Assembly: GCA_009838915.1 (NCBI GenBank)
Contig: VXQT01000034.1
Coordinates: 99,896-163,895, forward strand
Direction of reading: 5' to 3'
Length of the DNA: 64,000 nucleotides
Origin: Chloroflexota bacterium
Lineage (GTDB): Bacteria; Chloroflexota; Dehalococcoidia; Bin125
Part shown: positions 1-64,000 of the stretch, piece after piece
Position numbering within the stretch: the first letter of the stretch is position 1
How the letters are laid out: each line of letters begins with the position of its first letter
Notes under the pieces: generated by a model
The model's database searches: none
The model's input: only the letters and a program-made list of their open reading frames with translations
Told to the model about the DNA's origin: nothing
Position numbers and translations under genes: made by a program

Positions 1-438
1 ACTGTCGACCGTCTCGTTGAGCGAGACGGTCTCCGCGTCGGTGTAGCTGCGCACGGCGGCCTCGACGGCGGCGCGCGCGTCGTCCGAGAGCGGCACGGCC
101 GTGGTGACCGTCGCCTCGGCGATGCCGCGTACCTCATTCAGACGGTCGCGGAAAGCCTCGGCGATCTGCGCCGTCAGGTTGGCCCGACGCTTGCGCACGA
201 GCAGCTTGGCGAAGTTGCCCGCGGCGGTCTGCACGTCGGGCAGCGCCTGGTCGAGCACCTGTTCCTTTTGCTCCTGCGTGACGCGGGTCGAGATCAGGAA
301 CCCGTAGATGGTCTGATCCGCGAAGAGCTGGGCGATGTCGCCGAGATCGGACAGCCAGCGCTCGTGCGACGCGGTGTCGTGTGCGATACCGAAGACGGCA
401 TCGGCGTAGCGTCGGGCGGCTGGGTCGCTCTGCGGCAC
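1..438 (-). CDS. atpH: F1F0 ATP synthase delta subunit (partial, C-terminus beyond window)
   Basis: Delta links the F1 head to the peripheral stalk. I translated the minus strand from a GTG at 436-438, which has GAGGAG six bases upstream. It gives 146 residues in frame to the window edge, beginning VPQSDPAARRYADAVFG. The helical N-terminal OSCP-type domain is visible, including the start of the family pattern (YADAVF, then DI..LF and FL.....T..QK). The C-terminal part is cut off by the left edge. It lies 34 bp downstream of atpF, in the standard order Z-B-E-F-H. The remaining subunit genes would be expected to the left of the window. Confidence 0.93.
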   Translation of the reverse strand, partial: MPQSDPAARRYADAVFGIAHDTASHERWLSDLGDIAQLFADQTIYGFLISTRVTQEQKEQVLDQALPDVQTAAGNFAKLLVRKRRANLTAQIAEAFRDRLNEVRGIAEATVTTAVPLSDDARAAVEAAVRSYTDAETVSLNETVDS

Positions 439-472
439 GCGGGACTCCTCGTCTTGCTCTTCTCGGGTTCGG

Positions 473-964
473 TCAGTTCTGTGACGACTCGGCGAGCACG
501 TCGGCGATCAGGCGTTGGTGGTCGTCGGCGTCGAGCGACTGGCCGATCACGCGCTCGGCGGCGGCGATCGCCATGCCGGCGAACTCGTTGCGCAGTTGCT
601 GGACGGCCTGATCGCGTTCCTGCTCGATCTCCGAGCGGGCGCGTTCGATTAGCTGATCCGCCTGGACCGAGGCGTTGTCTCGCGCTTCCGATTCGATCCG
701 CTGGGCGAGTTCCTGCGCCTGAGCGACGAGTCGCTGCGCTTCCTCGCGTCCCTGTTGGATCTCGGCGAGCGCTTCGGTGCGCGCCTCTTCAGCCGCTTCC
801 TGGGCTCGCTCCGAGGCCGTGAGGCCTTCCTCGATGCGCTTGCGGCGCTCGTCGAGGACGCGGCCCAACGGCTTGTAGAGCAGGAAGACCAGGAGGGCGA
901 ACAGGATGCCGAAACTGATGAAGTGGGTGATCAGTCCGGCGAGGTTGAGACCGAGTGCGTCCAT
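473..964 (-). CDS. atpF: F1F0 ATP synthase subunit b
   Basis: This is the peripheral-stalk subunit that holds the F1 head to the membrane sector. The protein has 163 residues: one membrane helix at about 10-32, then a long charged coiled coil rich in Glu, Arg, Ala and Gln (about 35-150). Length and layout are normal for AtpF. The motif KPLGRVLDERRKRIEEGL after the membrane helix is typical. The ATG at 964 has CAGGA six bases upstream. It sits between atpE (124 bp upstream) and atpH (34 bp downstream). Confidence 0.96.
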   Translation of the reverse strand: MDALGLNLAGLITHFISFGILFALLVFLLYKPLGRVLDERRKRIEEGLTASERAQEAAEEARTEALAEIQQGREEAQRLVAQAQELAQRIESEARDNASVQADQLIERARSEIEQERDQAVQQLRNEFAGMAIAAAERVIGQSLDADDHQRLIADVLAESSQN

Positions 965-1088
965 ACGGTCCTGCCAATCAATCTGTTCCCGCGGATGTTC
1001 GTCTCAACGCGGCGCAGCAGACTTGTGCTGTGCGAGCCGAGCCGAGACGAGTAGCGGGTGCTTCCGGCTCTCGGCGTCTGCCGAGAGG

Positions 1089-1421
<333 letters not shown>

Positions 1422-1443
1422 TCATGCCTCAGTTTCCAAGCGG

Positions 1444-2964
1444 CTAGTGTTCCGCCGCCTCATCGTGGTGCTCGTCGTGGTCGCCGACCGCGGTCGAAGC
1501 GAAGACGAGCGTCAACATGGCGAAGACGAAGGCCTGGATGAATCCGACGAAGACCTCGAGTCCGAAGAAGACCGTGGGCACGACGAACGCAACCAGGAAC
1601 ATCGAGATGAATAGCACCACTTCGCCGGCGAAGATGTTTCCGAACAGACGGAAGGTGAACGAGATCACGCGTCCGACCTCGGAGACGATTTCGAGTATGC
1701 CGACAAAGACGCCCATCGGCCCCTTGACGATGGCGTGCGAACCGACGCCGATGTACTTGCCGAAGTTGGCGCCGATGCCGACGCCGCGCATGCCGAAGTA
1801 CTGCACGGCGAGGAACGACCAGAGCGCCAGCGCCAGCGGCAGGTTCACGTCGGAGGCCAGGGCCCTGAAGATCGGGAAGATGTGGCCGACGGTCTCGCCG
1901 GCGAAGCCCTGATCTTCGAGCTCAATCACGAAGCCGATATGCGCCGTGTTGACGGTCGTCAGCGCGGCCTGACCGGAGCAACTGCGGTCGTCGGAGGGCA
2001 GGCAAATCTCGTTGCCTGCGTCGATGTAGACGGGCTCGGCGAAACCGTCGTAGGAGAAATCGCGCGGCGTGTCGAACAGGGTGCGCGGTGGGACGATCTT
2101 GAAGCCGGAACCGCTCAGAATCGGACCGGTCGCGCGGACGAGCTCCGCGTCGGCGGCGGCCAGCGGCAGGTTGTAGAAGATCGCGTCGTGGACGTACTTC
2201 ACCGCCACGCCGGCATGTTCGAGCCGCTCGGCCAGCGCGTGCTCCAGATCCGCGCCGGAGAGGTCGGAGGGCAGCGGGTCCTCGGTGAAGGCCGCGCGAA
2301 CGGCGAGTTCCACGTCGCTCAGATGTCCTTCGCGCAACTCGTCGATATGCACGTCCGATTGCGCGTGGGTCTCCTGGAAGCTGCCCGTCTCGTAGTCGCT
2401 GAAGTGAATCGGCATGAAGAAGGCGTTCTGGAATGTGTCGTTGATCGCGTCGATTTCGCCGCCCGACAGTTCGCGTTCGCCCGCTTCAAGGTCCTCGACT
2501 ACCTCGACGACCGAGATTTCCATTTCGTGCAGGTAGTGGTAGCGGTAGTTCTCGACCGGGCCGATCACGTTGTTCCAGGGGAACAGGGCGAACCAGTTAC
2601 CGATCAGCAGGAAGATGAAGATGGTGAAGACGAAGGGGAAGAACTTCTTGCCGTTGCGCTCGCCGCCGACCTGCTGGGAGATTCCCATGAAGGCCTCGTA
2701 GATCGCCTCGACCAGATTCTGGAAGCCTGAGGGCACGAGCGCCGCCTCGACGTCGCGGGTGCGCCGGTAAACGACAAAGGCGGCGAGGGCGAGCAGGACG
2801 ATCACGACCCAGGCGGAGAGGATGGTGTTCGTGACCTCGTAGGAGCCGATCGAGAAGACGGGCTCGGCGGCGAGGGCGATCACCGGCGAGGGGGCGCGGA
2901 CAACGAAGAAGCCGAAGACGGCGAACGCGAGGGTGGCGAAGATGATCAGGCGTCTTCGGCTCAC
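1444..2964 (-). CDS. atpB: F1F0 ATP synthase subunit a with a large internal insertion
   Basis: Subunit a forms the proton half-channels next to the c-ring. The protein is 506 residues, about twice the usual 240-290. The conserved core is intact: early membrane helices (about 50-67 and 112-130), the stator arginine Arg439 in FRLFGN, and the C-terminal FIQAFVFAMLTLVF helix. Between residues about 141 and 370 lies an acidic insertion of about 230 residues with two cysteines (321 and 329), placed before the DVNLPLALAL segment that normally follows directly. By the known topology this loop faces outside the cytoplasm. The tail is His/Asp-rich (DHDEHHDEAAEH). The GTG start overlaps the atpZ stop (GTGA). 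Reading frame and codon use continue through the insertion, so a frameshift is unlikely. Confidence 0.93.
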   Translation of the reverse strand: MSRRRLIIFATLAFAVFGFFVVRAPSPVIALAAEPVFSIGSYEVTNTILSAWVVIVLLALAAFVVYRRTRDVEAALVPSGFQNLVEAIYEAFMGISQQVGGERNGKKFFPFVFTIFIFLLIGNWFALFPWNNVIGPVENYRYHYLHEMEISVVEVVEDLEAGERELSGGEIDAINDTFQNAFFMPIHFSDYETGSFQETHAQSDVHIDELREGHLSDVELAVRAAFTEDPLPSDLSGADLEHALAERLEHAGVAVKYVHDAIFYNLPLAAADAELVRATGPILSGSGFKIVPPRTLFDTPRDFSYDGFAEPVYIDAGNEICLPSDDRSCSGQAALTTVNTAHIGFVIELEDQGFAGETVGHIFPIFRALASDVNLPLALALWSFLAVQYFGMRGVGIGANFGKYIGVGSHAIVKGPMGVFVGILEIVSEVGRVISFTFRLFGNIFAGEVVLFISMFLVAFVVPTVFFGLEVFVGFIQAFVFAMLTLVFASTAVGDHDEHHDEAAEH

Positions 2965-3245
2965 GCGCGCTCCTCCTCTTCCTGTTCATCGTCGGCCGGC
3001 GCGTCGTCGGAAGGGCGCCGTTCGGCATCGCGTTGCTTCGCCTGAGCAGCGAAGAGGTCTTGCAACATTCGGTATCCGCCCCAGCCGGCTGCTGCCAGGC
3101 CGAGGCCGAGTCCGACGAGCGTGAGCACGAAATCGGTGCCAAACTCGTCGTCCAGCAGAACCCCCCCGACAACGCCCAACACGATGCACGTGGCAACGTA
3201 CCAGCCGATGCCCATGAGCTGCATGGCCGCCGGCCACTGTCTCAC
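2961..3245 (-). CDS. AtpZ/AtpI-type ATP synthase accessory membrane protein
   Basis: The protein has 94 residues, with two membrane helices (about 10-30 and 38-58) and a very acidic, Glu/Asp-rich tail (DDEQEEEERA). It is the first gene of the atp operon, where small AtpI/AtpZ proteins that help c-ring assembly or ion supply are usually found. The helical hairpin with Gly-rich segments (GVVGGVLLDDEFG) fits AtpZ/AtpI, but the family is poorly conserved and I rely partly on position. The GTG start at 3245 has AAGGGG about six bases upstream, and its stop overlaps the atpB start. Confidence 0.78.
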   Translation of the reverse strand: MRQWPAAMQLMGIGWYVATCIVLGVVGGVLLDDEFGTDFVLTLVGLGLGLAAAGWGGYRMLQDLFAAQAKQRDAERRPSDDAPADDEQEEEERA

Positions 3246-3320
3246 GGGAGACCCCTTACTGGAGCAATGCGAAGATTATCACAAACTTCACTTGCAACAA
3301 CCGGCCTGTGCCAACTCTTT

Positions 3321-3366
3321 TGCCCTCTCCCCCGCTGCGCGGGGGAAGATGCCGCAGGCAGAAGGG
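3321..3366 (-). repeat. Dispersed hairpin repeat, family B (copy 1)
   Basis: An 8-bp stem (3328-3335 with 3339-3346, loop TGC) followed by GATGCCGCAGGCAGAAGGGGG. Inverted relative to 33174 and 41007. It lies just downstream of the DUF151 gene and could also act as its terminator. Confidence 0.75.
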
Positions 3367-3378
3367 GGCAGACGCCGG

Positions 3379-3900
3379 CTACTCGAAGTCGTCCATATCG
3401 AGTGACTCGATGAAATCGCGGAAGGCGGACATCTTCTCAAGCTCTTCCGGCTTCACCGGCTCCGGTCGGTCGGCGTCCTCACTCGCGATCAACCCTTCGT
3501 CGTCGAGCAGTACCCCGGCCTGGTCGATCACGGCGTCCTCGACAAAGATTGGCGCTTCGGCCCGAACCGCGAGCGCGATCGCGTCGGAGGGACGCGAGTC
3601 GATCTCAACCTGTTCGTTGTTCACGTCCAGGAACACCCGCGCGTAGTAGGTGTCGTTACGCACTTCGGTGACGACCACCCGGGTCACGCTCGCGCCGAGC
3701 TCTTGCATCACATTCGTCATCAGGTCGTGGGTCATTGGCCGCTGCACCGAGACATCCTGCAGACGGATCGCGATCGCATCCGCCTCGGCCGCGCCGATGT
3801 AGATCGTCAGGTAACGGTCGGCGTCCTTTTCCTTCAGCACGACGACTCGGTTGTAGTTCATCAGGGAGACGCGAAGCGCTTCGATCGTGACTTCTTTCAT
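3379..3900 (-). CDS. Bifunctional nuclease-domain protein (DUF151/BFN)
   Basis: The protein has 173 residues. The BFN fold is recognised by VVLKEKDADRYLTIYIG, EADAIAIRLQ, RPMTHDLM, ARVFLD and SRPSDAIALAVR. In the family, the last of these motifs contains the conserved SRPSDA signature. Members of DUF151 are reported to have nuclease activity in plants, while the role of the bacterial ones is unclear. I chose the ATG at 3900 because AGGAAGGG lies upstream and the family motif begins soon after. A TAATCT hexamer lies 34 bases before the start. The C-terminus is an acidic tail (about 140-173). Confidence 0.9.
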   Translation of the reverse strand: MKEVTIEALRVSLMNYNRVVVLKEKDADRYLTIYIGAAEADAIAIRLQDVSVQRPMTHDLMTNVMQELGASVTRVVVTEVRNDTYYARVFLDVNNEQVEIDSRPSDAIALAVRAEAPIFVEDAVIDQAGVLLDDEGLIASEDADRPEPVKPEELEKMSAFRDFIESLDMDDFE

Positions 3901-3937
3901 GTCGCGTTTCCCTTCCTGTAGCTCATGCGGTGTCAGA

Positions 3938-5275
3938 TTAGCGTAGGCCGTCACCGGCGGGCGCAGGCGGCGCGGGGCCGGATCGACCCAGCCAGATGGA
4001 AGCAACGGTGACTGCAAACAGACCGCCGCCAAGCAGGAAGAGTCCCTGGCGCACGCCTGCAGCGTCGGAGACGCCGCCGACGAGCAGCAAGGCCAGCATC
4101 GAGACCGCATTGGCGAGCATCATCTGGGTCGAGAACAGCCGTCCGCGCATCGCCGGCGGCGCGCGCTCCTGGAGCAGGGTCTGGGCCGGTGCGTTGACCA
4201 TGGCGTAGGCGAGGCCCAGCGGAAACGCCATGATCAGGGTCGCGGCCAGCAGCCAATCCTGGGTCGAGCCGGTTGAGCGCAGGAAGTCGAGCACGCCGAA
4301 CATCGTCACGATCACGGTGATGACGGCGAGACCAACAGAGGCCATCGCGGCGATCCGGAATCTACGGCCCAACCAGGGCACGCAGACCAGCGCCAGCAGC
4401 GCGCCGAATCCGGTCGGCCAAAAGACGAAGACGGCGTCCTCCTCGGCCCGGCCCAGCACGTCGTGCACGAACTGCGGCACCAGCACCGCAAACATGAACA
4501 GCATCATCACGCCAGAGATGAGCTGGATCAGCGCCAGCGCCGTGAGTCGATCCTGCCAGACGAGCGCGCCGGTCGCCCTGATGTCGGCCAGTGTGGCGGC
4601 AAAGGCCGCGCGAATCTGGCCCACATCCTCCGAGACTCGGTGGGGCACGCGGTCGAACGGCGTCAGCGCCGGCAGGCAAGCCAGCAGCACTGCCGAGCAC
4701 GCCAGGGCCACCGCGCTGAGGATGTACGACACATCGAAGCCGATCACCTTGAGCATGATCGGCGCGAGCACGACCAGTCCGATGAGCTGCATCGAGGTCG
4801 CCGTGAACTGGAAAGCAGAGTTCGCGGAGAGGAGCTGTTGACGCGCGACGAAGCGTGGCAACGCCGCCGCGCCGGCAGGCACGGCGAACTGCCCCGCGAG
4901 CGCGGTGCCGAAGGCGACGGCGTAGACCGCGCCGACCGAGACGTTGTCGGCCAGCAAGAGCAGCGCCGTCAGGCCGGCACGGATGATCACGGCGACGATC
5001 AGTACTCGGCGCTTGTCCAGGCGGTCGAGCAACACGCCTGCGATTGCACCGGTTGCGACGGGCGGGGCGGCCAGGCAGATCACCAGCAGGGTCGAGGCGA
5101 ATGGCGAGCCGGTCTGTTCCAGCACCCAGATCAGCAGGACGAACTGCAGAGCCGAGTTGATGATTAACTGGATGCTGGTCGCGGACCAGAGCGCGAGGAA
5201 GGGTCGGTTGCGCAGGAGCGGCGCGACGGGCGGATCGGGCGGTGCGCCCGACCCAGTCCTGGAGTCGGATGTCAC
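3938..5275 (-). CDS. MFS transporter (EntS/multidrug exporter-like)
   Basis: The protein has 445 residues and about 12 membrane helices, with the MFS loop-2 signature as GVLLDRLDKRRVL (about 80-92) and a second copy near AMRGRLFSTQMM in the C-terminal half. The family resembles the enterobactin/macrolide exporter branch (a single MFS_3 domain). The substrate cannot be told from sequence. The GTG start overlaps the pyrF stop (GTGA), so the two are probably translated together. No functional link to pyrimidine synthesis is obvious. Confidence 0.88.
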   Translation of the reverse strand: MTSDSRTGSGAPPDPPVAPLLRNRPFLALWSATSIQLIINSALQFVLLIWVLEQTGSPFASTLLVICLAAPPVATGAIAGVLLDRLDKRRVLIVAVIIRAGLTALLLLADNVSVGAVYAVAFGTALAGQFAVPAGAAALPRFVARQQLLSANSAFQFTATSMQLIGLVVLAPIMLKVIGFDVSYILSAVALACSAVLLACLPALTPFDRVPHRVSEDVGQIRAAFAATLADIRATGALVWQDRLTALALIQLISGVMMLFMFAVLVPQFVHDVLGRAEEDAVFVFWPTGFGALLALVCVPWLGRRFRIAAMASVGLAVITVIVTMFGVLDFLRSTGSTQDWLLAATLIMAFPLGLAYAMVNAPAQTLLQERAPPAMRGRLFSTQMMLANAVSMLALLLVGGVSDAAGVRQGLFLLGGGLFAVTVASIWLGRSGPAPPAPAGDGLR

Positions 5276-6093
5276 GACGAGAGTCGGGCAGGCTTGGCCG
5301 CGTTGGCCGCGGCGCGCAAGTCCTGAGCCGCTTCGCGGATGTCCTCCTCGTCACCCGCATAGATCACTGACCGCGAAACCGAGACCAGTAGTCCTTGACC
5401 GTCGGCGTCGACGCCGGCGGCGACGGACGCCTCCAGGTCGCCGCCCTGCGCGCCGACTCCGGGCAGCAGGATGGGCAGGTCGGGACAACGCGCGCGGACC
5501 TGTGCCAGTTCGTCGGGCCAGGTCGCGCCGACGACCAATCCCAGGTTGTCGTGGTTGGCCGCCGCCCAGTCGCGAGCCAGCGAGGCGACGGAGAGGTACA
5601 GCGGTTCGCCCTCGCCTACTTGCAGGGACTGCAGTTCGCCGGCGCCCAGATTCGACGTCCGGCACAGCGCGAACGCGCCGCGTTCGGGACGTTGGAGGAA
5701 TGGCGCGACGGCATCGCCGCCCAGATACGGATTGATCGTCAGCGCGTCGACACCGAACCAGTCGAAGGCCGCCTGCGCATATGCCTCGGCGGTGTTGCCG
5801 ATGTCGTTGCGCTTGGCGTCGAGAATCACAAACGCATGCGGGGCGACTCGGCGGACGGTCTCGATGGTGTCCTTGAGCGCCTGCCATCCGGCGAAGCCCG
5901 CCGCTTCGTAGAAGGCCGATTGCGGCTTGTAGGCGCAGACCAGGTCAGCGGTCGCTTCGATCACGCGAGTGTTGAAACTCAGAATCTCGTCCGCCGCCGT
6001 TCGGTTCGGTTGCGGGTCGAGACCGACGCAGATCAGCGAGTCCGCAGACTCCATGGCGCTGGCAAGTCGTTCGCGGAATGGCAGCTCCGGCAT
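5272..6093 (-). CDS. pyrF: Orotidine 5'-phosphate decarboxylase
   Basis: PyrF makes UMP from OMP in the last step of pyrimidine synthesis. The 273-residue length and layout match the longer type-2 OMP decarboxylases. Visible are GLDPQPNR (24-31), the lysine-bearing YKPQSAFYE (55-63) and the catalytic D92-A-K94-R-N-D97. The C-terminal phosphate loop region (SVSRSVIYAG) is present. I place the start at the ATG at 6093. A longer reading to 6318 would add a low-complexity Arg-rich leader that overlaps the divergent comB gene. There is no Shine-Dalgarno; TACGCT lies exactly six bases upstream, suggesting a leaderless mRNA. Confidence 0.94.
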   Translation of the reverse strand: MPELPFRERLASAMESADSLICVGLDPQPNRTAADEILSFNTRVIEATADLVCAYKPQSAFYEAAGFAGWQALKDTIETVRRVAPHAFVILDAKRNDIGNTAEAYAQAAFDWFGVDALTINPYLGGDAVAPFLQRPERGAFALCRTSNLGAGELQSLQVGEGEPLYLSVASLARDWAAANHDNLGLVVGATWPDELAQVRARCPDLPILLPGVGAQGGDLEASVAAGVDADGQGLLVSVSRSVIYAGDEEDIREAAQDLRAAANAAKPARLSS

Positions 6094-6099
6094 GTCGAT

Positions 6100-6105
6100 A
6101 GCGTA
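6100..6105 (-). promoter_or_regulatory. -10 element of leaderless pyrF
   Basis: TACGCT on the minus strand, six bases before the pyrF ATG at 6093. No Shine-Dalgarno. The transcript would start at or next to the A of the start codon. Confidence 0.6.
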
Positions 6106-6125
6106 TCCCGCAGATCGCCCCGGCG

Positions 6126-6131
6126 TAGGCT
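6126..6131 (+). promoter_or_regulatory. -10 element of leaderless comB
   Basis: TAGGCT six bases before the GTG at 6138. Only 20 bp separate it from the opposite -10 element of pyrF, so the two promoters are back to back. Confidence 0.6.
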
Positions 6132-6137
6132 GCGGAC

Positions 6138-6887
6138 GTGTCACACGACGAATCCCTTGAGGTCGAGGTCTACCTGCAACCGCCGCCCGCCGACGCGCTC
6201 GCGGGCGCATCGGCGATCGTGCTGGACATCTTCCGCGCGACGACCGTCCATGCCGCCCTGTTTGCCGGCGGTGCGGAGGCCATCTATCCGGTCGCGGATT
6301 TCGCTGCCGGCGTCGCACTGCGCGAGATGTTGCCCGGCAGTGTGCTGATCGGCGAAGTCGGCGCCTTACCTCCGGCAGAGGCCGCGTTCGGCAACTCGCC
6401 GACCGAGTTCACCGCAATGGAGGTCTCGGGCTGGACCGTCGTCCATGTGACCAGCAACGGGACTCGCGCGCTGAGCGAAGCCCGGCAAGCGGACATCGCG
6501 CTGTCGGGCTGTCTGCGCAACGTGAGCGCGACGCTGAGTGCTGTCCTGGAGCGCAGGCCCGAGCGGATTGCCATCGTCTGCAGCGGCGACGGCGGCGGCA
6601 CAGCGCCGTCGGTGGAGGACAGTTTCGCCGCCGGCGCGTACGTCGCGGCGCTCAAACGCATGCGACCCGACATCCGCCTGCGCGGCGGCGCGAGACTGGC
6701 GCTCAAGCTCTACGACGCCTACGGACGCGCCCCCGCTCGCGCCTTCGCCGACTCTCCTCACGGCGACCATCTGCGCAAGCTGGGATTCGACGCCGACTTC
6801 GGGTTTGCCGGCGCGCTGGATGCCAGTTCCGACGTGATCGAACTGGCCGCCGATGCCGCAGGACGACCGGTGTTGCGGGTCCGCTAG
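6138..6887 (+). CDS. ComB-like 2-phosphosulfolactate phosphatase family protein
   Basis: The protein has 249 residues with family motifs VLDIFRATTVHAAL (about 29-42), GEVGALPP, GNSPTEF and VHVTSNGTRAL. ComB dephosphorylates 2-phosphosulfolactate in methanogen coenzyme M synthesis. Bacterial homologues occur without that pathway, and their substrate is often unknown; no ComA or ComC partner is visible here. The gene is divergent from pyrF with only 44 bp between the starts. The GTG start has no Shine-Dalgarno but has TAGGCT exactly six bases upstream. Confidence 0.87.
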   Translation: MSHDESLEVEVYLQPPPADALAGASAIVLDIFRATTVHAALFAGGAEAIYPVADFAAGVALREMLPGSVLIGEVGALPPAEAAFGNSPTEFTAMEVSGWTVVHVTSNGTRALSEARQADIALSGCLRNVSATLSAVLERRPERIAIVCSGDGGGTAPSVEDSFAAGAYVAALKRMRPDIRLRGGARLALKLYDAYGRAPARAFADSPHGDHLRKLGFDADFGFAGALDASSDVIELAADAAGRPVLRVR

Positions 6888-6925
6888 TCGGTCGGGACGC
6901 GGCGACGCGCTCGCACGCGGAAGAC

Positions 6926-6931
6926 TATCCT
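6926..6931 (+). promoter_or_regulatory. -10-like TATCCT of the amidohydrolase gene
   Basis: 32 bases before the ATG at 6964, which has a GGAGG site. No clear -35 box. Confidence 0.45.
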
Positions 6932-6963
6932 CTGCCCAGCAATTCCAGAGACCGGAGGCTGTC

Positions 6964-8175
6964 ATGGTCAGCGCCAATCCCACCGTCCACGAGAACCCGA
7001 TGCTCAACGCGATCCAGGGCATCAACGTGATCGACTGCGACTCGCATGTGACCGAGCCGCCCGACCTCTGGACCTCGCGCGCGCCGGCGACGCTGCGCGA
7101 CCGCATGCCGCAACTGCGCAAAGTGGACGGTGAGCACTTCTGGTTCGTCGACGGCGATGTGCCGCTCGGACCGGTCGGCCTCTCGGTCGTCGAAAGCAGC
7201 GGCGACAAGGTGCTCGGCATCCTCGGCGTGCATGACTTCGAGCGCCTTGATGCGGCGGCCTACGAGGTTCCTGCACGTCTGGAACTGATGGAGCGGCTGG
7301 GACTGTATGCACAGATCGTCTACCCAAACATCTCCGGCTTCGCCTCGGCCAACTTCCTCAACATCCCCGACCAGGAACTGCGCAACGCCTGCGTGACGAC
7401 CTACAACGACGCGATGGGCGAGTGGCAGACGACCTCGAGCGGCCGCCTGTTCCCGCAGGCGCTGCTGCCCTTCTGGGACCTCGACGCGACGCTGGCCGAG
7501 ATGCGCCGCACGGTCGAGGAGTACGGCACGCGGGGCTACACGATCTGCGACACGCCGGAGAAATTCGACCTGCCCGACTACGGCACCTCGCACTGGGACC
7601 CGTTCTTTGAGCTGGCTCAGGACCTCGACGTGGTGCTCAACTTCCACATCGGCTCCGGCGGGGCCAAGGGCGCGCCCTCCCCGTTCGTCTCCTCGCCCTG
7701 GGAATCGATGGGTCCCGAGCGCAAGTTGGCGATCGGCGCGGCCAACATCTACATCGACAACGCGCGGATGATCTCCAACTTGCTCTACAGCGACGTGCTC
7801 GAGCGCTTCCCGAAGCTCAAGTTCGTCTCGGTCGAGAGCGGCATCGGCTGGATCCCCTTCCTGCTCGAGGCCTGCGAGTACCAGTGGGACGAGATGGTCC
7901 CGACCGAGGTCAAGCACCACGAGTTGCGCCCCACTGAGAAGTTCCGGCGCAACATCTGGGCCTGCTTCTGGTTCGAGGACTTCGGTCCGCGCAAGGTGAT
8001 CGAGCAGATCGGCGTCAAGAACGTTCTCTTCGAGACCGACTTCCCCCACCCGACCTGTCTCTACCCGCGCAGCCAGGAGCACATCGCCAACGTCCTCGGC
8101 GACCTTGACCCCGAGGTGCGCACGGCGGTCCTGGAGCGCAACGCGTCGGAGCTGTATCGGATCGAGACGGGTTAG
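6964..8175 (+). CDS. Amidohydrolase_2-family metal-dependent hydrolase/decarboxylase
   Basis: The protein has 403 residues with the ACMSD-like TIM barrel (PF04909 type). The first metal motif is DCDSHVTEP (about 25-33), followed by LNFHIGSGG, SVESGIGWIPFL and FETDFPHP, whose Asp is the usual catalytic residue. Members hydrolyse or decarboxylate diverse carbon substrates, and the substrate here is unknown. The ATG at 6964 has GGAGG five bases upstream; an in-frame extension to 6853 was rejected because it overlaps comB and lacks homology. TATCCT lies 32 bases before the start. It begins a plus-strand run of catabolic genes. Confidence 0.9.
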   Translation: MVSANPTVHENPMLNAIQGINVIDCDSHVTEPPDLWTSRAPATLRDRMPQLRKVDGEHFWFVDGDVPLGPVGLSVVESSGDKVLGILGVHDFERLDAAAYEVPARLELMERLGLYAQIVYPNISGFASANFLNIPDQELRNACVTTYNDAMGEWQTTSSGRLFPQALLPFWDLDATLAEMRRTVEEYGTRGYTICDTPEKFDLPDYGTSHWDPFFELAQDLDVVLNFHIGSGGAKGAPSPFVSSPWESMGPERKLAIGAANIYIDNARMISNLLYSDVLERFPKLKFVSVESGIGWIPFLLEACEYQWDEMVPTEVKHHELRPTEKFRRNIWACFWFEDFGPRKVIEQIGVKNVLFETDFPHPTCLYPRSQEHIANVLGDLDPEVRTAVLERNASELYRIETG

Positions 8176-8235
8176 AGGCAGTGCCGAGCGCGTGGCTCTG
8201 GACCTGAATCCCAAGTCATCTCACGCCTGGCTCGT

Positions 8236-8241
8236 TATCCT
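8236..8241 (+). promoter_or_regulatory. -10-like TATCCT of the D-aminoacylase gene
   Basis: 35 bases before the ATG at 8277. No clear -35 box. Confidence 0.45.
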
Positions 8242-8276
8242 CGCACGAAACCTGAGACCGACTGGGAGAGTGGAAC

Positions 8277-10064
8277 ATGCACGACATCGTGATTCGCAAT
8301 GGACGCATCGTCGACGGGACGGGCGCGGCCGAGTTCGTCGGCGACATCGCGATCGACGGCGACCGCATCACGGCGGTTGTCCGCGAGGGCGAGGGCATCA
8401 TTGGCGAGGGGCTCCGGGAGATCGACGCCTCGGGGAAGCTGGTCACGCCCGGTTGGATCGACATCCACACGCACATGGACGCGCAAGTCTCGTGGGACCC
8501 GTATCTTACGCCGTCCTGTTACAACGGCGTGACCACCGTGGTGATGGGCAACTGCGGCGTGGGCTTCGCTCCCGTCCGTCCGGACGACCGTGCATGGCTG
8601 ATGGATTTGATGGACGCGGTAGAGGACATTCCCGCGACGGCGATGGCGGCGGGGATTACCTGGGAATGGGAGTCGTTCCCCGAGTACCTCGACGCGATCG
8701 ACGGCAAGCCGCGGGTGATGGACATCGCCGCGCAGTTCCCGCATTGCGCCTTGCGGACCTACGTCATGGGACCACGCGGGGCCGAGGACGTGCAGCCCAC
8801 GGACGAGGAACTGGCCCACATGCGGCGCCTCGTCCGCGAGGGCATCGAGGCCGGCGCGGTCGGATTCTCCTCGAACCGCTTGCTCGCGCACCGAACCAAG
8901 GAAGGCGAACTGATCCCCGGCACGCTGGCTCAATACCCGGAGCTGGAAGCGGTCGCCGAGGGCATCGCGCAGGGAGGTGGCGGCGTCTTCCAGTTGGTTG
9001 GTCCCTTCGAGCGCGACTGGGTCGAGAAGATGGCGCTCGAACACGACCTGACCATCACGTATCTCTCCGGCGAGGGTTCGGTCACGGCCGGATCGGGCTG
9101 GAAGCAGGGCCTCGAGAGCGTCGAGGAAGCGACAGAGCGCGGGGTGCGCATCTTCCCGCAGGTGCGCGGCCGCGGCACGACGCTGCTGATGAATCTCGAA
9201 GGTTCGATTCACCCGTACTCGCTGAACAACGCCTACCGAGAGCTGGTCGAGCACTTGCCGCTCGCGGAACGCCTGGAGAAGATGCGCGACCCGGAAATCA
9301 AGGCGCGGATCCTGGCCAGCGACTGGGACCTGACCAACGACGTGCGCAAGAAGGTGGCCAACGCCGAGGACCACCCGTTCCTGGTCGATACCACGCCCGG
9401 CAACCTGATGCCTGGGATGCTGGAGATGGTTACCAACTGGCCCGAGGGCGTCTACATCCTCGGCGACCCGCCGGTCTACGAACCGGAGCCCGAGCGCTCG
9501 GTCGCGGCTTTCGCCGAACGTCACGGGCTGAGCACTGAAGAGGCCTTCTACGACCTAATGACGCAGGGCGACGGTGGGACCCTGCTGCTCGTCTACCTCG
9601 AGGGTTACTCGCAGGGCAACTTCGACTATCAGCGCGAGCTGATGCTGCACCCGCTGACCCGCAACGGCCTCTCCGACGCCGGGGCCCACGTGGCTGCAGT
9701 TTCCGACGCGCACATGGTCTCCTGGAACCTCTCCTACTGGGGCCGCGACCGCGAGCGCGGTGAGCGAGTGCCGCTGGAGACGATCGTGCACAAGCAAAGC
9801 GGGGCCAACGCCGACCTGTACAGCCTGCGCGACCGCGGCGAACTGGTCGTCGGCAAGCGGGCCGATGTCAACGTGATCGACTTCGAACGGCTTGACACGG
9901 ACGCGCCGCACATGGTTTACGACCTGCCCGAAAGTGCGAAGCGTTTCATGCAGCGTCCGACCGGCTACGTCGCGACAATCTGTGCCGGCGAGGTCGTGCT
10001 CGAAGACGACGAACTGACCGGCGCGCTGCCCGGCCGCCTGGTGCGCGGCGCGCAGAGCGCCTAG
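8277..10064 (+). CDS. N-acyl-D-amino-acid deacylase (D-aminoacylase) family amidohydrolase
   Basis: The protein has 595 residues, with an N-terminal beta domain and the amidohydrolase-3 barrel. The His64-x-His66 metal motif (HTHMD), the cysteine Cys93 in GNCGVGF that is characteristic of D-aminoacylases, the LSDAGAH aspartate motif and the C-terminal VVGKRADVNVID strand are present. The family releases D-amino acids from N-acyl-D-amino acids, but many marine relatives have unknown amide substrates. At nearly 600 residues it is longer than the typical 480. The ATG has GGGAGAG upstream and TATCCT 35 bases before it. Confidence 0.9.
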   Translation: MHDIVIRNGRIVDGTGAAEFVGDIAIDGDRITAVVREGEGIIGEGLREIDASGKLVTPGWIDIHTHMDAQVSWDPYLTPSCYNGVTTVVMGNCGVGFAPVRPDDRAWLMDLMDAVEDIPATAMAAGITWEWESFPEYLDAIDGKPRVMDIAAQFPHCALRTYVMGPRGAEDVQPTDEELAHMRRLVREGIEAGAVGFSSNRLLAHRTKEGELIPGTLAQYPELEAVAEGIAQGGGGVFQLVGPFERDWVEKMALEHDLTITYLSGEGSVTAGSGWKQGLESVEEATERGVRIFPQVRGRGTTLLMNLEGSIHPYSLNNAYRELVEHLPLAERLEKMRDPEIKARILASDWDLTNDVRKKVANAEDHPFLVDTTPGNLMPGMLEMVTNWPEGVYILGDPPVYEPEPERSVAAFAERHGLSTEEAFYDLMTQGDGGTLLLVYLEGYSQGNFDYQRELMLHPLTRNGLSDAGAHVAAVSDAHMVSWNLSYWGRDRERGERVPLETIVHKQSGANADLYSLRDRGELVVGKRADVNVIDFERLDTDAPHMVYDLPESAKRFMQRPTGYVATICAGEVVLEDDELTGALPGRLVRGAQSA

Positions 10065-10089
10065 GCCTTGAGTCGCCGCTGAGGTCGAC

Positions 10090-10123
10090 TCCCTCTCCCT
10101 CTGGGAGAGGGCTGGGGTGAGGG
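10090..10123 (+). repeat. Dispersed hairpin repeat, family A (copy 1)
   Basis: A perfect 9-bp stem (10091-10099 with 10103-10111, loop TCT) is followed by GGCTGGGGTGAGGG. The same element recurs at 32144, 43258 and 43318. It lies between the D-aminoacylase and enolase genes. Confidence 0.85.
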
Positions 10124-10149
10124 ACCGACTACTAACCAGGAGCGCCTTG

Positions 10150-11268
10150 ATGCCGACGATTACCGCTGTCCGCTCGCGGATGCTGCGCATCCCGCTCGAC
10201 CATCCGACTTCGTTCTCCAACCGCACCGTCTATCACCGCGACCATCCGGTGGTCGAAGTCGAGTGCGACGACGGACATGTCGGGATCGGCTTCTGCTACG
10301 CGGGCAACTCCAACGGACAGCTCGTGACCTCGGCGGTTGACCAGCTCTTCGCGCCGCTGCTGCTGGGGCAGGATCCGTTTCGCGTCGAGGGTCTGTGGGC
10401 GGCGATGTACCAGGAGTCGCTGCTGCACGGCCGCGCCGGGTCGACGATGCGGGCGCTCTCGGCGCTCGACATCGCGCTCTGGGATCACAACGCGAAGGCG
10501 GCCGGGCTGCCCCTGTACCGGCTGCTCGGCGGCTACTACGAGGACACCGTGCCTGCCTACGCCTCAGGCGGCTACTACCTCGACGGCAAAGGCCACGAGG
10601 GTCTGCAACAGGAGCTGCTGGGTTATGTCGAGATGGGCTTCGACGCGGTCAAGATCAAGGTCGGTCGGCTATCGGTGCGCGAGGAGGCCTCGCGGATGCA
10701 GGCGGCGCGCGAGGCGGTCGGACCCGATGTGCACATCATGCTCGACGCCAACAACGCCTGGTCGAATCTCGAAGATGCGCTGCGCTACATGGCGGCCTAC
10801 GAGCCATCCAGCCCGTACTGGATCGAGGAGCCGTTCTCGCCCGACGCGATCGGGCTGCACGCGAAGCTGGCCCAGCGCACCGGCGTGCCGGTGGCGACCG
10901 GCGAGATCGAGGTCGGACGCTGGCGCTTCAAGGAGCTGATGGACCAGGACGCCGCGATGATCCTGCAGCCCGACGCCGCCGTGCTGGGCGGCGTGACCGA
11001 GTTCCGACGGATCGCCAATACGGCCGCCTCCTACGGCGTCTCAATCTGCCCGCACTGGTTCCACGACCTGCACCGGCATCTGGTCGCCTCGTCGCCCAAC
11101 GCCACCTATGTCGAGTTCTTCCCCGACGACCAGGTCCACAACTTCCGCAACATCATTGATCGGCAGACAGAGGTCCGCGACGGCCGCCTGGTGCTGCCCG
11201 ACACGCCGGGTCTGGGCTTCGAGTTCCTGCCCGAGGCGCTGGAGCGGTACGCAGTCAGCTCGCAATGA
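10150..11268 (+). CDS. Enolase-superfamily enzyme (mandelate racemase/muconate lactonizing type)
   Basis: The protein has 372 residues, with the enolase N-terminal capping domain and C-terminal barrel. The lysine pair is K168-I-K170, the metal ligands are Asp199, Glu226 and Glu252, and a catalytic-face histidine lies in CPHWFHD (about 300-306). These place it in the MR subgroup, which abstracts a proton next to a carboxylate; sugar-acid dehydration is common, but specificity cannot be read off. I take the ATG at 10150 (GGAG upstream) rather than 10117, which lies in a repeat. Its last 14 bases overlap the convergent MaoC gene. Confidence 0.93.
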   Translation: MPTITAVRSRMLRIPLDHPTSFSNRTVYHRDHPVVEVECDDGHVGIGFCYAGNSNGQLVTSAVDQLFAPLLLGQDPFRVEGLWAAMYQESLLHGRAGSTMRALSALDIALWDHNAKAAGLPLYRLLGGYYEDTVPAYASGGYYLDGKGHEGLQQELLGYVEMGFDAVKIKVGRLSVREEASRMQAAREAVGPDVHIMLDANNAWSNLEDALRYMAAYEPSSPYWIEEPFSPDAIGLHAKLAQRTGVPVATGEIEVGRWRFKELMDQDAAMILQPDAAVLGGVTEFRRIANTAASYGVSICPHWFHDLHRHLVASSPNATYVEFFPDDQVHNFRNIIDRQTEVRDGRLVLPDTPGLGFEFLPEALERYAVSSQ

Positions 11269-12142
11269 CGACGCCGTTGGCGATGGCCAGCTCGCCGAGG
11301 TGGTTGCGCATCTCGTAGAAGATGACCTCTCGGTCGCCCTCGTCGCGAGCTTCAAGTGCATTGACGGTCACGTCTTTGCCGGGGATGACCATGCCTCGGA
11401 ACTGGCCGGCGAAGCGGCGGAGTCGAGTGGGGTCGCCGTCCAGATTCCGGTTGATCACCTCGCGCAGCGCGATCAAGATGTTGGCCGAGCCGTGCAGGAT
11501 GATGTCGGGCAGGCCGGCGGCTAGCGCGACTTTGCGCTCGGTGTGAATCGGGTTCCAGATGTCGGCGCACTCGGTGTAGACGTGCGGCGCCTGCGGATCG
11601 ATCGCAAACGTGGTCGACCAGACCAAGTCGCCGTTGTCGGAGGAGCGCTGCGGCAGCGGTGGAGCAGAAGCGAGTTCGATCTCTTCACCGTCCAGCTCGG
11701 CCCCGCGGGTGATGCCGCCGGTGTCCATGATCGCGACGGTGCCGCCCTGGCTCTCCCTGAACGTGAAGCGCTGCGCGCTGAGGACACCGGGCCGCACCTG
11801 TTTCACTGCGACGCTCTGACCCTGGCTGGTGATCACGTCGCCCTCGCGGGCGTGGCGCTCGAACTGGACGTCGACCCAGGCGTGGACCCCGCGCCGCACC
11901 AGCTCCAGGGGATACTCCTGATCCGGCGTGAAGCGGCTGTTCCATTGCCAGCTAAAGACCATACCGGGATGCGCGATCAGCCCGCCGGGGCGGTCGTCTT
12001 CAAAGTAGACGGGATTGAAATCGTTGACGCCGCCGGCGAACGCGGTGATTGAGCGGGCCGTCACTTCAAATGTCTTCGCGATCGTGTAGCGGCCGACCTC
12101 GGCCTGGATTCGCAGTTCGGATGGCTCGGTGTCGGTGGTCAT
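11255..12142 (-). CDS. MaoC-like double hot-dog dehydratase/hydratase
   Basis: The protein has 295 residues with two hot-dog halves. The first contains FNPVYFEDD and GLIAHPGMVFSW, the second WNPIHTERKVALAAGLPDIILHG. The second resembles the MaoC/(R)-specific enoyl-CoA hydratase motif (N-P-I-H and a later HG). A role in hydrating or dehydrating an acyl-CoA is likely; the substrate is unknown. The ATG start overlaps the nitroreductase stop (ATGA), and the 3' end overlaps the convergent enolase gene by 14 bases. Confidence 0.87.
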   Translation of the reverse strand: MTTDTEPSELRIQAEVGRYTIAKTFEVTARSITAFAGGVNDFNPVYFEDDRPGGLIAHPGMVFSWQWNSRFTPDQEYPLELVRRGVHAWVDVQFERHAREGDVITSQGQSVAVKQVRPGVLSAQRFTFRESQGGTVAIMDTGGITRGAELDGEEIELASAPPLPQRSSDNGDLVWSTTFAIDPQAPHVYTECADIWNPIHTERKVALAAGLPDIILHGSANILIALREVINRNLDGDPTRLRRFAGQFRGMVIPGKDVTVNALEARDEGDREVIFYEMRNHLGELAIANGVVIAS

Positions 12143-12798
12143 ACTCGCGCTCGCTCAGTCGATTCCGCCTTGTGCTCGTAGCGATCCCAGTGCATGACCT
12201 CGTCCAGCGGTCGCCGGCGGATCGGTCCGAAGTTGCCGGTCGGCCAGCCCAGCGGGATCAGGACCATGGGCAGAATGTGGTCGGGCAGATTGAGCAGCTC
12301 CTGCGCCTTGTCGCGGCCGTCGCCGATGAAGGCGAGCGTGGTCGGCACGCTGCCGACTTCCAGCGCTCTCGCGGCCAGCAGCAGATTCTGCACCGAGCCC
12401 CAGACCTCGGTCGCGGCCGCGGCGCCCTCGCCGAACGTGCCCTGCGGCGCGCGCACGATGTCGGCGCAGGCGATCACGATCGCCGGGGCTTCGTGCAGGT
12501 GGTTCATCTGGTGCTCGACTGCGGCGAGGAAGCGCTCGCGGCGGCCGGCGTCAACGTGCGGATTGGCCAGGTCGCGGTTGTTGGCGAGATACGTGGAGAC
12601 GCCGGCACGGTTGAGATCGGCGAGCCCCTGCTTGACCTCTGGATCGCGGACGACGATCCAGTGGCGCGACTGCCGATTCGAGCCGCTCGGACCCAGGTGC
12701 GCGGCTTCGATCAGTTGGACCAACACATCTTCAGGGATTGGGTCGGGCTTGTAGCGCCGCATCGCACGGGCGCTGCTGATGACGTCGAAGAACTCCAT
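12139..12798 (-). CDS. Nitroreductase-family FMN oxidoreductase
   Basis: The protein has 219 residues. The N-terminal SSARAMRRYKPDPIPEDVL motif carries the family FMN-phosphate-binding R..R pattern, followed by LGPSGSNRQSRHWIVV and the C-terminal IPLGWP strand. Members use NAD(P)H and FMN to reduce nitro groups, quinones or enoates, or to remove halogens; I cannot choose among these. It is the middle gene of a VOC-nitroreductase-MaoC operon on the minus strand, with an 18-bp gap to the VOC gene and an ATGA overlap with MaoC. Confidence 0.92.
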   Translation of the reverse strand: MEFFDVISSARAMRRYKPDPIPEDVLVQLIEAAHLGPSGSNRQSRHWIVVRDPEVKQGLADLNRAGVSTYLANNRDLANPHVDAGRRERFLAAVEHQMNHLHEAPAIVIACADIVRAPQGTFGEGAAAATEVWGSVQNLLLAARALEVGSVPTTLAFIGDGRDKAQELLNLPDHILPMVLIPLGWPTGNFGPIRRRPLDEVMHWDRYEHKAESTERARV

Positions 12799-12816
12799 CT
12801 GTGACTCCTCTTGCTG

Positions 12817-13239
12817 TTAGCTGTCGTACGAGATCAGTTCGACCAGGTTGCCGTCGGGATCGCGGGTGTAGACGCTGACACCCTCGGCGGTGCCGGCGGC
12901 GCGGCCGCCGACGCGGCTCGCGGGGCCTTCGATCACTTCCGCGCCCGCCGCCTCGATCGCTGCCGAGGCGGATTCTGGTGTCCCCTCCCAGACGAAGCAG
13001 AAGTCGCCGCAGCCGGGCTCGGCGGTCGGGCCGCGCAGCTCGAACCTCGGGTTCTGCCAGAGCTTCGGGTCGTGCACGTTGATCTTCTGGTCGCCGCAAG
13101 CAATGGCGAAGATCGGGAAGTCGCCTGAGCGCCACTCCTCCTCATGCACAATCTCGAGTCCGAGCGCGCGGTAGAAGCGCAACAACGCCTCCGGGTCGCC
13201 CGCCGGAATCGCCACATGGTCCATTCCAGTTACTGCCAC
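12817..13239 (-). CDS. VOC-family protein (glyoxalase/dioxygenase fold)
   Basis: The protein has 140 residues with paired beta-alpha-beta-beta-beta modules. The first metal position is His8 in DHVAI, and the last is the Glu of GNLVELI near the C-terminus. The segment VYTRDPDGNLVEL is classic for the family. VOC proteins include glyoxalases, isomerases, extradiol dioxygenases and resistance proteins, so the reaction is not assigned. The GTG start at 13239 has GAGGGG upstream; an ATG two bases earlier is out of frame. A TAGTCT hexamer lies 45 bases before the start. Confidence 0.88.
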   Translation of the reverse strand: MAVTGMDHVAIPAGDPEALLRFYRALGLEIVHEEEWRSGDFPIFAIACGDQKINVHDPKLWQNPRFELRGPTAEPGCGDFCFVWEGTPESASAAIEAAGAEVIEGPASRVGGRAAGTAEGVSVYTRDPDGNLVELISYDS

Positions 13240-13284
13240 ATCTGCCCCTCTTCGCCGCTGAGTTCAACCTGCTCCACTGAGCGA

Positions 13285-13310
13285 AGACTAACCGCTCGCG
13301 CTGTTATCCT
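13285..13310. promoter_or_regulatory. Divergent -10-like pair between VOC and dehalogenase genes
   Basis: TAGTCT on minus (13285-13290) is 45 bases before the VOC start; TATCCT on plus (13305-13310) is 52 bases before the dehalogenase start. Confidence 0.45.
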
Positions 13311-13362
13311 TGCCTCGCTCGCAACTGAATTCCCAACCACTCCTGCAATCACTGGAGCGACC

Positions 13363-14253
13363 ATGCCCGACATTTCCGCCGACGACCCGTTTCCGCGCAA
13401 GCGTCTGACCATCGGCGAGACGACGATGGCGTACGTCGACGAGGGCAATCCCGACGGCGATCCGATTGTCTTCCTGCACGGCAACCCAACTTCGTCCTAC
13501 CTGTGGCGCAACATCATGCCGCACCTGTTCGACTCGGCGCGCTGTCTGGCGCCCGACCTGATCGGCATGGGCGTCTCGGGATCGTCGCCTTCAGGCTCGT
13601 ACCGCTTCGTCGACCACGCCGGATGGCTGGATGCCTGGATCGAGGGAATGGACCTCGGCAACCGGATCACGTTCGTGATCCACGACTGGGGCTCGGCGCT
13701 GGGATTCCACTGGACCAACCGACACCGCGATCGGGTCAAGGGGTTGGTCTACATGGAAGCGATCGTCAGGCCGGTCACTTGGGACGAGTGGCCCGAAGCG
13801 GCCGCCCGCATCTTCCAGGGCATGCGCTCGGAGGCGGGCGAGGACATGGTGCTGGAGAAGAACGTCTTCGTCGAGCGCATCCTGCCGGGCAGCGTCCTGC
13901 GCGGTCTCACGGAGGAGGAGATGGAAGTCTACCGCCTGCCTTACCGCGAAGCGGGCGAGTCTCGGCGTCCGACGCTCACCTGGCCGCGCGAGATTCCGAT
14001 CAGTGGCGAGCCGCCGGATGTCGTCGAAATCGTGCAGAGCTATGCCGACTTCCTCGCTTCGGACGAGTCTGCACAGGTCGCGAAGTTGTTCATCAACGCC
14101 GAGCCGGGAGCGATCCTGCAAGGCGCGCAGCGTGAGTTCTGCCGCGCCTGGCCCAACCAGACCGAGGTGACCATACCCGGCAACCACTTCATACAAGAGG
14201 ACTCGCCGCATGAGATCGGCGCAGCCATCCGCGACTGGTACGCCGGGCTGTAG
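13363..14253 (+). CDS. Haloalkane dehalogenase-like alpha/beta hydrolase (HLD-II type)
   Basis: The protein has 296 residues. All the HLD-II catalytic positions can be identified: nucleophile Asp108 and halide-binding Trp109 in IHDWG, halide-binding Asn41 in HGNPTSSYLW, catalytic acid Glu132 in MEAIVRP, and catalytic His275 in GNHFIQEDSP. The family cleaves carbon-halogen bonds by hydrolysis. An aspartate in place of serine with Asn and Trp strongly favours a dehalogenase over an esterase. The ATG has TGGAG seven bases upstream and TATCCT 52 bases before it. The first of two DinB genes follows 15 bp downstream. Confidence 0.92.
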   Translation: MPDISADDPFPRKRLTIGETTMAYVDEGNPDGDPIVFLHGNPTSSYLWRNIMPHLFDSARCLAPDLIGMGVSGSSPSGSYRFVDHAGWLDAWIEGMDLGNRITFVIHDWGSALGFHWTNRHRDRVKGLVYMEAIVRPVTWDEWPEAAARIFQGMRSEAGEDMVLEKNVFVERILPGSVLRGLTEEEMEVYRLPYREAGESRRPTLTWPREIPISGEPPDVVEIVQSYADFLASDESAQVAKLFINAEPGAILQGAQREFCRAWPNQTEVTIPGNHFIQEDSPHEIGAAIRDWYAGL

Positions 14254-14268
14254 CGAGGATGCGAAGCG

Positions 14269-14745
14269 ATGCTCGAAATCACCAACGCTGAAGAGGCGCA
14301 CGCCGAGCTGGACCAGGCTCGGGAAGAGTTCCGAGAGCTCGTGCTGGGTCTGTCCAGCGAGGAATGGAACCGCAACAGCGATAACGCCGGCTGGACCAAT
14401 ACGCAGCTCTGCTGGCACCTCGCGCTCACCGCGAGCGGCGGCACGTTGAGGGTGTCACGGCTGCGCCAGAACAAGGACTTTGAGCCGCCCGCTCCGTTGA
14501 TGGCGGTCCTCAATCCCCTCAGCATGTGGATGGTGCGCATCCGCTCACGAGGCGCGACGCCCGACTCGGTGCTGGAGTTGTTCGACGAGCGCCTGGCAAT
14601 GACGCGCGCACTGATCGATACAGTCGCCGACGACGAGTGGAACAATGGCGGCGTGTTCCTGGGCGAACAAACGACCGTCGGTAACTCGTTCGGATTCCTG
14701 CGCCAGCACGTCAGCGACCACGCGGCGGAAATGCGTCGCAACTAA
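14269..14745 (+). CDS. DinB-family protein, first of a tandem pair
   Basis: The protein has 158 residues forming the four-helix DinB/DUF664 bundle. His in CWHLA (about 46-50) and the C-terminal HVSDHAAEM fit the family's three-histidine metal site. Members are thiol-dependent transferases or isomerases, or have unknown roles. It is closely related to the next gene along the whole length: EEFRELVLGLS, NAGWTN.QLCWH and MVRIRSRGATP are nearly identical in both. It follows the dehalogenase by 15 bp and may share its transcript. Confidence 0.85.
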   Translation: MLEITNAEEAHAELDQAREEFRELVLGLSSEEWNRNSDNAGWTNTQLCWHLALTASGGTLRVSRLRQNKDFEPPAPLMAVLNPLSMWMVRIRSRGATPDSVLELFDERLAMTRALIDTVADDEWNNGGVFLGEQTTVGNSFGFLRQHVSDHAAEMRRN

Positions 14746-14827
14746 GCCACCGGCCCGGCGCAGGCGTCAATGTCGGCGGATCGGTTGAACGCAATTCGCA
14801 GGTACGAGCAACGAACAGGATTGAACC

Positions 14828-15304
14828 ATGTCAGAGATCACCAACGCCGACGAAGCACGCGGCGCATTGGAACAGGCGCGTGAGGAGTTCCGCGAACTCG
14901 TGCTCGGACTGTCCGAGGACGAGTGGAATCGCGACAGCAACAACGCGGGCTGGACGAACGGTCAGCTCTGCTGGCACATCGCGTTCGGCGCGGGAGCCGG
15001 CGGGCAGACAATCTCCAGATTGCGCCGGAACAAGAGCATGAACCCGCCCGGACCGATCATGGCCGTGTTCAACCTCGCCAGCCTGTGGATGGTCAGGATT
15101 CGCTCACGGGGAGCCACGCCCGAGTCTGTACTCGCATTCTTCGACGAAGGCCACGGAAAGTCGGTGAAGCTCACCGACACTGTGGGCGACGATGAATGGG
15201 GCAATAGCGGCGTGGTGTTGGGCCAACCGATGACGGTCGGAAGTGCGTTCGAATTCATGGGCGAGCACATGCGCGAACACGCCGCCGAAATGCGCAGAGA
15301 CTGA
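14828..15304 (+). CDS. DinB-family protein, second of a tandem pair
   Basis: Also 158 residues, with no apparent gaps against the preceding protein, so a tandem duplication is clear. The putative metal histidines are conserved (CWHIA near residue 49, HMREHAAEM near the end). The two copies differ most at residues about 50-80 and 110-140, which could set different substrates. The 82-bp gap upstream holds no obvious second promoter. A thioesterase follows 15 bp downstream. Confidence 0.85.
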   Translation: MSEITNADEARGALEQAREEFRELVLGLSEDEWNRDSNNAGWTNGQLCWHIAFGAGAGGQTISRLRRNKSMNPPGPIMAVFNLASLWMVRIRSRGATPESVLAFFDEGHGKSVKLTDTVGDDEWGNSGVVLGQPMTVGSAFEFMGEHMREHAAEMRRD

Positions 15305-15319
15305 GCCGTCTGCACTGCG

Positions 15320-15748
15320 ATGCCGCTCAGTTCCGACGAGATCTTCGAGCGCTATCCGCCGCTCCGCGACATGGAGGCGGTGGCGCTGTTCCAGGAACTG
15401 GGCTACCGCTTCACCGACGCCGGCGACGGCTGGTGCGAGATCACGCTGAACGCATCCTCCAAGACGCACAACCTGTACGGCATCGTGCATGGCGGCGTCT
15501 GGCTGTTGGTCGCCGACTCGGCAATGGGCGGCGCGCTGGGGACGATCCAGGCCGAGGGCGAGCGAGTGATCACCGCGCAGTCGGAGTTCCGCTGGCTGCG
15601 CGGTCTGGACGGCGACGTGATTCGCGCGCGTGCCGAGGTGATCCGGCGGGGCCGGACGCTGAGCCACTGTTCGGTCGATCTCTACGACGAGCAGGGCCGT
15701 CACATCGGCCATGGCAACGGCACCTATGTGATGCTTCCACCCGAGTAG
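15320..15748 (+). CDS. PaaI-type hot-dog thioesterase
   Basis: The protein has 142 residues. The hot-dog signature NLYGIVHGGVWLLVADSAMG (51-70) matches PaaI/4HBT enzymes, where the HGG loop and the Asp of ADSAMG bind and attack the acyl-CoA thioester. The C-terminal strand HIGHGNGTYVM is typical. It probably releases CoA from an aromatic or short acyl-CoA made by neighbouring catabolic enzymes; the substrate is unknown. No clear ribosome site is seen, and the gene lies close behind the DinB pair. Confidence 0.88.
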   Translation: MPLSSDEIFERYPPLRDMEAVALFQELGYRFTDAGDGWCEITLNASSKTHNLYGIVHGGVWLLVADSAMGGALGTIQAEGERVITAQSEFRWLRGLDGDVIRARAEVIRRGRTLSHCSVDLYDEQGRHIGHGNGTYVMLPPE

Positions 15749-15846
15749 CACCACTCTGCCACCAGCATCTCCTCCTAAAGGGGGAAGCAGGGTGAACCAG
15801 AAGCACTACCCTAGGCGTCCAACGTGAAGCGGAAAGGCGTGCATAG

Positions 15847-16596
15847 ATGGCCGGACGACTCGAGGGCAAGACCGCATTGATCACGGGCGGAGCTCGAGGA
15901 CAGGGGGCGGCCGAGGCGGTGCTGTTTGCAGAAGAAGGCGCCACGGTCGTGATCACGGACGTGCTCGACTCGGACGGCGAAGCGACCGCCGCCACCAGCG
16001 GGAGCATTCGCTACCTGCATCACGACGTGACCAATGAGGACGAGTGGATCGCGGTGGTTCAGGACGTGCTCGAGGACCACGGCAAGATCGACGCGTTCAT
16101 CAACAACGCCGGCATCTACCGGCAATCGCCGATCGCCACGCTCTCCGTTGAGGAGTACATGGAGGTGATCAACATTAACCAGGTCGGGGTATTCCTGGGG
16201 CTCAAGCACGTGGGACCGGTGATGTGCGAGGCAGGCTCGGGGTCGATCATCAACATCTCGTCGATCGCCGGCATGCGCGGCGGGCCAGGGTCACTGGCCT
16301 ACTCGGCCTCGAAGTGGGCGGTGCGCGGGATGACCAAGGTGGCGATGGGGGAGTTCGCACCATCCGGCGTGCGTGTGAACTCGATCCATCCGGGTTTGAT
16401 CGAGACGCCAATGCTTCACCAGCTGCCCGCGATTGAGCAGGGTCTCACCGACCAGATAGTTCGCAGGATTCCATACGGCCGTATCGCCGAGGCGGTTGAA
16501 GTGGCGCGCCTGGCGCTGTTCCTCGCCTCGGACGACTCTGAATACATGAACGGCACCGAGTTCATCATCGACGGCGGCATGATCCAGGGCATCTGA
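15847..16596 (+). CDS. Short-chain dehydrogenase/reductase (SDR)
   Basis: The protein has 249 residues of classical SDR: cofactor loop TGGARGQG (14-21), NNAG in INNAGIY, catalytic Ser in NISSIAG, and YSASK with catalytic Tyr and Lys. The last strands (GTEFIIDGGMI) are complete. An acidic residue after the second strand (TDVLDSD) favours NAD(H). The substrate is an unknown alcohol or ketone. TACCCT lies 34 bases before the ATG. It is followed 21 bp later by the cyclase gene and may start a three-gene operon. Confidence 0.93.
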   Translation: MAGRLEGKTALITGGARGQGAAEAVLFAEEGATVVITDVLDSDGEATAATSGSIRYLHHDVTNEDEWIAVVQDVLEDHGKIDAFINNAGIYRQSPIATLSVEEYMEVININQVGVFLGLKHVGPVMCEAGSGSIINISSIAGMRGGPGSLAYSASKWAVRGMTKVAMGEFAPSGVRVNSIHPGLIETPMLHQLPAIEQGLTDQIVRRIPYGRIAEAVEVARLALFLASDDSEYMNGTEFIIDGGMIQGI

Positions 16597-16617
16597 TCAG
16601 CGAATGTCGAGCACAGC

Positions 16618-18027
16618 ATGAGTCCGCCTCCCGTCCAGTACACGCGCACCGAGGACGACATCGACATCGCCTGGGTCGAGCGCGGCGTCGGCAAGCCATT
16701 GGTGGTGTCAACCGGACCAATGATCCCGCTCAGCACGGGCTGGGAACCGGGCGGGATCTGGGAGCGGCTGTCGCACTCGTTCCGGGTGATTCGATTCGAT
16801 CCGCGAGGTTGTGGACTTTCGGAGCGCGACGGGGTGTTCGGATCGTTCCATGACGAGGCGATGGATCTGGCAGCGGTCGTCAACGAAGTAGCCGAGCCCC
16901 GCGTCGCGCTGATGGGGCACTACATCGGCACGCCGGCCGCGGTGATCGCGATGCTGAACGAGCCGGAGCGTTACACGCACCTGATGCTGCACCTGCCGAT
17001 CCCGATGGGCGGCGAACGATCAGGAATGTCCCAACAGAGCGAAATCAACGATCTCATCGACGGCACGGTGGAGAACCTGTTGCGGCTGGGATGGCAGCAT
17101 CACGACGAAGCGGCGCGGCGGGCGTTGTTGACGATGATCGCGCCCACGGCCGACGAACACACTCTGCGCGATCTGTCGCAGACGATGCATCACTATCCAT
17201 CGATGAATCGGCTGTTCGGCCTGGTGCGGGAGATGCGCGATCTTGATCTGCGGGATCAGTTGCGTGACGTCGAGATACCGACGCTGATCTCCATCCCATA
17301 TGAAGGAGAAGGCACCGAGGCGGGGTACAGTTCGACCTCGCGCGAATGGGCGCGGATCATTCGGGGCGCGCGTCTGGTCGTTGCGCAGGACGACACGCCG
17401 GTACTGGTTGACGGCGCGCCGATCATCACCCAGATCGCCGAAGCGCTTGAAGAGTTCATCGGGGTCGAGCAGTCGATCGAAACGGCCGGCCAGGCGACCC
17501 GCACCATCCTGTTTACGGACATCGAAGGCTCGACATCGCTGGTTGACCGGCTCGGCGACACCCGAGCGAGATCGATCACCAGGGAAATCGAGCAACTGAC
17601 ACTGAGCGCCATCAGGGAGCATGACGGCGTACAGGTCAAGACGATGGGCGATGGCGTACTCGCCTGGTTCGGCGCCGCATCGGCGGCGGTCGAGACGGCG
17701 GTGCAGGTCCAGCACGGGCTCGCCAATCATGAGCGCTACAGCGATGTCTTTGTGCGAATCGGCATCAGCGCGGGCGAACCGATCGCCGAGTCGGATGACC
17801 TGTATGGCACGACCGTGAACCAGGCTGCGCGAATCATGTCGATCGCGCGCGGCGGAGAGATCCTGGTGTCGGACCTGCTGCGTGGTCTGCTCCAGGGTCG
17901 TGGATTCAGCTTTGAGGATCAGGGCCGGCACGAGTTGCGCGGATTCCGTGAGTCGGTGCAGCTCTTTAAGGTCGACTGGCGCGCGGAGGCGTCCACTCCA
18001 GCCGCGACGGAAGGGTCGGAGACATGA
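16618..18027 (+). CDS. Degenerate alpha/beta-hydrolase fused to a class III adenylate cyclase
   Basis: The protein has 469 residues. Residues 1-285 form an alpha/beta-hydrolase domain (RFDPRGCGLSE, LMGHYIGTP). The nucleophile elbow reads G-H-Y102-I-G with tyrosine in place of serine, and the usual C-terminal His position is also missing, so this half is probably a sensor and not an enzyme. Residues 296-455 are a cyclase domain with metal aspartates Asp301 (FTDIEGS) and Asp345 (KTMGDGV), purine-selecting Lys341 and Asp394, and transition-state Arg405 (VNQAARI). The Lys/Asp pair points to ATP, giving cAMP. Its stop overlaps the start of the methyltransferase gene (ATGA). Confidence 0.93.
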   Translation: MSPPPVQYTRTEDDIDIAWVERGVGKPLVVSTGPMIPLSTGWEPGGIWERLSHSFRVIRFDPRGCGLSERDGVFGSFHDEAMDLAAVVNEVAEPRVALMGHYIGTPAAVIAMLNEPERYTHLMLHLPIPMGGERSGMSQQSEINDLIDGTVENLLRLGWQHHDEAARRALLTMIAPTADEHTLRDLSQTMHHYPSMNRLFGLVREMRDLDLRDQLRDVEIPTLISIPYEGEGTEAGYSSTSREWARIIRGARLVVAQDDTPVLVDGAPIITQIAEALEEFIGVEQSIETAGQATRTILFTDIEGSTSLVDRLGDTRARSITREIEQLTLSAIREHDGVQVKTMGDGVLAWFGAASAAVETAVQVQHGLANHERYSDVFVRIGISAGEPIAESDDLYGTTVNQAARIMSIARGGEILVSDLLRGLLQGRGFSFEDQGRHELRGFRESVQLFKVDWRAEASTPAATEGSET

Positions 18028-19013
18028 TCGAAATGACGAAGCGTGAACGAGTCCGAGCCGCAATCTTGGGCGAACCGGTCGACCGAGCACCCGCATCCCT
18101 CTGGGGGCACGATTTCCTGCGTGAATGGAGCAACGACGAACTGGTCGGCGCGACCTGCGAACAGTACGAGACCTACGACTGGGACTTCATCAAGATCAAT
18201 CCACGCTGGTCGATGTTCCCGGAGGCCTGGGGCGCGGTCTACTCGCCGCCCTCGGATCAGTCCAATCCAACGATGGTCAGTTCGGCGCTGGAAGAACTCG
18301 ACGAGCTGCATGACGTGGTCTCGGTCCACGCCGAGCGCGGCGTCCTGGGCGAGCACATCGAGTCAACACGATTGGTAGTCGAACGCACCCGAGGAGAGGT
18401 CGATGTCGTACAGACCGTGTTCTCCCCGATGGCGACGTTGGGCTTGATGTTCGGCCATCCGAGAGCGTTCAAGCAGGCCGCGCGCGAGGCGCCGGCGGCC
18501 GTGCATGCGGCGATCGCGCGGATCACCGACACGATCATCCACTACAGCCGAGCCAACATGAACGCAGGTGCATCGGGCGTGTTCTACGCGCCGCTGCAAT
18601 GGGCCAGCTACGCCAACTCCACGGCCGAGTTCTACCGGGAGTTCGGCCGGCCGTATGACATGCAGGTGCTCGACGCAATCCGAGACGCAGAATTCAACAT
18701 CCTCCACGTCTGCTTCACCAACAACATGCTGGCCGACGTGCTCGACTATCCCGTCCACGCCTTCAACTGGGATGACCGCGACGAAACCAACTCCGGTCTC
18801 GCCGATATCTGGTCCCAGACCGACAAGGCAGTGATGGGCGGCGTCAGCCGGAGCGGATTGGGAGAGCTGAACGCTGACGAGATTCGGGCGCAGGCATCGC
18901 AAGCGGCAGGCGTAGCCAACACCCGTGTGTTCGTCACCGGAGGCTGCTCGATTCCCCCGCACACGCCGCACGAAAATCGTGCGGCAGTGGCAGCCGGAGC
19001 TCGGGGGAACTGA
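18024..19013 (+). CDS. UroD/MtaA-family cobalamin-dependent methyltransferase-like protein
   Basis: The protein has 329 residues with the uroporphyrinogen decarboxylase barrel (TKRERVRAAILGEPVDRAP at the start, FHVC-type strand, GGCS near the end). Heme-pathway UroD would have an N-terminal RQAGR loop, which is absent. Instead there is His228-x-Cys230 and, 78 residues on, Cys308, matching the zinc-binding HxC...C pattern of MtaA/MtbA/CmuA methyltransferases. I infer a methyl transfer or O-demethylation role. No corrinoid protein gene lies beside it. The start overlaps the cyclase stop by four bases, so translation is probably coupled. Confidence 0.85.
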   Translation: MIEMTKRERVRAAILGEPVDRAPASLWGHDFLREWSNDELVGATCEQYETYDWDFIKINPRWSMFPEAWGAVYSPPSDQSNPTMVSSALEELDELHDVVSVHAERGVLGEHIESTRLVVERTRGEVDVVQTVFSPMATLGLMFGHPRAFKQAAREAPAAVHAAIARITDTIIHYSRANMNAGASGVFYAPLQWASYANSTAEFYREFGRPYDMQVLDAIRDAEFNILHVCFTNNMLADVLDYPVHAFNWDDRDETNSGLADIWSQTDKAVMGGVSRSGLGELNADEIRAQASQAAGVANTRVFVTGGCSIPPHTPHENRAAVAAGARGN

Positions 19014-19030
19014 CGTCTGCGTTTACGCGC

Positions 19031-20263
19031 CTAGCGTCGATTCGCCGTAAAGCCAGGGCCGCGGCCCTGTTCCCAGACCATCTTGCGCGCGACATCCTCG
19101 TCGAAGTCGATGCCCCAGCCGGGCCTGGTCGGCAGTTCCAGATGACCGTCGACGATCTCCAGCGGACCGCCGCCGAGGTCGTCCTTCCAGGGCACGTCGT
19201 CGATGTCGATCTCCATGATCCGCACATTCGGCACCGTCGCGCAGAGGTGCAGCGCGTGCATCGTGGCCAGGTGCGAGTAGTAGTTGTGCGGCGCGCAGTT
19301 GAGCTCGTAGCTCTCGGCCAGCAGGGCCACGTCGCGCGAGCGGGCGAAGCCCTGCCAGGGCACGTCGATCATCACGTTGTCCATCGAGCGGTGCTCGAAG
19401 TAGGGTCGGTAGTCGCGGATTGTGTAGAGGTTCTCGCCCGACGTGATCGGCACGGTGGTCTGACGGCGGACGTCAGCCAGCGCATCGGGTTCGTACATGT
19501 CGATTTCGACCCACATCATCTCGAGCTGTTCGAGCGACTGGCAGATCTGACGCGCGACCAGTGGGGTGCAGTTGAAGTTGAGGTCGAGCGCGATCTGCAC
19601 GTCGGGTCCCGCGCCCTGCTTGAGTGCGCCGATGTACTCGGGAATGTGGCGCAGGAGTGATGGGACGGCGTTGCGGTCGATATTGCTCGTACCTCCCCAA
19701 CCCGGTCCGTAGACGCCGGTCGGGTCGCCGGGGAAGACGATGTTCGTCTTGAGCGCATGGAATCCCTTCCCACGGACTTCCTCGCCCAGCGCTACCACGT
19801 CGTCCATCGACCGCAGCGGCGGCGCGCCGACGACCCACTCGGAGCCGTTGTCCCAGAGGATCTGGTCGTAGCTTCGCGCTCGCGATGAACCGCAGTGGGA
19901 CCAGTAGATCATCTGGCGCTCGCGCGTCGGACCGCCGAAGAGCGCGTAGACGGGCACGCCCAGGGCCTTGCCCTTGATGTCCCAGAGCGCCAGCTCGACG
20001 CCGGCGATCGCTTTGGCCGCGATTCCGCCGGGCGACTGCCGCGCCAGCCGGTACATGTCCCAGTAGCGGGCCTCGACCGCCAGCGGGTCCGCGCCGATCA
20101 GGATCGGTTCCATGTCGGCGATCGTGCCGACGATGCCGTACGGGTTGCGCCCGTCGGACATCTCGCCGTAGCCGGTGAGCCCGTCGGAGGTGCGCACGGC
20201 GACGAACTGCCAGGGCCGCCAGCCGGCGTCAACGACGAAGGTCTCGATCTCGGTAATCTTCAT
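19031..20263 (-). CDS. Enolase-superfamily enzyme (mandelate racemase/D-galactonate dehydratase type)
   Basis: The protein has 410 residues with metal ligands Asp227 (LDLN), Glu253 (WVEID) and Glu277 (SGEN), a lysine in LKTN and a catalytic histidine region APHNYYSH (about 324-331). The layout fits sugar-acid dehydratases of the MR/GalD group, but the residues do not fix the substrate. I chose the ATG at 20263, with GGAA six bases upstream, over a TTG at 20275. A TAGCCT hexamer lies 32 bases before this start. The gene is convergent with the methyltransferase and divergent from the amidase. Confidence 0.92.
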   Translation of the reverse strand: MKITEIETFVVDAGWRPWQFVAVRTSDGLTGYGEMSDGRNPYGIVGTIADMEPILIGADPLAVEARYWDMYRLARQSPGGIAAKAIAGVELALWDIKGKALGVPVYALFGGPTRERQMIYWSHCGSSRARSYDQILWDNGSEWVVGAPPLRSMDDVVALGEEVRGKGFHALKTNIVFPGDPTGVYGPGWGGTSNIDRNAVPSLLRHIPEYIGALKQGAGPDVQIALDLNFNCTPLVARQICQSLEQLEMMWVEIDMYEPDALADVRRQTTVPITSGENLYTIRDYRPYFEHRSMDNVMIDVPWQGFARSRDVALLAESYELNCAPHNYYSHLATMHALHLCATVPNVRIMEIDIDDVPWKDDLGGGPLEIVDGHLELPTRPGWGIDFDEDVARKMVWEQGRGPGFTANRR

Positions 20264-20295
20264 GGTCTGTTCCAACCCTTCCGCGCCTCAGGCGC

Positions 20296-20301
20296 AGGCT
20301 A
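20296..20301 (-). promoter_or_regulatory. -10-like TAGCCT of enolase-superfamily gene 2
   Basis: 32 bases before the ATG at 20263. It supports that start over the TTG at 20275. Confidence 0.45.
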
Positions 20302-20382
20302 GAGCCTGGCAACATGGTTGCGATGATCCCGCGGAGCGTCCATCCCCTGCCCGTCACCTCTGCGAAGACGCCATCCTCGCAC

Positions 20383-20388
20383 TAGCCT
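20383..20388 (+). promoter_or_regulatory. -10-like TAGCCT of the amidase gene
   Basis: 27 bases before the ATG at 20416, which has a GAGGAG ribosome site. Confidence 0.45.
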
Positions 20389-20415
20389 GAGCTACCCGAC
20401 ACCGAGGAGATCCCC

Positions 20416-21810
20416 ATGCCTGATCCACTCTGGAGACGCACCGCCGTCGAACTGGCCGGATTGATTCGAGATCGCGAGGTCTCCAGCCGTGAAGTGGTTG
20501 AAGCTCACCTCGACCGGATCGTCGAGGTCAACGGCCAGGTCAACGCAGTCACACTCGTGCTCGAAGACACCGCGCTGGCAGCCGCCGACGCCGCCGACGG
20601 CGGCGAGAACCTGGGCCCATTGCACGGCGTTCCCTTCACGATCAAAGAGAACATCGACTGCGTCGGCTCGCCAACCACTCAGGGCGTACCCGCGCTCGCC
20701 GACGCCATGCCGCCGAGCGACGCGCCCGTCGTGCAGCGAATGAAACGCGCCGGCGCGATTCCCCTCGCGCGCACCAATCTCCCCGAGCTGGGCGGCCGCC
20801 TCGATACCGACAACCTACTCCGCGGCCGCACCTTCAATCCCTGGAATCCAGCCCTGACTCCCGGCGGCTCGAGCGGCGGCGAGGCCGCAGCACTGGCCAC
20901 CGGCATGTCACCGATTGGTCTGGGCAACGACATCCTCGGCTCGCTGCGTAACCCTGCGTACTGCTGCGGCATCACCTCACTCAAGCCGTCGGCGGGCCGT
21001 ATCCCCTGCGTGCTCCCGATGGGCGTCGACGCCGGGATGGCGGTGCAGGCGATGCTGGTCGAAGGCCCCATGGCGCGCTCAGTCGCCGACCTGCGCCTCG
21101 GCCTCTCAATTCTTGCCGGCCGCGACGTTCGCGATCCGCGCTCGGTCGACGCCCCGCTCGAAGGCCCCGAACCGACGCAGCGCCGGGCCGCGCTGGTCAC
21201 CGAGATCCCCGGCTTTGATCTGCCTGCCGTGACGGTCGCCGAGATCCGCCGCGCGGGCGAGGTACTCGCCGCCGACGGTTGGCGCGTGGAAGAAGTCCAG
21301 CCGCCCGAGCTGGACCGCGTCAATGAGATCTGGAACTACGTCATCGTCGCCGACCAGGACGAGGAATCGCTCCGGGAGCAGGAGGAGCTGATCACACCGC
21401 AGCTCGCCACCGTCTTCCGACAGATCGGTGAACGAATCGCCTCCGCACCGCTGTCCAATGCCGCCATCCACGCCGAGCGATCGCGTCTCAGCCGGGTCTG
21501 GTCGGACTTCTTCGGCGCATACCCGGTCGCCATCGGACCCACCTGGACCTGCCTGCCGTGGCCGATTGACTCGGACCTCGATCCCGAGACCGGCATGGAC
21601 CTGACGCTCGGTACCGCGCACTTCATCAGTCCGGGCAACGTGCTGGGACTGCCCGCCGTTGCGCTGGCCACCGGCGTTGCCGACGGTCTCCCGACCGGCG
21701 TGCAGGTCTACGCCGACCGTTGGCGCGAGGATCTCTGCCTCGCCGCGGCCGAACAGATCGAGGCGGCAAGCCGGACGCCAACGCCGATCGATCCCGTGCC
21801 GCCGGCCTGA
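20416..21810 (+). CDS. Amidase-signature family amidase
   Basis: The protein has 464 residues. The Ser-cisSer-Lys triad is visible: Lys in FTIKENID (about 77-84), cis-Ser in TPGGSSGGEAA and nucleophile Ser in GNDILGSLRNPAYCCG. The last carries an extra variation (GSLR for the more usual GSIR). Members hydrolyse amides, including indoleacetamide, nicotinamide and many xenobiotics; the substrate is not readable. The ATG has GAGGAG upstream and TAGCCT 27 bases before it. Formylglycine-generating enzyme follows after 80 bp. Confidence 0.93.
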   Translation: MPDPLWRRTAVELAGLIRDREVSSREVVEAHLDRIVEVNGQVNAVTLVLEDTALAAADAADGGENLGPLHGVPFTIKENIDCVGSPTTQGVPALADAMPPSDAPVVQRMKRAGAIPLARTNLPELGGRLDTDNLLRGRTFNPWNPALTPGGSSGGEAAALATGMSPIGLGNDILGSLRNPAYCCGITSLKPSAGRIPCVLPMGVDAGMAVQAMLVEGPMARSVADLRLGLSILAGRDVRDPRSVDAPLEGPEPTQRRAALVTEIPGFDLPAVTVAEIRRAGEVLAADGWRVEEVQPPELDRVNEIWNYVIVADQDEESLREQEELITPQLATVFRQIGERIASAPLSNAAIHAERSRLSRVWSDFFGAYPVAIGPTWTCLPWPIDSDLDPETGMDLTLGTAHFISPGNVLGLPAVALATGVADGLPTGVQVYADRWREDLCLAAAEQIEAASRTPTPIDPVPPA

Positions 21811-21890
21811 GGCGCCGGCCGTTGAAGCATCCGGCAACGCCTTCACACTGTTCACGACCAGGCATTGAAACGACCTTGACTGGCAACGCA

Positions 21891-22868
21891 ATGACCGATT
21901 GCTGCGCAGCATCGAGAAGCTCTGCTCTCCCCCCGTTCGGGACAGGTACCGGCGGCAACGAAGGGCGCTGGCAAGTGCCGCCCCGCCGTCCCAGGGGACC
22001 TGCGCGAGCGACGGCGAGGACAGAACATGTCACGGCCAAGATCCCGGACGGCAGATTTGTCATGGGCGCGGTTGACGAGCTCTCCTATCCCGGAGACGGC
22101 GAGGGTCCGCTGCGAGAGGTGGAACTCAGCGGGTTCGAGATCGACGCCTGCGCGGTGACGAACGAGCAGTTCGCTGCGTTTGTCGAAGCGACGGGCTTTC
22201 TGACCGAGTCGGAGCGAACGGGTTGGTCATTCGTCTTTGCCGGACTGCTACCGGACGACTTCCCGCCGACCCGCGGGGCCGCGGACGCGCCCTGGTGGCG
22301 TCAGGCCGAGGGCGCGTCCTGGCAGAGTCCGGAAGGACCAGGCAGCGACATCGATGCGCGGCTCGATCATCCGGTCGTGCATGTCAGCTGGAACGACGCC
22401 CTGGCGTATGCGGAGTGGGCTGGGAAGTCACTGCCGAGTGAAGCTCAATGGGAGCGGGCGGCTCGCGGCGAGCTCGATTCGCAGCCCTATCCCTGGGGCG
22501 ACGAACTGACGCCCGGGGGCGAGCACCGGATGAACGTCTGGCAGGGCGTGTTCCCGAACGCGAACACGTTCGACGACGGTTGGTACGGGACCTGTCCGGT
22601 CGACAGCTACGAACCCAACGGATTCGGCCTGTTCAACGCGACAGGCAACGTCTGGGAGTGGTGTCACGACTGGTTCGACGTGTTCCACGACCCATCGCCA
22701 CCACGAGATCCGACGGGTCCGCCGGACGGCGATCTCAAGGTGCTCAAGGGCGGCAGCTTCCTCTGTCACGAGAGCTACTGCCTGCGCTATCGTACCGCGG
22801 CGCGTCAGGGGCTGACTCCGGACAGCGCCACGAGCAATACCGGCTTCCGCTGCGTGCGCGCAACCTGA
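21891..22868 (+). CDS. Formylglycine-generating enzyme (sulfatase-maturing)
   Basis: The protein has 325 residues. It oxidises a sulfatase cysteine to formylglycine. The FGE-sulfatase domain is complete: GRFVMG, HPVVHVSWNDA, LPSEAQWERAARG, NVWEWCHDW and the active-site segment KGGSFLCHESYCLRYR, with Cys292 and Cys297 at the two copper-binding cysteine positions. These cysteines separate true FGE from the many look-alikes. It lies 52 bp before a cysteine-type sulfatase, its likely client. I use the ATG at 21891, which begins a Cys-rich leader (MTDCCAASR) seen in related proteins, although no Shine-Dalgarno is evident. Confidence 0.95.
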   Translation: MTDCCAASRSSALPPFGTGTGGNEGRWQVPPRRPRGPARATARTEHVTAKIPDGRFVMGAVDELSYPGDGEGPLREVELSGFEIDACAVTNEQFAAFVEATGFLTESERTGWSFVFAGLLPDDFPPTRGAADAPWWRQAEGASWQSPEGPGSDIDARLDHPVVHVSWNDALAYAEWAGKSLPSEAQWERAARGELDSQPYPWGDELTPGGEHRMNVWQGVFPNANTFDDGWYGTCPVDSYEPNGFGLFNATGNVWEWCHDWFDVFHDPSPPRDPTGPPDGDLKVLKGGSFLCHESYCLRYRTAARQGLTPDSATSNTGFRCVRAT

Positions 22869-22920
22869 CGGTAGCCTTCGTTCAATACTTGGATACACCG
22901 ATGGCGAGCGGAGGCTGCAG

Positions 22921-25194
22921 ATGACCACCGACGAACAATTCCAGGGCAAGATTGGCCGCACGTTTCGCGAATCGGAGCCGTGGTGGCCGCCGATGACCAC
23001 CGCGCCGCAGGATCGGCCCAACGTGCTGATCGTGCTGTTCGACGACCTCGGGTTTGCGCACCTCAACTGCTACGGCGGCCTGACGCCGACACCGAACATC
23101 GACCGCCTGGCCCAGAACGGGCTGCGCTACACCAACTTCCACGTCACGCCGCTCTGTTCGCCGACGCGGGCGGCATTGCTCACGGGGCGCAATCACCACA
23201 CGGTCGGGATGCGCTCGGTGACCAACTTCAACAACGGCTACCCCAACACGCGCGGACGGATCACTCAACACGCGGCGACGATGGCCGAGCTGCTGCGCGA
23301 CGAGCGCTACGCCACATTTGCGCTGGGCAAGTGGCATCTCTGCCCGGGCGAAGAACTGAGCCAGGCCGGTCCCTACCACGACTGGCCGCTGCAGCGCGGA
23401 TTCGACCGCTACTACGGCTTCCTGCCCGGCGAGACCGACCAGTTCTACCCCGAGCTGACACGCGACAACACGCTGATCGAGCCGCCGAGCTCACCCGAGG
23501 ACGGCTACCACCTGACCGAGGACCTGGTTGACCAGGCGCAGCAGTTCCTGCGCGACCAGCATTCGATCTATCCCGATCAGCCGTTTTTCATGTACTTCGC
23601 GCTGGGCGCCACACACGCGCCGCACCAGGCGCCGCCGGAGTACATCGAGCGCCAGCGCGGACGCTGGGACATCGGCTGGGACGCCGTCCGCGAGCAAGTC
23701 TTTGCGCGCCAGCTCGAACTGGGCATCGTGCCCGAGGGCACGCAGCTCGCGCCGCGCAACCGCGGCGTCGAGGCCTGGGACGAGATGGAACCGAACACGC
23801 AGCGCTTCGCGGTTGCGCTGCAGGAGGCCTTCGCCGGCTTCCTCGAGCACACCGACACGCAGCTCGGACGTCTCTTCGACCACCTCGAGGAGTCGGGACA
23901 GATGGACAACACGCTGATCCTGCTGATGGCCGACAACGGCGCGTCGCAGGAGGGCGGTCCGACCGGCGTCTCCGACGAGCCGCGCCTGTTCGGTCCCCGT
24001 GACGACCTGGAAGAAGTGCAGTCGCGTCTGCATGAGATCGGCGGGCCGCGCTCGGCCTCGAACTATCCCTGGGGCTGGGCGCAGGCCGGCAACACGCCGC
24101 TGCGCTGGTACAAGCAGAACACGCACGGCGGGGGCGTCCGCGTGCCGCTGATCGCTCATTGGCCGCAGGGCATCCGCGAGCGCGGCGGCATCCGAGGCCA
24201 GTTCCACCACGTCTCCGATGTGCTACCAACAGTGTTGGACACGCTCGGTACCGAAGCCCCCGACACCTACCAGGGCCACGGCCAGTTGCCGGTCGCCGGC
24301 ACCAGCTTCCAGTACACCTTCAACGACCCCGATGCGGCCACCACCAAGGACACGCAGTACTTCGAGATGCTGGGTCACCGCGGGCTCTGGGACCACGGTT
24401 GGAAGGCCGTCACCTGGCACCGGATGGGCAACGAGTGGTCCGACGACGAATGGGAGCTCTACCACGTCGACGAGGACTTCTCCGAGACCAACAACCTCGC
24501 CGAGGAGGAGCCCGAGCGCCTGCGCGCCCTGATCGACCGCTGGTGGATCGAGGCGGGCAAGCACGGCGTGCTGCCGCTCGACGACCGCACCCTGGAGATC
24601 AACCAGCCCTCGCAGGCGCCTGGCAGCCCGCACACCGACTTCCGCTACCGCTACACGCCGCCGATCACCCACTTGCAGCGCGACGTCTCCCCTGCGCTCG
24701 ATGTCGGTAGTTGGACGGTTACCGCGCAATGCGCCCGCGACTCGACCGGGCAGCAGGGCGTGATCTTCAATCGCGGCTCGATCCATAGCGGCTGCACGCT
24801 CTACATCCAGGACAACCGGCTGCACTTCGACTACCACGCCTACGACGACTGGTTCCGCTTCCGCAGCGAGGGGCAGGTCCCCGATGGCGAAGTCGAGATT
24901 GGCGTCTCATTGCAGAGCGACGGTCCGCGCGGACCGGCGACGCTGACGCTCACGATCAACGGCGGCACGGTCGGCTCCGGTGAGATCACCACGCTCCAGC
25001 GCCAGAACCTGTTCGGACACGGCGAGTTCGACATCGGCGCCGACCGCCGCTCGCCCGTCGGCGACCGCTATGAGCCGCCGTTCGAGTTCGAGGGTGAGAT
25101 CCGGCTGGTGGACGTGGTCGTCACCCCATTCGACGGCCCCGCCGCCGAGTGGGTGGCCCGGGAACGCGCGCGTCGCGAGTTGGCGAGCCAATAG
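22921..25194 (+). CDS. Type I arylsulfatase with C-terminal beta-rich domain
   Basis: The protein has 757 residues. The sulfatase domain (about 30-560) has metal motif LFDDLG, the maturation motif C79-S-P-T-R followed by AALLTGR, GKWHL, HAPHQ and MADNGAS. Cys79 would be converted to formylglycine by the FGE encoded just upstream. It resembles AtsA-type arylsulfatases. Residues about 575-757 form an added beta-rich domain (repeated strands such as GCTLYIQDNRLHFDY) that may bind the sulfated substrate. No signal peptide is visible, so the enzyme is probably cytoplasmic. The ATG has GGAGG upstream. Confidence 0.94.
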   Translation: MTTDEQFQGKIGRTFRESEPWWPPMTTAPQDRPNVLIVLFDDLGFAHLNCYGGLTPTPNIDRLAQNGLRYTNFHVTPLCSPTRAALLTGRNHHTVGMRSVTNFNNGYPNTRGRITQHAATMAELLRDERYATFALGKWHLCPGEELSQAGPYHDWPLQRGFDRYYGFLPGETDQFYPELTRDNTLIEPPSSPEDGYHLTEDLVDQAQQFLRDQHSIYPDQPFFMYFALGATHAPHQAPPEYIERQRGRWDIGWDAVREQVFARQLELGIVPEGTQLAPRNRGVEAWDEMEPNTQRFAVALQEAFAGFLEHTDTQLGRLFDHLEESGQMDNTLILLMADNGASQEGGPTGVSDEPRLFGPRDDLEEVQSRLHEIGGPRSASNYPWGWAQAGNTPLRWYKQNTHGGGVRVPLIAHWPQGIRERGGIRGQFHHVSDVLPTVLDTLGTEAPDTYQGHGQLPVAGTSFQYTFNDPDAATTKDTQYFEMLGHRGLWDHGWKAVTWHRMGNEWSDDEWELYHVDEDFSETNNLAEEEPERLRALIDRWWIEAGKHGVLPLDDRTLEINQPSQAPGSPHTDFRYRYTPPITHLQRDVSPALDVGSWTVTAQCARDSTGQQGVIFNRGSIHSGCTLYIQDNRLHFDYHAYDDWFRFRSEGQVPDGEVEIGVSLQSDGPRGPATLTLTINGGTVGSGEITTLQRQNLFGHGEFDIGADRRSPVGDRYEPPFEFEGEIRLVDVVVTPFDGPAAEWVARERARRELASQ

Positions 25195-25207
25195 CGGCGG
25201 CTAGTCT
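25180..25207 (+). promoter_or_regulatory. Promoter of the quinone oxidoreductase gene
   Basis: TTGGCG (25180-25185), 16 bp, TAGTCT (25202-25207), 37 bases before the ATG. One of two places where a recognisable -35 box accompanies the -10 hexamer. Confidence 0.55.
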
Positions 25208-25244
25208 GACCGGCAACGGCGGCAACACGACAGGGAGCAACATC

Positions 25245-26189
25245 ATGCGCGGCGTAGGAGTGATCGAGTTCGGCGGACCGGAGGCGCTTCAGGTCGTCGA
25301 TCTGCCCGAGGTTCACGCGGGCGCGGGCGAAGTGCGGCTGCGCGTTCATGCGGCGACCGTCAATCCGACCGATACGTTCATTCGCGGCGGCGCGCGGGCC
25401 GACGCCCTGCGCGACTCCGGCCCGCCGCCATACATCCCGGGCATGGACGCGGCCGGTGTGGTGGACGAGATCGGCCCCGACACCGAGACCGACCTCGCGG
25501 TCGGCGACGCCGTCATGGCCATGGTGATCCCGCGCGGCAGTCACGGCGCCTACCGCGAGAGCATCGTGCTCAAGGCGGACGCCGTATCGCGAGCGCCGGC
25601 CGGCGCCAGCCACGCCGAGGCGTCGACGCTGCCGATGAACGCGCTCACCGCGCGACTTTCACTCGACCAGATGGGTTTGCGGCCCGGACAGACGCTGGCC
25701 GTGACCGGCGCGGCCGGCTGCTACGGCGGTTACATGGTCGAGCTGGGCAAGGCCGACGGCCTGACCGTGATCGGCGACGCTGCGGAGAAGGACATCCAAC
25801 TCGTCAAGGACCTCGGCGCGGACATCGTCGTCCCGCGCGGCGATGACATCTCCGAGCAGATTCGCCAGGTCATGCCCGAGGGCGTGGACGGACTGGCCGA
25901 CGGCGCGGTGCAGAACGAGCTCGCCGTCGGCGCGATCAAGGACGGCGGCCAGTATGCCAGCGTGCGCGGCTGGCGCGGTGAGCCGGAGCGCGACATCACG
26001 TTCCACGTGACCATGGTCTTCAGCTACGACCGCCGCGCCGACCTGCTCGACACGCTGCGCCAACAGGTCGAGGACGGCCAGGTCACGCTGCGGGTCAACT
26101 CCACCTACCCGGCCGAACAAGCCTCCGAAACCCACCGCCTGTTCAAGCAGGGAGGCCACCGAGGCCGTTTCGTGATCACGTTCGACTAG
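25245..26189 (+). CDS. Quinone oxidoreductase-like MDR-superfamily protein
   Basis: The protein has 314 residues: a GroES-like N-terminal half (PGMDAAGVVDEIG, VGDAVMAM) and a Rossmann half with VTGAAGCYGGYMVEL. The structural-zinc cysteines of alcohol dehydrogenases are absent, so it belongs with the zinc-free quinone reductases (QOR type) using NADPH. The exact acceptor is unknown. The ATG at 25245 has GGGAG upstream, and a plausible promoter (TTGGCG, 16 bp, TAGTCT) ends 37 bases before it. It converges on the next gene. Confidence 0.9.
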   Translation: MRGVGVIEFGGPEALQVVDLPEVHAGAGEVRLRVHAATVNPTDTFIRGGARADALRDSGPPPYIPGMDAAGVVDEIGPDTETDLAVGDAVMAMVIPRGSHGAYRESIVLKADAVSRAPAGASHAEASTLPMNALTARLSLDQMGLRPGQTLAVTGAAGCYGGYMVELGKADGLTVIGDAAEKDIQLVKDLGADIVVPRGDDISEQIRQVMPEGVDGLADGAVQNELAVGAIKDGGQYASVRGWRGEPERDITFHVTMVFSYDRRADLLDTLRQQVEDGQVTLRVNSTYPAEQASETHRLFKQGGHRGRFVITFD

Positions 26190-26214
26190 CCGCGCCAGTC
26201 GGCGCAGCGGCTAG
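26186..26214. terminator. Bidirectional hairpin containing both stop codons
   Basis: CTAGCCGC (26186-26193) pairs with GCGGCTAG (26207-26214); the TAG stops of the convergent quinone oxidoreductase and hydrolase genes both lie in the stem. Confidence 0.55.
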
Positions 26215-27032
26215 GCGCGCGCCGCCTCTGCGACTGCCTTCGCCACAGTCTGCGCGTTGACCACTCCGTGCTCGAGGAAGTCGGTCAGGACTCGCGCGTA
26301 GGCGGAGGGGACCTCGCGGGGGACGCCGTGGCCGACTCGGCTGAAGACGTGCAGCGTGGCGTTGCCGAGCCGGGCGAAGTCCGCGAGGTTCGAGGTGAGC
26401 AGCGAGTCGGCGGCGCCGGCGAGCATCAGCGTCGGGGTCTTGATCTCGCCGAGCCGGTCGCCCTTGTGGTAGTCGACCATCGCGTCCCAGCAGCCGTCGT
26501 AGTGTCCGATCGACACCGAGAGCTGACGGTCGACCTGGTTGGGCACGTCGTCGTGCGCGCTCTCGCGCGGGACGCCGGCGAGCGTGGTGCGGATCAGAAG
26601 GTCCCGCTCCTTGTTGACCCAGCGCTCGCGCATCGTGTCGCGGGCTGACTGCGGCATCGCGATACCGTCGGCGGGCGCGGGCGCGGAAAGCGACAGGCTG
26701 AGTAGCCGCTCGGCGTGCGACAGTCCCAGCTCGAATCCGATCAGTCCGCCCATGCTCTGGCCTGCGTAGTGGAAGCGGTCGAAGCCGTGGTAATCGGCCA
26801 TGCCGACCACATCGGCGGCGAGCTGCTCGATCGTGTAGCCGTTCTCGGGGTGCGCCGAGTCGCCCGCGCCGCGGCAGTCCATGGCGATACAGCGGTAGCT
26901 GTTGCTCATCCGCTCGATCACGCCGGACCAGCCGTCGTGCGAAGCGGTGTAGCCGTGTTGGAAGATGATCGGATCGCCGATGCCCGTGTCCTCGTAGTAG
27001 AGGTCGACGCCGTTGACGTTCGCAATAGCCAT
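26211..27032 (-). CDS. Alpha/beta-hydrolase
   Basis: The protein has 273 residues with an oxyanion motif QHGYTASHDGW (25-35), nucleophile Ser in AGQSMGG, Asp in LAGAADSLL and His in SRVGHGVPRE. All triad positions are present, unlike in the cyclase fusion. Substrate unknown; similar proteins are esterases, lactonases or carbon-carbon hydrolases. AGGAG lies six bases before the ATG. It follows the SDR at 27042 by nine bp in the same direction, so they form an operon. Confidence 0.9.
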   Translation of the reverse strand: MAIANVNGVDLYYEDTGIGDPIIFQHGYTASHDGWSGVIERMSNSYRCIAMDCRGAGDSAHPENGYTIEQLAADVVGMADYHGFDRFHYAGQSMGGLIGFELGLSHAERLLSLSLSAPAPADGIAMPQSARDTMRERWVNKERDLLIRTTLAGVPRESAHDDVPNQVDRQLSVSIGHYDGCWDAMVDYHKGDRLGEIKTPTLMLAGAADSLLTSNLADFARLGNATLHVFSRVGHGVPREVPSAYARVLTDFLEHGVVNAQTVAKAVAEAARA

Positions 27033-27041
27033 GCTGAACTC

Positions 27042-27821
27042 CTAGCGAGCGGTGTAGCCGCCGTCGACCGGGAGGGCGATGCCGTTGACGAAGCTGGCGT
27101 CGTCGGAGGCGAGGAAGGCGGCGGCGGCGGCGATCTCCTCGGGCTGGCCCAACCTGCCCATCGGATGCAGCGAGGCAAGGAAGTCTTCGGCCCCCTCCAT
27201 CTCGCGGATCTGGGCGGTCATCGGCGTGTGGATGTAGCCGGGGCAAATCGCGTTAACCCGCACCCCGCGCGGGCCGTAGGTCACGGCGAACTGTCGGGTG
27301 ATTCCGACCACGCCATGCTTGGCGGCGACGTACGCGCCCGCGCCCTCTTCGACTTCGAGGTCAATGTCGCGTGTCGAGGCGCTGCTGAGCAGGCCGTTGA
27401 GACCAGCGATCGAGGCGGTGTTGATGATCGAGCCGCCGCCGCGCTCGGCGAGCATCGCCGCGCCGTGGAAGGTGCCGTAGTAGACGCCCGAGAGGTTGAC
27501 CGAGATCGTTCGGTCCCAGCCGTACTGACTGCCGCCGATGCCGGCGTTGTTGAACAGCACGTCGAGCCCGCCGAGCACCTGGACGGTCTGCGACAGCGCG
27601 TCCTTGACCGCATCCTCGGAGGTCACGTCCAGCTCCATCGTCGCGGAGCGACCGCCGTGCTCGGCGATCTGCGCCGCCGTGGTCTGCGCGCCTTCGGCGT
27701 CGATGTCGGCGCACATCACCGCCGCGCCCTCGGACGCCATCCGCAGCGCCGACGAGCGCCCAATTCCCGAGCCCGCGCCGGTAATCAGCGCAACGCGTCC
27801 CTCAAGTCGATCGATGGCCAT
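27042..27821 (-). CDS. Short-chain dehydrogenase/reductase (SDR)
   Basis: The protein has 259 residues: TGAGSGIG (15-22), DI after strand 2, NNAGIG, catalytic Ser in NTASIAG and YVAAK for Tyr and Lys. A short insertion between the Ser and Tyr segments (STRDIDLEVEEGAGA) is longer than usual for the family and rich in acidic residues. The C-terminal PVDGGYTAR is complete. The substrate is unknown. TAGACT lies 27 bases before the start. It is divergent from the accessory island that begins at about 27870. Confidence 0.92.
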   Translation of the reverse strand: MAIDRLEGRVALITGAGSGIGRSSALRMASEGAAVMCADIDAEGAQTTAAQIAEHGGRSATMELDVTSEDAVKDALSQTVQVLGGLDVLFNNAGIGGSQYGWDRTISVNLSGVYYGTFHGAAMLAERGGGSIINTASIAGLNGLLSSASTRDIDLEVEEGAGAYVAAKHGVVGITRQFAVTYGPRGVRVNAICPGYIHTPMTAQIREMEGAEDFLASLHPMGRLGQPEEIAAAAAFLASDDASFVNGIALPVDGGYTAR

Positions 27822-27848
27822 AGGTGATACTCCCGTTCTCGCACCGCC

Positions 27849-27884
27849 AGTCTAGGCCGAGCTACGGGATTGATGAGCTAGCCT
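27849..27884. promoter_or_regulatory. Divergent -10-like pair at the left edge of the accessory island
   Basis: TAGACT on minus (27849-27854) serves the SDR at 27821; TAGCCT on plus (27879-27884) serves membrane-protein copy 1 at 27929. Confidence 0.45.
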
Positions 27885-27928
27885 CTGCCGACGCGCCGGC
27901 GGGTTGACGGGGGAGAGAGGAGTTGGTG

Positions 27929-28420
27929 ATGAGATGTATCCAGACCGCTTCGAGCGGAGTCGGGAAGGGGGTGATGGCCCTGTTGGCCGAGACCTGGGCG
28001 ATGTTGTGCTGGTTGGCGTCGCAGTTCCATCCGAGTGCAGAACGACGCGGACCGAGGGCATCGAGTCCGTCCGGCTGGCGCGGCCTGATTGCGTACGCCG
28101 GGTACTTCGGCATCTACGCGCTGATTTTCCTTGGCATCGGGGAGGCTGCTCGCAGCTTGCCCGAACTGCAAGCGATCGGTCTGCAACTGGCGGGCGTGTT
28201 CGTCGCGTACATGATTGCGACGTACTCGCGACATCTGGGGACTGATATTCGCTTGCTTCGCTCCATGGCAATGAAGCTCAGGATGCCGTGGCTCGTACCG
28301 CTCGCACTGGTTGTGAGCGTCGCCGTCGCCGTGGTTCTGGCAACCGATTCGGCTGATGCGCATCCGCCAAGCGAAGCGAATCAGTCGACGGACACCGTTC
28401 CGCATCCCGATATCTCTTAG
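27929..28420 (+). CDS. Membrane protein of the accessory island, copy 1 (with AHPPSE tail)
   Basis: The protein has 163 residues and I do not recognise the family. Residues 1-122 align without gaps to the next gene and contain two predicted membrane helices (about 51-73 and 81-103) after a conserved head (IQTASSG.GKGVMALLAE). Residues 123-163 are absent from copy 2: a third hydrophobic stretch and then AHPPSEANQSTDTVPHP, nearly the same as the start of the mature repeat protein at 29289. The ATG has GAGGAG upstream; TTG and GTG codons just before it are alternatives. TAGCCT lies 44 bases upstream. Confidence 0.75.
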   Translation: MRCIQTASSGVGKGVMALLAETWAMLCWLASQFHPSAERRGPRASSPSGWRGLIAYAGYFGIYALIFLGIGEAARSLPELQAIGLQLAGVFVAYMIATYSRHLGTDIRLLRSMAMKLRMPWLVPLALVVSVAVAVVLATDSADAHPPSEANQSTDTVPHPDIS

Positions 28421-28502
28421 CACACGTTGGCTGCCCAATAGCACCGGCTTTGCGGCTTCGCTCCCTCCTTGACAACCGATCCTCTCGAACGTCTCCTTGC
28501 GT

Positions 28503-28508
28503 TAGCCT
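28503..28508 (+). promoter_or_regulatory. -10-like TAGCCT of membrane-protein copy 2
   Basis: 44 bases before the ATG at 28553, the same spacing as in copy 1; the surrounding bases are duplicated too. Confidence 0.45.
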
Positions 28509-28552
28509 CTGGCGACGCGCCGGCGGGTTGCCAGCGGGGAACGGAGCTGGTG

Positions 28553-28963
28553 ATGAGATGGATCCAGACCGCTTCGAGCGGACTCGGGAAGGGGGTGATG
28601 GCGCTGTTGGCCGAGACCTGGGCGATGCTGCGCTGGTTTGCGTTGCAGTTCCACCCCAGGGCGGAGCGACGCAGCCCGAAGGCGGTGTCCCCGGACGGGT
28701 GGCGCGGGTGGGCTGCGAGGGTCCTGTACTTGGGTTGGTACTTGCTGATCTTCTTTGGCATAGAGGCGGCGGCGAGCAGCTTGCCGGAGTCGCCGACGTT
28801 CGCGCTGCAAATGGCGGGCCTATTCGTCGGATTTATCGTCGTGTGTTACTCGCGCTATCGGGAAGCCGACGTGCGTTTGCTTCGCCCGGTGGCGAGGGCG
28901 ATCAGGATGCCGTGGCTGCTCGAGGGCGACCGTGGGGAGTCGGCGGAGCGGGAGAGCGACTGA
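28553..28963 (+). CDS. Membrane protein of the accessory island, copy 2
   Basis: The protein has 136 residues, with two membrane helices (about 51-72 and 82-103). It matches copy 1 over residues 1-122 and then ends in a short charged tail (EGDRGESAERESD) instead of a third helix. The first 75 coding bases differ from copy 1 at three positions only, and the upstream spacing is identical (TAGCCT 44 bases before the ATG in both), so the duplication included the promoter. Function unknown. A longer start at 28469 was rejected because the paralogy and ribosome site both point to 28553. Confidence 0.75.
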   Translation: MRWIQTASSGLGKGVMALLAETWAMLRWFALQFHPRAERRSPKAVSPDGWRGWAARVLYLGWYLLIFFGIEAAASSLPESPTFALQMAGLFVGFIVVCYSRYREADVRLLRPVARAIRMPWLLEGDRGESAERESD

Positions 28964-29128
28964 TCAGGTCGCTTCCCGTGGTTGACGTCGCCTGAGTTCC
29001 TCCGCCATCTCCTTCAGGATGAGGTCCCGTACCCAGTTGCTCAGCGGGCGCCGGTCCCGCTTCGCCAGTCGTCGCGCCGCTTCCTTCTCCGCCACCGTCA
29101 ATCGAACGTGAACACTCTCTGTCAGCAT
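28964..29128 (-). CDS. Small ribbon-helix-helix (CopG/Arc-type) DNA-binding protein
   Basis: The protein has 54 residues and reads on the minus strand from an ATG at 29128 with GGGAGGGG upstream to a TGA at 28964. The N-terminal beta strand (SVHVRLTVAEK, about 5-15) followed by two helices (EAARRLAKRD, PLSNWVRDLILKEM) fits the ribbon-helix-helix fold, where the strand pair reads the major groove of DNA. Such proteins are usually repressors, often of their own operon or of a toxin. The stop abuts that of copy 2 exactly. It is divergent from the repeat-protein gene, so it may regulate it. No toxin gene is adjacent. Confidence 0.8.
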   Translation of the reverse strand: MLTESVHVRLTVAEKEAARRLAKRDRRPLSNWVRDLILKEMAEELRRRQPREAT

Positions 29129-29288
29129 TCCAACCCCTCCCGTTCATCGAAGGGATTGTGACCCGGGGTGCGCCTGCTGGAAACTGAACCGATCCCGATC
29201 AGGAGACAATCGATCCTCCACTCGTCATCTGACCTCTCCAAGCCGACACCGGCGCTGCGGACGCGCCGCTCAGCAAAGGAGAGAACGG

Positions 29289-30998
29289 ATGACACAACGA
29301 ACTGTGGCAATCGGGTTGGCGGTGGTCGCGCTATTGGTGGGCGTCATCGCCGGAGGGGTCTTGGGAACGGGCGTGGCGAGCGCTCATCCGCCGTCAGAAG
29401 AGAATGAGTCGACCGACACCGTCCCCCATCCGAAGGCGGGCGAGAATGTGCTGCCGGAGAACGTGATCAACTGGGTGGCAAAGCTGACTGGCGATCGAGC
29501 CGAGGGTGTCTGTGTGCGTTTGGCCCTCGCTGGGCTGGTGTGGTCGAGCATCAATCCCCCGCCGGGGATTACGACGTTTGCGATCGGCGTTGGATGTTGG
29601 GCCGCGGGCGATAGGACGAAGTTCTCGGCAAAGGAGTTGATGGCTGCTGTCAAGTTTCCGCAGACGATGCACTCTCGAGGCGGCGGCGCCTACAACGTGA
29701 GCGCGTCGTGTGTGGCGGCGCTTGGCGCGACCAGCGAAGCAGGCGAGCCATCGCCGGCGATCATCAAGCAGTGCGGGATTGACCGTCACATCGGCCAACA
29801 CCACAACTTCGAGCAGGGTCCGGCGAAGCACGCCGCCGAGCGAGCGGCAGGGCTGGCGAAGGCGAAGAAGGACCTGGCCGAGCACGTCGCCGTCTACCAG
29901 GACTACATCGGCCCCAGGCTGATCCGGGGGCAGTATCACGCCAACGCAGACGTGCTCGCGGCCCAACGGCTGGCGCTCGAGCTGGCCTATCCGAACAATC
30001 GTCAACCGCTCGAAATCACCCTCGACTACCAGGAACCGCACTACACGTGGGACAGCGACGCCCAGGCGTGGCGTAAGACTGAGACGACGAACACGCTCAG
30101 TCACACGCTGATTGTCACGGGCCCAGGCTGTCCCGTCACGTACGTCAACCGAATGGTCGAGGAGTACTACCTCGAACCGGTCGAGCGGACACGCCAGGTT
30201 CCCTACACGGTCGAGGTGGAGAAGACCCGCCGGCTTCCGTACACCGTGGAGGAGACGCGCACCCGGCGCGTGCCCTATAGCGTCGGGATGCCGCGCACCC
30301 GCCAGGTGCCCTACGACGTACAGGTGACCAAGTACCGCGACGAGACGTACACGGTCCAGGTGCAGAAGACGCGGCGCGAGGCATACCAGGTGCCGGTAAC
30401 TCGATACCGGACCCGAACTGTCACCGTCACCGAGTACCGGCAAGAAGGCTACAGAGTCTGGGTCGATGTGCCGGTGCAGGTCACCAAGACCCGCTACCGG
30501 ACTGAGACTCGCTATCGCTGGGTACACGACGGACTGGGCGGTCGCCTGGAGAGTTACACGGTCCGAGTTCCTTACACGGTCACCGTGACCGAGTACAGGC
30601 GAACCCCGGTGGACCGCGTGCGGACCGTTCCGGTGCAGGTCCAACGTACGATCACTGAGCCGTACCTCACCACGGAAACTCGTTATCGGAACGTTACATA
30701 CACGGTGGCCGAACAGCGAACCCGCAGGGTTCCATACACGGTCACTGAGACCCGCTACCGGACGGAGCATTACATCCATCGGGTGACCAAATATCGAACC
30801 GAGGAGTACACGGTCGAGGTGACAAAGTACCGAGAGGAGACCTACACGGAGACCGAGACGCGCTACCGAGAGGAGACCTACACCGAGAACGTGCGCCGAT
30901 CGCGGATGGTGGAGCGCAGGATGCCGCAGGAGCAGTGTCCTCCGCACATCGCAGATGCGCGCGCGCTTTACGACCGGAGGGCGAGCGAGCAAGACTAA
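29289..30998 (+). CDS. Secreted protein with about 17 YTV-type 12-residue repeats
   Basis: The protein has 569 residues. A signal peptide (about 1-32, cleavage after VASA) leads to AHPPSEENESTDTVPHP. Residues about 45-300 form a unique domain with paired cysteines and no relative I recognise. From residue about 301 to 545 a 12-residue unit repeats about 17 times, consensus [TY]R.VPYTV..[TK][RK] (for example TRRVPYTVTETR); one unit is interrupted by a longer WVHDGLGG insert. YTV-type repeats are known from planctomycete proteins. I expect a beta-rich extracellular rod or adhesin, which is inference. AAGGAG precedes the ATG; a strong hairpin follows the stop. Confidence 0.85.
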   Translation: MTQRTVAIGLAVVALLVGVIAGGVLGTGVASAHPPSEENESTDTVPHPKAGENVLPENVINWVAKLTGDRAEGVCVRLALAGLVWSSINPPPGITTFAIGVGCWAAGDRTKFSAKELMAAVKFPQTMHSRGGGAYNVSASCVAALGATSEAGEPSPAIIKQCGIDRHIGQHHNFEQGPAKHAAERAAGLAKAKKDLAEHVAVYQDYIGPRLIRGQYHANADVLAAQRLALELAYPNNRQPLEITLDYQEPHYTWDSDAQAWRKTETTNTLSHTLIVTGPGCPVTYVNRMVEEYYLEPVERTRQVPYTVEVEKTRRLPYTVEETRTRRVPYSVGMPRTRQVPYDVQVTKYRDETYTVQVQKTRREAYQVPVTRYRTRTVTVTEYRQEGYRVWVDVPVQVTKTRYRTETRYRWVHDGLGGRLESYTVRVPYTVTVTEYRRTPVDRVRTVPVQVQRTITEPYLTTETRYRNVTYTVAEQRTRRVPYTVTETRYRTEHYIHRVTKYRTEEYTVEVTKYREETYTETETRYREETYTENVRRSRMVERRMPQEQCPPHIADARALYDRRASEQD

Positions 30999-31004
30999 CC
31001 CACA

Positions 31005-31034
31005 CGCCCGGCGGACCCGTGGGTCCGCCGGGCG
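31005..31034 (+). terminator. Strong hairpin after the repeat-protein gene
   Basis: A perfect 14-bp GC-rich inverted repeat (31005-31018 with 31021-31034) begins six bases after the repeat-protein stop. There is only a weak T-rich stretch after it, so it may act as a terminator or an mRNA 3' stabiliser. Confidence 0.75.
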
Positions 31035-31116
31035 CTGCTTCGTTGCTTCGAGGCGCGGGCAAGGTCGCGCTAGCATGGTCGGAGTGACCTGAAGCCGCCA
31101 ATCCAAGGAGCCCGAC

Positions 31117-31599
31117 ATGCCGCCGACTGCTGGAGACAACCTGCCCGACGCGAACGGAACGACCATGACTGACGGCCGGCCTGGGCCGGCCAACCTGCGC
31201 GAGCTGGTGGGTGACAAGAAGACCGTGATCTTTGGCGTGCCGGGGGCGTTCACGCCGACCTGCACCAACGACCACTTGCCGACATTTGCGGTAGGCAAGG
31301 ACCAGCTCGACGCTGCCGGGATCGAGCAGACGATCTGCATGTCGACCAACGACATCTTCGTGCTGCAGGCCTGGAACGCGGCGCACGGCGCCGAGCACAT
31401 CACCATGCTGGCCGACGGCTCGGGCGACATCACCCGCGCGCTGGACATCGGGCTCGACCTGTCGGGACTGGGCCTGGGATTCCGCTGCACACGCTTCGCC
31501 ATGCTGGTCGACGGCGGCGTGGTCAAGGCGTTCCAGACCGAGGAGAACCCGGGGACCTGCGCGCTGACCTCGGCGGCGGCCATCCTCGAGCACGCCTAA
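31117..31599 (+). CDS. Prx5-type peroxiredoxin
   Basis: The protein has 160 residues. The peroxidatic Cys49 sits in GAFTPTCTNDHLP, the signature of the Prx5/hybrid group, which reduces peroxides. Cys73, Cys124 and Cys148 (PGTCAL) are candidates for the resolving role; in this subfamily the last is the usual one. It is a typical length. The ATG has AAGGAG upstream and TAGCAT 40 bases before it. A membrane protein gene follows after 13 bp, probably on the same transcript. Confidence 0.93.
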   Translation: MPPTAGDNLPDANGTTMTDGRPGPANLRELVGDKKTVIFGVPGAFTPTCTNDHLPTFAVGKDQLDAAGIEQTICMSTNDIFVLQAWNAAHGAEHITMLADGSGDITRALDIGLDLSGLGLGFRCTRFAMLVDGGVVKAFQTEENPGTCALTSAAAILEHA

Positions 31600-31612
31600 C
31601 GGAGAGCGGGCG

Positions 31613-32155
31613 ATGGGCGCCCCCCCTCAATCACCACATGACAGCTCCCCCCCAGAGGGTGGGAGCGAAACGGATTTACGCCGCAAGGACGCGGAGGCGC
31701 TGTTGCGCTACTCGGGGGTGCGCAGCGCGCATACCTACGAGGCCTCCTGGTACCACAACGCGACTTTCGTCTTTCCGCTGCTTGCGGTGATCATCGCCGG
31801 AATCGTCTGGCTGGCGACCGGCACCGGTGAGGCCGGAGGCGCGGCAATCTTCTTCCTCGTCGTCACGGCGGCGATGCTGCCTGTGGTGTTCATCACCTGG
31901 CAGCGGCAGACCACGGCGGTGATCGTGCACGAAGACGGCGTCACGGCGTTGCACTCGGGGTTGGAGCAACTGACGATTGCGTGGCATGAGCTGCGCAGCG
32001 TGCGGCGAGTCGAGACGATGGGCAACGTGCGCTGGTACCTCGACGGCCAGGGCGAGGAGCACATCGTGGTCGAGGGTGAGATTGCCGAGCGGGAACAGCT
32101 ACTGGAAGCCGTGCGATACGCGTTGGAGGGCCGAAACAGCGGGCCCTCACCCTAG
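31613..32155 (+). CDS. Membrane protein with a PH-like C-terminal domain, unknown function
   Basis: The protein has 180 residues. Two membrane helices (about 50-69 and 74-94) are followed by a beta-rich segment (TAVIVHEDGVTALHSGLEQL, then IAWHELRSVRR) resembling the bacterial PH/YcxB-like pattern. The N-terminus is low complexity (PPQSPHDSSPPEGG). Its last codons and TAG stop lie inside a family-A repeat that starts at 32144, so the original C-terminus may have been lost. GGAGAG precedes the ATG. Confidence 0.75.
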   Translation: MGAPPQSPHDSSPPEGGSETDLRRKDAEALLRYSGVRSAHTYEASWYHNATFVFPLLAVIIAGIVWLATGTGEAGGAAIFFLVVTAAMLPVVFITWQRQTTAVIVHEDGVTALHSGLEQLTIAWHELRSVRRVETMGNVRWYLDGQGEEHIVVEGEIAEREQLLEAVRYALEGRNSGPSP

Positions 32156-32177
32156 CCCTCTCCCTCGGGGAGAGGGG
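32144..32177 (+). repeat. Dispersed hairpin repeat, family A (copy 2)
   Basis: Matches CCCTCACCC.AGCCCTCTCCC with its hairpin partner GGGAGAGGGG, inverted relative to the copy at 10090. It overlaps the last four codons and the stop of the gene ending at 32155. Confidence 0.85.
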
Positions 32178-32178
32178 A

Positions 32179-32685
32179 TCACTGGCCGGGCGGGCCAGGT
32201 GTGTTCAGCGTGGGGCGCGAATCGGCCGGGAGGGCGAGGGCGGCAATCGCGGTCTCTCCGTCCTCGTCGAGGATGATCGTGACCGCCGCGCCCGAGCCGA
32301 TTGCCGCGGGCGAGACGCGCTGCATCCGCAGCAGGAACGTGGTCTCATCCGTGAGCTGAATCGCCGCCTGTCCGGTCTGCGTCTCGATCAGGATGTAGCC
32401 GTCGGAAGCGGAGATCACGCGCCCGGTCATCACCTGCCTGCCCTGTAGACCTTCGGAGTTTCCAAACGGGCTCAGGCCGCTGGCGCCAAGCACGAGCGAG
32501 GTGTTGGGGAATGCAGTCTCGTCAATCTCGATCTGGAGCCGTCCGGCGACCACGCTCTCGGCAACGACCACATCCTCGGCGGTCGGCTGTGGCGCGACGA
32601 CGTCGGACCCGACGAACCAGCCGCCGAGACCGACGCCGCCGAGCGCGGCGAGGAGCGAGAACCAGCGAAGTGTTCGTCGCATCAT
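32179..32685 (-). CDS. Exported protein, DUF5666-like beta domain
   Basis: The protein has 168 residues: an N-terminal signal or anchor helix (about 7-27), a linker, then a compact beta domain (about 80-150; GRVISASDGYILIETQTGQ, VTIILDEDG) like the OB-fold-like DUF5666 modules of exported proteins. Function unknown. Its ATG overlaps the stop of the upstream exported-protein gene (ATGA), and the two share a similar layout, so they probably work as a pair in the envelope. Confidence 0.7.
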   Translation of the reverse strand: MMRRTLRWFSLLAALGGVGLGGWFVGSDVVAPQPTAEDVVVAESVVAGRLQIEIDETAFPNTSLVLGASGLSPFGNSEGLQGRQVMTGRVISASDGYILIETQTGQAAIQLTDETTFLLRMQRVSPAAIGSGAAVTIILDEDGETAIAALALPADSRPTLNTPGPPGQ

Positions 32686-33137
32686 TGGGCGGCATCCGAG
32701 CGGATGGCGTTGATCACGCCGTCACCGCTGATTGCCTGATCGGCGGGGATGATCACGATGCCGGTTGTGATGAAGCTGTTGACGTTGTCGTCTGCGCCGC
32801 CGACGACGACGAAGTCGCCAGGCTCAATGCCGTCCGTCCAGATCGGCAGCATCGCTTCAACAACGGCATCGCCGCGGAACTGGACGGTGCGCAGGTTGTC
32901 GCCGACGCGCACGATCCAGTCGTTGCCGGATCGCTCGGTGACGAAGCCGCTCAGACCACCGCGGGGCGCGCCGTCGCCGCCAATACGTCCCTGCAGGCTC
33001 CCGTCGTAGACGCGGATCACTTCCTGGCGGTCGGGGGCTCCCCACTGGAAGCCCGCACCGAGCGCAGCACCGAAGACGACGGCGGCGATCGGGATGATCA
33101 GGAGCCTGGATGTGAAGCCGCTAAGTCGTTGTCGCAC
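32682..33137 (-). CDS. Exported/anchored protein, unknown function
   Basis: The protein has 151 residues. One N-terminal membrane segment (about 11-29) is followed by a beta-rich outer domain (GFVTERSGNDWIVRVGDNLRTVQF) that resembles the downstream neighbour at low level; the phrases GDFVVVGGADD and ISGDGVINAIRSD suggest an OB-like fold. No cysteines or catalytic motif are visible. The GTG start at 33137 has only a weak CAGGA far upstream. It is flanked upstream by repeats. Confidence 0.65.
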   Translation of the reverse strand: MRQRLSGFTSRLLIIPIAAVVFGAALGAGFQWGAPDRQEVIRVYDGSLQGRIGGDGAPRGGLSGFVTERSGNDWIVRVGDNLRTVQFRGDAVVEAMLPIWTDGIEPGDFVVVGGADDNVNSFITTGIVIIPADQAISGDGVINAIRSDAAQ

Positions 33138-33173
33138 GGGTGGAATCTGGTCCTGTTCGTGCTTGCCTGGGCG

Positions 33174-33232
33174 TGCCGCCCTCTGTCCCTACGGGACATC
33201 TCCCCCGCTCCGCGGGGGGAGAGGGAGACAGC
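33174..33232 (+). repeat. Dispersed hairpin repeat, family B (copy 2)
   Basis: It contains GTCCC-TAC-GGGAC followed by CATCTCCCCCGC-TCC-GCGGGGGGAGAGG. The same arrangement recurs at 41007 and, inverted, at 3321. It sits in the 187-bp gap between the exported protein and the oxidoreductase gene. Confidence 0.75.
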
Positions 33233-33272
33233 TCTGCTACGAACCCTCCCGCCGTTGGAGGAGAGGGATATC

Positions 33273-33302
33273 AGAGAGGGCGGACCGGAGTCCGCCCTCT
33301 CT
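33273..33302 (-). terminator. Hairpin downstream of the AOR gene
   Basis: A 13-bp perfect stem (33273-33285 with 33290-33302, loop CGGA) lies 22 bp after the AOR stop on the minus strand. No T-run follows, so termination would need another factor. Confidence 0.65.
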
Positions 33303-33324
33303 GGTTGCATCGCAGACTGCGCCG

Positions 33325-35421
33325 TTAGACGGCGAGCGCGTCGGCCACGTCGCTGAGGCCGATCGACTCGAGCTTCTCGCGGCTGGGGAGACAGGTCTCG
33401 GTGTCCCAGTCGCAAGCGTTGAGGAAGTCGGTCTCCAGGGTTTCGATGTCGAGGATGACATCGGCCAACGGGCCGGTCTTCTGGACCGTGCCTTCGCCGC
33501 CCCACAGGCGCGGCGGGGCGAAACGCTGGCGCGGATTGTCGCCCTCGCGCACGGTGAAGGCCATGCGCAGGTTGGCGATCCGCTCGCCGGCGAGCTGCAG
33601 GTCGTCACCGCTCAGGTCCCAGCCGGTGACGGCGTTGATCCACTGCGGGAAGCGGTCGGTCGGCGCGGCCATCATGATGAACTGGCACATGCCGGTCGAG
33701 TTGGAGATGTGCATGTACTCCGAGGCGCCCTTGTGGTGCTCGCCGCGGTTGGCGTAGTCCTTGAAGTCACGCGGAGCCGCCGGGTACTCGGGGCCGCCGA
33801 AGCGGGAGTTGCCCTCGTACTGCGTGTGGCGGGCCGGGGTCGGATCGAGCTTGTAGGTCGTCCAGTACTCCGGCTGCAGCTTGGCGTCGTGCATCGGCAG
33901 TTCCTGGCCACCGACGTCGGTGCGGAACTCCTGCGCGCGGTTGTCGCCGTTCTTGGCGTCAATCTTCTCGGCCGCGACCTTCATGCCGTCGGCGAGCAGG
34001 TCGCCAAAGCCTTCGCGCTTGCCGATCAGGTGGAGCATATCCATGATGCCGTCGTCGTTGCTCCAGGTCAGCTCGACGCCGCCGGTGTCCTCGAGGTCGA
34101 TCAGGCCGTTCTCGAAGCACTCGATGGCGAACGAGATCGTCGTCCCGGCGCCGATCGTGTCGAGGCCGTACTCGTTACACCAGTGGTTGGCGGCCTGCAT
34201 CATGTCGATGTTGGCCGACAGGTTCATGGTGCCGAAGGAGGCCACGGTCTCGTACTCGGCGCGGTGCGTGTTGACCGGATACTTGAACGAGCCCTTCTCG
34301 TGCTCTGCCTCTGCGAGGCCGGGCGTGACGGTGCCAAACGGCGACTCGATTGATTCGGCGCCGCAGGCCATCGGGCAGCGCCAGCAGCCGTAGCTCTTGG
34401 CCGACTTGGGCACCATTTCGCCCTGGCGGTTCTTGCGCATGGCGACCGGACCCTGGTCGGTCATCTGGATCTCGTCGTAGTCGTGGGTCATGCGGGTGGC
34501 GTTAAAGACCGGCCCGGCCATGGAGTTGACTTCCGGGAAGACATCGACGCCGACACCGCCCCAGTTGCGCACGGGCGAGTCGCCGTTGTGCGCGGAACCG
34601 GTGCTGATTCCGGTGGTGCCGAAGGTGGCGAAGAAGTCGCGCAGGGGAGCGATGAACTCGTCGCGGGACTGTCGGGCCAGCGCACGAATCTCGGTGTCTT
34701 GCGACTGCAGGTTCTCGCGCGGGGTACCGCCGGCCTTGACCACGACGGCCTTGACCTTCTTCGAGCCCATCACCGCGCCCACGCCCGAGCGGGCGGCCAG
34801 GCGGCCGTGCTCGTTGCAGATGCCGGCGAGGTACGAGAGCTGCTCACCGGACGGGCCGATGCAGGCAACCGACGTCTTCTTGCCGTACTGCTCCTTGAAG
34901 GCGTTCTCGACCTCGATCGCGCCCATGCCCCAGTACTCTGAGGCGTCCTCGATCGAGACGTCATCTCCGTCGATCAGGATGTAGACGGGCTTGTCGGCCT
35001 GGCCGTAGAAGAGGATGCCATCCCAGCCGGCGAACTTGAGGTAGGGACCGAAGTCACCGCCGCAGTTGGCGTCGCCCCAGCCGCCGGTTGAAGGACTCTT
35101 GCAGACGGCCTGGAAGCGGTTTCCGAAAATCGGCGTGCCAGTCAGCAGACCGGGAAGCAGGCCGAGCACATTGTCGGGGCCGAGCGGGTCGGCGCCGGCA
35201 GGGATGCGGTCGAAGAGCAGGCGCGCGCCGATCCCATAGCCGCCGAGGTAGTCCTTGTACATCTGCTCAGGGATGTCCTCCCGCTCGACGCTGCCGTCGC
35301 CCAGGCGGACGTTGATGATTTTGCCGTTGTAGGCGACCTCGTCAGGACTCCATTGCTTGTCGGCGAACGGGTCGGTCGCTTCCGGGGCGTCGCCGTTCTC
35401 GGCGCCGGGAACATTGGCCAT
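33325..35421 (-). CDS. Aldehyde:ferredoxin oxidoreductase (tungsten/molybdenum pterin)
   Basis: The protein has 698 residues. The N-terminal AOR domain begins at about 30 (NGKIINVRLGDGSVERE, YLGGYGIGARLLFD). The iron-sulfur cluster cysteines are C346-W-R-C349-P-M-A-C353 and a late Cys670 or Cys677 (NACDWDTETC). The family oxidises aldehydes to acids with ferredoxin as acceptor, using a W or Mo bis-pterin cofactor. It is longer than the roughly 610 residues of the archaeal enzymes, mainly at the N-terminus (a 25-residue acidic leader). GAAGGAAG precedes the ATG. The ferredoxin is not adjacent. Confidence 0.92.
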   Translation of the reverse strand: MANVPGAENGDAPEATDPFADKQWSPDEVAYNGKIINVRLGDGSVEREDIPEQMYKDYLGGYGIGARLLFDRIPAGADPLGPDNVLGLLPGLLTGTPIFGNRFQAVCKSPSTGGWGDANCGGDFGPYLKFAGWDGILFYGQADKPVYILIDGDDVSIEDASEYWGMGAIEVENAFKEQYGKKTSVACIGPSGEQLSYLAGICNEHGRLAARSGVGAVMGSKKVKAVVVKAGGTPRENLQSQDTEIRALARQSRDEFIAPLRDFFATFGTTGISTGSAHNGDSPVRNWGGVGVDVFPEVNSMAGPVFNATRMTHDYDEIQMTDQGPVAMRKNRQGEMVPKSAKSYGCWRCPMACGAESIESPFGTVTPGLAEAEHEKGSFKYPVNTHRAEYETVASFGTMNLSANIDMMQAANHWCNEYGLDTIGAGTTISFAIECFENGLIDLEDTGGVELTWSNDDGIMDMLHLIGKREGFGDLLADGMKVAAEKIDAKNGDNRAQEFRTDVGGQELPMHDAKLQPEYWTTYKLDPTPARHTQYEGNSRFGGPEYPAAPRDFKDYANRGEHHKGASEYMHISNSTGMCQFIMMAAPTDRFPQWINAVTGWDLSGDDLQLAGERIANLRMAFTVREGDNPRQRFAPPRLWGGEGTVQKTGPLADVILDIETLETDFLNACDWDTETCLPSREKLESIGLSDVADALAV

Positions 35422-35726
35422 GTGTCACTTCCTTCTTCTGGGTTGCTTGCTGCGCGCCGTGCGCATTCACACGCTGGGTCCGATCGTTCCGCCAGGTGCG
35501 ACGCAGTCCACGCAGAACTGCCGCCGACCACTGCAGAATCTCCAACAGAGTAGCGACTCCCTGCTTTGAGCGCTACGCAACACAGCAGGCTGCGCTTTGA
35601 GCGGTCCGGCGGGCATTGAGATATTTCGCGTAGCGCGAAGCGTTATCTGGGCGTAGCCTTGGCCTGGTTGCCGTGAGGATGCGGCTGCGCTCCAGTGTTC
35701 GCGGAGCAGCCTGTCTTGCAGGTGGT
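35422..35726. other. 305-bp divergent intergenic region with inverted and direct repeats
   Basis: It separates the AOR gene (minus) from the first MFS gene (plus). I see no gene in it. It holds an inverted repeat of GCGCTACGC (35570-35578) with GCGTAGCGC (35628-35636), a short hairpin at 35625-35639 (TTCGCG-TAG-CGCGAA), and two direct copies of GCTTTGAGCG (35563-35572 and 35594-35603). These could be operator sites. Confidence 0.5.
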
Positions 35727-37142
35727 ATGAGACAGATACGCCAGACATTCGCCGCGTTCGTCGTGCGCGACTTCCGCTTCATGTGGGGCGGATCGCTGTT
35801 GTCGGTGACGGCGTTCATGACGTCGTTCTCCCTGATCCCCTCGGTCGCCTACGAGCTCACCGGCAGCTATGCGGCGGCGGGCATCGCGATGCTAGGTTCA
35901 GGTATCTCGCAGACGCTGCTGGGACCGATCGGCGGCGTGATCGCCGACCGCTATCGCAAAAAACCGCTGGTCGTCGCGGGGCAGGCGATGCCGGGGGTGC
36001 TGCTCGGTGCGCTGGGCGCGCTAATCGTGACGGACCTGATTTCGATCCCGCTGCTGGTCCTGGCGACGCTGGTGATGGGCGCGGGCTTCTCGCTGATGGG
36101 TCCCGCGCGTCAGGCCTGGACCGGATTCATCGTGCCGCGCCGGCTGCTCCCCAACGCCGTCGCGTTGCAGCAAATGTCGATGAACACCGGCCAGGTGCTC
36201 GGGCCGACGTTGATCGCGCTGTTCGCCACGTTCATGGTGCTCGAGGGACGCAACACGGGCATTCTCTTCCTGCTTGTGGCGTCGTTCTTCGCGATCGTCG
36301 TGCCGCTGACCGCGTCGATCCGCACCGAGGGTCCGGCCACACCCGTCGAGCAGCGGCGGGCCATGCGGGTGGAACTGGCCGAGGGGTTCCGCTACCTGCG
36401 CAGCAATCCGCGGCTGCGCATCCTGTGGGCCTACTTCCTCCTGATCGTCGCCTGCGGATGGGGCTTTCAGACGTTGCTGCCCGGCGTCCTGGCCCAGGAG
36501 TTTGGACGCGCGCCTACAGATGTTGGGCCGACGTTCCTGATCTTCGGCGTGTCCTCGCTGGCAATCAACATCGTGTTGGCCGGCGCGGTGTCCGGGCGCT
36601 GGGCCTGGCCGCTGTTGATGATCATGGGTCTGGTCATGGCGATCGGGTTCTGGCTCGTCGCGATCGCGCCGAGTTACGGCGCATTCCTGATCCTCGGCGC
36701 ATTCATCGGCACCGGACGCTCCGGCACGATGCTGGTCAACCAGTCGCTGATGATGGGCAACACGAAGCCCGCCTACTTCGGCCGGGTGATGTCGTTCGCG
36801 ATGATGGCGTTCGGCTTCCAGGCGCTGTTTGGACCGGTCTGGGGCGCGATCGCCGATGCAATTGGCGGGCCCGAGACGATGGCGCTGATCGGCTTCATGG
36901 CGGCCGGCGCCACCGTCTTCATGCTGTTGGGCTGGCTGCGGACCCGAAACCTGCCGCTCGAAGCGGGCACCGCCGCCGCGAGCATGGGCCGACGAACGGG
37001 TGTGGACGTGCAGCGGCCCGAGCCGTCGGCGGGCGAATCACCGAACGGCATTCAGTCGCAACCGGCCTTCGCCGCCCAGCTCGCCCCGGTGGTGCTGATG
37101 GAGGGCCAGAAGCCGCGTCAGGTGGTCGCCGGAGGAGATTAA
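35727..37142 (+). CDS. MFS transporter, first of three
   Basis: The protein has 471 residues and about 12 membrane helices. The loop-2 motif GGVIADRYRKKP (about 71-82) and the duplicated GPARQAW are typical. It is homologous to the next gene throughout and shares the unusual tail LAPVVLMEGQKPR. Substrate unknown; similar proteins are drug or siderophore exporters. The start is the ATG at 35727 (AGGTGG upstream) rather than the in-frame one at 35673, which lies inside the divergent regulatory region. Confidence 0.87.
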   Translation: MRQIRQTFAAFVVRDFRFMWGGSLLSVTAFMTSFSLIPSVAYELTGSYAAAGIAMLGSGISQTLLGPIGGVIADRYRKKPLVVAGQAMPGVLLGALGALIVTDLISIPLLVLATLVMGAGFSLMGPARQAWTGFIVPRRLLPNAVALQQMSMNTGQVLGPTLIALFATFMVLEGRNTGILFLLVASFFAIVVPLTASIRTEGPATPVEQRRAMRVELAEGFRYLRSNPRLRILWAYFLLIVACGWGFQTLLPGVLAQEFGRAPTDVGPTFLIFGVSSLAINIVLAGAVSGRWAWPLLMIMGLVMAIGFWLVAIAPSYGAFLILGAFIGTGRSGTMLVNQSLMMGNTKPAYFGRVMSFAMMAFGFQALFGPVWGAIADAIGGPETMALIGFMAAGATVFMLLGWLRTRNLPLEAGTAAASMGRRTGVDVQRPEPSAGESPNGIQSQPAFAAQLAPVVLMEGQKPRQVVAGGD

Positions 37143-37151
37143 GCTCGAACG

Positions 37152-38531
37152 ATGGGACACCTACGGGCCAGCTTTGAGGCGCTCGGAGAACGCGAGTTTC
37201 GGCTGCTCTGGTCCGGGTCGCTGTTGGCTACGACCGCGTTCATGACGACCTTCATCCTCGTCCCGATCGTGGCCTACGAAATCACAGGTTCCTATGCGGC
37301 GTCGGGTCTGGCGCAAGCCGGGATGGTGTCACAGCTGATCTTCGGGCCGTTTGGAGGCGTGCTGGCCGATCGCTACAAGAAGAAACCGTTGGTGTTGGGC
37401 AGCCAGATCATCCCGTGCATGATCATCGTGGCGACGGGCGCCCTGATCGTGGCCGATGCGATCACCATTCCCATGCTGTTCGCGTCAACGTTCCTGATGG
37501 GCGCGACGTTCTCGCTGATGGGTCCGGCGCGCCAGTCGTGGGTAGTGGAACTGGTGCCGCCGCGTCTCCTGCCAAATGCAGTGGCGCTGCAAAACATGTC
37601 GATCAACGTGGCGGCGGTACTGGGTCCTCTGGCAGCGTCGATCCTGGTGCTGTCCATGGGGCTGAACTCAGGCGTCCTGTATCTGCTTGTCGCCGCGCTG
37701 TTTGTGGTGGTCGTGCCCTTGACGTTGATGATCCGCGGCTCCGGTGCCGCGACGCCGAAGGAACAGCGCAAGGCGGTGTTCTCGGAGATGGCGGCCGGCC
37801 TGAGCTACATCACGAGCCGTCCGCAGTTACGCAGTTTGTGGCTGCTGTTCATCGTGGTCGTGGTGACCGGATTTGCGCTGCAAACGCTGATTCCGGGGCT
37901 GTTGAGTCAGGAATTCAACCGATCGGAGCAGGAGGCGACGCTGATCGCGACGATCTGGGGGGTCACCGCGTTGCCGATCAACATCGTGCTCGCGGGCATG
38001 GTCGGAGGACGCTTTGCCTGGCCGTTGCTGTTCCTTTCGTCGGCGTCTCTGGCAGGCGGCATCTGGCTGACAGCGGCTGCGCCGAGCTTCGCGGTGCTGC
38101 TGATCGTCTCCGGCGTCGCGGGCGGCGCGCGCTCAGCGGTCATGCTGCTGAATCAGGCGATCCTCATGGCCAACACGCGGCCAGAGTACTTCGGCCGGGT
38201 GATGAGCTGGGTATTCATGGCCTTCGGCGTGCAAGGCCTGCTGGCGCCCGTCTGGGGGATCGTGGCAGATAGCATTGGCGGTCGGGAGACGCTGTACGTC
38301 GTCGGGCTGGCGCTCTTGGCGGCCACGGTGCTGATGATGCTCTCGCGGGCGCGTACCCGCCATATCCCACTCGAGGTCGGCACCGCCGCCGCCTCCATCG
38401 CCGCCGAACAGCCGCCCGAACCCGAGGCCGCCGCACGCGGGCCGCTCACAGCCCCCAGCCCCGCCGTCAGCCCCCTCTTCGCCGCCAGACTCGCCCCTGT
38501 TGTGTTGATGGAGGGGCAGAAGCCTCGGTGA
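37152..38531 (+). CDS. MFS transporter, second of three
   Basis: The protein has 459 residues and about 12 membrane helices, with GGVLADRYKKKP (about 71-82), LMGPARQSWV and NARPEYFGRVMSWVFM-like segments. It is a clear paralogue of the first MFS gene, nine bp away, and ends at the same motif (LAPVVLMEGQKPR). The last residues overlap the third MFS gene by four bases (GTGA). The tail after the last helix (about 420-459) is Pro/Ala-rich and probably cytoplasmic. Confidence 0.87.
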   Translation: MGHLRASFEALGEREFRLLWSGSLLATTAFMTTFILVPIVAYEITGSYAASGLAQAGMVSQLIFGPFGGVLADRYKKKPLVLGSQIIPCMIIVATGALIVADAITIPMLFASTFLMGATFSLMGPARQSWVVELVPPRLLPNAVALQNMSINVAAVLGPLAASILVLSMGLNSGVLYLLVAALFVVVVPLTLMIRGSGAATPKEQRKAVFSEMAAGLSYITSRPQLRSLWLLFIVVVVTGFALQTLIPGLLSQEFNRSEQEATLIATIWGVTALPINIVLAGMVGGRFAWPLLFLSSASLAGGIWLTAAAPSFAVLLIVSGVAGGARSAVMLLNQAILMANTRPEYFGRVMSWVFMAFGVQGLLAPVWGIVADSIGGRETLYVVGLALLAATVLMMLSRARTRHIPLEVGTAAASIAAEQPPEPEAAARGPLTAPSPAVSPLFAARLAPVVLMEGQKPR

Positions 38532-39949
38532 CTACCGAACATAGGCAGTCAGTCGCCTGGTCTCCAACGCCACCAGTAGAGCCATCGGCTGAGCAAGGCT
38601 TGTGGGCGACTCGCGGCTATCGCTGGCTCTGGTTGGTGTCATTGTTGCTTGGAGCGGGATACGGACTAACGATGTCGACCCAGAGTCAATTCTGGGATGA
38701 GATTGATTTCTCATACTCCACAATCGCCTGGATTGGTCTCGCCAACGGACTGGGGATTATTTTGGGTTATCTCGCGGCGGGCTTGCTCGCAGACCGGCGC
38801 TCGAAGCGGATTCTGACTTGTTGGTGCGCGCTGGGCTTGACTGCGATGTCGGCAGTGGTCGCTCTGCTTGCGTTTGGCGACCTGTTGCGAGGCGATTGGT
38901 TCTACTTCGTCGCCGCCTTGTTCGGGATGATCCATGGTGTTGCCACGGCCGTGGTGTTGGGTTGGATCGGTGAGCTCCTACCTCGCAAGCTGATTGCCAA
39001 GGGCGTGGTGGTGTTGAGCTTCTCAAGTATCGCGCATGGAATCTTGCTCTCGTTTCCCGCAGTGCTATTGATGGATCAGCAACACGCTACGCTCGCTCTC
39101 TTTACGATTGCATCTCTGCTGTATCTGTCCGCGGCCCTTTCCACCAGAAGAGTACCCACCGCATCTGTGCCCAGCCTTCAAATCGACTCGGCACTGGAGG
39201 GATTGAAGTCAGCGGCTGCTTACATGTGGCGAGATACCAGGATCCAGACTCTCTGGATCTACTTCCTGTTCGCAGGGATACTCTCGATCATCCTGCACTT
39301 CGCGTTGACCGACTTGCTGTTGACAGAGAGTGACACTGGTCAGCTCACGTTTTCTTTAGGCCTCATTGCCAGGGGTTTGGCGGCTGTGGTTGCGACAATA
39401 TGCCTGGTGTACGCGATTAGCGGTCGCAATCGCTGGAGAGTGTATCTCGCCGCTTCTGCTATCGCCGGCGTCACTGTTGTGATTACGTCCTTTGTATCGA
39501 GCTACTTGTTGCTGATTCTCTTGTTCATCCCGCAGAGCGCGGCAATGTCAGCGGCGGTGTTGGCAAGCGAGGCCCTTGCCATGTCCGCAACACGTAGGGA
39601 GTACTTCGGGCGAGTTGCCGCGTTGCTGTTGTTCGCCGGCAACATACTGTTCTTCGCTTCGGGATTCATCGGCGGGTTCCTCCGTGACTGGTTCGATGGT
39701 CGCTGGCTGGCCTTGGCTATCGGTGTCATCCTGAGCCTCGCTGCTGTGTGGCTTTACCGCCGCTGGCGAGGCTTCCGTCACCTGCCGGACGACCCTGATG
39801 AGCCTCAGGTTAAGTACGGGAACCTGTCTCCGATTGCGGCTCACCTGACCGGCCACTTGGCGCCGCAGAAGCTCGGTACCCCTGACACATCCTCCTTCCC
39901 GACGAGTGGGAACCGCGATGGGCAACTCTCGGGCTCAAGCCCGGAATGA
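38528..39949 (+). CDS. MFS transporter, third of three, atypical base composition
   Basis: The protein has 473 residues and about 12 membrane helices, with GLLADRRSKRIL (loop 2, about 86-97) and GELLPRKLIAKG. It is a more distant relative of the two upstream transporters; REYFGRV and the start of the tail (LSPIAAHL) still match. Three 60-base stretches I counted have 50-57 % G+C, against about 65 % in the neighbours, and AT-ending codons such as TTG and ATT are common. That suggests a separate origin by transfer. The GTG start overlaps the second transporter's stop. Confidence 0.85.
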   Translation: MTTEHRQSVAWSPTPPVEPSAEQGLWATRGYRWLWLVSLLLGAGYGLTMSTQSQFWDEIDFSYSTIAWIGLANGLGIILGYLAAGLLADRRSKRILTCWCALGLTAMSAVVALLAFGDLLRGDWFYFVAALFGMIHGVATAVVLGWIGELLPRKLIAKGVVVLSFSSIAHGILLSFPAVLLMDQQHATLALFTIASLLYLSAALSTRRVPTASVPSLQIDSALEGLKSAAAYMWRDTRIQTLWIYFLFAGILSIILHFALTDLLLTESDTGQLTFSLGLIARGLAAVVATICLVYAISGRNRWRVYLAASAIAGVTVVITSFVSSYLLLILLFIPQSAAMSAAVLASEALAMSATRREYFGRVAALLLFAGNILFFASGFIGGFLRDWFDGRWLALAIGVILSLAAVWLYRRWRGFRHLPDDPDEPQVKYGNLSPIAAHLTGHLAPQKLGTPDTSSFPTSGNRDGQLSGSSPE

Positions 39950-39977
39950 AGCTTCGTTCACTTCCTGCATTTGCCGA

Positions 39978-40952
39978 CTAGTCCGCCTGGGCGAGTTCTC
40001 CGAGGAAGGCGCGGGTTCGGGCGATGTGGGACTCCGCGTCTTCCTCGAGCACGACGATGGCGGCGAGGAGTTCGTCGACCCCGTAGTCGTCGTGCATGGC
40101 GCGGACGCGGTCGCCGACCTCGGACTCGGAGCCGGAGACGATCAGCGCGTCGGCCATGCGGTCGGTGAAGTCGGTACCGGCGGCCTCGTCGTAGCCGGCG
40201 TCTTGCAGCATCTGCGAGTAGTAGGGCAGCCGCTGGTAGAAGCCGAATTGTCGCTTGGCGGCGGAGCGGATGGCGTCCTCGTCCTCGCTGAGGATGATCG
40301 GCGTGTGCACGACCATCGCGGGACGGTCGCGGCCGGCCAGGTCCGCGCCGGCCTGCTGCGCCGGCAGCGCGACGTCGCGGATGTATGGCAGGGGCGACAT
40401 CCAGGAGATGCCGCCGGAGGTGATCTCGCCGCTCAGCGACCAGGCCTTTTCGCGCAGGGCGGAGATCATCGTCGAGACCTGGGTCGGGCCGCCGGGCAGT
40501 TGGGCTCGGGCAGTGATCAGCTCGCCTTCGTGGTTGACCTGGCCCTCTTCGAGCAGCGCCCGGCAGACGGTCACGTACTCGCGCAGGTGCGAGAGCGGCT
40601 TGTGGAACGGGATGCCCCAGGTGCCCTCGATGGCCGGCTTGTGCGAGGGGCCGAGGCCGAGAATCAGGCGTCCCGGCGCGAGCTGGTCGACGGAGGCCGC
40701 GCCCTGGACCATGGAGATCGGGTGCCGCGGGTAGGTCGGCACGATCGAGGTGCCGAACGTGATCCGTTCCGCGCCGGACAGCGCCGCGCCGACAAAGACG
40801 GCGAACGGATCTGGGGCCGGTCCGCCGACGGTCAGCCAGGCGGTGTCGAGGCCGTCGCGGTCGGCGGCGACGATGCCGTCGATCAGCGCGGGCGCGCCCA
40901 TCATCTGGATGTTCTGCAGGGCGATGTGGACGCCAATGCGCATGTTGTTCAT
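39978..40952 (-). CDS. LLM-class flavin (F420/FMN)-dependent oxidoreductase
   Basis: The protein has 324 residues with the luciferase-like monooxygenase barrel: TAWLTVGG, FGTSIVPTYPRHP, LGLGPSHKPAIEGTWG, AALREKA-like helix and a final FLGEL. The LGLGxSH segment and the N-terminal length are typical of the F420-dependent branch, but FMN-linked monooxygenases cannot be excluded. The substrate is unknown. The start is the ATG at 40952, with AGGAG upstream and TACCCT 35 bases before it. It converges on the third MFS gene with a 28-bp gap. Confidence 0.9.
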   Translation of the reverse strand: MNNMRIGVHIALQNIQMMGAPALIDGIVAADRDGLDTAWLTVGGPAPDPFAVFVGAALSGAERITFGTSIVPTYPRHPISMVQGAASVDQLAPGRLILGLGPSHKPAIEGTWGIPFHKPLSHLREYVTVCRALLEEGQVNHEGELITARAQLPGGPTQVSTMISALREKAWSLSGEITSGGISWMSPLPYIRDVALPAQQAGADLAGRDRPAMVVHTPIILSEDEDAIRSAAKRQFGFYQRLPYYSQMLQDAGYDEAAGTDFTDRMADALIVSGSESEVGDRVRAMHDDYGVDELLAAIVVLEEDAESHIARTRAFLGELAQAD

Positions 40953-41006
40953 GGGGTGGTACTCCTGTTGCTGCGTCTGTGCATGGCAGGGTAGTCGTAG
41001 GCGGGG

Positions 41007-41056
41007 AGCCCCCCTCTGCCTTGGGCATCTCCCCCCGCTTCGCGGGGGGAGAGAGG
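41007..41056 (+). repeat. Dispersed hairpin repeat, family B (copy 3)
   Basis: An 11-bp perfect stem (41028-41038 with 41042-41052, loop TTC) preceded by CCCCCTCTGCCTTGGGCA. Same family as 3321 and 33174. It lies between the MBL-fold gene and the LLM gene. Confidence 0.8.
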
Positions 41057-41068
41057 ATCCGTGGAAGC

Positions 41069-41911
41069 CTACGCGTAGACCGAGCCGGGGGTGTACTCGA
41101 TCCGCTTGGCGCCTCGTACGCCGTCGACGAACTGGGCGCCTGTAGTGTCGTGACCAGGAAGCAGCCAGGCGTCGCGGTCGGCGGCGATGCTGCCGATCCT
41201 GGCGATCGAGTTGTTCCAGGCTTCCTTGTCCATATCGATGGGCGAGTTGGCCGGCGGCGGGCCCAGCGTGTCGTGGAAGAACATCGCGTCCGAAGTGAGC
41301 AAGACCCAGCCGGTCTCGTCCAGCCTGGCCAGGATGCCCATCGTGCCGGGCGTGTGACCGGGCAGCGAGATGCACCACAGATCCTTCGCAATCTCCTGCT
41401 CGCCGTACATCAGCATCTGCGGGGCGCGCGAGACGAAGTTCCAGTCCGCGCGGATGAAGAACTCATCGGCGTCGGAGACGTTGCTGACGACGTGCCGCCA
41501 CTCGTCCTCGTGCACGACGATCGTCGCGCCGGCATCCTCGAACAGTCGCAAGCCTCCCGCGTGGTCGGCGTGCAGGTGACCCTGGATGACGTGGGAGAAG
41601 TCCTCGGGGCCGAGGTTGCGCTCTCTCAGCACCGCCTCGAGGCAGACCTCCGGCGTGACGGCGCCGAGGTTGAGCATCTGCAACCACTCCGGCAGCCACT
41701 CTTCCGCCCACGTGGGAGCGATCCCGGTCTCGAAGAGGATCCGCCCCGAGTCGGGATGTTCGATCACGTAGGACAGCGCGGGACACTGGTACATCCCGTC
41801 GACGACGTCGCCTTCAAACCGCTCCGGCTCGCGTCCCAGGGAGGGATCGAACAGCGCCGCCATCGGCATGGGAAAGGTGCCGAGCTGGAGACCGTAGAGT
41901 TTGATGCCCAT
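41069..41911 (-). CDS. Metallo-beta-lactamase-fold hydrolase (lactonase-like)
   Basis: The protein has 280 residues. The dizinc motif is complete: H112-L-H114-A-D116-H117, a later His in LPGHTPG, a bridging Asp in LTSDAMFF and a final His in LPGHDT. The layout (HLHADHAGGL, then PGHTPGTMG) is that of the AttM/AiiA-type lactonases, but other MBL hydrolases look alike, so quorum-signal cleavage is only one option. The start at 41911 was chosen because GGAG lies about ten bases upstream and a longer reading would cross a repeat. Confidence 0.85.
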   Translation of the reverse strand: MGIKLYGLQLGTFPMPMAALFDPSLGREPERFEGDVVDGMYQCPALSYVIEHPDSGRILFETGIAPTWAEEWLPEWLQMLNLGAVTPEVCLEAVLRERNLGPEDFSHVIQGHLHADHAGGLRLFEDAGATIVVHEDEWRHVVSNVSDADEFFIRADWNFVSRAPQMLMYGEQEIAKDLWCISLPGHTPGTMGILARLDETGWVLLTSDAMFFHDTLGPPPANSPIDMDKEAWNNSIARIGSIAADRDAWLLPGHDTTGAQFVDGVRGAKRIEYTPGSVYA

Positions 41912-41935
41912 CGTGGCGCTCCGTTCCGGCCGGGA

Positions 41936-41999
41936 GGGACCCCCTCCGCCTTCGGCACCTCCCTTCCCGCCTGCGCGGGAACAGGCTCTGCGAGGGGGA
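41936..41999 (+). repeat. Degenerate family-B repeat
   Basis: CCCCCTCCGCC-TTC-GGCACC, then TTCCCGC-CTGC-GCGGGAA and a G-rich tail. The stem is shorter than in the other copies. It fills the gap between the MscS and MBL-fold genes. Confidence 0.55.
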
Positions 42000-42017
42000 G
42001 GGATGACTCCTCGAACC

Positions 42018-43241
42018 CTAGCCGTTGTCGTAGCCCTTCGTAATCGGATCGTCGCTGCGCTGGCCGGCCTGGCCATCGGGGGCGAAGTCGTCCACGGTCC
42101 GGCCCAGGTCACTGCGTTCACGCGGCGCGGGGACCTCCTGCGCGCCGTCGACCGCACTGGCGATGTGCAGGGTCTGCGTGGGGAAGGCGAACTCGACCTG
42201 CAACTCGTGGGCGAGGCGAATGATGTCGAGATTGAACACGTGCCGCGTGCGCAGCTCTTCGTTCCAGTTGGATGCGCCGATGAAGGTATAGACCATGATG
42301 TTGAGCGAAGACGCACCGAAGCTGTGCAACTCGACGATGTAATAGTCGTGCCGCATTTGCTGGTTGGAACGGACAGTCGCGCGGATGCCCTCGACGAACG
42401 CCTGAATTCGGTCCGGATCCGTGTGATAGGCGATGCCGACCGTCGTGTAGTAGCGACGCCAGGTGCGCTGTCCCATGTTGTTGACGGCGGTGTCGGTCAT
42501 CCGCGCGTTGGGCACGGTGATCAACGAGTCGGCGAACGTGCGCACCCGGGTCGAGCGGAAGCCGACCTGTTCGACCGTTCCCTCGATGTCGCCGACGATC
42601 ACCCAGTCGCCGACCTGGAACGGCTTGTCGGCCAGGATGGTCGCGCCGCCGAGCAGGTTCTTGAGGGTGTCCTGAGCGGCCAGCGCAACGGCGAGGCCGC
42701 CCAGGCCGAGTCCGGCGATTAGGGAGGTGATGTTGACGTCGAGGTTCTGCAGCACAAAGACCGCCCCGATGGCGCCGACGAAAATCTTGCCCGAGGTGCG
42801 GGCGAGCGGAACGAGCTGGTCGTCGAGCTTGGAGTCGGTCTCTTCCGCGACCTGTTTCCAGTAGTCAGCGCCTGCGTCGACGAGTCGGAAGCTGACCAGC
42901 ACCCCGGCGAACGTCGAAGCGAAGTTGGAGAAGATCTCAACGACGTTCTCGACATCCGGGTCGAAGTCGAGAACGGGAAAGCCGATTGCGAGGGTGATGG
43001 CGCCAAGCATGAGCAGCAGCGGACGTTGCAGCCGTCTGACCTCGTGATGCCAGAATTCGTGGCGGTCTGGCGGAGTGCGGCGCGTGATCGCCTGGTTCAG
43101 GGCGAAGATGATGGCGAAACGCGCGACGACGATGATCAGCGCCATCACGCCGATGCCGATGAACTGCCAGATTTCGATCCCGATCACCGACTCGTTCAGC
43201 CAATTGAGTACGAGGTTGCTAGGCATGTCTGGGTCCGGCAT
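42018..43241 (-). CDS. Small-conductance mechanosensitive channel (MscS family)
   Basis: The protein has 407 residues. Four N-terminal helices precede the pore-lining helix and MscS beta domain: GLGLGGLAVALAAQDTLKN (about 183-201) is the pore helix, followed by GDWVIVGDIEGTVEQVGFRSTRVRTF. The channel opens under hypo-osmotic stress. The C-terminus after residue 350 is a disordered, charged tail (PAPRERSDLG...). Two starts (43241 and 43226) are possible; neither has a clear ribosome site, and I list the longer. Confidence 0.88.
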   Translation of the reverse strand: MPDPDMPSNLVLNWLNESVIGIEIWQFIGIGVMALIIVVARFAIIFALNQAITRRTPPDRHEFWHHEVRRLQRPLLLMLGAITLAIGFPVLDFDPDVENVVEIFSNFASTFAGVLVSFRLVDAGADYWKQVAEETDSKLDDQLVPLARTSGKIFVGAIGAVFVLQNLDVNITSLIAGLGLGGLAVALAAQDTLKNLLGGATILADKPFQVGDWVIVGDIEGTVEQVGFRSTRVRTFADSLITVPNARMTDTAVNNMGQRTWRRYYTTVGIAYHTDPDRIQAFVEGIRATVRSNQQMRHDYYIVELHSFGASSLNIMVYTFIGASNWNEELRTRHVFNLDIIRLAHELQVEFAFPTQTLHIASAVDGAQEVPAPRERSDLGRTVDDFAPDGQAGQRSDDPITKGYDNG

Positions 43242-43257
43242 CGGTTACGTGGCGGCG

Positions 43258-43292
43258 CCCTCACCCTAGCCCTCTCCCAGAGGGAGCGGGGA
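43258..43292 (+). repeat. Dispersed hairpin repeat, family A (copy 3, inverted)
   Basis: CCCTCACCCTAGCCCTCTCCC then AGAGGGAG. It forms an inverted pair with the copy at 43318, with about 25 bp between them, like a REPIN. Confidence 0.8.
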
Positions 43293-43317
43293 CCTTAAGG
43301 GTGCTTCTTGGCTCGAC

Positions 43318-43351
43318 TCCCTCTCCCTGAGGGAGAGGGCTGGGGTGAGGG
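43318..43351 (+). repeat. Dispersed hairpin repeat, family A (copy 4)
   Basis: CCCTCTCCCTGAGGGAGAGGG then CTGGGGTGAGGG. It matches the copy at 10090 in sequence and orientation, including the preceding CGACT. Confidence 0.85.
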
Positions 43352-43388
43352 CCTCCCGGGATGCGGCGGGGAAGCGGATTGGACTCAC

Positions 43389-43592
43389 CTATGCCGTCGA
43401 GGGGTCGTGCTCGAAGCCGCAGGCCTTGTGTGAGCCGTCACAGAACGGCTTCATGTCGGACTGGCCGCAGCGGCAGAGGGCGACCATTGAGCCCTTTGGA
43501 TTGGGGATGGTCGAGCCGTCGTTCGCCTTCAAGGTGAGATTCTCGGTCGAGATCAGGATCGGTCCGTTCGCGTTGATCGTGACTTCCGCCAT
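43389..43592 (-). CDS. CDGSH iron-sulfur domain protein
   Basis: The protein has 67 residues. The cluster ligands are C40-x-C42, C51 and H55 in LCRCGQSDMKPFCDGSH, a single CDGSH motif that binds a 2Fe-2S cluster through three Cys and one His. The N-terminal part (about 1-30) is a beta-rich stretch, so it is one compact domain. Small bacterial CDGSH proteins have unclear electron-transfer or sensing roles. The true start is the ATG at 43592 (GGAG upstream); a much longer reading through to 44600 is spurious. It is divergent from an LLM gene. Confidence 0.93.
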   Translation of the reverse strand: MAEVTINANGPILISTENLTLKANDGSTIPNPKGSMVALCRCGQSDMKPFCDGSHKACGFEHDPSTA

Positions 43593-43643
43593 GCTGCGCT
43601 CCGATGCTCCGGCTGCGTGCTCTGGATGACTGTGGGTCACGGC

Positions 43644-43650
43644 TAGCATA
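43644..43650. promoter_or_regulatory. Overlapping divergent -10-like elements, CDGSH and LLM genes
   Basis: TAGCAT on plus (43644-43649) and TATGCT on minus (43645-43650) overlap by five bases, so RNA polymerase could use only one direction at a time. Confidence 0.4.
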
Positions 43651-43709
43651 ACTGTCGAACGCTGCGGCGACGGCTCGCGGCGATGCCGTGGAGGATCGGA
43701 GCGCGACCG

Positions 43710-44627
43710 ATGAAGCTGACCGTTGAGTTTCCCTCTGTGATCCATCGCGACGGCCCGGACGAAATCGCTCGGTTGGCGACGGCGATCGAGGAGATCGGCT
43801 ACGACGAGATCGACATCTTCGACCACGTGATCAACGGCTATCCGAGCGAGGGTCGAGCGCCCGCCCCCTACCCGGCAAACATGCCGCTGCTGGAGGCGCT
43901 GGTCACGCTGGGATACATCGCAGCGGTGACGGAGCGGGTCGGTCTGGGAACCGAAGTGCTGGTCCTGCCGCAGCGACAACCCGTGTTGGCGGCCAAGCAG
44001 TTCAGCACCATCGACACGCTCTCGGGCGGCAGACTGCGCGTCGGCGTCGGCGTGGGCTGGCAGGAGTCGGAGTACGACGCGCTGGGGATGGACTTCCACA
44101 CGCGCGGGCGCGCGATGGACGAAGCCATTGCGCTGATGCAGGCCTGCTGGCGCGATGAGACGATTGACTTTGCGGGCGATCACTTCAGCGCCGAGTCGAT
44201 GGCGATGGAGCCGAAGCCGCCCCAGGGCGGCGGCATCCCGCTGTGGATTGGCGGCGGCTCGAAGGCGGCGCTGCGCCGCGCCGGACGGGTCGGCGACGGC
44301 TGGATGGCCTCTGGGATGCTGGGCTCGCAGGGTGCCGACGCGATCGCCGAAGTCAAACGAGAGGCCGAACAGGCCGGTCGCGATCCCGACGCGCTGGGTT
44401 TCCAGTGCCAGCTCGCGACTCCGCCGCGCGCCGGCGATCCATCGACCCGCGAGTACTGGGCTCGCACAGCGGAGGTCGCCGCGACCGCAGCCGCCGCGCA
44501 AGAAGCCGGCTTCGGCTGGGCGGCCGTCAACGTGACCGGCGTGTTCGTCGCCGGGGCGCGATCGATCGACGCCATGATCGAGCAGCTCGGCCTGCTGCAC
44601 GACGCGATCCGGTCAGAGACGGCATAG
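43710..44627 (+). CDS. LLM-class flavin-dependent oxidoreductase
   Basis: The protein has 305 residues. Barrel motifs are IDIFDHVI, GLGTEVLVLPQRQPVLAAKQ and GVGVGWQESEY (about 110-120). This wording is typical of the F420-dependent subfamily, with the Gly-rich cofactor stretch. The C-terminal helix (RSIDAMIEQLG) is present. The start is the ATG at 43710 (GGAG about nine bases upstream). The in-frame ATG at 43683 is a poorer fit. An MBL-fold gene follows on the same strand. Confidence 0.9.
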   Translation: MKLTVEFPSVIHRDGPDEIARLATAIEEIGYDEIDIFDHVINGYPSEGRAPAPYPANMPLLEALVTLGYIAAVTERVGLGTEVLVLPQRQPVLAAKQFSTIDTLSGGRLRVGVGVGWQESEYDALGMDFHTRGRAMDEAIALMQACWRDETIDFAGDHFSAESMAMEPKPPQGGGIPLWIGGGSKAALRRAGRVGDGWMASGMLGSQGADAIAEVKREAEQAGRDPDALGFQCQLATPPRAGDPSTREYWARTAEVAATAAAAQEAGFGWAAVNVTGVFVAGARSIDAMIEQLGLLHDAIRSETA

Positions 44628-44666
44628 GGCCTGTCCAACGTGGTCGACGCAAGCATTCAGGAGTCG

Positions 44667-45686
44667 ATGATCACTGAGCACGGGGTGCTGCCCATTGCGC
44701 TGGGCGACAACTGGGCCTACGCGCTGCCGACCTCGCACGGCGTGATCATGATCGACGCGGGACCGGACTACGACGGCGCGTGGGAGGCGCTGTCGGCGCA
44801 GCTCGACGCGGCCGGGCTGAGCATCGGCGACGTGAGATACGTAGCCATCACCCACGCGCACATCGACCACTGCGGCCTCGCCTTTCGCTGGCAGGAAGCA
44901 GGCGTGACGGTCGTCGCGTCGGAGCTGGAGACGCAATCGTTCCTGCACGGTCGCAACATCATCGGCTACCAGACGCAGTACGTGTTTGAGCACATGCGCC
45001 GAGTCGGCGTGCCCGAGGAGCGGATCGCCGGGTTCATTGAGTCTCGGGAACGGATGCGCCAGGCCTTCCGCTCGGGCGACAACACAGGCGGCGGCGTGCG
45101 CCGCGAACGCTGGCCGGGGTTGATCCGCGGAACGCCGTTCCGCGCCGACGAGCCCCTGCCGGACGGGGCGGAGATCCGCCTGGGCGACCGACGCGTACTA
45201 CTGATCTCGGCGCCGGGTCACACGCCGGGCAACTGCGTCTTCTATGAGCCGGAGACGGGCGTGCTGTTCAGCGGTGACCAGGTGATTCCCGGTCTCAACT
45301 CGAACCCCGGCTGGCACTGGGACATCTCGGTCGAGCCGCCCGAGCGCTTCCGCAGCCTGCCGGCGTTCGCCGAGTCGTTGGACCGGATCGAAGCGCTCAA
45401 CGTCGAGCATCTCTATCCCGGTCACCGCGAGCCGTCCGACGAAGTGGCAGAGGAGATCGAGCGGGTGCGGCGGCATCATCGCAAGCGCCAGGGCCAGTTG
45501 CGGGAGATGCTCGCGGAGGGACCGATGTCGCCCTACGAGCTGCTGATGACGATGTTCAAGCGTCTGCCCGATCGTCGGCTGTGGCAGGCGCTGGCGGAGG
45601 TGACGGGACACATCGACGCGCTGGTGGTCCGCGGCGAGGCCGTGGAAGAGGACGTCGACGGGTCGCTAACTATCCGTCTCGCGTAG
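44667..45686 (+). CDS. Metallo-beta-lactamase-fold hydrolase
   Basis: The protein has 339 residues. The dizinc motif is H63-A-H65-I-D67-H68, with SAPGHTPGN, SGDQ and YPGHREP as the later ligands. The long C-terminal part (about 250-339; helical, with HHRKRQGQLREML) resembles the helical tails of the beta-lactamase-domain-2-like hydrolases. The function is not assigned. AGGAG lies five bases before the ATG at 44667; the GTG at 44640 has none. It follows the LLM gene by 39 bp and converges on CinA four bases after its stop. Confidence 0.87.
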   Translation: MITEHGVLPIALGDNWAYALPTSHGVIMIDAGPDYDGAWEALSAQLDAAGLSIGDVRYVAITHAHIDHCGLAFRWQEAGVTVVASELETQSFLHGRNIIGYQTQYVFEHMRRVGVPEERIAGFIESRERMRQAFRSGDNTGGGVRRERWPGLIRGTPFRADEPLPDGAEIRLGDRRVLLISAPGHTPGNCVFYEPETGVLFSGDQVIPGLNSNPGWHWDISVEPPERFRSLPAFAESLDRIEALNVEHLYPGHREPSDEVAEEIERVRRHHRKRQGQLREMLAEGPMSPYELLMTMFKRLPDRRLWQALAEVTGHIDALVVRGEAVEEDVDGSLTIRLA

Positions 45687-45690
45687 AGCG

Positions 45691-46956
45691 CTAGAGCCGC
45701 CGGTAGACGCCCGACGATCCGGTCATCAACTCTCCCAGGGCGGCTCGACGGACCAGTGTGAGCGCCGAGGTGACTGCTCTTGCTTTGATCGCCGCGCGCG
45801 TCTGGGCGAAGGTGTAGCCCGTGGCGTAGCTCTCGCTGGCGGTCTCGATCCCGAGGCAGACGGCGCCCACCGGCTGGCCGCCGTGCGGCTCGGGGCCGGC
45901 GACGCCGGTGATGCCCACGCCGATGTCGGCGTCGAACTGTCGCCGCACCGCGCCTGCCATGGCGGCGGCCGTTTCGTTCGATACGACGCCGTGCTCGTCG
46001 ATGATGTCGGCGTCGACCCCGTACTGGACTTTGGCCTCGGCGGTGTAGGTGACGAGTCCACCGCGGAAGTAGCCGCTTGCGCCGGGGACATCGGTGATCG
46101 TGCTGGCCAGTAGACCTCCGGTGCAGGACTCCATCACGGCGATCGACAGGCCGCGATCCTTGAGCAGCGCAGCGACCGCTTCCTGGAAGGTATCCTCGTC
46201 CGCGCCCCAGATTGCGTCGCCCAGCATCGAGCGAATTTGCTGCTCTGCCGGCGCGATGCGCTCGCGTGCAATGTCCTCATAGATCGCCTTCGAGGCGAGC
46301 CGCACGTGTACGCCGTCGGCCTTGTGATAGACACCGACGGTCGGATCCTCCGCATGCCGCAGATCTCCGAGCAGTTCGTCGAGCATTGACTCTCCGAGTC
46401 CGGTGGTCTTCAGCGTGCGGGAAATCAGGACGGTGCCGTCGGAGCGAGACTTGAGCCGCGGCGCTACATCGTTCTCCCACATCCCGGTCATCTCCGCCGG
46501 CGGTCCGGGCATGGCGATGATGATCGCGCCGTCCTTGTCCACCCACCAGCCGGGCGCGGTGCCGCGCGGATTGGGGATCGACTCGCCCGAGGGGATGATC
46601 GTTGCCTGCTTGACGTTTTGCTCCGGCATCCGACCGCCGCGACGCTCGAAGAAGTTGCGTAGATGCGCCTCCAGCTCCGGCACGACATACGGCTCCTCAC
46701 CCACCGACTCGGCAATCGCATCTCGCGTGATGTCGTCTTCGGTCGGGCCAAGTCCGCCGGTCAGAATGACGACATCCGAACGGCTTCTCGCGGTCTGAAT
46801 CAGTTCGACCAGTCGCTCGCGGTTGTCGCCGATCTGGTGCATGAAGTAGAGGTCGATGCCCATCGCGGGCAGCCGCTGGGCCATGTAGTTGGCGTTGGTG
46901 TCGAGGATCTCGCCCATCAGGATTTCGGTGCCGATGCTGATGATTTCCGCCCGCAT
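45691..46956 (-). CDS. cinA: CinA-family nicotinamide mononucleotide deamidase/competence-damage protein
   Basis: The protein has 421 residues and two domains. The N-terminal MoaB-like (COG1058) domain has GTEILMGEILDTNANYMAQ and ILTGGLGPTEDDIT; the C-terminal PncC-type domain has MESCTGGLLAS, GVVSNETAAAMAGAVR and GITGVAGPEPHGG. PncC-type domains deamidate nicotinamide mononucleotide in NAD recycling. Both domains are complete, a normal full length. The ATG at 46956 has CAGGAGA upstream and TAGCAT 44 bases before it. It is divergent from the MoxR gene. Confidence 0.94.
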   Translation of the reverse strand: MRAEIISIGTEILMGEILDTNANYMAQRLPAMGIDLYFMHQIGDNRERLVELIQTARSRSDVVILTGGLGPTEDDITRDAIAESVGEEPYVVPELEAHLRNFFERRGGRMPEQNVKQATIIPSGESIPNPRGTAPGWWVDKDGAIIIAMPGPPAEMTGMWENDVAPRLKSRSDGTVLISRTLKTTGLGESMLDELLGDLRHAEDPTVGVYHKADGVHVRLASKAIYEDIARERIAPAEQQIRSMLGDAIWGADEDTFQEAVAALLKDRGLSIAVMESCTGGLLASTITDVPGASGYFRGGLVTYTAEAKVQYGVDADIIDEHGVVSNETAAAMAGAVRRQFDADIGVGITGVAGPEPHGGQPVGAVCLGIETASESYATGYTFAQTRAAIKARAVTSALTLVRRAALGELMTGSSGVYRRL

Positions 46957-47000
46957 GTCGCGTTCTCCTGCCTGATTTGCACAGCCGGTGCTCGCTTCGA

Positions 47001-47006
47001 TGCTAC
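47001..47006 (-). promoter_or_regulatory. -10-like TAGCAT of cinA
   Basis: 44 bases before the ATG at 46956 on the minus strand. Confidence 0.4.
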
Positions 47007-47042
47007 TTGCCGTGTCTGCGCGGTTCGCCAACGGCCTGCTGG

Positions 47043-47048
47043 TACGCT
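47043..47048 (+). promoter_or_regulatory. -10 element of leaderless moxR
   Basis: TACGCT six bases before the ATG at 47055. No Shine-Dalgarno is visible. Confidence 0.6.
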
Positions 47049-47054
47049 TCCCGA

Positions 47055-48038
47055 ATGACTACTGCTATAACGCCTCCGACCCTGGCCGATGTCGCCGAGA
47101 TGGCCGCCCGTGTGCGCGAGAACGTCGGCCGCGTGATTGTTGGGCGCGAGCAAGTGCTCGACTACACGTTGGCTGCGATCCTCTCCGAGGGTCACATCCT
47201 GCTCGACGATGTGCCCGGATTGGGCAAGACGATGCTGGCCAAGTCGTTCGCGCGCTCGATCGGCTGCTCGTTTCGGCGCATCCAGTTCACTCCGGATCTG
47301 CTGCCCTCCGACGTAACCGGCGTCAACATCTACAACCAGAAGTCGGCTGAGTTCGAGTTCCGCGCCGGTCCGCTGCTGGCTCAACTGGTGCTGGCTGACG
47401 AGATCAACCGCGCTTCTCCGCGTACGCAGGCGGCGCTGCTCGAGGCGATGGAGGAGCGCCAGCTCACGGTGGAAGGCGAGACGATGGCGATGCCGCGTCC
47501 GTTCCTCGTGATCGCCACTCAGAATCCGGTGGAACTCGAAGGCACATTCCCGCTGCCCGAAGCGCAGCTCGACCGCTTCTTGCTGCGCCTGCGCATGGGC
47601 TATCCCGACGCCGAAGAGGAAGACGCGATCCTCCTGCGCTTCGAGCGCGCGCAACCACTGGAGGAGCTCGATCCCGTGGTCGAATCGGAACATCTGCGGC
47701 TGATGGTCAAGACCGTCGAGCAGGTCCGGGTGAGCGAGGCCGTGCGCGGCTACATCGTCGCGATTGTCCAGGCTTCCAGGCAGGAACAGGCCTTTGAGCT
47801 CGGCGCATCGCCTCGCGCCTCGCTGGCGCTGTTGCGCACGACCCGAGCCCTGGCCGCGATTCGCGGACGCGACTTCGTCCTGCCTGACGATGTGCAGGAA
47901 ATGGCGCGCGTCGTGTTGCCGCACCGACTGATGCTCTCGGCCGACGCGAGGTTGCGCTCGTCGACGCCGGAGTCGCTGCTTGAGCAAATGTTGAGCCGAG
48001 TGCCGGTCCCAATCGAGGCGGCCGCCGCCGGCAGCTAG
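47055..48038 (+). CDS. MoxR-type AAA+ ATPase
   Basis: The protein has 327 residues: Walker A GLGKT (55-59), Walker B LVLADEINRA (Asp115, Glu116), sensor-1 IATQNP and sensor-2 ASPRAS. MoxR proteins act as chaperones for protein complexes and usually lie next to DUF58 genes, as here. The start is the ATG at 47055, because the conserved ATPase begins shortly after. There is no Shine-Dalgarno; TACGCT is exactly six bases upstream, suggesting a leaderless transcript. DUF58 follows after 36 bp. Confidence 0.94.
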   Translation: MTTAITPPTLADVAEMAARVRENVGRVIVGREQVLDYTLAAILSEGHILLDDVPGLGKTMLAKSFARSIGCSFRRIQFTPDLLPSDVTGVNIYNQKSAEFEFRAGPLLAQLVLADEINRASPRTQAALLEAMEERQLTVEGETMAMPRPFLVIATQNPVELEGTFPLPEAQLDRFLLRLRMGYPDAEEEDAILLRFERAQPLEELDPVVESEHLRLMVKTVEQVRVSEAVRGYIVAIVQASRQEQAFELGASPRASLALLRTTRALAAIRGRDFVLPDDVQEMARVVLPHRLMLSADARLRSSTPESLLEQMLSRVPVPIEAAAAGS

Positions 48039-48074
48039 TCCATCACCCTGTACGAATGATCGAGAGACACCGCC

Positions 48075-49649
48075 ATGACGATGATGGATGGCGGCATGAT
48101 GATGGAGGTCGAGGCCGCCGGTCGGCGCGACGAGCGTGAGCGGAAAATCCAGACGGGCCAGTTCGGCCTGCGCCACGACAACCGCATCATCCGCGCGATC
48201 TGGGCGCCGGCAACGATCATCGTCGTGCTGCTGGGCGTCGCCTTCAGCGAAATCATTGTCTCACTCGTCGCCGCGACCGTGCTGGTGGCTGGTTGGGCCG
48301 CGTGGACCTGGGCTCGGTATGCCTTGCACCGGCTCGCTACCGAGATCGATATCTCACAGACACATGCGTTTGTCGGGGAGAGCTTGACCCTCAGCTTGCG
48401 CCTGGAGAACCGCAAGATCATCCCGCTCTCCGCGCTCCAGGTGCGGATCAACCTGCCCGAGATCCTGGAGCCGGACAACCAGGCCTTCAGCAGGTTGCAC
48501 GAGTCCGAACCGCAGGAAGGCGTAGTCGTGCGGTCCACGTCGATGCGTTGGTACGAGCGGCTGACCTGGAACTTCGAGATTCCGCTAGTCGCTCGCGGGT
48601 ACTATCGGCTCGCCCGGGTTGACCTGAAATCAGGCGACTTCTTCGGCGTCTACAGGCGTGAGCGGACCGACGAGGCGCAGCACACGTTGTGGGTCTATCC
48701 CGAGGTGCTCGCGCTCGACCGTCTGGGGCTGCCCAGGCTGCGCCCGCAGGGCGATCAACGCGGCGGTCAACGGCTGTTCGAAGACCCGACCCGACTACAG
48801 ACGATTCGCGATTACCGACCTGGCGATCCGTTGAAGAAGGTTGACTGGAAGGCGACCGCGCGTCGACAGGCGCTGCAGTCGCGTGTGTACGACCCTTCCA
48901 GCGACCTGATTGCCGTTGTGGCGCTTAACGTCTCGACACTGCCACACGCCTGGCAGGGATTCTTCGGCGACATCTTCGAACGGGCTGTCTCGGTGGCGGC
49001 GTCGCTGGCCAATGGCTACTCCGAGGAACGCGTGCCGGTCGGCCTGCTCGCCAACTGCACCTGGCCCGGTCACGACACGGCGATTCGCGTGCCGCCCTCA
49101 AGATCACCAGGACAGATGACGCGCATTCTCGAAGCGCTGGCCATGGCCGACGTCTTCACCCTGGTGCGAATCGAACGGATGTTGAGCGAGGAGCGGCTGA
49201 CGTATGGGTCGACCCTGGCCCTGGTTACGGCAGTCCTGACGCCGGGACTCGAAACCGCCCTGTTGCGACTAAAGCGTCACGGCGCTCAGGTTGGACTGAT
49301 CTACGTCGGCATCGACGATCCACCGGCCACCTTCGCCGAGTCGCCCGTGTACGACATTCGTCCGGGGCTGGCTGGGCTGCACTACGAGCGGGTTGGCGAG
49401 GCTGGACCGTGGGCCCGCACCGACCGCCTGTACGCCAACAAGCGCCCACCGGAACCGACCGATGAAGTCGACCTGCCGACGTTCGTGGGCGGGGATGACA
49501 CCATGCGCGACGAAGAAGTGACCGATAGCATCGCGACCGCGCAAGGCGACCCACGTGACACTCCGCTGGTGGTGTCCGCCGCGAGGCCGGTTCCTTCACG
49601 CGAGCCGCAGAGTCCGTGGGCTCGCCCGACGGAACGAGACGGTTCCTGA
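48075..49649 (+). CDS. DUF58 membrane-anchored protein
   Basis: The protein has 524 residues. Two membrane helices (about 40-76) are followed by a beta domain and the DUF58 core, with IRDYRPGDPLKKVDWKATAR as its signature (about 250-270). The fold is similar to a von Willebrand A domain, which may bind MoxR clients. The C-terminal 70 residues are charged and low complexity. It belongs with the MoxR gene upstream and overlaps the DUF4129 gene (TGATG). An alternative start at a later Met (MDGG) is possible. Confidence 0.9.
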   Translation: MTMMDGGMMMEVEAAGRRDERERKIQTGQFGLRHDNRIIRAIWAPATIIVVLLGVAFSEIIVSLVAATVLVAGWAAWTWARYALHRLATEIDISQTHAFVGESLTLSLRLENRKIIPLSALQVRINLPEILEPDNQAFSRLHESEPQEGVVVRSTSMRWYERLTWNFEIPLVARGYYRLARVDLKSGDFFGVYRRERTDEAQHTLWVYPEVLALDRLGLPRLRPQGDQRGGQRLFEDPTRLQTIRDYRPGDPLKKVDWKATARRQALQSRVYDPSSDLIAVVALNVSTLPHAWQGFFGDIFERAVSVAASLANGYSEERVPVGLLANCTWPGHDTAIRVPPSRSPGQMTRILEALAMADVFTLVRIERMLSEERLTYGSTLALVTAVLTPGLETALLRLKRHGAQVGLIYVGIDDPPATFAESPVYDIRPGLAGLHYERVGEAGPWARTDRLYANKRPPEPTDEVDLPTFVGGDDTMRDEEVTDSIATAQGDPRDTPLVVSAARPVPSREPQSPWARPTERDGS

Positions 49650-51103
49650 TGAGCGCCGCAGTCGCACTGGTCTCACCCAGTTCCACGCGGCGGATTGAGG
49701 TTGCCTACACGGCAGCGCTGCTCCTGGGTGAGATCGTCATATGGATCATCCTGGCCAAGCTGATCCCGCGGGTCGTCGCCTACGACGCCGGAGAGACGCT
49801 CTCGGTCTGGGCGGTGGCCGGGACGGTGCTGCTCGGATTTGGCGTCTCGCGCTGGCTGGGCAGCCGCGAACGGTCGAAGAGGCGCAGATTCTGGTTGGGT
49901 CTGCTGACCACCCTGATCGCGCTGCAGATCATCGGCTCGGCCGACCTCTCCGAATCGGCGCGCGTGTGGAACATGTCCTGGCTGTTGGAGCTGGGACGCC
50001 CCTCCAGCCCGGTCTGGCGCGAGGCAATCGTGTTGGCCGACGGCCGGACGGTTCCCGGTGAAATCGACCAACTCTTCGCCGCGATGATGCTGATTCCGAT
50101 CTGGTTCCGCGGCGTCTCGCTCGGCTCGGCCGACCTGATGGAGCGTTCGTTCAGCAACTACGCAGTCTGGGGATTGATCGTGATCGCGATCTCTCTCGCC
50201 CTGGCCGACAACGGCGGAGTCGTCGATCACGTGCGCGGACTCGGCATTCTCTGGGTCTTGGTTGGGTTGCTGACCGTAGTGCTCAAGAACGCGGCAAGCA
50301 CCGACCAGGTCGAGGGGCTGGGCGCGGTGCAAACCGGAGCGTCCGTTGCGGCGACCATGATCGCACTTGTGGTCGGCGTCGCACTGTTTCTGCTTGTCGT
50401 CACCGGCGTGGTTGCCGCGATCGCCGGTACGGGCGTGGTTGAGCCGGTGCTGGATGCGATCGGCACGGTGATTCGCGCCATCATCACGGTTGTCTCGTAC
50501 ATTCTCTGGCCGTTGTTCTGGGTCTTTGAGCAGATCAGGGATGCAATCGGCACGCCCAGCCAGGAGACCATCGAGAGACTCTCCGAAGGCGTGGGCCGAC
50601 CGGCGGAGCCGATCGAGCAACACACGTCCGATCCCGATCCCACACCCGGCATCGTGCTCTCCCGCGTCTTCGGAGGCATCGCCGCGGTGCTCGTCTTTGC
50701 GATTGCCGCCTTCTACTTCTTCCGGCGCTTCGTCAATCGCGAGACGCGGACCGAGGAAGTGCGCGAATCGCTCTGGTCCGAAGCGAACCTGCTCGACGAC
50801 CTGTTCGGCGGACTGCGAGGGCTGGGCGACCGCTTCCGCCGCCGCGGCCCCGATCGTCCGCCCGACGCGCCGATCGCCGAGCTGTACTACGAGGTCCTCA
50901 ATCACGCAGAGGGCAAGGGTCAGATCCGCGCCCTGCACCGCACCCCGCTGCAGTTCGCCGACGCGCTCGAACGCGCCTATCACAGCGCTACGCCGAAGCG
51001 CATCTCCGAAGCGTTCAGCACCTTCCGCTACGGGGGACATCAGCCCAATCAGGCTGAGTTGAACTCAATGCGCCAGAGCTGGGACGCACTCAAGGACAAC
51101 TGA
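49649..51103 (+). CDS. DUF4129-containing multi-pass membrane protein
   Basis: The protein has 484 residues, with about eight membrane helices in the first 380 and a soluble C-terminal segment (about 400-484; PIAELYYEVLNHAEGKGQIR, HRTPLQFADALE) that matches the DUF4129 pattern seen in MoxR/DUF58 operons. In many such operons this domain follows a transglutaminase, which is not present here. It starts at the ATG overlapping the DUF58 stop. It converges on the next gene with a shared 6-bp-stem hairpin between the stops. Confidence 0.85.
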   Translation: MSAAVALVSPSSTRRIEVAYTAALLLGEIVIWIILAKLIPRVVAYDAGETLSVWAVAGTVLLGFGVSRWLGSRERSKRRRFWLGLLTTLIALQIIGSADLSESARVWNMSWLLELGRPSSPVWREAIVLADGRTVPGEIDQLFAAMMLIPIWFRGVSLGSADLMERSFSNYAVWGLIVIAISLALADNGGVVDHVRGLGILWVLVGLLTVVLKNAASTDQVEGLGAVQTGASVAATMIALVVGVALFLLVVTGVVAAIAGTGVVEPVLDAIGTVIRAIITVVSYILWPLFWVFEQIRDAIGTPSQETIERLSEGVGRPAEPIEQHTSDPDPTPGIVLSRVFGGIAAVLVFAIAAFYFFRRFVNRETRTEEVRESLWSEANLLDDLFGGLRGLGDRFRRRGPDRPPDAPIAELYYEVLNHAEGKGQIRALHRTPLQFADALERAYHSATPKRISEAFSTFRYGGHQPNQAELNSMRQSWDALKDN

Positions 51104-51104
51104 C

Positions 51105-51120
51105 CGCGCCTTACGGCGCG
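51105..51120. terminator. Bidirectional hairpin between convergent genes
   Basis: CGCGCC-TTAC-GGCGCG; its loop contains the stop codon of the minus-strand membrane protein. It begins right after the DUF4129 stop. Confidence 0.55.
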
Positions 51121-51899
51121 TTGCGCTCGAATAGCGCGGTCACTCGAGGCGCAACCAGGCCGGCGCCCGCTGAGAGTCCGACCGTGAACACAAGCCAGGG
51201 CCAGTACAGCTCCTGGAGACCCCACGGATCGGCGCCTATTCCGGAGATGTCGACTCCGTACTCGAGCCACCAGGCGAGGAAGATGTAGATGGCCAGCGCC
51301 ACATTGAGTGGACTGGTCACAACTCCGCCCAGGCCGCGTCCCGCGATCCAGCGGCAGATGATCGCGAGGAATGTCAGCGCGACGCCCCAGGTGAAGGGCG
51401 GCTCGACGAGCTCAGCCTGCGCCTCCCAGGTCGCAATGTGCAGCCAGAAGACGAAAAAGTTGAACAGCAGCCACCAGCAGACCAGCGGCCGGGCCGCATA
51501 CGGCGCGATCGCCCGTGCGGCGAGCACCACGCCGCCGAGCAGCAGCGAGAACGGCCAGTAGATCGGCTCGGCGGCGAAAGTTGATCCCAGGCTGGCATAA
51601 GTGACCAACACTTCCGCAGTTAGCAAGCCTCCGAGACCCAGCAACAAGCTCAGGTTTTCGGTATCGAGCAAGTCGCCGCGCAGCGGCCTGAACGTCAGCA
51701 CCCTGCCGATCAACAGCAGCGACACGAGGATGGCGGTCCAGCCCACCGAACCGCCGGGCTCGCCGTTGCCGATCTCCATGAACGTCTCCAGCAGGAATAT
51801 CAGCAGCGCGCCAAGCAGCGCTGCCCGCCAACCAGTGTCGTTCCACAGCCCCCGCAACGTGCCGACCGGGTCGTCGAGCAACGCTTGATGATGCGGCAT
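51111..51899 (-). CDS. Multi-pass membrane protein, unknown function
   Basis: The protein has 262 residues and about eight membrane helices: a Trp/Tyr-rich stretch (SAAEPIYWPFSLLLGG), LVCWWLLFNFFVFWLHIATWE and a C-terminal ELYWPWLVFTVGL. I do not recognise the family. The Trp- and Phe-rich helices (around residues 118-160) are unusual. GGAG lies seven bases before the ATG. It stands alone between the MoxR operon (convergent) and the SDR array (divergent). Confidence 0.7.
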   Translation of the reverse strand: MPHHQALLDDPVGTLRGLWNDTGWRAALLGALLIFLLETFMEIGNGEPGGSVGWTAILVSLLLIGRVLTFRPLRGDLLDTENLSLLLGLGGLLTAEVLVTYASLGSTFAAEPIYWPFSLLLGGVVLAARAIAPYAARPLVCWWLLFNFFVFWLHIATWEAQAELVEPPFTWGVALTFLAIICRWIAGRGLGGVVTSPLNVALAIYIFLAWWLEYGVDISGIGADPWGLQELYWPWLVFTVGLSAGAGLVAPRVTALFERNAP

Positions 51900-51930
51900 A
51901 TCGCTCTCCGTTTCACTCGGGAACCAGTAC

Positions 51931-51985
51931 CTGCAACGTAGAGATTTGCAATCGGCGATGACTTAGGTTGCAAGCAAACTGCAAC
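51931..51985 (+). promoter_or_regulatory. Four TGCAA-type motifs upstream of the SDR array
   Basis: CTGCAA (51931), TTGCAA (51946), TTGCAA (51968) and CTGCAA (51979), with GTTGCA...TGCAAC forming an inverted repeat at 51967-51985 and TGCAACGTAGAGA/TGCAACATAGAGA as a direct repeat (51932, 51980). They lie between the divergent membrane-protein and SDR genes. Probable operator sites for an unknown regulator. Confidence 0.5.
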
Positions 51986-52002
51986 ATAGAGAGGAACTCG
52001 GC

Positions 52003-52806
52003 ATGAGCCAACTGGACGGCAAGGTCGCGTTGATCACCGGAGCCGCGTCGGGCATCGGCCTGGCGACGGCGCAGCTCTTTGCCCGGGAGGGCGCCCAAGT
52101 GGCCATGTTCGATCGCAATGCCGACCTGGTCAACGAAACCGCCAGAGAGTTCGGCGCCAGCGCAGTGGCCATCAGCGGCGATGTGACCAGTGAGGAAGAT
52201 GTGGCGAGCGCGGTTGCAACTTGCGTCGAGCGCTTCGGCCGGCTCGACGTTGGCTTCAACAACGCCGGTATCGCGGGAAGCGCGGCGATTCACGAGCAGG
52301 AGCTCTCGCAATTCCGGCACGTCGTCGAAGTCTGCCTGACCGGTGTGTTCCTCTGTCTCAAGCACCAGTCCAAGCAACTCATCGAGCAGGGCCAGGGTGG
52401 TTCGTTGATCAACACGGCCAGCATCAATGCGACGCAGGCGACGAAGGGTCTGAGCGCGTATTGCTCGGCCAAGGCCGGCGTGGCGATGCTGACCAAAGTC
52501 TCGGCGCTGGAACTGGGCGAGCACGGCATTCGTGTGAATGCGATCGGTCCAGGGCACACACAGACGCCGATGACCGCCCGCGCTCGGGACGTGGATGGCT
52601 TTGACGAGGCGATGATCGGCGCGACGCCGCTGGGACGGCTGGGCGAACCGGAAGACATCGCGCAGATGGCGCTCTTCCTGGCCGGCGACGCGAGTCCGTG
52701 GGTCTCGGGACAGCTCCTCTACGTCGACGGGGGCATCACCGTCAACGAACTGCCGCCCGGCTTCAATCCACTGGAAGCTCGACTCAGGCAAGCCCGTGAC
52801 GATTGA
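52003..52806 (+). CDS. Short-chain dehydrogenase/reductase, array member 1 (subtype A)
   Basis: The protein has 267 residues: TGAASGIG (13-20), NNAGIAGSA, catalytic Ser in NTASINATQ and YCSAK for Tyr and Lys. Motifs VCLTGVFLC, GLSAYCSAKAGVAMLTK and PLGRLGEPED are shared almost word for word with array member 2. An Asp after strand 2 (FDRNAD) suggests NAD(H). The substrate is unknown. GAGAGGAA lies before the ATG; TTGCAA-type motifs lie upstream. It is the first of five SDR genes in the same direction. Confidence 0.93.
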   Translation: MSQLDGKVALITGAASGIGLATAQLFAREGAQVAMFDRNADLVNETAREFGASAVAISGDVTSEEDVASAVATCVERFGRLDVGFNNAGIAGSAAIHEQELSQFRHVVEVCLTGVFLCLKHQSKQLIEQGQGGSLINTASINATQATKGLSAYCSAKAGVAMLTKVSALELGEHGIRVNAIGPGHTQTPMTARARDVDGFDEAMIGATPLGRLGEPEDIAQMALFLAGDASPWVSGQLLYVDGGITVNELPPGFNPLEARLRQARDD

Positions 52807-52830
52807 CCAGCGTCGCCGTCCGACTAGCCT
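52803..52830 (+). promoter_or_regulatory. Promoter of SDR array member 2
   Basis: TTGACC (52803-52808), 16 bp, TAGCCT (52825-52830), 46 bases before the ATG at 52877. The clearest sigma70-like promoter in the window. Confidence 0.65.
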
Positions 52831-52876
52831 GCCTGTGGCATCGATGACCAAAACTGAGGCACAGGAGGCGGCGAAC

Positions 52877-53665
52877 ATGGGACTGCTCGACGGCAAGGCG
52901 GCACTGGTGACGGGTGGGGCATCGGGAATCGGACTGGCGGCGGCGCGACGGTTCGCGGAAGAAGGCGCGCAGGTGGCGATCGCCGACCGCAACGCCGATG
53001 GCGCGGCCGAGGCCGCCCGCGAGATCGGCTCGGAGGCCGTCGCCGTCAGCGCCGACGTGACGAACGAGGACGATGTCGCCAACATGGTGCGGTCCTGCAT
53101 CGACCGCTTCGGCAGGCTCGACATCGCCTTCAACAACGCCGGAATCGGCGGGTTCTCGCCGATCCAGGACTACCCGCTGGCCCAGTTCCAGCAGGTGATC
53201 GACGTCTGCTTGACAGGCGTCTTCCTCTGCATCAAGCACGAGTCCAAGCATCTGATCGAGCAAGGGTCGGGCGGGTCGATCATCAACACCGCCTCGCTGA
53301 ACAGCATCCAGGCGACCGAGGGGTTGTCCGCCTACTGCTCGGCCAAGGCCGGCGTGGCCATGCTGACCAAGGTCTCGGCGCTCGAACTCGGTCGCTACGG
53401 GATCCGCGTCAACAGCATTGGACCGGGTCTGATCCGCACACCGCTGACGCAGGGTCTGCGCGACATTCCGGAGTTGGAAGATGCGTTCGCGCACGAGGCG
53501 CCGCTGGGCAGAATCGGCGAGCCGGAAGACGTGGCCCAGCTCGCGCTCTGGCTCGCCTCCGATGCCTCCTCGCTGATGACCGGCCAGACCGTCCAACTCA
53601 ACGGCGGCGCCGACATCAACAAGTACCCGCCGTTGTTTGAGTTCTTCGGCCAGCGGGCGCTGTAG
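52877..53665 (+). CDS. Short-chain dehydrogenase/reductase, array member 2 (subtype A)
   Basis: The protein has 262 residues: TGGASGIG (13-20), NNAGIGG, catalytic Ser in NTASLNSIQ and YCSAK for Tyr and Lys. It is a clear duplicate of member 1. The Asp of ADRNAD suggests NAD(H). The start is the ATG at 52877, where AGGAGG lies eight bases upstream; longer in-frame starts at 52844 and 52796 lack one. A good promoter (TTGACC, 16 bp, TAGCCT) ends 46 bases before it, so it may have its own transcript. Confidence 0.93.
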   Translation: MGLLDGKAALVTGGASGIGLAAARRFAEEGAQVAIADRNADGAAEAAREIGSEAVAVSADVTNEDDVANMVRSCIDRFGRLDIAFNNAGIGGFSPIQDYPLAQFQQVIDVCLTGVFLCIKHESKHLIEQGSGGSIINTASLNSIQATEGLSAYCSAKAGVAMLTKVSALELGRYGIRVNSIGPGLIRTPLTQGLRDIPELEDAFAHEAPLGRIGEPEDVAQLALWLASDASSLMTGQTVQLNGGADINKYPPLFEFFGQRAL

Positions 53666-53726
53666 TCACTAGACTTCCAGCCGTCTGAGGGGCATCAATC
53701 GTCTGAAGATCAATCAGGAGACGACC

Positions 53727-54623
53727 ATGCGAGAGTTCGCGGGCAAGACGGCAGTCGTGACTGGAGCGGCCAGCGGAATGGGGCTCGCCTTCGCCCGGCG
53801 GTTCGCCGCCGAGGGCATGAACGTCGTCCTCGCCGACATCGAGGAAGACGCGCTCAACGCCCAAGTGGTACGACTGCAGCAGGAAGAGCGGAATGTGCTG
53901 GGCGTCGTGGTCAACACGATGCGCCGCGATGCGGTAGAAGACCTGCGCGACCGGACGATCGCCGAATACGGCAACGTCCACATCCTGGTCAACAACGCCG
54001 GCGTCGCCGGGGGCGAGGACTCCGGCGTCCGCCCCGACGGATCCGTGATTGGTTCGTGGGAAATCTCGGACGAGACCTGGAACTGGATCATGGGCGTCAA
54101 CTTCTGGGGCGTGCTCTACGGCATCCAGGTCTTCGTGCCGCACATGCTGGAGCACGGCGAGGAGGGCCACATCGTTAACACCGCGTCGCTCGCGGGACTA
54201 ATGCCGGGCGGCTCGGCCTACAGCGTCTCCAAGCACGCCGTGCTAACGCTGACCGAGGGTCTCTATCAGCAGTTCCAGGCGATGGGTGCGAATCTCAGCG
54301 CGTCGGTGCTCTGTCCCGGATTCGTCAACACCAACATCGCCTATGCCGAGCGCAACAAGCCCGAAGAGTTCGGCGCCGCTTCCGAGCGCACGGCCGAGCA
54401 GGAAGCGGCGATCGACCTGATGCTCGGCGGCGGCATGGACCCCGACCAGGTGGCGGACATCGTGTTCGACTCGATCGTCGAGCAGCGCTGTTACATCCTG
54501 CCGCATCCGGCCTGGGATGACGTAGTGCGCGGGCGGGTCGAGCATGTCCTCGCCCGCGGCGCGCCGGTCTCGGTGGACATGGAAGAGATGCTGCGTCGCC
54601 GCGCAGCCGGCCAGGAAGTCTAG
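53727..54623 (+). CDS. Short-chain dehydrogenase/reductase, array member 3 (subtype B)
   Basis: The protein has 298 residues: TGAASGMG (11-18), NNAGVAGG, VNFWGVLYGIQVF (a motif shared by the three subtype-B proteins), catalytic Ser in NTASLAG and YSVSK for Tyr and Lys. The C-terminus is longer than in classical SDRs (CYILPHPAWDDVVRGRVEHV), which may close over the active site. Substrate unknown. AGGAG precedes the ATG; TAGACT lies 51 bases upstream. Confidence 0.92.
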   Translation: MREFAGKTAVVTGAASGMGLAFARRFAAEGMNVVLADIEEDALNAQVVRLQQEERNVLGVVVNTMRRDAVEDLRDRTIAEYGNVHILVNNAGVAGGEDSGVRPDGSVIGSWEISDETWNWIMGVNFWGVLYGIQVFVPHMLEHGEEGHIVNTASLAGLMPGGSAYSVSKHAVLTLTEGLYQQFQAMGANLSASVLCPGFVNTNIAYAERNKPEEFGAASERTAEQEAAIDLMLGGGMDPDQVADIVFDSIVEQRCYILPHPAWDDVVRGRVEHVLARGAPVSVDMEEMLRRRAAGQEV

Positions 54624-54642
54624 GGAGCAGGAGGACGGGGTC

Positions 54643-55518
54643 ATGCGTGAGTTTGCAGGCAAGACGGCCTTCGTCACCGGCGGGGCGAGCGGGATCGGCC
54701 TGGCGATGGTCGAACGCTTCGCCTCGGAGGGCATGAACGTCGTGCTCGCCGACATCCAGGAGGACGCGCTCCAGGCCCAGGTCCGTCGGCTGGAGCAGGA
54801 AGAGCGCTCGGTCATGGGGGTGGTGGTCGACACGATGCAGCGCGACGCGCTGGAACGGGCGCGCGACGAAACGATCGAGCGCTACGGCAACATTCACATC
54901 CTCTGCAACAATGCCGGCGTGTTCAGCTTCCAGGACGCGATGGGGCTGGGCCCCGAGACGACCAACGTTTGGGATGTGAGAGATCGAGTGTGGGAGTGGG
55001 TGATCGGCGTCAACTTCTGGGGCGTGCTGTACGGGGTGCAGACCTTCCTGCCGCACATGGTCGGGCACGGAGAGGAGGGTCATGTCGTCAACACGTCCTC
55101 GGTCGCCGGACTGACTCCGGGCGGCAGCGCGTACAGCGTCTCCAAGCACGGCGTGCTCACCCTGACCGAGGGGCTGCACCAGAATCTCGAGCGGATCGGC
55201 TCGAAGATCGGCGCGTCCGTGCTCTGTCCGGGCGCAGTCCAGACCCAGATCATGCTCGCCGACCGTAATCGGCCCGACGAGTACGGCGGCGCCGGCGAAC
55301 GCACGGAAGGGGAGACCGCGGCGTTCGACGCGTTCCTCGCATCCGGGATCAAGCCGGCCGACGTGGCCGACCTGGTAGTCCAGTCGATTGTCGAGGAGCG
55401 CTGCTACATCCTGCCCCATCCCGACTGGGACGACATCGTCCGCCAGCGGGTCGAGAACATCATTGCCCGCACCGTGCCGGCGCCGCGGCTCCCGAGAGAG
55501 CAGATACGTCGGAGCTAA
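54643..55518 (+). CDS. Short-chain dehydrogenase/reductase, array member 4 (subtype B)
   Basis: The protein has 291 residues: TGGASGIG (11-18), NNAGVFS, VNFWGVLYG, catalytic Ser in NTSSVAG and YSVSK. It shares FASEGMNVVLADI with the other B members almost word for word. It follows member 3 by only 19 bp with AGGAGG-like sequence before the ATG at 54643, so the two are co-transcribed. The in-frame start at 54544 lies inside member 3 and was rejected. It ends in a basic tail (LPREQIRRS) that the others lack. Confidence 0.92.
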   Translation: MREFAGKTAFVTGGASGIGLAMVERFASEGMNVVLADIQEDALQAQVRRLEQEERSVMGVVVDTMQRDALERARDETIERYGNIHILCNNAGVFSFQDAMGLGPETTNVWDVRDRVWEWVIGVNFWGVLYGVQTFLPHMVGHGEEGHVVNTSSVAGLTPGGSAYSVSKHGVLTLTEGLHQNLERIGSKIGASVLCPGAVQTQIMLADRNRPDEYGGAGERTEGETAAFDAFLASGIKPADVADLVVQSIVEERCYILPHPDWDDIVRQRVENIIARTVPAPRLPREQIRRS

Positions 55519-55600
55519 ACGGCAATCGTTGCCGCCCATAGACTGCGCGGACACCACACGAGATTAACCGACAAATCGAAGCTCTCCGAGAGGATCGACT

Positions 55601-56497
55601 ATGCGCGACTTTACAGGCAAGACGGCGGTAGTGACCGGAGCAGCCAGCGGCATGGGCTACGCATTCGCCGAACGGTTCGCGGCCGAGGGCATGAACGTGG
55701 TCCTCGCCGACATCGAGTCGGGCGCCCTTCAGACGGCCGTCACGCGGCTGGAACAGCAGGAACGCAACGTCGTTGGCTTCCAAGTCAACACGATGCGCCG
55801 CGAAACGCTGGAACAGGTCCGCGACCAGGCGATCGAGCGCTACGGCAAGATTCACGTGCTCTGCAACAACGCCGGCGTGACATCGCGGCGCGACGGCGGA
55901 CTCGGGGCCGGCACAGGAGCTGTCCCGGTCTGGGAAGTTCCGGACTCGACCTGGGATTGGGTCATGGGCGTCAACTTCTGGGGCGTGCTCTACGGGCTGC
56001 AAGTGTTCGTTCCCTCGATGATCGAGCACGGCGAGGACGGGCACATCGTCAACACGGCGTCGGTGGCCGGACTGATCCCGGGCGCGTCGGCTTACAGCGT
56101 CTCCAAGCACGGCGTGCTGACCCTGACCGAAGGCCTCTGGCATCACCTGCGTGCGGCCGAATCGAACATCTCCGCCTCGGTGCTCTGCCCGGGATTCGTC
56201 AACACCCAGATCAACGAGGCAGAGCGCAATCGGCCCAGTGAGTTCGGGCAGTCGATCGAAGCCACCGAAGCGCAACGCATGGCCTCGCGCGTGTTCCTCG
56301 GCGGCGGCATGGATCCCTCAGACGTCGCTGAACTCGTCTGGCAGGCGATGGTCAACGACCGGCTCTACATCCTCCCCCACGATGGGTGGCGAGACATCAT
56401 CCGCGGCAGGATCGAGTCAGTCCTCGACGGCCAGCAGCCGGTTGAGATTGACTTCGAACAGATGATGGTGCGCCGGGCCGGCGGCGAAGACGTTTAG
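55601..56497 (+). CDS. Short-chain dehydrogenase/reductase, array member 5 (subtype B)
   Basis: The protein has 298 residues: TGAASGMG (11-18), NNAGVTS, VNFWGVLYGLQVF, catalytic Ser in NTASVAG and YSVSK for Tyr and Lys. It is closest to member 3 in its first and last parts (the acidic C-terminus differs). TAGACT lies 56 bases before the ATG and GAGAGGA just before it. It converges on the NuoI-like gene with 15 bp between the stops. Confidence 0.92.
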   Translation: MRDFTGKTAVVTGAASGMGYAFAERFAAEGMNVVLADIESGALQTAVTRLEQQERNVVGFQVNTMRRETLEQVRDQAIERYGKIHVLCNNAGVTSRRDGGLGAGTGAVPVWEVPDSTWDWVMGVNFWGVLYGLQVFVPSMIEHGEDGHIVNTASVAGLIPGASAYSVSKHGVLTLTEGLWHHLRAAESNISASVLCPGFVNTQINEAERNRPSEFGQSIEATEAQRMASRVFLGGGMDPSDVAELVWQAMVNDRLYILPHDGWRDIIRGRIESVLDGQQPVEIDFEQMMVRRAGGEDV

Positions 56498-56512
56498 GCC
56501 AAGACCGAGCCG

Positions 56513-57058
56513 CTACTCGTCGTTACCGGACTCGAGCTGCGCGGCGAACTCCTTGCGGCCGACGCGTTCCTTCTCGGTCTTGGCAAGGATGGTCTCAGGA
56601 ATCCAGAACGGCAGATTGGTGTCGGCGCGGCTGGGGGCGAGCAGGTCGTCAAGGTCCATGACCAGCTCACGGCGGTCGTACTTGCTCTGCTCGTGACCTT
56701 CCCACAACGGCAGCATGGCGATCGCGTCGAAGGGGCAGACCTCGACGCAGATGTTGCAGCGCATGCAGCGGCCGAAGTCGATGTAGAAGTCGTCGATCAC
56801 CGACTTGTGGTTACTCTTGCCTGCCGCGCTGGCCGGATTCTTCATCAGCGTCGTGGTCATGCAGTCGACCGGGCAGGCGGCGGCGCACTTACCGCAGCCG
56901 GTGCAGTTGGGCTCTTCCAGCTCGTGGTTCCAGATCAGGTATGGGAACGTGCGGGCCCGCTTCGGGAGTTGCTTCTTCTCGAAGGGGTAATGGACTGTCA
57001 CCGGCCCACGACCGACGATCTTTGCGCCCCGACTCATGACCTTGAACACACCGCGCAT
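56513..57058 (-). CDS. NuoI-like ferredoxin with two 4Fe-4S clusters
   Basis: The protein has 181 residues. Two clusters are plain: C52-T-G-C55-G-K-C58...C62 and C98-M-R-C101-N-I-C104...C108. The N-terminal leader (KIVGRGPVTVHYPFEKKQLP) is that of complex I subunit NuoI. No other nuo gene is nearby, so it may serve a stand-alone complex or a ferredoxin-linked enzyme. I use the ATG at 57058; a GTG at 57103 would put the ribosome site too close. TATCCT is 33 bases before the start. A long C-terminal extension (about 120-181) is unlike short ferredoxins. Confidence 0.88.
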   Translation of the reverse strand: MRGVFKVMSRGAKIVGRGPVTVHYPFEKKQLPKRARTFPYLIWNHELEEPNCTGCGKCAAACPVDCMTTTLMKNPASAAGKSNHKSVIDDFYIDFGRCMRCNICVEVCPFDAIAMLPLWEGHEQSKYDRRELVMDLDDLLAPSRADTNLPFWIPETILAKTEKERVGRKEFAAQLESGNDE

Positions 57059-57091
57059 GGCCCGATCCCAATCCGCTAGCGCTACCCCATC

Positions 57092-57097
57092 AGGATA
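57092..57097 (-). promoter_or_regulatory. -10-like TATCCT of the NuoI-like gene
   Basis: 33 bases before the ATG at 57058, supporting that start over the GTG at 57103. Confidence 0.45.
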
Positions 57098-57123
57098 GCG
57101 CACGCTCCCGTCGGCTTAGCGAG

Positions 57124-57798
57124 TCAGAGTGTCATCTCTCTCACCGGCTCCGATACCACCAGAGCGGCAGCGGTCCAGGCGACGACTTGCTCGATGCTGA
57201 CGCCCGGAGCTGTCTCGCGCAGTCTCAGTCCCGACGTCGTCACATCGATCACCGCCAGGTCGGAAATGATCACGTCGACACAGCGTTCGGCGGTGAGCGG
57301 ATAGTCGCAGACCTCGACGATCCGCGGCTCTCCCTCGCGGGTGACGTGCGCCATGGCAACGATCAGCTTGCGCGCCCCCACGGCCAGGTCCATCGCCCCG
57401 CCGACGCTGCCGCCGCCACGCGCGGGCACGTACCAGTTGGCCAGGTCGCCCTGCGCCGACACCTGCAAGCCGCCCAGGATCGCCGCATCGATGTGACCGC
57501 CGCGAATCATCGCGAACGAGTCCGCGGTGTCGAAGAAGCTGGCGCCGGCCACCAGGTCGACCGGTTGCCCGCCTGCGTTGATCAGGTCCGAATCGAAGGC
57601 CGACTCAGAGATCCCGGCATATCCGAGGATGCCGTTCTCGGCCTGAAAGAGGATCTGGTCCGTCGGCTCGACAAACCCGGCCACCAGCGTGGGCAGCCCG
57701 ATGCCGAGATTGACGACCGAACCCGGCTCGAGTTCTCGTGCCGCGCGGAGTGCGATCAACTCGCGGCTCAGACCGACGGGAGGAGAGGCGCCCTGCAT
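57124..57798 (-). CDS. 3-oxoacid/ketoacid CoA-transferase, beta subunit
   Basis: The protein has 224 residues. The catalytic Glu54 is in FQAENGILGYAG; GLPTLVAGF and GGAMDLAVGARK are typical of the SCOT/PcaJ-type beta subunit. With the alpha subunit it moves CoA between acids, perhaps an aromatic or branched ketoacid here. I chose the ATG at 57798, with a GGGACGG site upstream, over an in-frame start at 57834. It follows the alpha gene by two bp. Confidence 0.92.
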   Translation of the reverse strand: MQGASPPVGLSRELIALRAARELEPGSVVNLGIGLPTLVAGFVEPTDQILFQAENGILGYAGISESAFDSDLINAGGQPVDLVAGASFFDTADSFAMIRGGHIDAAILGGLQVSAQGDLANWYVPARGGGSVGGAMDLAVGARKLIVAMAHVTREGEPRIVEVCDYPLTAERCVDVIISDLAVIDVTTSGLRLRETAPGVSIEQVVAWTAAALVVSEPVREMTL

Positions 57799-57800
57799 GG

Positions 57801-58493
57801 TCAGCCGTCCCAGCGCACGGCGATCGGCTCGCACTGAACGATCCGATCGACATACAGCGCCGGCGTACCTACGTGCTCGACTGGAATCTCGCCGGGTTCG
57901 ACAATCTCTTCAACTTCCGCGATCACCAGGTCGGCCGCCGTGGCCATCACCGGATTGAAGTTGCGGCCGGCGAGACGGTACTGCAGGTTGCCGAGCCGGT
58001 CGGCGCGCCAGGCCTTGATCAACGCAACGTGCCCGCGCAGAGGACGTTCGAGCAACCATCGCTCGCCGTCCAGTTCGAGGACCTGCTTGCCGTCCTGCAT
58101 CATCGTGCCCAGACCGGTCCTGGTCAGCACGCCGCCGAGTCCCGCGCCGGCAGCGCGCAGCCGTTCGATCAGCGTGCCCTGGGGCACCAGTTCCAGCTCC
58201 ACTTCGCCGGCGCGATAGAGCGACTCGAATCGAGAATTGCGTCCGCCCGATGCGCGGATCGCGAAGGTCGCGATCACCCTGGCCAGTTGCCGGTCTTCGC
58301 ACAACTCGTCGAGCAGATCACCGAGCCCGATGTTGTTGGCGACCGCGGTGAGATTGGTCTGGCCGCTGCGCTTCAGGGCGAGAATCAGGTTGGACGGCGT
58401 GCCGGCGGAGACAAAGCCGCCGACAAGGATGGTTGAGCCGTCGCAGATATCGGAAACGGCGTCGTCGGGTGAGTCGAAGACCACGGCGATCAT
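57801..58493 (-). CDS. 3-oxoacid/ketoacid CoA-transferase, alpha subunit
   Basis: The protein has 230 residues: GSTILVGGFVSAGTPSNLI (about 19-37; the Gly-rich CoA loop), then VANNIGLGD and the C-terminal VEEIVEPGEIPVEHV. Similar to the PcaI/AtoD family. The start has no Shine-Dalgarno; TAGGAT lies exactly six bases before the ATG, so the mRNA may be leaderless. It is divergent from the CaiB-type gene by 108 bp. The substrate is unknown. Confidence 0.92.
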   Translation of the reverse strand: MIAVVFDSPDDAVSDICDGSTILVGGFVSAGTPSNLILALKRSGQTNLTAVANNIGLGDLLDELCEDRQLARVIATFAIRASGGRNSRFESLYRAGEVELELVPQGTLIERLRAAGAGLGGVLTRTGLGTMMQDGKQVLELDGERWLLERPLRGHVALIKAWRADRLGNLQYRLAGRNFNPVMATAADLVIAEVEEIVEPGEIPVEHVGTPALYVDRIVQCEPIAVRWDG

Positions 58494-58499
58494 ACGATG

Positions 58500-58505
58500 A
58501 TCCTA
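58500..58505 (-). promoter_or_regulatory. -10 element of leaderless CoA-transferase alpha gene
   Basis: TAGGAT on the minus strand, six bases before the ATG at 58493. No Shine-Dalgarno. Confidence 0.55.
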
Positions 58506-58601
58506 TGCGCTGCCCCGCCGGAGGAGTGGGCGGAGGGATCAATCAGATATCTTGCTCCTATCCGCGCATGTTTGCGCGACCCCGTCCGAAGGAGTTGGAT
58601 T

Positions 58602-59825
58602 ATGCCCGCGCCGCTTGAAGGAATCCTCGTCGTCGACTTTACCCGCTACCAGAACGGCCCCCACGCGACCGCGATGCTGGCCGACATGGGCGCTGACGTG
58701 CTCAAGGTGGAGATGCCCGGCAACGGCGACCCGGGACGGCAGCTCGGAGTGGGTCAGGACGGCTTCTGCTCCTACTTCGAGGCGCTCAACCGAGGCAAGC
58801 GCTCGATGACGCTCGATCTCCGCGCCGAGGGCGCGATCGAGGTCGTGCACAAGCTGATCGAGGACGCCGACGTGTTGGCCGAGAACTTCCGGCCCGGCTA
58901 TCTCGACTCGATCGGGCTCGGCTACGACGACCTCAAGGGCATCAATCCGCAACTGATCTACGCGACGAACTCGGGCTTCGGGCCCGAAGGCGAGTGGGCG
59001 CGACGGGGATCCTTCGACGTCGTGGCGCAGGGCATGTCGGGCGCGATGGTCGCGCTCGGCGGCGGACCCGGCGAGCGGCCGATCACCGCACCCTGGGGAC
59101 TGGCCGACCAGACCGGCTCGCTGCTCTTCGCTTACGGCATCGTGACTGCGCTGTTCGCTCGCGCCCAGCACGGGGTGGGACAGAAAATCGATGTCTCCCA
59201 GCTCGGCGCGATGCTGACCATGCAGGCGCTCTCGTTGCAGGCCTACTTGCACAGCGGCTTCCAGCCGGTGCTCAAGCCGGGACGCTCCTTCTCGGCCACC
59301 TTTAGCTGGTACCAGGCGAGCGATGGCGAGTGGCTGACGCTCGGCATCCTCGATCCCAAGAGTTGGGCCGGCCTCTGCGTCGCGCTCGAGCGGCCCGACC
59401 TGTTCGAGGATTCGCGTTCCGCCGACCCGTTCTCGCGACGCGACAACGAGGAATGGCTGCGCTCCGAGCTCGAAGCCGCGTTCATGACTCGCCCGCGAGA
59501 CGAGTGGATCACGCGGCTGATCGAGCAGCGCATCCCCTGCGGACCGGTCTACGACTACCAGCAGGTGGCCGAGGACAATCACTTCTGGCTCAACGGCTAC
59601 TTGCAGCAGGTCCCGCATCCGCACTTCGACGAGCACAAGGTCGTGGGCATCCCGGTCAGCTTCAGCGAAACCAAGACCGAGGTGCGCGGCGCGGCGCCCG
59701 AGCTGGGCCAGGACACTGAGCTGGAACTGCTCAACCTGGGCTTCGACTGGCCCGACATCGAGCGCTTGCACGACTCAGGGATCACGGCGGTCAAGCAGCA
59801 AGGCGCAGCGGCTGCGGGGGACTAG
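58602..59825 (+). CDS. CaiB/BaiF-type (class III) CoA-transferase
   Basis: The protein has 407 residues. The catalytic Asp139 lies in RGSFDVVAQGMSG; the N-terminal VDFTRYQNGPHATAMLADMGADVLKVE-type loop (11-37) is well conserved. Class III enzymes swap CoA between short acids with an aspartyl-CoA intermediate. Which acid is used cannot be read off. GGAG lies upstream of the ATG. It is divergent from the class I pair and overlaps the convergent purL by four bases at the stops. Confidence 0.93.
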   Translation: MPAPLEGILVVDFTRYQNGPHATAMLADMGADVLKVEMPGNGDPGRQLGVGQDGFCSYFEALNRGKRSMTLDLRAEGAIEVVHKLIEDADVLAENFRPGYLDSIGLGYDDLKGINPQLIYATNSGFGPEGEWARRGSFDVVAQGMSGAMVALGGGPGERPITAPWGLADQTGSLLFAYGIVTALFARAQHGVGQKIDVSQLGAMLTMQALSLQAYLHSGFQPVLKPGRSFSATFSWYQASDGEWLTLGILDPKSWAGLCVALERPDLFEDSRSADPFSRRDNEEWLRSELEAAFMTRPRDEWITRLIEQRIPCGPVYDYQQVAEDNHFWLNGYLQQVPHPHFDEHKVVGIPVSFSETKTEVRGAAPELGQDTELELLNLGFDWPDIERLHDSGITAVKQQGAAAAGD

Positions 59826-62071
59826 CTGTCTAACAACCGAGGCAACGCCGAGGTCCAGGCTTCTGACGCCTCGGTCAGCGGCACGCTCATCGGGCCGAGT
59901 TCCAACCGCGCTGCGGTGACTCTGCCAATCCTGGCGGCCCGAACGCCGTGTTGAACCGCAAGCGCCGCAAGTTGTTCCCCCTGATCAGGGGCGATGCTGA
60001 CCACCGCTCTGCCTCCGGCCTCGCCGAAGAGGGCGGCGTCGAGGCGGCCCGGGATCTCTGCGTCGATGCTCGCTCCGATTCCGCCGGCAATCGCCGACTC
60101 GCAGACGGCGACGGCGAGGCCGCCATCGGAGCAGTCGTGGGCGGACTTGAGCAGCCCTGCCTCGGCCGCCTCCACCAGCACGTCAACCAGGGCTGCCTCG
60201 GCATCCAGGTCGATGGCAACCGGACCGGCTTCCTTGCCGTACAGCAGCGACAGGTACTCGCTACCGCCAAGGGTCGACGCTTCCTGTTCGAGTCCCGCGC
60301 CGAGCAGCCAGATCTCGTCGCTCTCGTCCTGGAACGCCATACGGACGACATTGGTCACATCGGAGATGATTCCCAGCATCCCGACGACCGGCGTCGGCGT
60401 GACCGGGCCGTCCTCCGACTCGTTGTAGAGGCTGGCGTTGCCCGAGACGACGGGCGTGCGGAAGGCGCGGCTGGCGTCGGCCATGCCTCGGATCGACTCG
60501 CGAAGCTGGTAGTAGATCGGCGCGCGCTCGGGATTGGCGAAGTTGAGACAGTCGGTGACTGCGACCGGGCGAGCGCCCGTGCAGGCGACGTTGCGCGCCG
60601 CCTCGGCGACCGCCCGGGCCGCGCCCGAGTACGGGTCCAGTTCGACCGCACGGCCGGGGCCGTCGGTGCAGAGCGCCAGCCCCTGCTGCAATCCGCGAAT
60701 GCGCAGCACCGCGGCATCGGAGCCCGGCGTGATCACGGTGTTGGTGCCCACCATATGGTCGTACTGCCGGTAGACCCAGCGCTTGGAGGCGACGTTGGGC
60801 GATGCCAGCAGCCGAAGCAGCGCATCGTTGGCCTGCATCGGTTCGAGGTCGGCCAGCGTTCCGGGATCCCAACCGGCGCGCGACGCGGCGTCCGGGTCAC
60901 GCTTCGCATCGGGTTCGTATGCGGGCGGTCCTGTCAGCAGTGATACCGGGGCTGCCGCCACTTCCCGCTCGCCGTCGTAGACCTTTGCCAACCCGTCGTC
61001 CGTCACGTCTCCGATCACCTCGGCGTGCAGGTCCCAGTGCTCGAACCAGTCCTGGACGTCGCCGACGTGCGCGGGCTTGACCGCGGCGATCATCCGCTCC
61101 TGCGACTCGGACAGCATCACTTCGTAGGGCGTCATGCCCGATTCGCGGCGCGGGACCTGCTGCGTCTGGATTCGGATGCCGGCGCCGGCGCGCTCGGCCA
61201 TCTCGACGGTCGAGGATGTGATCCCGGCCGCGCCGCAGTCCTGCAAGCCTTCGAGCCAGTCGCGATGCTTGCGCACCAGCCCGACGCAGGCGTCCATCAG
61301 CGACTTTTCGAGGAAGGGGTTGCCGACCTGGACGGCCGGACGCCGTTCCGCCGACGCTTCATCCAGTTCGACCGAGGCGAATGTCGCTCCGTGCAAGCCG
61401 TCGCGGCCGGTATCGGCGCCGACGATCATGAGTTGTGTGCCGGGCGGCCCGGCTGTGGCGGAGATTAGCGATCCGCGCGGCGCGATGCCGAGACACATCG
61501 CATTGACCAGCGGGTTGCCGCTGTATGACTCGCCGACGACCAGCTCACCGCCGACTGTGGGAATCCCCAGGCAGTTGCCGTAGCCGCCGATCCCGGCGAC
61601 GACGCCGCTGCACAATCTTCGATTGCGACGATCGTCCAGCGGACCGAAGCGCAGGGAATCGAGCAGCGCGATCGGCTGCGCGCCCATCGCGAAGATGTCG
61701 CGGACGATCCCGCCGACGCCGGTCGCCGCGCCCTCGTACGGCTCAATCGCCGAGGGGTGATTGTGCGACTCGATTTTCATCACCGCGACCCAGCCATCGC
61801 CGATGTCGATGGCGCCGGCGTTCTCTTCGCCGAGATTGGTCAGGATGCGCTCATCCTCGGTGGGGAAGTGATGGAACAGCGGACGCGAGTGCTTGTAGCC
61901 GCAATGTTCGCTCCACAGCGCGCCGAGCATACCCAGCTCGACGTCGCTCGGCGCGCGGCCCAGCATGTCGCAGGCGCGTTCGTACTCATCGCGGCTCAGG
62001 GCAATCTGTGCCAGGACATCGTCGTCCACTTGGGCAGGCCGCGCGTCGCCGGGCGGCGGATAGCTCGTCAC
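59822..62071 (-). CDS. purL: Phosphoribosylformylglycinamidine synthase subunit PurL (small type)
   Basis: The protein has 749 residues. The catalytic region WSEHCGYKHSRPL and ESHNHPSAIEPYEGAATGVGG (N-terminal half) and the glycine-rich DCSDGGLAVAVCE of the C-terminal AIRS-like half are present. This is the small PurL, which makes FGAM with PurQ and PurS. I start at the GTG at 62071 with GGGG upstream, one base after the purQ stop; a longer in-frame start overlaps purQ. No purS gene is adjacent. The stop overlaps the convergent CaiB gene. Confidence 0.95.
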   Translation of the reverse strand: MTSYPPPGDARPAQVDDDVLAQIALSRDEYERACDMLGRAPSDVELGMLGALWSEHCGYKHSRPLFHHFPTEDERILTNLGEENAGAIDIGDGWVAVMKIESHNHPSAIEPYEGAATGVGGIVRDIFAMGAQPIALLDSLRFGPLDDRRNRRLCSGVVAGIGGYGNCLGIPTVGGELVVGESYSGNPLVNAMCLGIAPRGSLISATAGPPGTQLMIVGADTGRDGLHGATFASVELDEASAERRPAVQVGNPFLEKSLMDACVGLVRKHRDWLEGLQDCGAAGITSSTVEMAERAGAGIRIQTQQVPRRESGMTPYEVMLSESQERMIAAVKPAHVGDVQDWFEHWDLHAEVIGDVTDDGLAKVYDGEREVAAAPVSLLTGPPAYEPDAKRDPDAASRAGWDPGTLADLEPMQANDALLRLLASPNVASKRWVYRQYDHMVGTNTVITPGSDAAVLRIRGLQQGLALCTDGPGRAVELDPYSGAARAVAEAARNVACTGARPVAVTDCLNFANPERAPIYYQLRESIRGMADASRAFRTPVVSGNASLYNESEDGPVTPTPVVGMLGIISDVTNVVRMAFQDESDEIWLLGAGLEQEASTLGGSEYLSLLYGKEAGPVAIDLDAEAALVDVLVEAAEAGLLKSAHDCSDGGLAVAVCESAIAGGIGASIDAEIPGRLDAALFGEAGGRAVVSIAPDQGEQLAALAVQHGVRAARIGRVTAARLELGPMSVPLTEASEAWTSALPRLLDS

Positions 62072-62072
62072 G

Positions 62073-62735
62073 TCAGCCCCAGTGCTCGATGATCGACCGC
62101 CAGATGTAGTTCCCGTCTGTCCCGCCGAGCAGCGCGTCGGAGGCACGCTCGGGATGCGGCATCATGCCCAGCACGTTGCCAGTCGGATTCACGATCCCGG
62201 CGATGTCGCGCAGCGAGCCGTTGGGGTTCTCGCCGTGGTAGCGGAACAGCACGCGACCTGCGTCCTCCAACTCGTCCAGTACCTGCGGCGATGCGAAGTA
62301 CTGCCCTTCGCCATGCGAAACAGGCAGTTGCACGATCTGGCCGGATTCGCAGGCGCCGGTGAAGCCGCTGTCGATGCGCTCGACGCTCAGTGCTTGCGGC
62401 TGGCAGCGAAACTGCATCGACGCGTTGCGCTGCAGGATGCCGGGCAAGAGTCCCGCTTCGCAGAGAATCTGAAATCCGTTGCAGGAGCCGAACACCGGCC
62501 GTCCGGTTGCGGCGAATCGATCGAGTGCGGACATGACCGGGGAGAAGCGCGCGATCGCCCCGCAGCGCAGGTGGTCGCCGTAAGAGAAGCCGCCGGGCAG
62601 GATTACGCCGTCGTAGTCGTCGAGCGATGTCTCGCGGTGCCAGACGCGTTCCGCCGTTTGTCCCAGGTCCTCCAGCGCATAGACGCAGTCCCAGTCGCTC
62701 CAGGTTCCGGGGAAGACGAGCACGGCAAACCGCAT
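62073..62735 (-). CDS. purQ: Phosphoribosylformylglycinamidine synthase subunit PurQ
   Basis: The protein has 220 residues, a class I glutamine amidotransferase. Cys85 (GSCNGFQ), His194 and Glu196 (PHPERA) form the triad; VFPGTWSD and GGFSYGDHLR are typical of PurQ. It supplies ammonia to PurL, whose gene follows by one base. The ATG has no Shine-Dalgarno, and TACGCT lies exactly six bases before it, suggesting a leaderless mRNA. PurS, the third partner, is missing from this locus. Confidence 0.96.
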   Translation of the reverse strand: MRFAVLVFPGTWSDWDCVYALEDLGQTAERVWHRETSLDDYDGVILPGGFSYGDHLRCGAIARFSPVMSALDRFAATGRPVFGSCNGFQILCEAGLLPGILQRNASMQFRCQPQALSVERIDSGFTGACESGQIVQLPVSHGEGQYFASPQVLDELEDAGRVLFRYHGENPNGSLRDIAGIVNPTGNVLGMMPHPERASDALLGGTDGNYIWRSIIEHWG

Positions 62736-62741
62736 GAAGTG

Positions 62742-62747
62742 AGCGTA
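62742..62747 (-). promoter_or_regulatory. -10 element of leaderless purQ
   Basis: TACGCT on the minus strand, six bases before the ATG at 62735. No Shine-Dalgarno. Confidence 0.6.
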
Positions 62748-62804
62748 TCGGCAGGGATCGTTATGGTCAGTCGGCCCCAGGGCCTGGCGGATCCCGTTGT
62801 GCAG

Positions 62805-64000
62805 CTACTGTCTCGGGTTCGGACGCAGCTCGTCCTCGCCGGCCGGCGGGTAGGCAATGCGCTGGTGATGCACCCCGGTCAGTGTCTGCTTGAAACTGCC
62901 TGAGATGACCCGCAACTCGTTGAGCGTCAGATCGCAGTGATCGAGCTGACGCTCGCGCAATCGCTCGTCAAACACACCGTCGACCAGCAAGCCGATGCGC
63001 TCAGCCTCATGCTCCCCGCTGGCCCGCACGACGGCTTCGCAACTGTCGGCCAGCATCACAATCGCCGTCTCCCGAGACTGAGGCGGGGGTCCGGGATAGG
63101 TGAAGTCCTGCGGGTCGATACGCGGGTCGGACATGGCCGCCTTGCGATAGAAGAAGGCCACGCGGCGCGAGCCGTGATGTTGCAGGATGAAGTCGCGAAT
63201 CCGCGGAGGCAGCCGATCCCGACGCGCCAGATCGTCGCCGCCGGTCACGTGCGACATGATGATCTGGGCGCTCTCGCGCGGTTCCAGTTCATCGTGCGGG
63301 TTCGTGCCTTCCTGGTTCTCGATGAACATCGCGGGACGGTGCAGCTTGCCGATGTCGTGGTAGTAGGCGCCGACGCGCACGAGCAGCGGGTCCGCGCCGA
63401 TCAGGGCAGCGGCTCGCTCGGACAGCGTGGCGACCAACAACGAGTGGTGGAATGTGCCCGGCGCTTCCTCCTGGAGGCGGCGGAGCAGCGGTCGCTGGAG
63501 CTGCGCGAGTTCCAGCAGCCGCATGGGGGTCGTGATACCGAACAGCGCGCCGAGCAGGGAGAACGCGCCGATCGTGATCACCGAAACCAGCGCCGCGGTG
63601 ACCAACGATGCGAGAGCCAGCCAGCCCAGGTCGTTGTTGACGCGGTCGGCGTCGAGCAGCCAGAGCGCCGCGCCGGCCAGGAATCCGGCGAGACCGGCCG
63701 CCAACCCCGCCAGCCCGTACTGTGCGAGCGCCTGGGCCCGCGAAGCGACGATCACGCCACCCAGCGAACTGGCAAGGAAGTAGGCCAGCGGTCGCAACGC
63801 CGATGCGCCGTCGGGCGCCGACGCATATTCGGGCAGGACGATCGCTGCCAGGCCGGCCAGCACCGATATCAACACACCCGTCGCCACGCCGAGGCCAGTG
63901 CTGAGCAAGGCGGCGACGAGCACCGGCCCGGCCGCGAGCGGCAGCATCAGATCGAGCGACTCGTCGAGGCCGTCCGGCAGCACCAGCTCGAACCAGAGTC
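62805..64000 (-). CDS. Membrane HD-domain phosphodiesterase (PgpH/7TM-HD type), partial
   Basis: The reading frame is open to the right window edge, so the N-terminus is missing; 398 residues are visible. About seven membrane helices (visible part about 1-180) are followed by an HD domain: FHHSLLVATLSERAAALIG, then YYHDIGKLHRP, with the metal-binding His-Asp pair, and a later QHHGSRR. Related proteins break down c-di-AMP (PgpH). A final Pro/Glu-rich tail follows. The purQ promoter lies in the 69-bp gap downstream of its stop. No start can be named. Confidence 0.9.
   Translation of the reverse strand, partial: LWFELVLPDGLDESLDLMLPLAAGPVLVAALLSTGLGVATGVLISVLAGLAAIVLPEYASAPDGASALRPLAYFLASSLGGVIVASRAQALAQYGLAGLAAGLAGFLAGAALWLLDADRVNNDLGWLALASLVTAALVSVITIGAFSLLGALFGITTPMRLLELAQLQRPLLRRLQEEAPGTFHHSLLVATLSERAAALIGADPLLVRVGAYYHDIGKLHRPAMFIENQEGTNPHDELEPRESAQIIMSHVTGGDDLARRDRLPPRIRDFILQHHGSRRVAFFYRKAAMSDPRIDPQDFTYPGPPPQSRETAIVMLADSCEAVVRASGEHEAERIGLLVDGVFDERLRERQLDHCDLTLNELRVISGSFKQTLTGVHHQRIAYPPAGEDELRPNPRQ

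Follow-up and report, generated by a model that had tools for sequence, protein, structure and literature searches.

Genes led by a TANNNT hexamer and read as leaderless have been described in bacteria by Zheng et al. 2011 (PMC3160421), who report them at an average of 19.2% in Actinobacteria and at 4.7% (4.0-5.7; 4/12 genomes) in Chloroflexi, where the motif is given as TAtaaT in genomes of medium G+C content. In Deinococcus-Thermus, mutation and reporter experiments have identified a TANNNT lying a few base pairs before the open reading frame as the -10 element that makes a leaderless mRNA, with a requirement on spacing and with expression raised by an added -35 element (PMC12340547).

The genes that we consider here, from an uncultured lineage of the Dehalococcoidia, resemble those of Zheng et al. 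in having the same TANNNT at the same position, ~12 bp from its first T to the start, and they are read in the same way. Their frequency of ~5-6% matches the Chloroflexi values of that study and is several times below its value for Actinobacteria, while the motif, TA[C/G]N[C/A]T at 66% G+C, is unlike the one given for Chloroflexi; what goes beyond that work is the uncultured lineage and the conservation of the spacing, demonstrated gene by gene across orthologues. A TANNNT adjoining the reading frame is likewise shared with Deinococcus-Thermus, where it concerns ~30% of reading frames (PMC12340547) as against ~5-6% in our case, which is known from sequence alone. As far as two reports on mycobacteria and other Actinobacteria describe it (PMC4633059, PMC3898074), leaderless and Shine-Dalgarno (SD)-led mRNAs are mixed there as they would be here, in a high-G+C bacterium. 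Our search of the open-access literature turned up no map of transcription start sites for this group. The phenomenon is known in bacteria including Chloroflexi, though little documented in this lineage; the lineage, the tight spacing and the genus-wide conservation of individual genes are new.

Five genes with a hexamer six bases before the start codon

The window, by which we mean the whole stretch of 64,000 nucleotides that was analysed, belongs to a genome of 2.87 Mb in 38 contigs with 66% G+C. An initial annotation had pointed to five genes in it that carry TANNNT, exactly six further bases and then ATG or GTG; we find this arrangement at all five, and Pfam bears out the five gene identities. 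On the minus strand, pyrF (5272..6093), encoding orotidine 5'-phosphate decarboxylase (PF00215) and having a conserved start, is preceded by the putative -10 element TACGCT at 6100..6105, the whole reading TACGCT-atcgac-ATG (6105-6091), and transcription would begin on the A of the ATG at 6093. Facing away from it on the plus strand, a comB-like gene of the 2-phosphosulfolactate phosphatase family (6138..6887; PF04029) has TAGGCT at 6126..6131 in the context TAGGCT-gcggac-GTG (6126-6140), which would place its transcription start on the G of the GTG at 6138. The two genes were said to stand back to back within 50 bp, and are 44 bp apart. The third gene, for a moxR-family AAA+ ATPase (47055..48038, plus strand; PF07726), reads TACGCT-tcccga-ATG (47043-47057), with the hexamer at 47043..47048 and a conserved CTGCTGR before it that resembles an extended -10 element (TGN). 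The remaining two lie on the minus strand: CoA-transferase subunit alpha (57801..58493; PF01144), with TAGGAT at 58500..58505 in TAGGAT-catcgt-ATG (58505-58491), and purQ, the glutaminase subunit of FGAM synthase (62073..62735; PF13507), with TACGCT at 62742..62747 in TACGCT-cacttc-ATG (62747-62733). A conserved CTGRCC 17 bp upstream of the purQ hexamer could be a weak -35 element.

By composition, such a hexamer is expected at one fixed position in ~0.5% of genes, in agreement with the earlier estimate of less than one per hundred. With 59 genes called in the window, this amounts to an expectation of ~0.3 genes. A sixth gene, at 37152 (TAAGCT-cgaacg-ATG), also fits the pattern, but it was left out since the TAA belongs to the preceding gene as its stop codon and an SD sequence lies upstream. 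This overlap, in which a stop TAA or TAG of the upstream gene opens a TANNNT six bases before the next start, spans window positions 37140-37154 and recurs at 15348-15362 of another stretch of the genome (L029). It probably arises by chance; if it were real, the stop codon could double as a -10 element.

The claim that none of the five genes has an SD sequence holds for four of them. CoA-transferase alpha departs from it, its hexamer TAGGAT itself holding an AGGA. Two congeneric orthologues, however, carry TAGCAT, which retains TANNNT, so the hexamer is better understood as a -10 element than as an SD sequence. At the same gene, the near-palindrome CATACGATGATCCTATG (window 58491-58507) presents a -10-like hexamer on both strands. 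We considered whether the near-palindrome, TACGATGATCCTATG, forms a promoter for both directions, its two starts lying 12 bp apart, and rejected this, as the symmetry is lost in congeners.

For each gene we compared up to 15 congeneric genomes, the window's own included, bearing in mind that relatives are not independent draws. TANNNT at exactly 6 nt from the start codon is retained in 72 of 74 congeneric upstream regions of the five genes. The spacing is exact in 15/15 genomes for pyrF (as TACNNT), for comB, for CoA-transferase alpha (as TAGGAT or TAGCAT) and for purQ; for moxR it is exact in 12 of 14 orthologues, the other two having 8 nt. In L054, L057, L058, L061 and L063, the start codon of pyrF or comB occupies a different place in the protein alignment, and the hexamer has shifted along with it. 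Congeners differ in the three central bases of the hexamer, and the sequence farther upstream is diverged, the commonest base having a mean share of ~0.6 over positions -45 to -20. The position of the motif and its conservation are thus direct observations, and the pattern suggests that the six-base spacing has been conserved by selection. The back-to-back geometry of pyrF and comB is not strictly conserved among the congeners, in most of which the gap between the two -10 boxes is 19-20 bp, with wider gaps in L058 and L063. At the family level, two of four pyrF genes (L067, L068) have the six bases and a third (L065) has seven; beyond the family, most orthologues of purQ and moxR carry either an SD sequence or neither of the two signals.

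A single-position peak across the genome

TANNNT is a short pattern, and the gene at 37152 fits it solely through a stop-codon TAA; it was therefore conceivable that a few chance hexamers had been picked out by eye. For a gene-based count we sampled 660 kb of this genome, window included, with 533 genes, whose starts were chosen by a purpose-built coding-potential caller to which the sequence upstream of the start is invisible. Genes in which the stop codon of the preceding gene could supply the TA (window 37152, L029 15360) were removed. TANNNT starts at -12 in 31 of the 533 genes, against a background per position that averages 3.7 over -60 to -15 and 2.0 over -30 to -15; the neighbouring positions -13, -11 and -10 have 7, 0 and 0. 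About one gene in eighteen (~5-6%) is accordingly of the leaderless type in this genome. Outside the window, TANNNT lies at -12 in 26 of 477 genes, the mean per position there being 3.2 (Poisson P ~2e-15), and this count is an unbiased test, since no selection by the initial annotation could have taken place there. At internal in-frame ATG or GTG codons, used as a control, TANNNT occurs at -12 in 4 of 6902 cases, and alternative starts of the same genes contribute just a handful of extra candidates.

A scan of the whole genome that is independent of gene calls, with the pattern TASSCT-N{3,10}-ATG, gave the same picture. A spacer of 6 accounts for 41 of the 100 matches listed, against a mean of 8.4 per other spacer; a spacer of 7 accounts for 18 and the remaining lengths for 5-10 each. 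With TASSAT, spacer 6 is found in 23 of 74 matches, against a mean of 7.3 per other spacer. The peak of TANNNT at -12 to -7 that had been proposed as a genome-wide check is hence clear in the gene-based sample as well as in the gene-call-free scan. Together with the spacing kept in nearly all orthologous upstream regions, the out-of-window peak and the gene-call-free one refute chance, to which we assign a practically negligible probability.

The corresponding whole-genome scan with TASSCT and GTG showed no peak at spacer 6, for which reason the six-base rule is mainly an ATG rule. GTG starts make up 5 of 33 genes in the gene-based set as first counted, and the GTG cases rest on this set and on the comB orthologues.

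Promoter and translation signals

It is also conceivable that TANNNT is a translational signal on a longer mRNA, such as an alternative ribosome-binding element, rather than the -10 element of a promoter. The fixed distance to the start codon would be as expected of such a signal, and we found no -35 consensus: upstream of the TANNNT genes none was enriched over shuffled sequences, the weak CTGRCC candidate at purQ being the only one. However, the hexamer is concentrated in genes that need a promoter of their own, with 16 of 150 divergent genes (10.7%) having TANNNT at -12, compared to 2 of 97 genes (2.1%) whose co-directional neighbour lies within 20 bp. The three bases that never vary in it, T-12, A-11 and T-7, are those that matter most in a -10 element, and at moxR the TGN of an extended -10 is kept, a feature that is not general (3 of 31 genes) and is conserved at moxR only. 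A pyrimidine occupies -1 in 25 of the 31 TANNNT genes, compared to 50% of the rest (P 7e-4). This is the usual initiator context of a transcription start site, and fits a transcript that begins on the purine of the start codon. Finally, TANNNT shows no obvious complementarity to the tail of the 16S rRNA, which ends in the standard CCTCCTTTC with its CCTCC anti-SD. A translational role is for these reasons very unlikely, and the features of the sequence point instead to the hexamer being a promoter -10 element.

The housekeeping sigma factor is of the ordinary kind: RpoD (L231) has a canonical region 2.3/2.4 as well as region 4, and aligns without gaps to SigA of known structure through region 2.3/2.4. 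A -35 element is not obligatory in sigma-70 promoters, and its missing consensus is consistent with promoters dominated by their -10 element, the strength of such promoters being unproved. A second divergent pair of leaderless-type genes, 48 bp apart, encodes a PTPS-family enzyme and an MFS transporter (L024:16532-17029, minus strand, and 17078-18328, plus strand). Since the footprints of two RNA polymerases should overlap at this pair, the promoters may exclude each other.

Just one of the 31 TANNNT genes has an SD sequence, compared to 232 of the 502 others (46%; P 3e-7), and this sole case is the AGGA within a TAGGAT hexamer. The description of these genes as mostly central metabolism, on the other hand, does not capture a special property, as other leaderless-type genes of the genome have varied functions, among them an MFS transporter, an ABC ATPase, the delta subunit of DNA polymerase III, a penicillin amidase and a SpoIIE-type phosphatase.

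A real -10 element could still be followed by leaders of 1-3 nt or by heterogeneous starts, in which case the transcripts would not be strictly leaderless. The gene-call-free scans show a mild rise at spacer 7 (18 and 14 matches, among those listed), two congeneric moxR genes have 8 nt, and 7 genes have their TANNNT at -13. The dominant spacing, in contrast, is exactly 6, the canonical distance from the -10 element to +1, and the step from pyrimidine to purine at the start codon resembles an initiator. We therefore regard short leaders as rather improbable, though less so than the other two alternatives.

Probable leaderless genes in the lineage and in the phylum

Positional peak, conservation of spacing, SD depletion, enrichment in divergent genes and the pyrimidine at -1 all fit the leaderless reading of the initial annotation, and support it as the best one. 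Very probably, we are dealing with sigma-A (RpoD) promoters that yield leaderless mRNAs, side by side with normal SD genes in one genome. The housekeeping holoenzyme would recognise a -10 element TANNNT, mostly TA[C/G]N[C/A]T, at -12 to -7 from the start codon; because of this position, transcription would start on the first base of the ATG or GTG and produce an mRNA that has no 5' leader. The first gene would then be translated in leaderless fashion, with a ribosome carrying initiator tRNA recognising the 5'-terminal start codon independently of SD pairing. For the 5' end of the RNA as for the mode of translation, we reason from established knowledge of other bacteria. The genome would thus be a mixed one, with SD sequences in ~46% of the other genes and a leaderless type in ~5-6%.

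Other lineages of the phylum were sampled at 100-200 kb each, a size at which a low frequency can be missed. Two congeners (G160, G155) have a clear excess at -12 and a member of the same family (G167) a weaker one; the excess is also seen in another Dehalococcoidia family (G170) and is marginal in G180, while nine samples of 100-200 kb (G005, G171, G074, G138, G084, G019, G110, G102, G150) showed no significant excess. In G017, a genome of high G+C content from another Chloroflexota class, TANNNT is raised at -14, -13 and -12, with 5, 4 and 5 of 83 genes, and several of the matches overlap stop codons; judging from this sample (L226-L230), its lineage is maybe richer in leaderless genes, with a looser spacing.

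For the wider picture, we see the chances as evenly balanced. It would comprise a near-absolute six-base rule in this Dehalococcoidia genus, maintained by selection for each gene individually throughout the genus, and promoters with little or no -35 element, so that start codon and transcription start form what is in effect one coupled element. The trait would be patchy in the phylum, occurring in this family, in one other Dehalococcoidia family and in one other class-level lineage, with none detected in the nine other sampled genomes.

Leaderless-type genes, with RNA 5' ends as predicted here, are herewith documented in a deep, uncultured lineage of the Chloroflexota. It follows that start prediction for the genomes of this group should model a -10 element at -12 besides the SD sequence. 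Moreover, the five genes in ~15 species constitute a clean set for learning how selection holds promoter and start codon in register.

Follow-up and report, generated by a model that had tools for sequence, protein, structure and literature searches.

Fusion of an alpha/beta-hydrolase domain with a nucleotide cyclase domain is in itself already known, both from LipJ/Rv1900c and from rhizobial proteins. LipJ is a bifunctional lipase/adenylate cyclase, and we take lipJ to be Rv1900c of Mycobacterium tuberculosis. Two further groups of proteins are relevant here. D14, KAI2 and RsbQ act through protein partners, and D14 and KAI2 retain the catalytic triad. The receptor-type adenylate cyclases of trypanosomes (GRESAG4), on the other side, are encoded by many genes and combine variable input with a conserved cyclase, being membrane proteins with an unrelated extracellular sensor. 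Alpha/beta-hydrolase receptors in plants are described in PMC3531792 and PMC10504578 and, according to a passage in PMC4886424, the transition-state Asn is replaced by His in Rv1900c.

Here, we analyzed a fusion of this type encoded in a window of 64,000 nucleotides, this being the whole stretch of DNA considered, from a genome assembly of 2.87 Mb in 38 contigs. Kin records of the fusion are labelled Dehalococcoidia, Chloroflexi or Chloroflexota. The gene and its parts are located in the window as follows.

16618..18027, + strand: hydrolase-cyclase fusion gene, an ORF of 469 aa
16618..17463, + strand: alpha/beta-hydrolase-like putative sensor domain, residues 1-282
16921..16923, + strand: codon 102, TAC = Tyr, at the nucleophile position in the alignment of fusions
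17464..17502, + strand: linker between the hydrolase and cyclase halves, residues 283-295
17503..17964, + strand: class III nucleotide cyclase domain, residues 296-449

The reading that we favor, and judge to be reasonably probable, is that this protein serves as a soluble one-component transducer, in which a dead hydrolase fold binds a small molecule and controls the fused cyclase. Such a sensor mechanism is what the architecture, the conservation pattern and the known alpha/beta-hydrolase receptors most likely point to. The hydrolase fold would no longer hydrolyse, a small molecule would bind in the former substrate pocket, and its binding would allosterically change how active the fused class III cyclase is, and hence the level of cAMP. 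The cAMP would then act via a regulator of the CRP type, and a gene for such a protein is present in the same genome.

For the cyclase half, the Guanylate_cyc model PF00211 matches residues 296-449 with 61.6 bits (E 9.7e-17), above its curated cut-off of 21.9, and by this Pfam measure the protein is a class III nucleotide cyclase. Ma1120 and the cyclase domain of lipJ (PDB 1ybt) are among the solved cyclases nearest to it. The preliminary description had stated that the catalytic residues of the cyclase are kept and, indeed, all six positions examined are intact: D301, K341, D345, D394, N401 and R405 are present in the window protein and in every ortholog row of the alignment. We take these to be the two metal-binding Asp residues, the Lys/Asp pair for adenine, and the Asn and Arg of the transition state. 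The enzyme probably makes the signal molecule cAMP. As to receptors, which the same description had proposed to look for, the genome yields two PF00027 matches, namely a CRP-type protein carrying PF00027 together with HTH_Crp_2 (L210:236-961(-)) and a second protein (L209) in which only the cNMP domain is present. In another genome of the class, G250, at least 23 fusions are found with one PF00027 match, in an assembly that is 78% complete. Many putative sensors would thus feed few known receptors.

The fold of the N-terminal half is less readily recognized. All alpha/beta-hydrolase Pfam models fall below cut-off when run against the single window sequence, the best being Hydrolase_4 with 22.9 bits vs 27. 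A profile built from the hydrolase domains of 34 family members, on the other hand, matches solved alpha/beta-hydrolases over profile positions 13-269 (best E 2.1e-36) and places the family elbow on the nucleophile elbow of, among others, Est1, and it is by this profile match to solved structures that the alpha/beta-hydrolase fold is assigned. The hydrolase-cyclase fusion proposed earlier therefore stands, the ORF being real. An AlphaFold2 model computed on 12 orthologs reached a mean pLDDT of only 35.5, so everything said below about the pocket rests on sequence landmarks.

The active site was aligned across 155 distinct fusions, after 51 of the 206 two-domain ORFs had been dropped as redundant or as having an incomplete hydrolase domain. 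Of these, 16 are distinct orthologs, 15 from genomes of the genus and one from another genus (G015); the 17 Tyr orthologs tallied in the alignment include the window protein under two names (q and L001). The replacement of the nucleophile by Tyr102 and the loss of the catalytic His, both claimed in the preliminary description, are seen directly in the alignment columns. Lacking a Ser (or Cys/Asp) nucleophile as well as the catalytic His, the window protein does not qualify as an alpha/beta-hydrolase enzyme. The same description had asked whether Tyr102 is fixed in homologues, and Tyr is indeed found in 16/16 distinct orthologs, with codon 102 being TAC in all 12 orthologs aligned at the codon level. 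In every ortholog row, the His column is occupied by P, S or W, and the residue in the acid column varies.

This fixed substitution needs to be considered together with the constraint on the domain that carries it. In the hydrolase half, 33 pairs with dS<1.2 from 12 orthologs give a median NG86 dN/dS of 0.081; the corresponding value in the cyclase half is 0.074 (20 pairs). Purifying selection acts strongly on the hydrolase half. As Tyr and its TAC codon are fixed and dN/dS is low, the dead site is common to the whole clade and lies in a domain under selection. One could nonetheless regard the protein as a decaying bifunctional lipase/cyclase of the LipJ type, in keeping with its LipJ architecture and with the intact triads found elsewhere in the family. 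Indeed, the preliminary description had held that relatives with an intact triad in the same fusion would mark this copy as a decayed enzyme, and such relatives do exist, as detailed below. They do not prove decay here, as within the clade the substitution has become fixed and is under constraint; moreover, no internal stop is present in 14 of the 16 ortholog matches, and the single TAG counted in each of the other two (L030 and L031) falls past residue 456, at the gene end. With Tyr102 fixed in every distinct ortholog and the low median dN/dS, the window hydrolase half is not decaying, and we consider this explanation very improbable.

A fixed Tyr might also be expected of a repurposed, Ser-independent enzyme fused to the cyclase, such as a lyase or a cofactor-free oxygenase-like alpha/beta-hydrolase, and alpha/beta-hydrolases with other chemistry do exist. 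Against this stand the absence of His from the His column of all ortholog rows, the lack of conservation in the acid column and the change of position 101, directly beside the Tyr, among His, Tyr and Ile. Such a repurposed enzyme is thus improbable, albeit less so than decay.

The variability of the former active site becomes apparent when the family as a whole is considered. Among 118 paralogs of the class, 18 different residues occupy the nucleophile position (S25 G19 L13 T9 F8 V8 Y6 I5 H4 E4 A4 Q3 R2 C2 M2 W2 N1 D1), and only 28 carry a usual nucleophile (Ser 25, Cys 2, Asp 1). An intact Ser-Asp/Glu-His triad is present in 16/118 class paralogs, in 7/13 fusions from other Chloroflexota classes and in 8/8 Proteobacterial fusions that passed the two-domain filter (12 places fetched). 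As the triad is still intact in these proteins, some of them may have retained hydrolase activity. In a FastTree tree, which has many weak branches and in which the eight Proteobacterial rows do not form one clade, the class fusions (the 118 paralogs and the orthologs) are set apart by a branch with support 100. The minimum number of changes on this tree, counted irrespective of direction, is at least 17 for Ser/non-Ser and at least 79 for residue identity at the nucleophile. As the triad is intact outside the class, loss within the class is the simpler reading. The cyclase, too, varies at one catalytic column, that of the transition-state Asn (q401), where most of the 118 class paralogs lack Asn (Gln in 41, Ile in 36, Asn in 35), a point that weighs against the favored reading although the window protein itself has Asn. 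Hydrolases without a cyclase that match the family hydrolase profile with 231-239 bits were also seen on plasmids of Rhizobium and Bosea (L207:1483-2541 and L208:1360-2436), each preceding a class I SAM methyltransferase gene.

In the paralogs, the active-site loops have a median entropy of 3.39 bits (22 positions) vs 2.31 for the 237 other positions (p 2e-6). It should be noted that the alignment is poor in the acid and His loops, so that entropy is inflated there; at positions 101-103, conserved columns on both sides make alignment error improbable. In relatives, the active site is hypervariable and the scaffold conserved; together with the invariant Tyr102 and the strong purifying selection, this supports the sensory role that the preliminary description had given to the pseudo-hydrolase. 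Neutral drift would, however, give the same pattern if the hydrolase domain were a ligand-free structural or dimerisation scaffold, the active site of which drifted as it was no longer needed. Two further observations fit such a scaffold. Paralog-variable pocket positions are not specially conserved within the genus, with 6/15 being invariant vs 152/244 of the others, and thus do not show the conservation that a fixed ligand pocket would be expected to leave. In addition, the cyclase gene diverges faster than several of its operon partners (52-53% identity vs 77-92% for the thioesterase, SDR and URO-D genes in L213-L215). Conversely, four residues of the active-site loops, namely Val30, Gly33, Tyr102 and Ile103, do not vary among 13 orthologs of the genus, and dN/dS of this half is about 0.08; nor would a mere scaffold require homogenised cyclases to carry so many old and divergent hydrolase halves, as described next. 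We therefore regard the ligand-free scaffold as unlikely. It comes first among the alternatives, ahead of the repurposed enzyme and then decay.

That repertoire is seen when paralogs of one genome are compared half by half. In one pair of G101, the cyclases differ by 2% of amino acids vs 74% for the hydrolases. When the cyclase difference is 5-25%, hydrolase differences have medians of 16-24% among orthologs and are about 61-62% among same-genome paralogs. Cyclase DNA identity exceeds 0.85 in 34 same-genome pairs (18 from G250, 12 from G163, two from G212 and one each from G094 and G101), the median hydrolase identity of which is 0.51. The change point in DNA identity lies at a median of q296 (IQR 291-296), corresponding to the linker or its end, as mapped to window residues from paralogs of other families. 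Past the stop codon, nine of the ten best pairs could be compared, with eight showing no homology (0.29-0.37) and one being homologous (0.78). The nearest neighbor comes from the same genome for 51/99 cyclases vs 13/99 hydrolases (9.4 by chance), and discordant cases number 40 vs 2 (p 4e-10), where cases within one genome are not independent. The effect is not uniform, as it is absent from G182 (0/7) and weak in G149 (1/6), G202 (1/8) and G069 (2/6 vs 1/6).

Stronger purifying selection does not by itself account for the alike cyclases, as seen at four-fold degenerate sites. There, the difference between orthologs is equal for the two halves (0.53 and 0.54), whereas same-genome paralogs differ by 0.64 in the hydrolase vs 0.49 in the cyclase, and differences below 0.2 occur in 7/547 same-genome pairs for the cyclase and in none for the hydrolase. 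Assembly chimeras were likewise considered; 12 of the 34 strong pairs come from the single-contig genome G163. The likeness within genomes would be explained most simply if the cyclase cassette underwent gene conversion or domain exchange, although such homogenisation may just reflect easier recombination of conserved DNA.

A match at E 1e-35 or better was found in 71/393 genomes of the class, with at most four candidates scored per genome. Lower bounds on copy number were obtained from fetched stretches of 14 genomes, which were chosen for strong matches and thus do not represent class averages: at least 23 distinct two-domain ORFs in G250, 13 in G283, 11 each in G212 and G101, 10 in G163, 9 in G202, 7 each in G182 and G094, 6 each in G069 and G149, 3 in G087 and 2 each in G282, G093 and G264. 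The copies are partly in tandem; on contig 27 of G250 (L084), for example, a 15-kb stretch contains seven two-domain ORFs, all on the same strand. In the genome of the window itself, a single fusion was found besides one other cyclase match.

Varied front halves on near-constant signalling halves suggest a repertoire of small-molecule sensors. We tentatively extend this, as possible rather than probable, to the proposal that parts of the Dehalococcoidia hold tens of soluble sensors per genome, in which dead alpha/beta-hydrolases with hypervariable pockets are linked, always at the same border, to a cyclase cassette kept alike in each genome by gene conversion or domain exchange, so that different small molecules would act on one cAMP pool. 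The window protein would be a specialised, operon-bound member, perhaps for halogenated compounds.

This last point comes from the neighboring genes, which are as follows.

13144..14253, + strand: haloalkane dehalogenase (NF002938, 408 bits, cut-off 241; HGNPT/HDWG/GNHF motifs)
14269..14745, + strand: DinB/MDMPI-like protein (conserved neighbor)
14828..15304, + strand: DinB/MDMPI-like protein (conserved neighbor)
15320..15748, + strand: hotdog (4HBT) thioesterase (conserved neighbor)
15847..16596, + strand: SDR dehydrogenase (conserved neighbor upstream of the cyclase gene)
18024..19013, + strand: URO-D family, distantly MtaA/CmuA-like methyltransferase-like gene (PF01208, 1.4e-28)

In all 14 loci with wide flanks (L006-L016 and L213-L215), the genes follow one another in the same way, from the haloalkane dehalogenase via DinB-like, thioesterase, SDR and cyclase genes to URO-D. 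The number of DinB-like genes matched varies, and in L008, L009 and L213 both DinB queries fall on one place. HGNPT, HDWG and GNHF, which we take to be haloalkane dehalogenase motifs, are intact in the first gene at 14/14 loci. The URO-D protein is distant from the MtaA/CmuA model (69 bits, cut-off 235) and carries H-x-C and GGC motifs that presumably resemble zinc ligands. The cyclase gene stops at 18027 and the URO-D gene begins at 18024, a 4-nt overlap that is also present in L006 and L007 by match coordinates; at the other loci, the matched ends lie a little apart or are not resolved. The link to a methyltransferase-like gene drawn in the preliminary description is therefore real as synteny, being kept at all 14 loci, yet the conserved operon is wider than that pair. 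The operon looks catabolic and is headed by an apparent haloalkane dehalogenase, for which reason the guess as to the ligand should widen beyond the methyltransferase. The ligand would belong to the operon pathway, possibly being a halogenated or methylated compound or product, as guessed from the operon. The idea that the putative sensor derives from the neighboring haloalkane dehalogenase found no support in pairwise BLASTP (best E 5.7). Two enolase-superfamily (MR_MLE) genes, at 10117-11268 and 19031-20275, stand one on each side of the operon. At 21720-25194 of the window, a gene with an FGE-sulfatase domain lies directly 5' of a sulfatase gene, an apparent sulfatase and maturation factor.

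In the open-licence literature, we found no report of a dead, hypervariable active site combined with a homogenised cyclase repertoire, and no paper treating SAR202 together with adenylate cyclase; the available portion of PMC6946804 mentions neither cyclase nor hydrolase. As to why a cyclase carries a hydrolase, a family with many nucleophile replacements on a constant cyclase argues for a ligand-binding sensor, and the same family offers many natural variants for testing this role. If true, bacteria living on diverse organic matter could sense many compounds via one second messenger, with a bacterial variable/constant architecture being maintained by recombination at the domain border.

Among known systems, LipJ shares the layout of the window protein. 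The LipJ model NF058673 matches residues 6-449 in the same domain order (model positions 10-446 of 449, E 3.6e-48), at a score far below its cut-off (164.4 bits vs 800). Unlike the bifunctional LipJ, the window protein has Tyr at the nucleophile position and has lost the His, and it carries Asn401 at the transition-state position, where the passage on Rv1900c reports His. Proteobacterial fusions from rhizobia, Ruegeria and others, annotated as adenylate/guanylate cyclase domain-containing protein, share the architecture but keep the Ser-Asp-His triad (8/8), which the window protein does not have. The GRESAG4 entries 1fx2 and 1fx4 of the PDB match the cyclase half only. D14, a KAI2-like protein and RsbQ are distant solved relatives of the hydrolase domain in which the fold serves signalling; in contrast to D14, KAI2 and RsbQ, the window protein would have the fused cyclase as its output, and its triad is lost.
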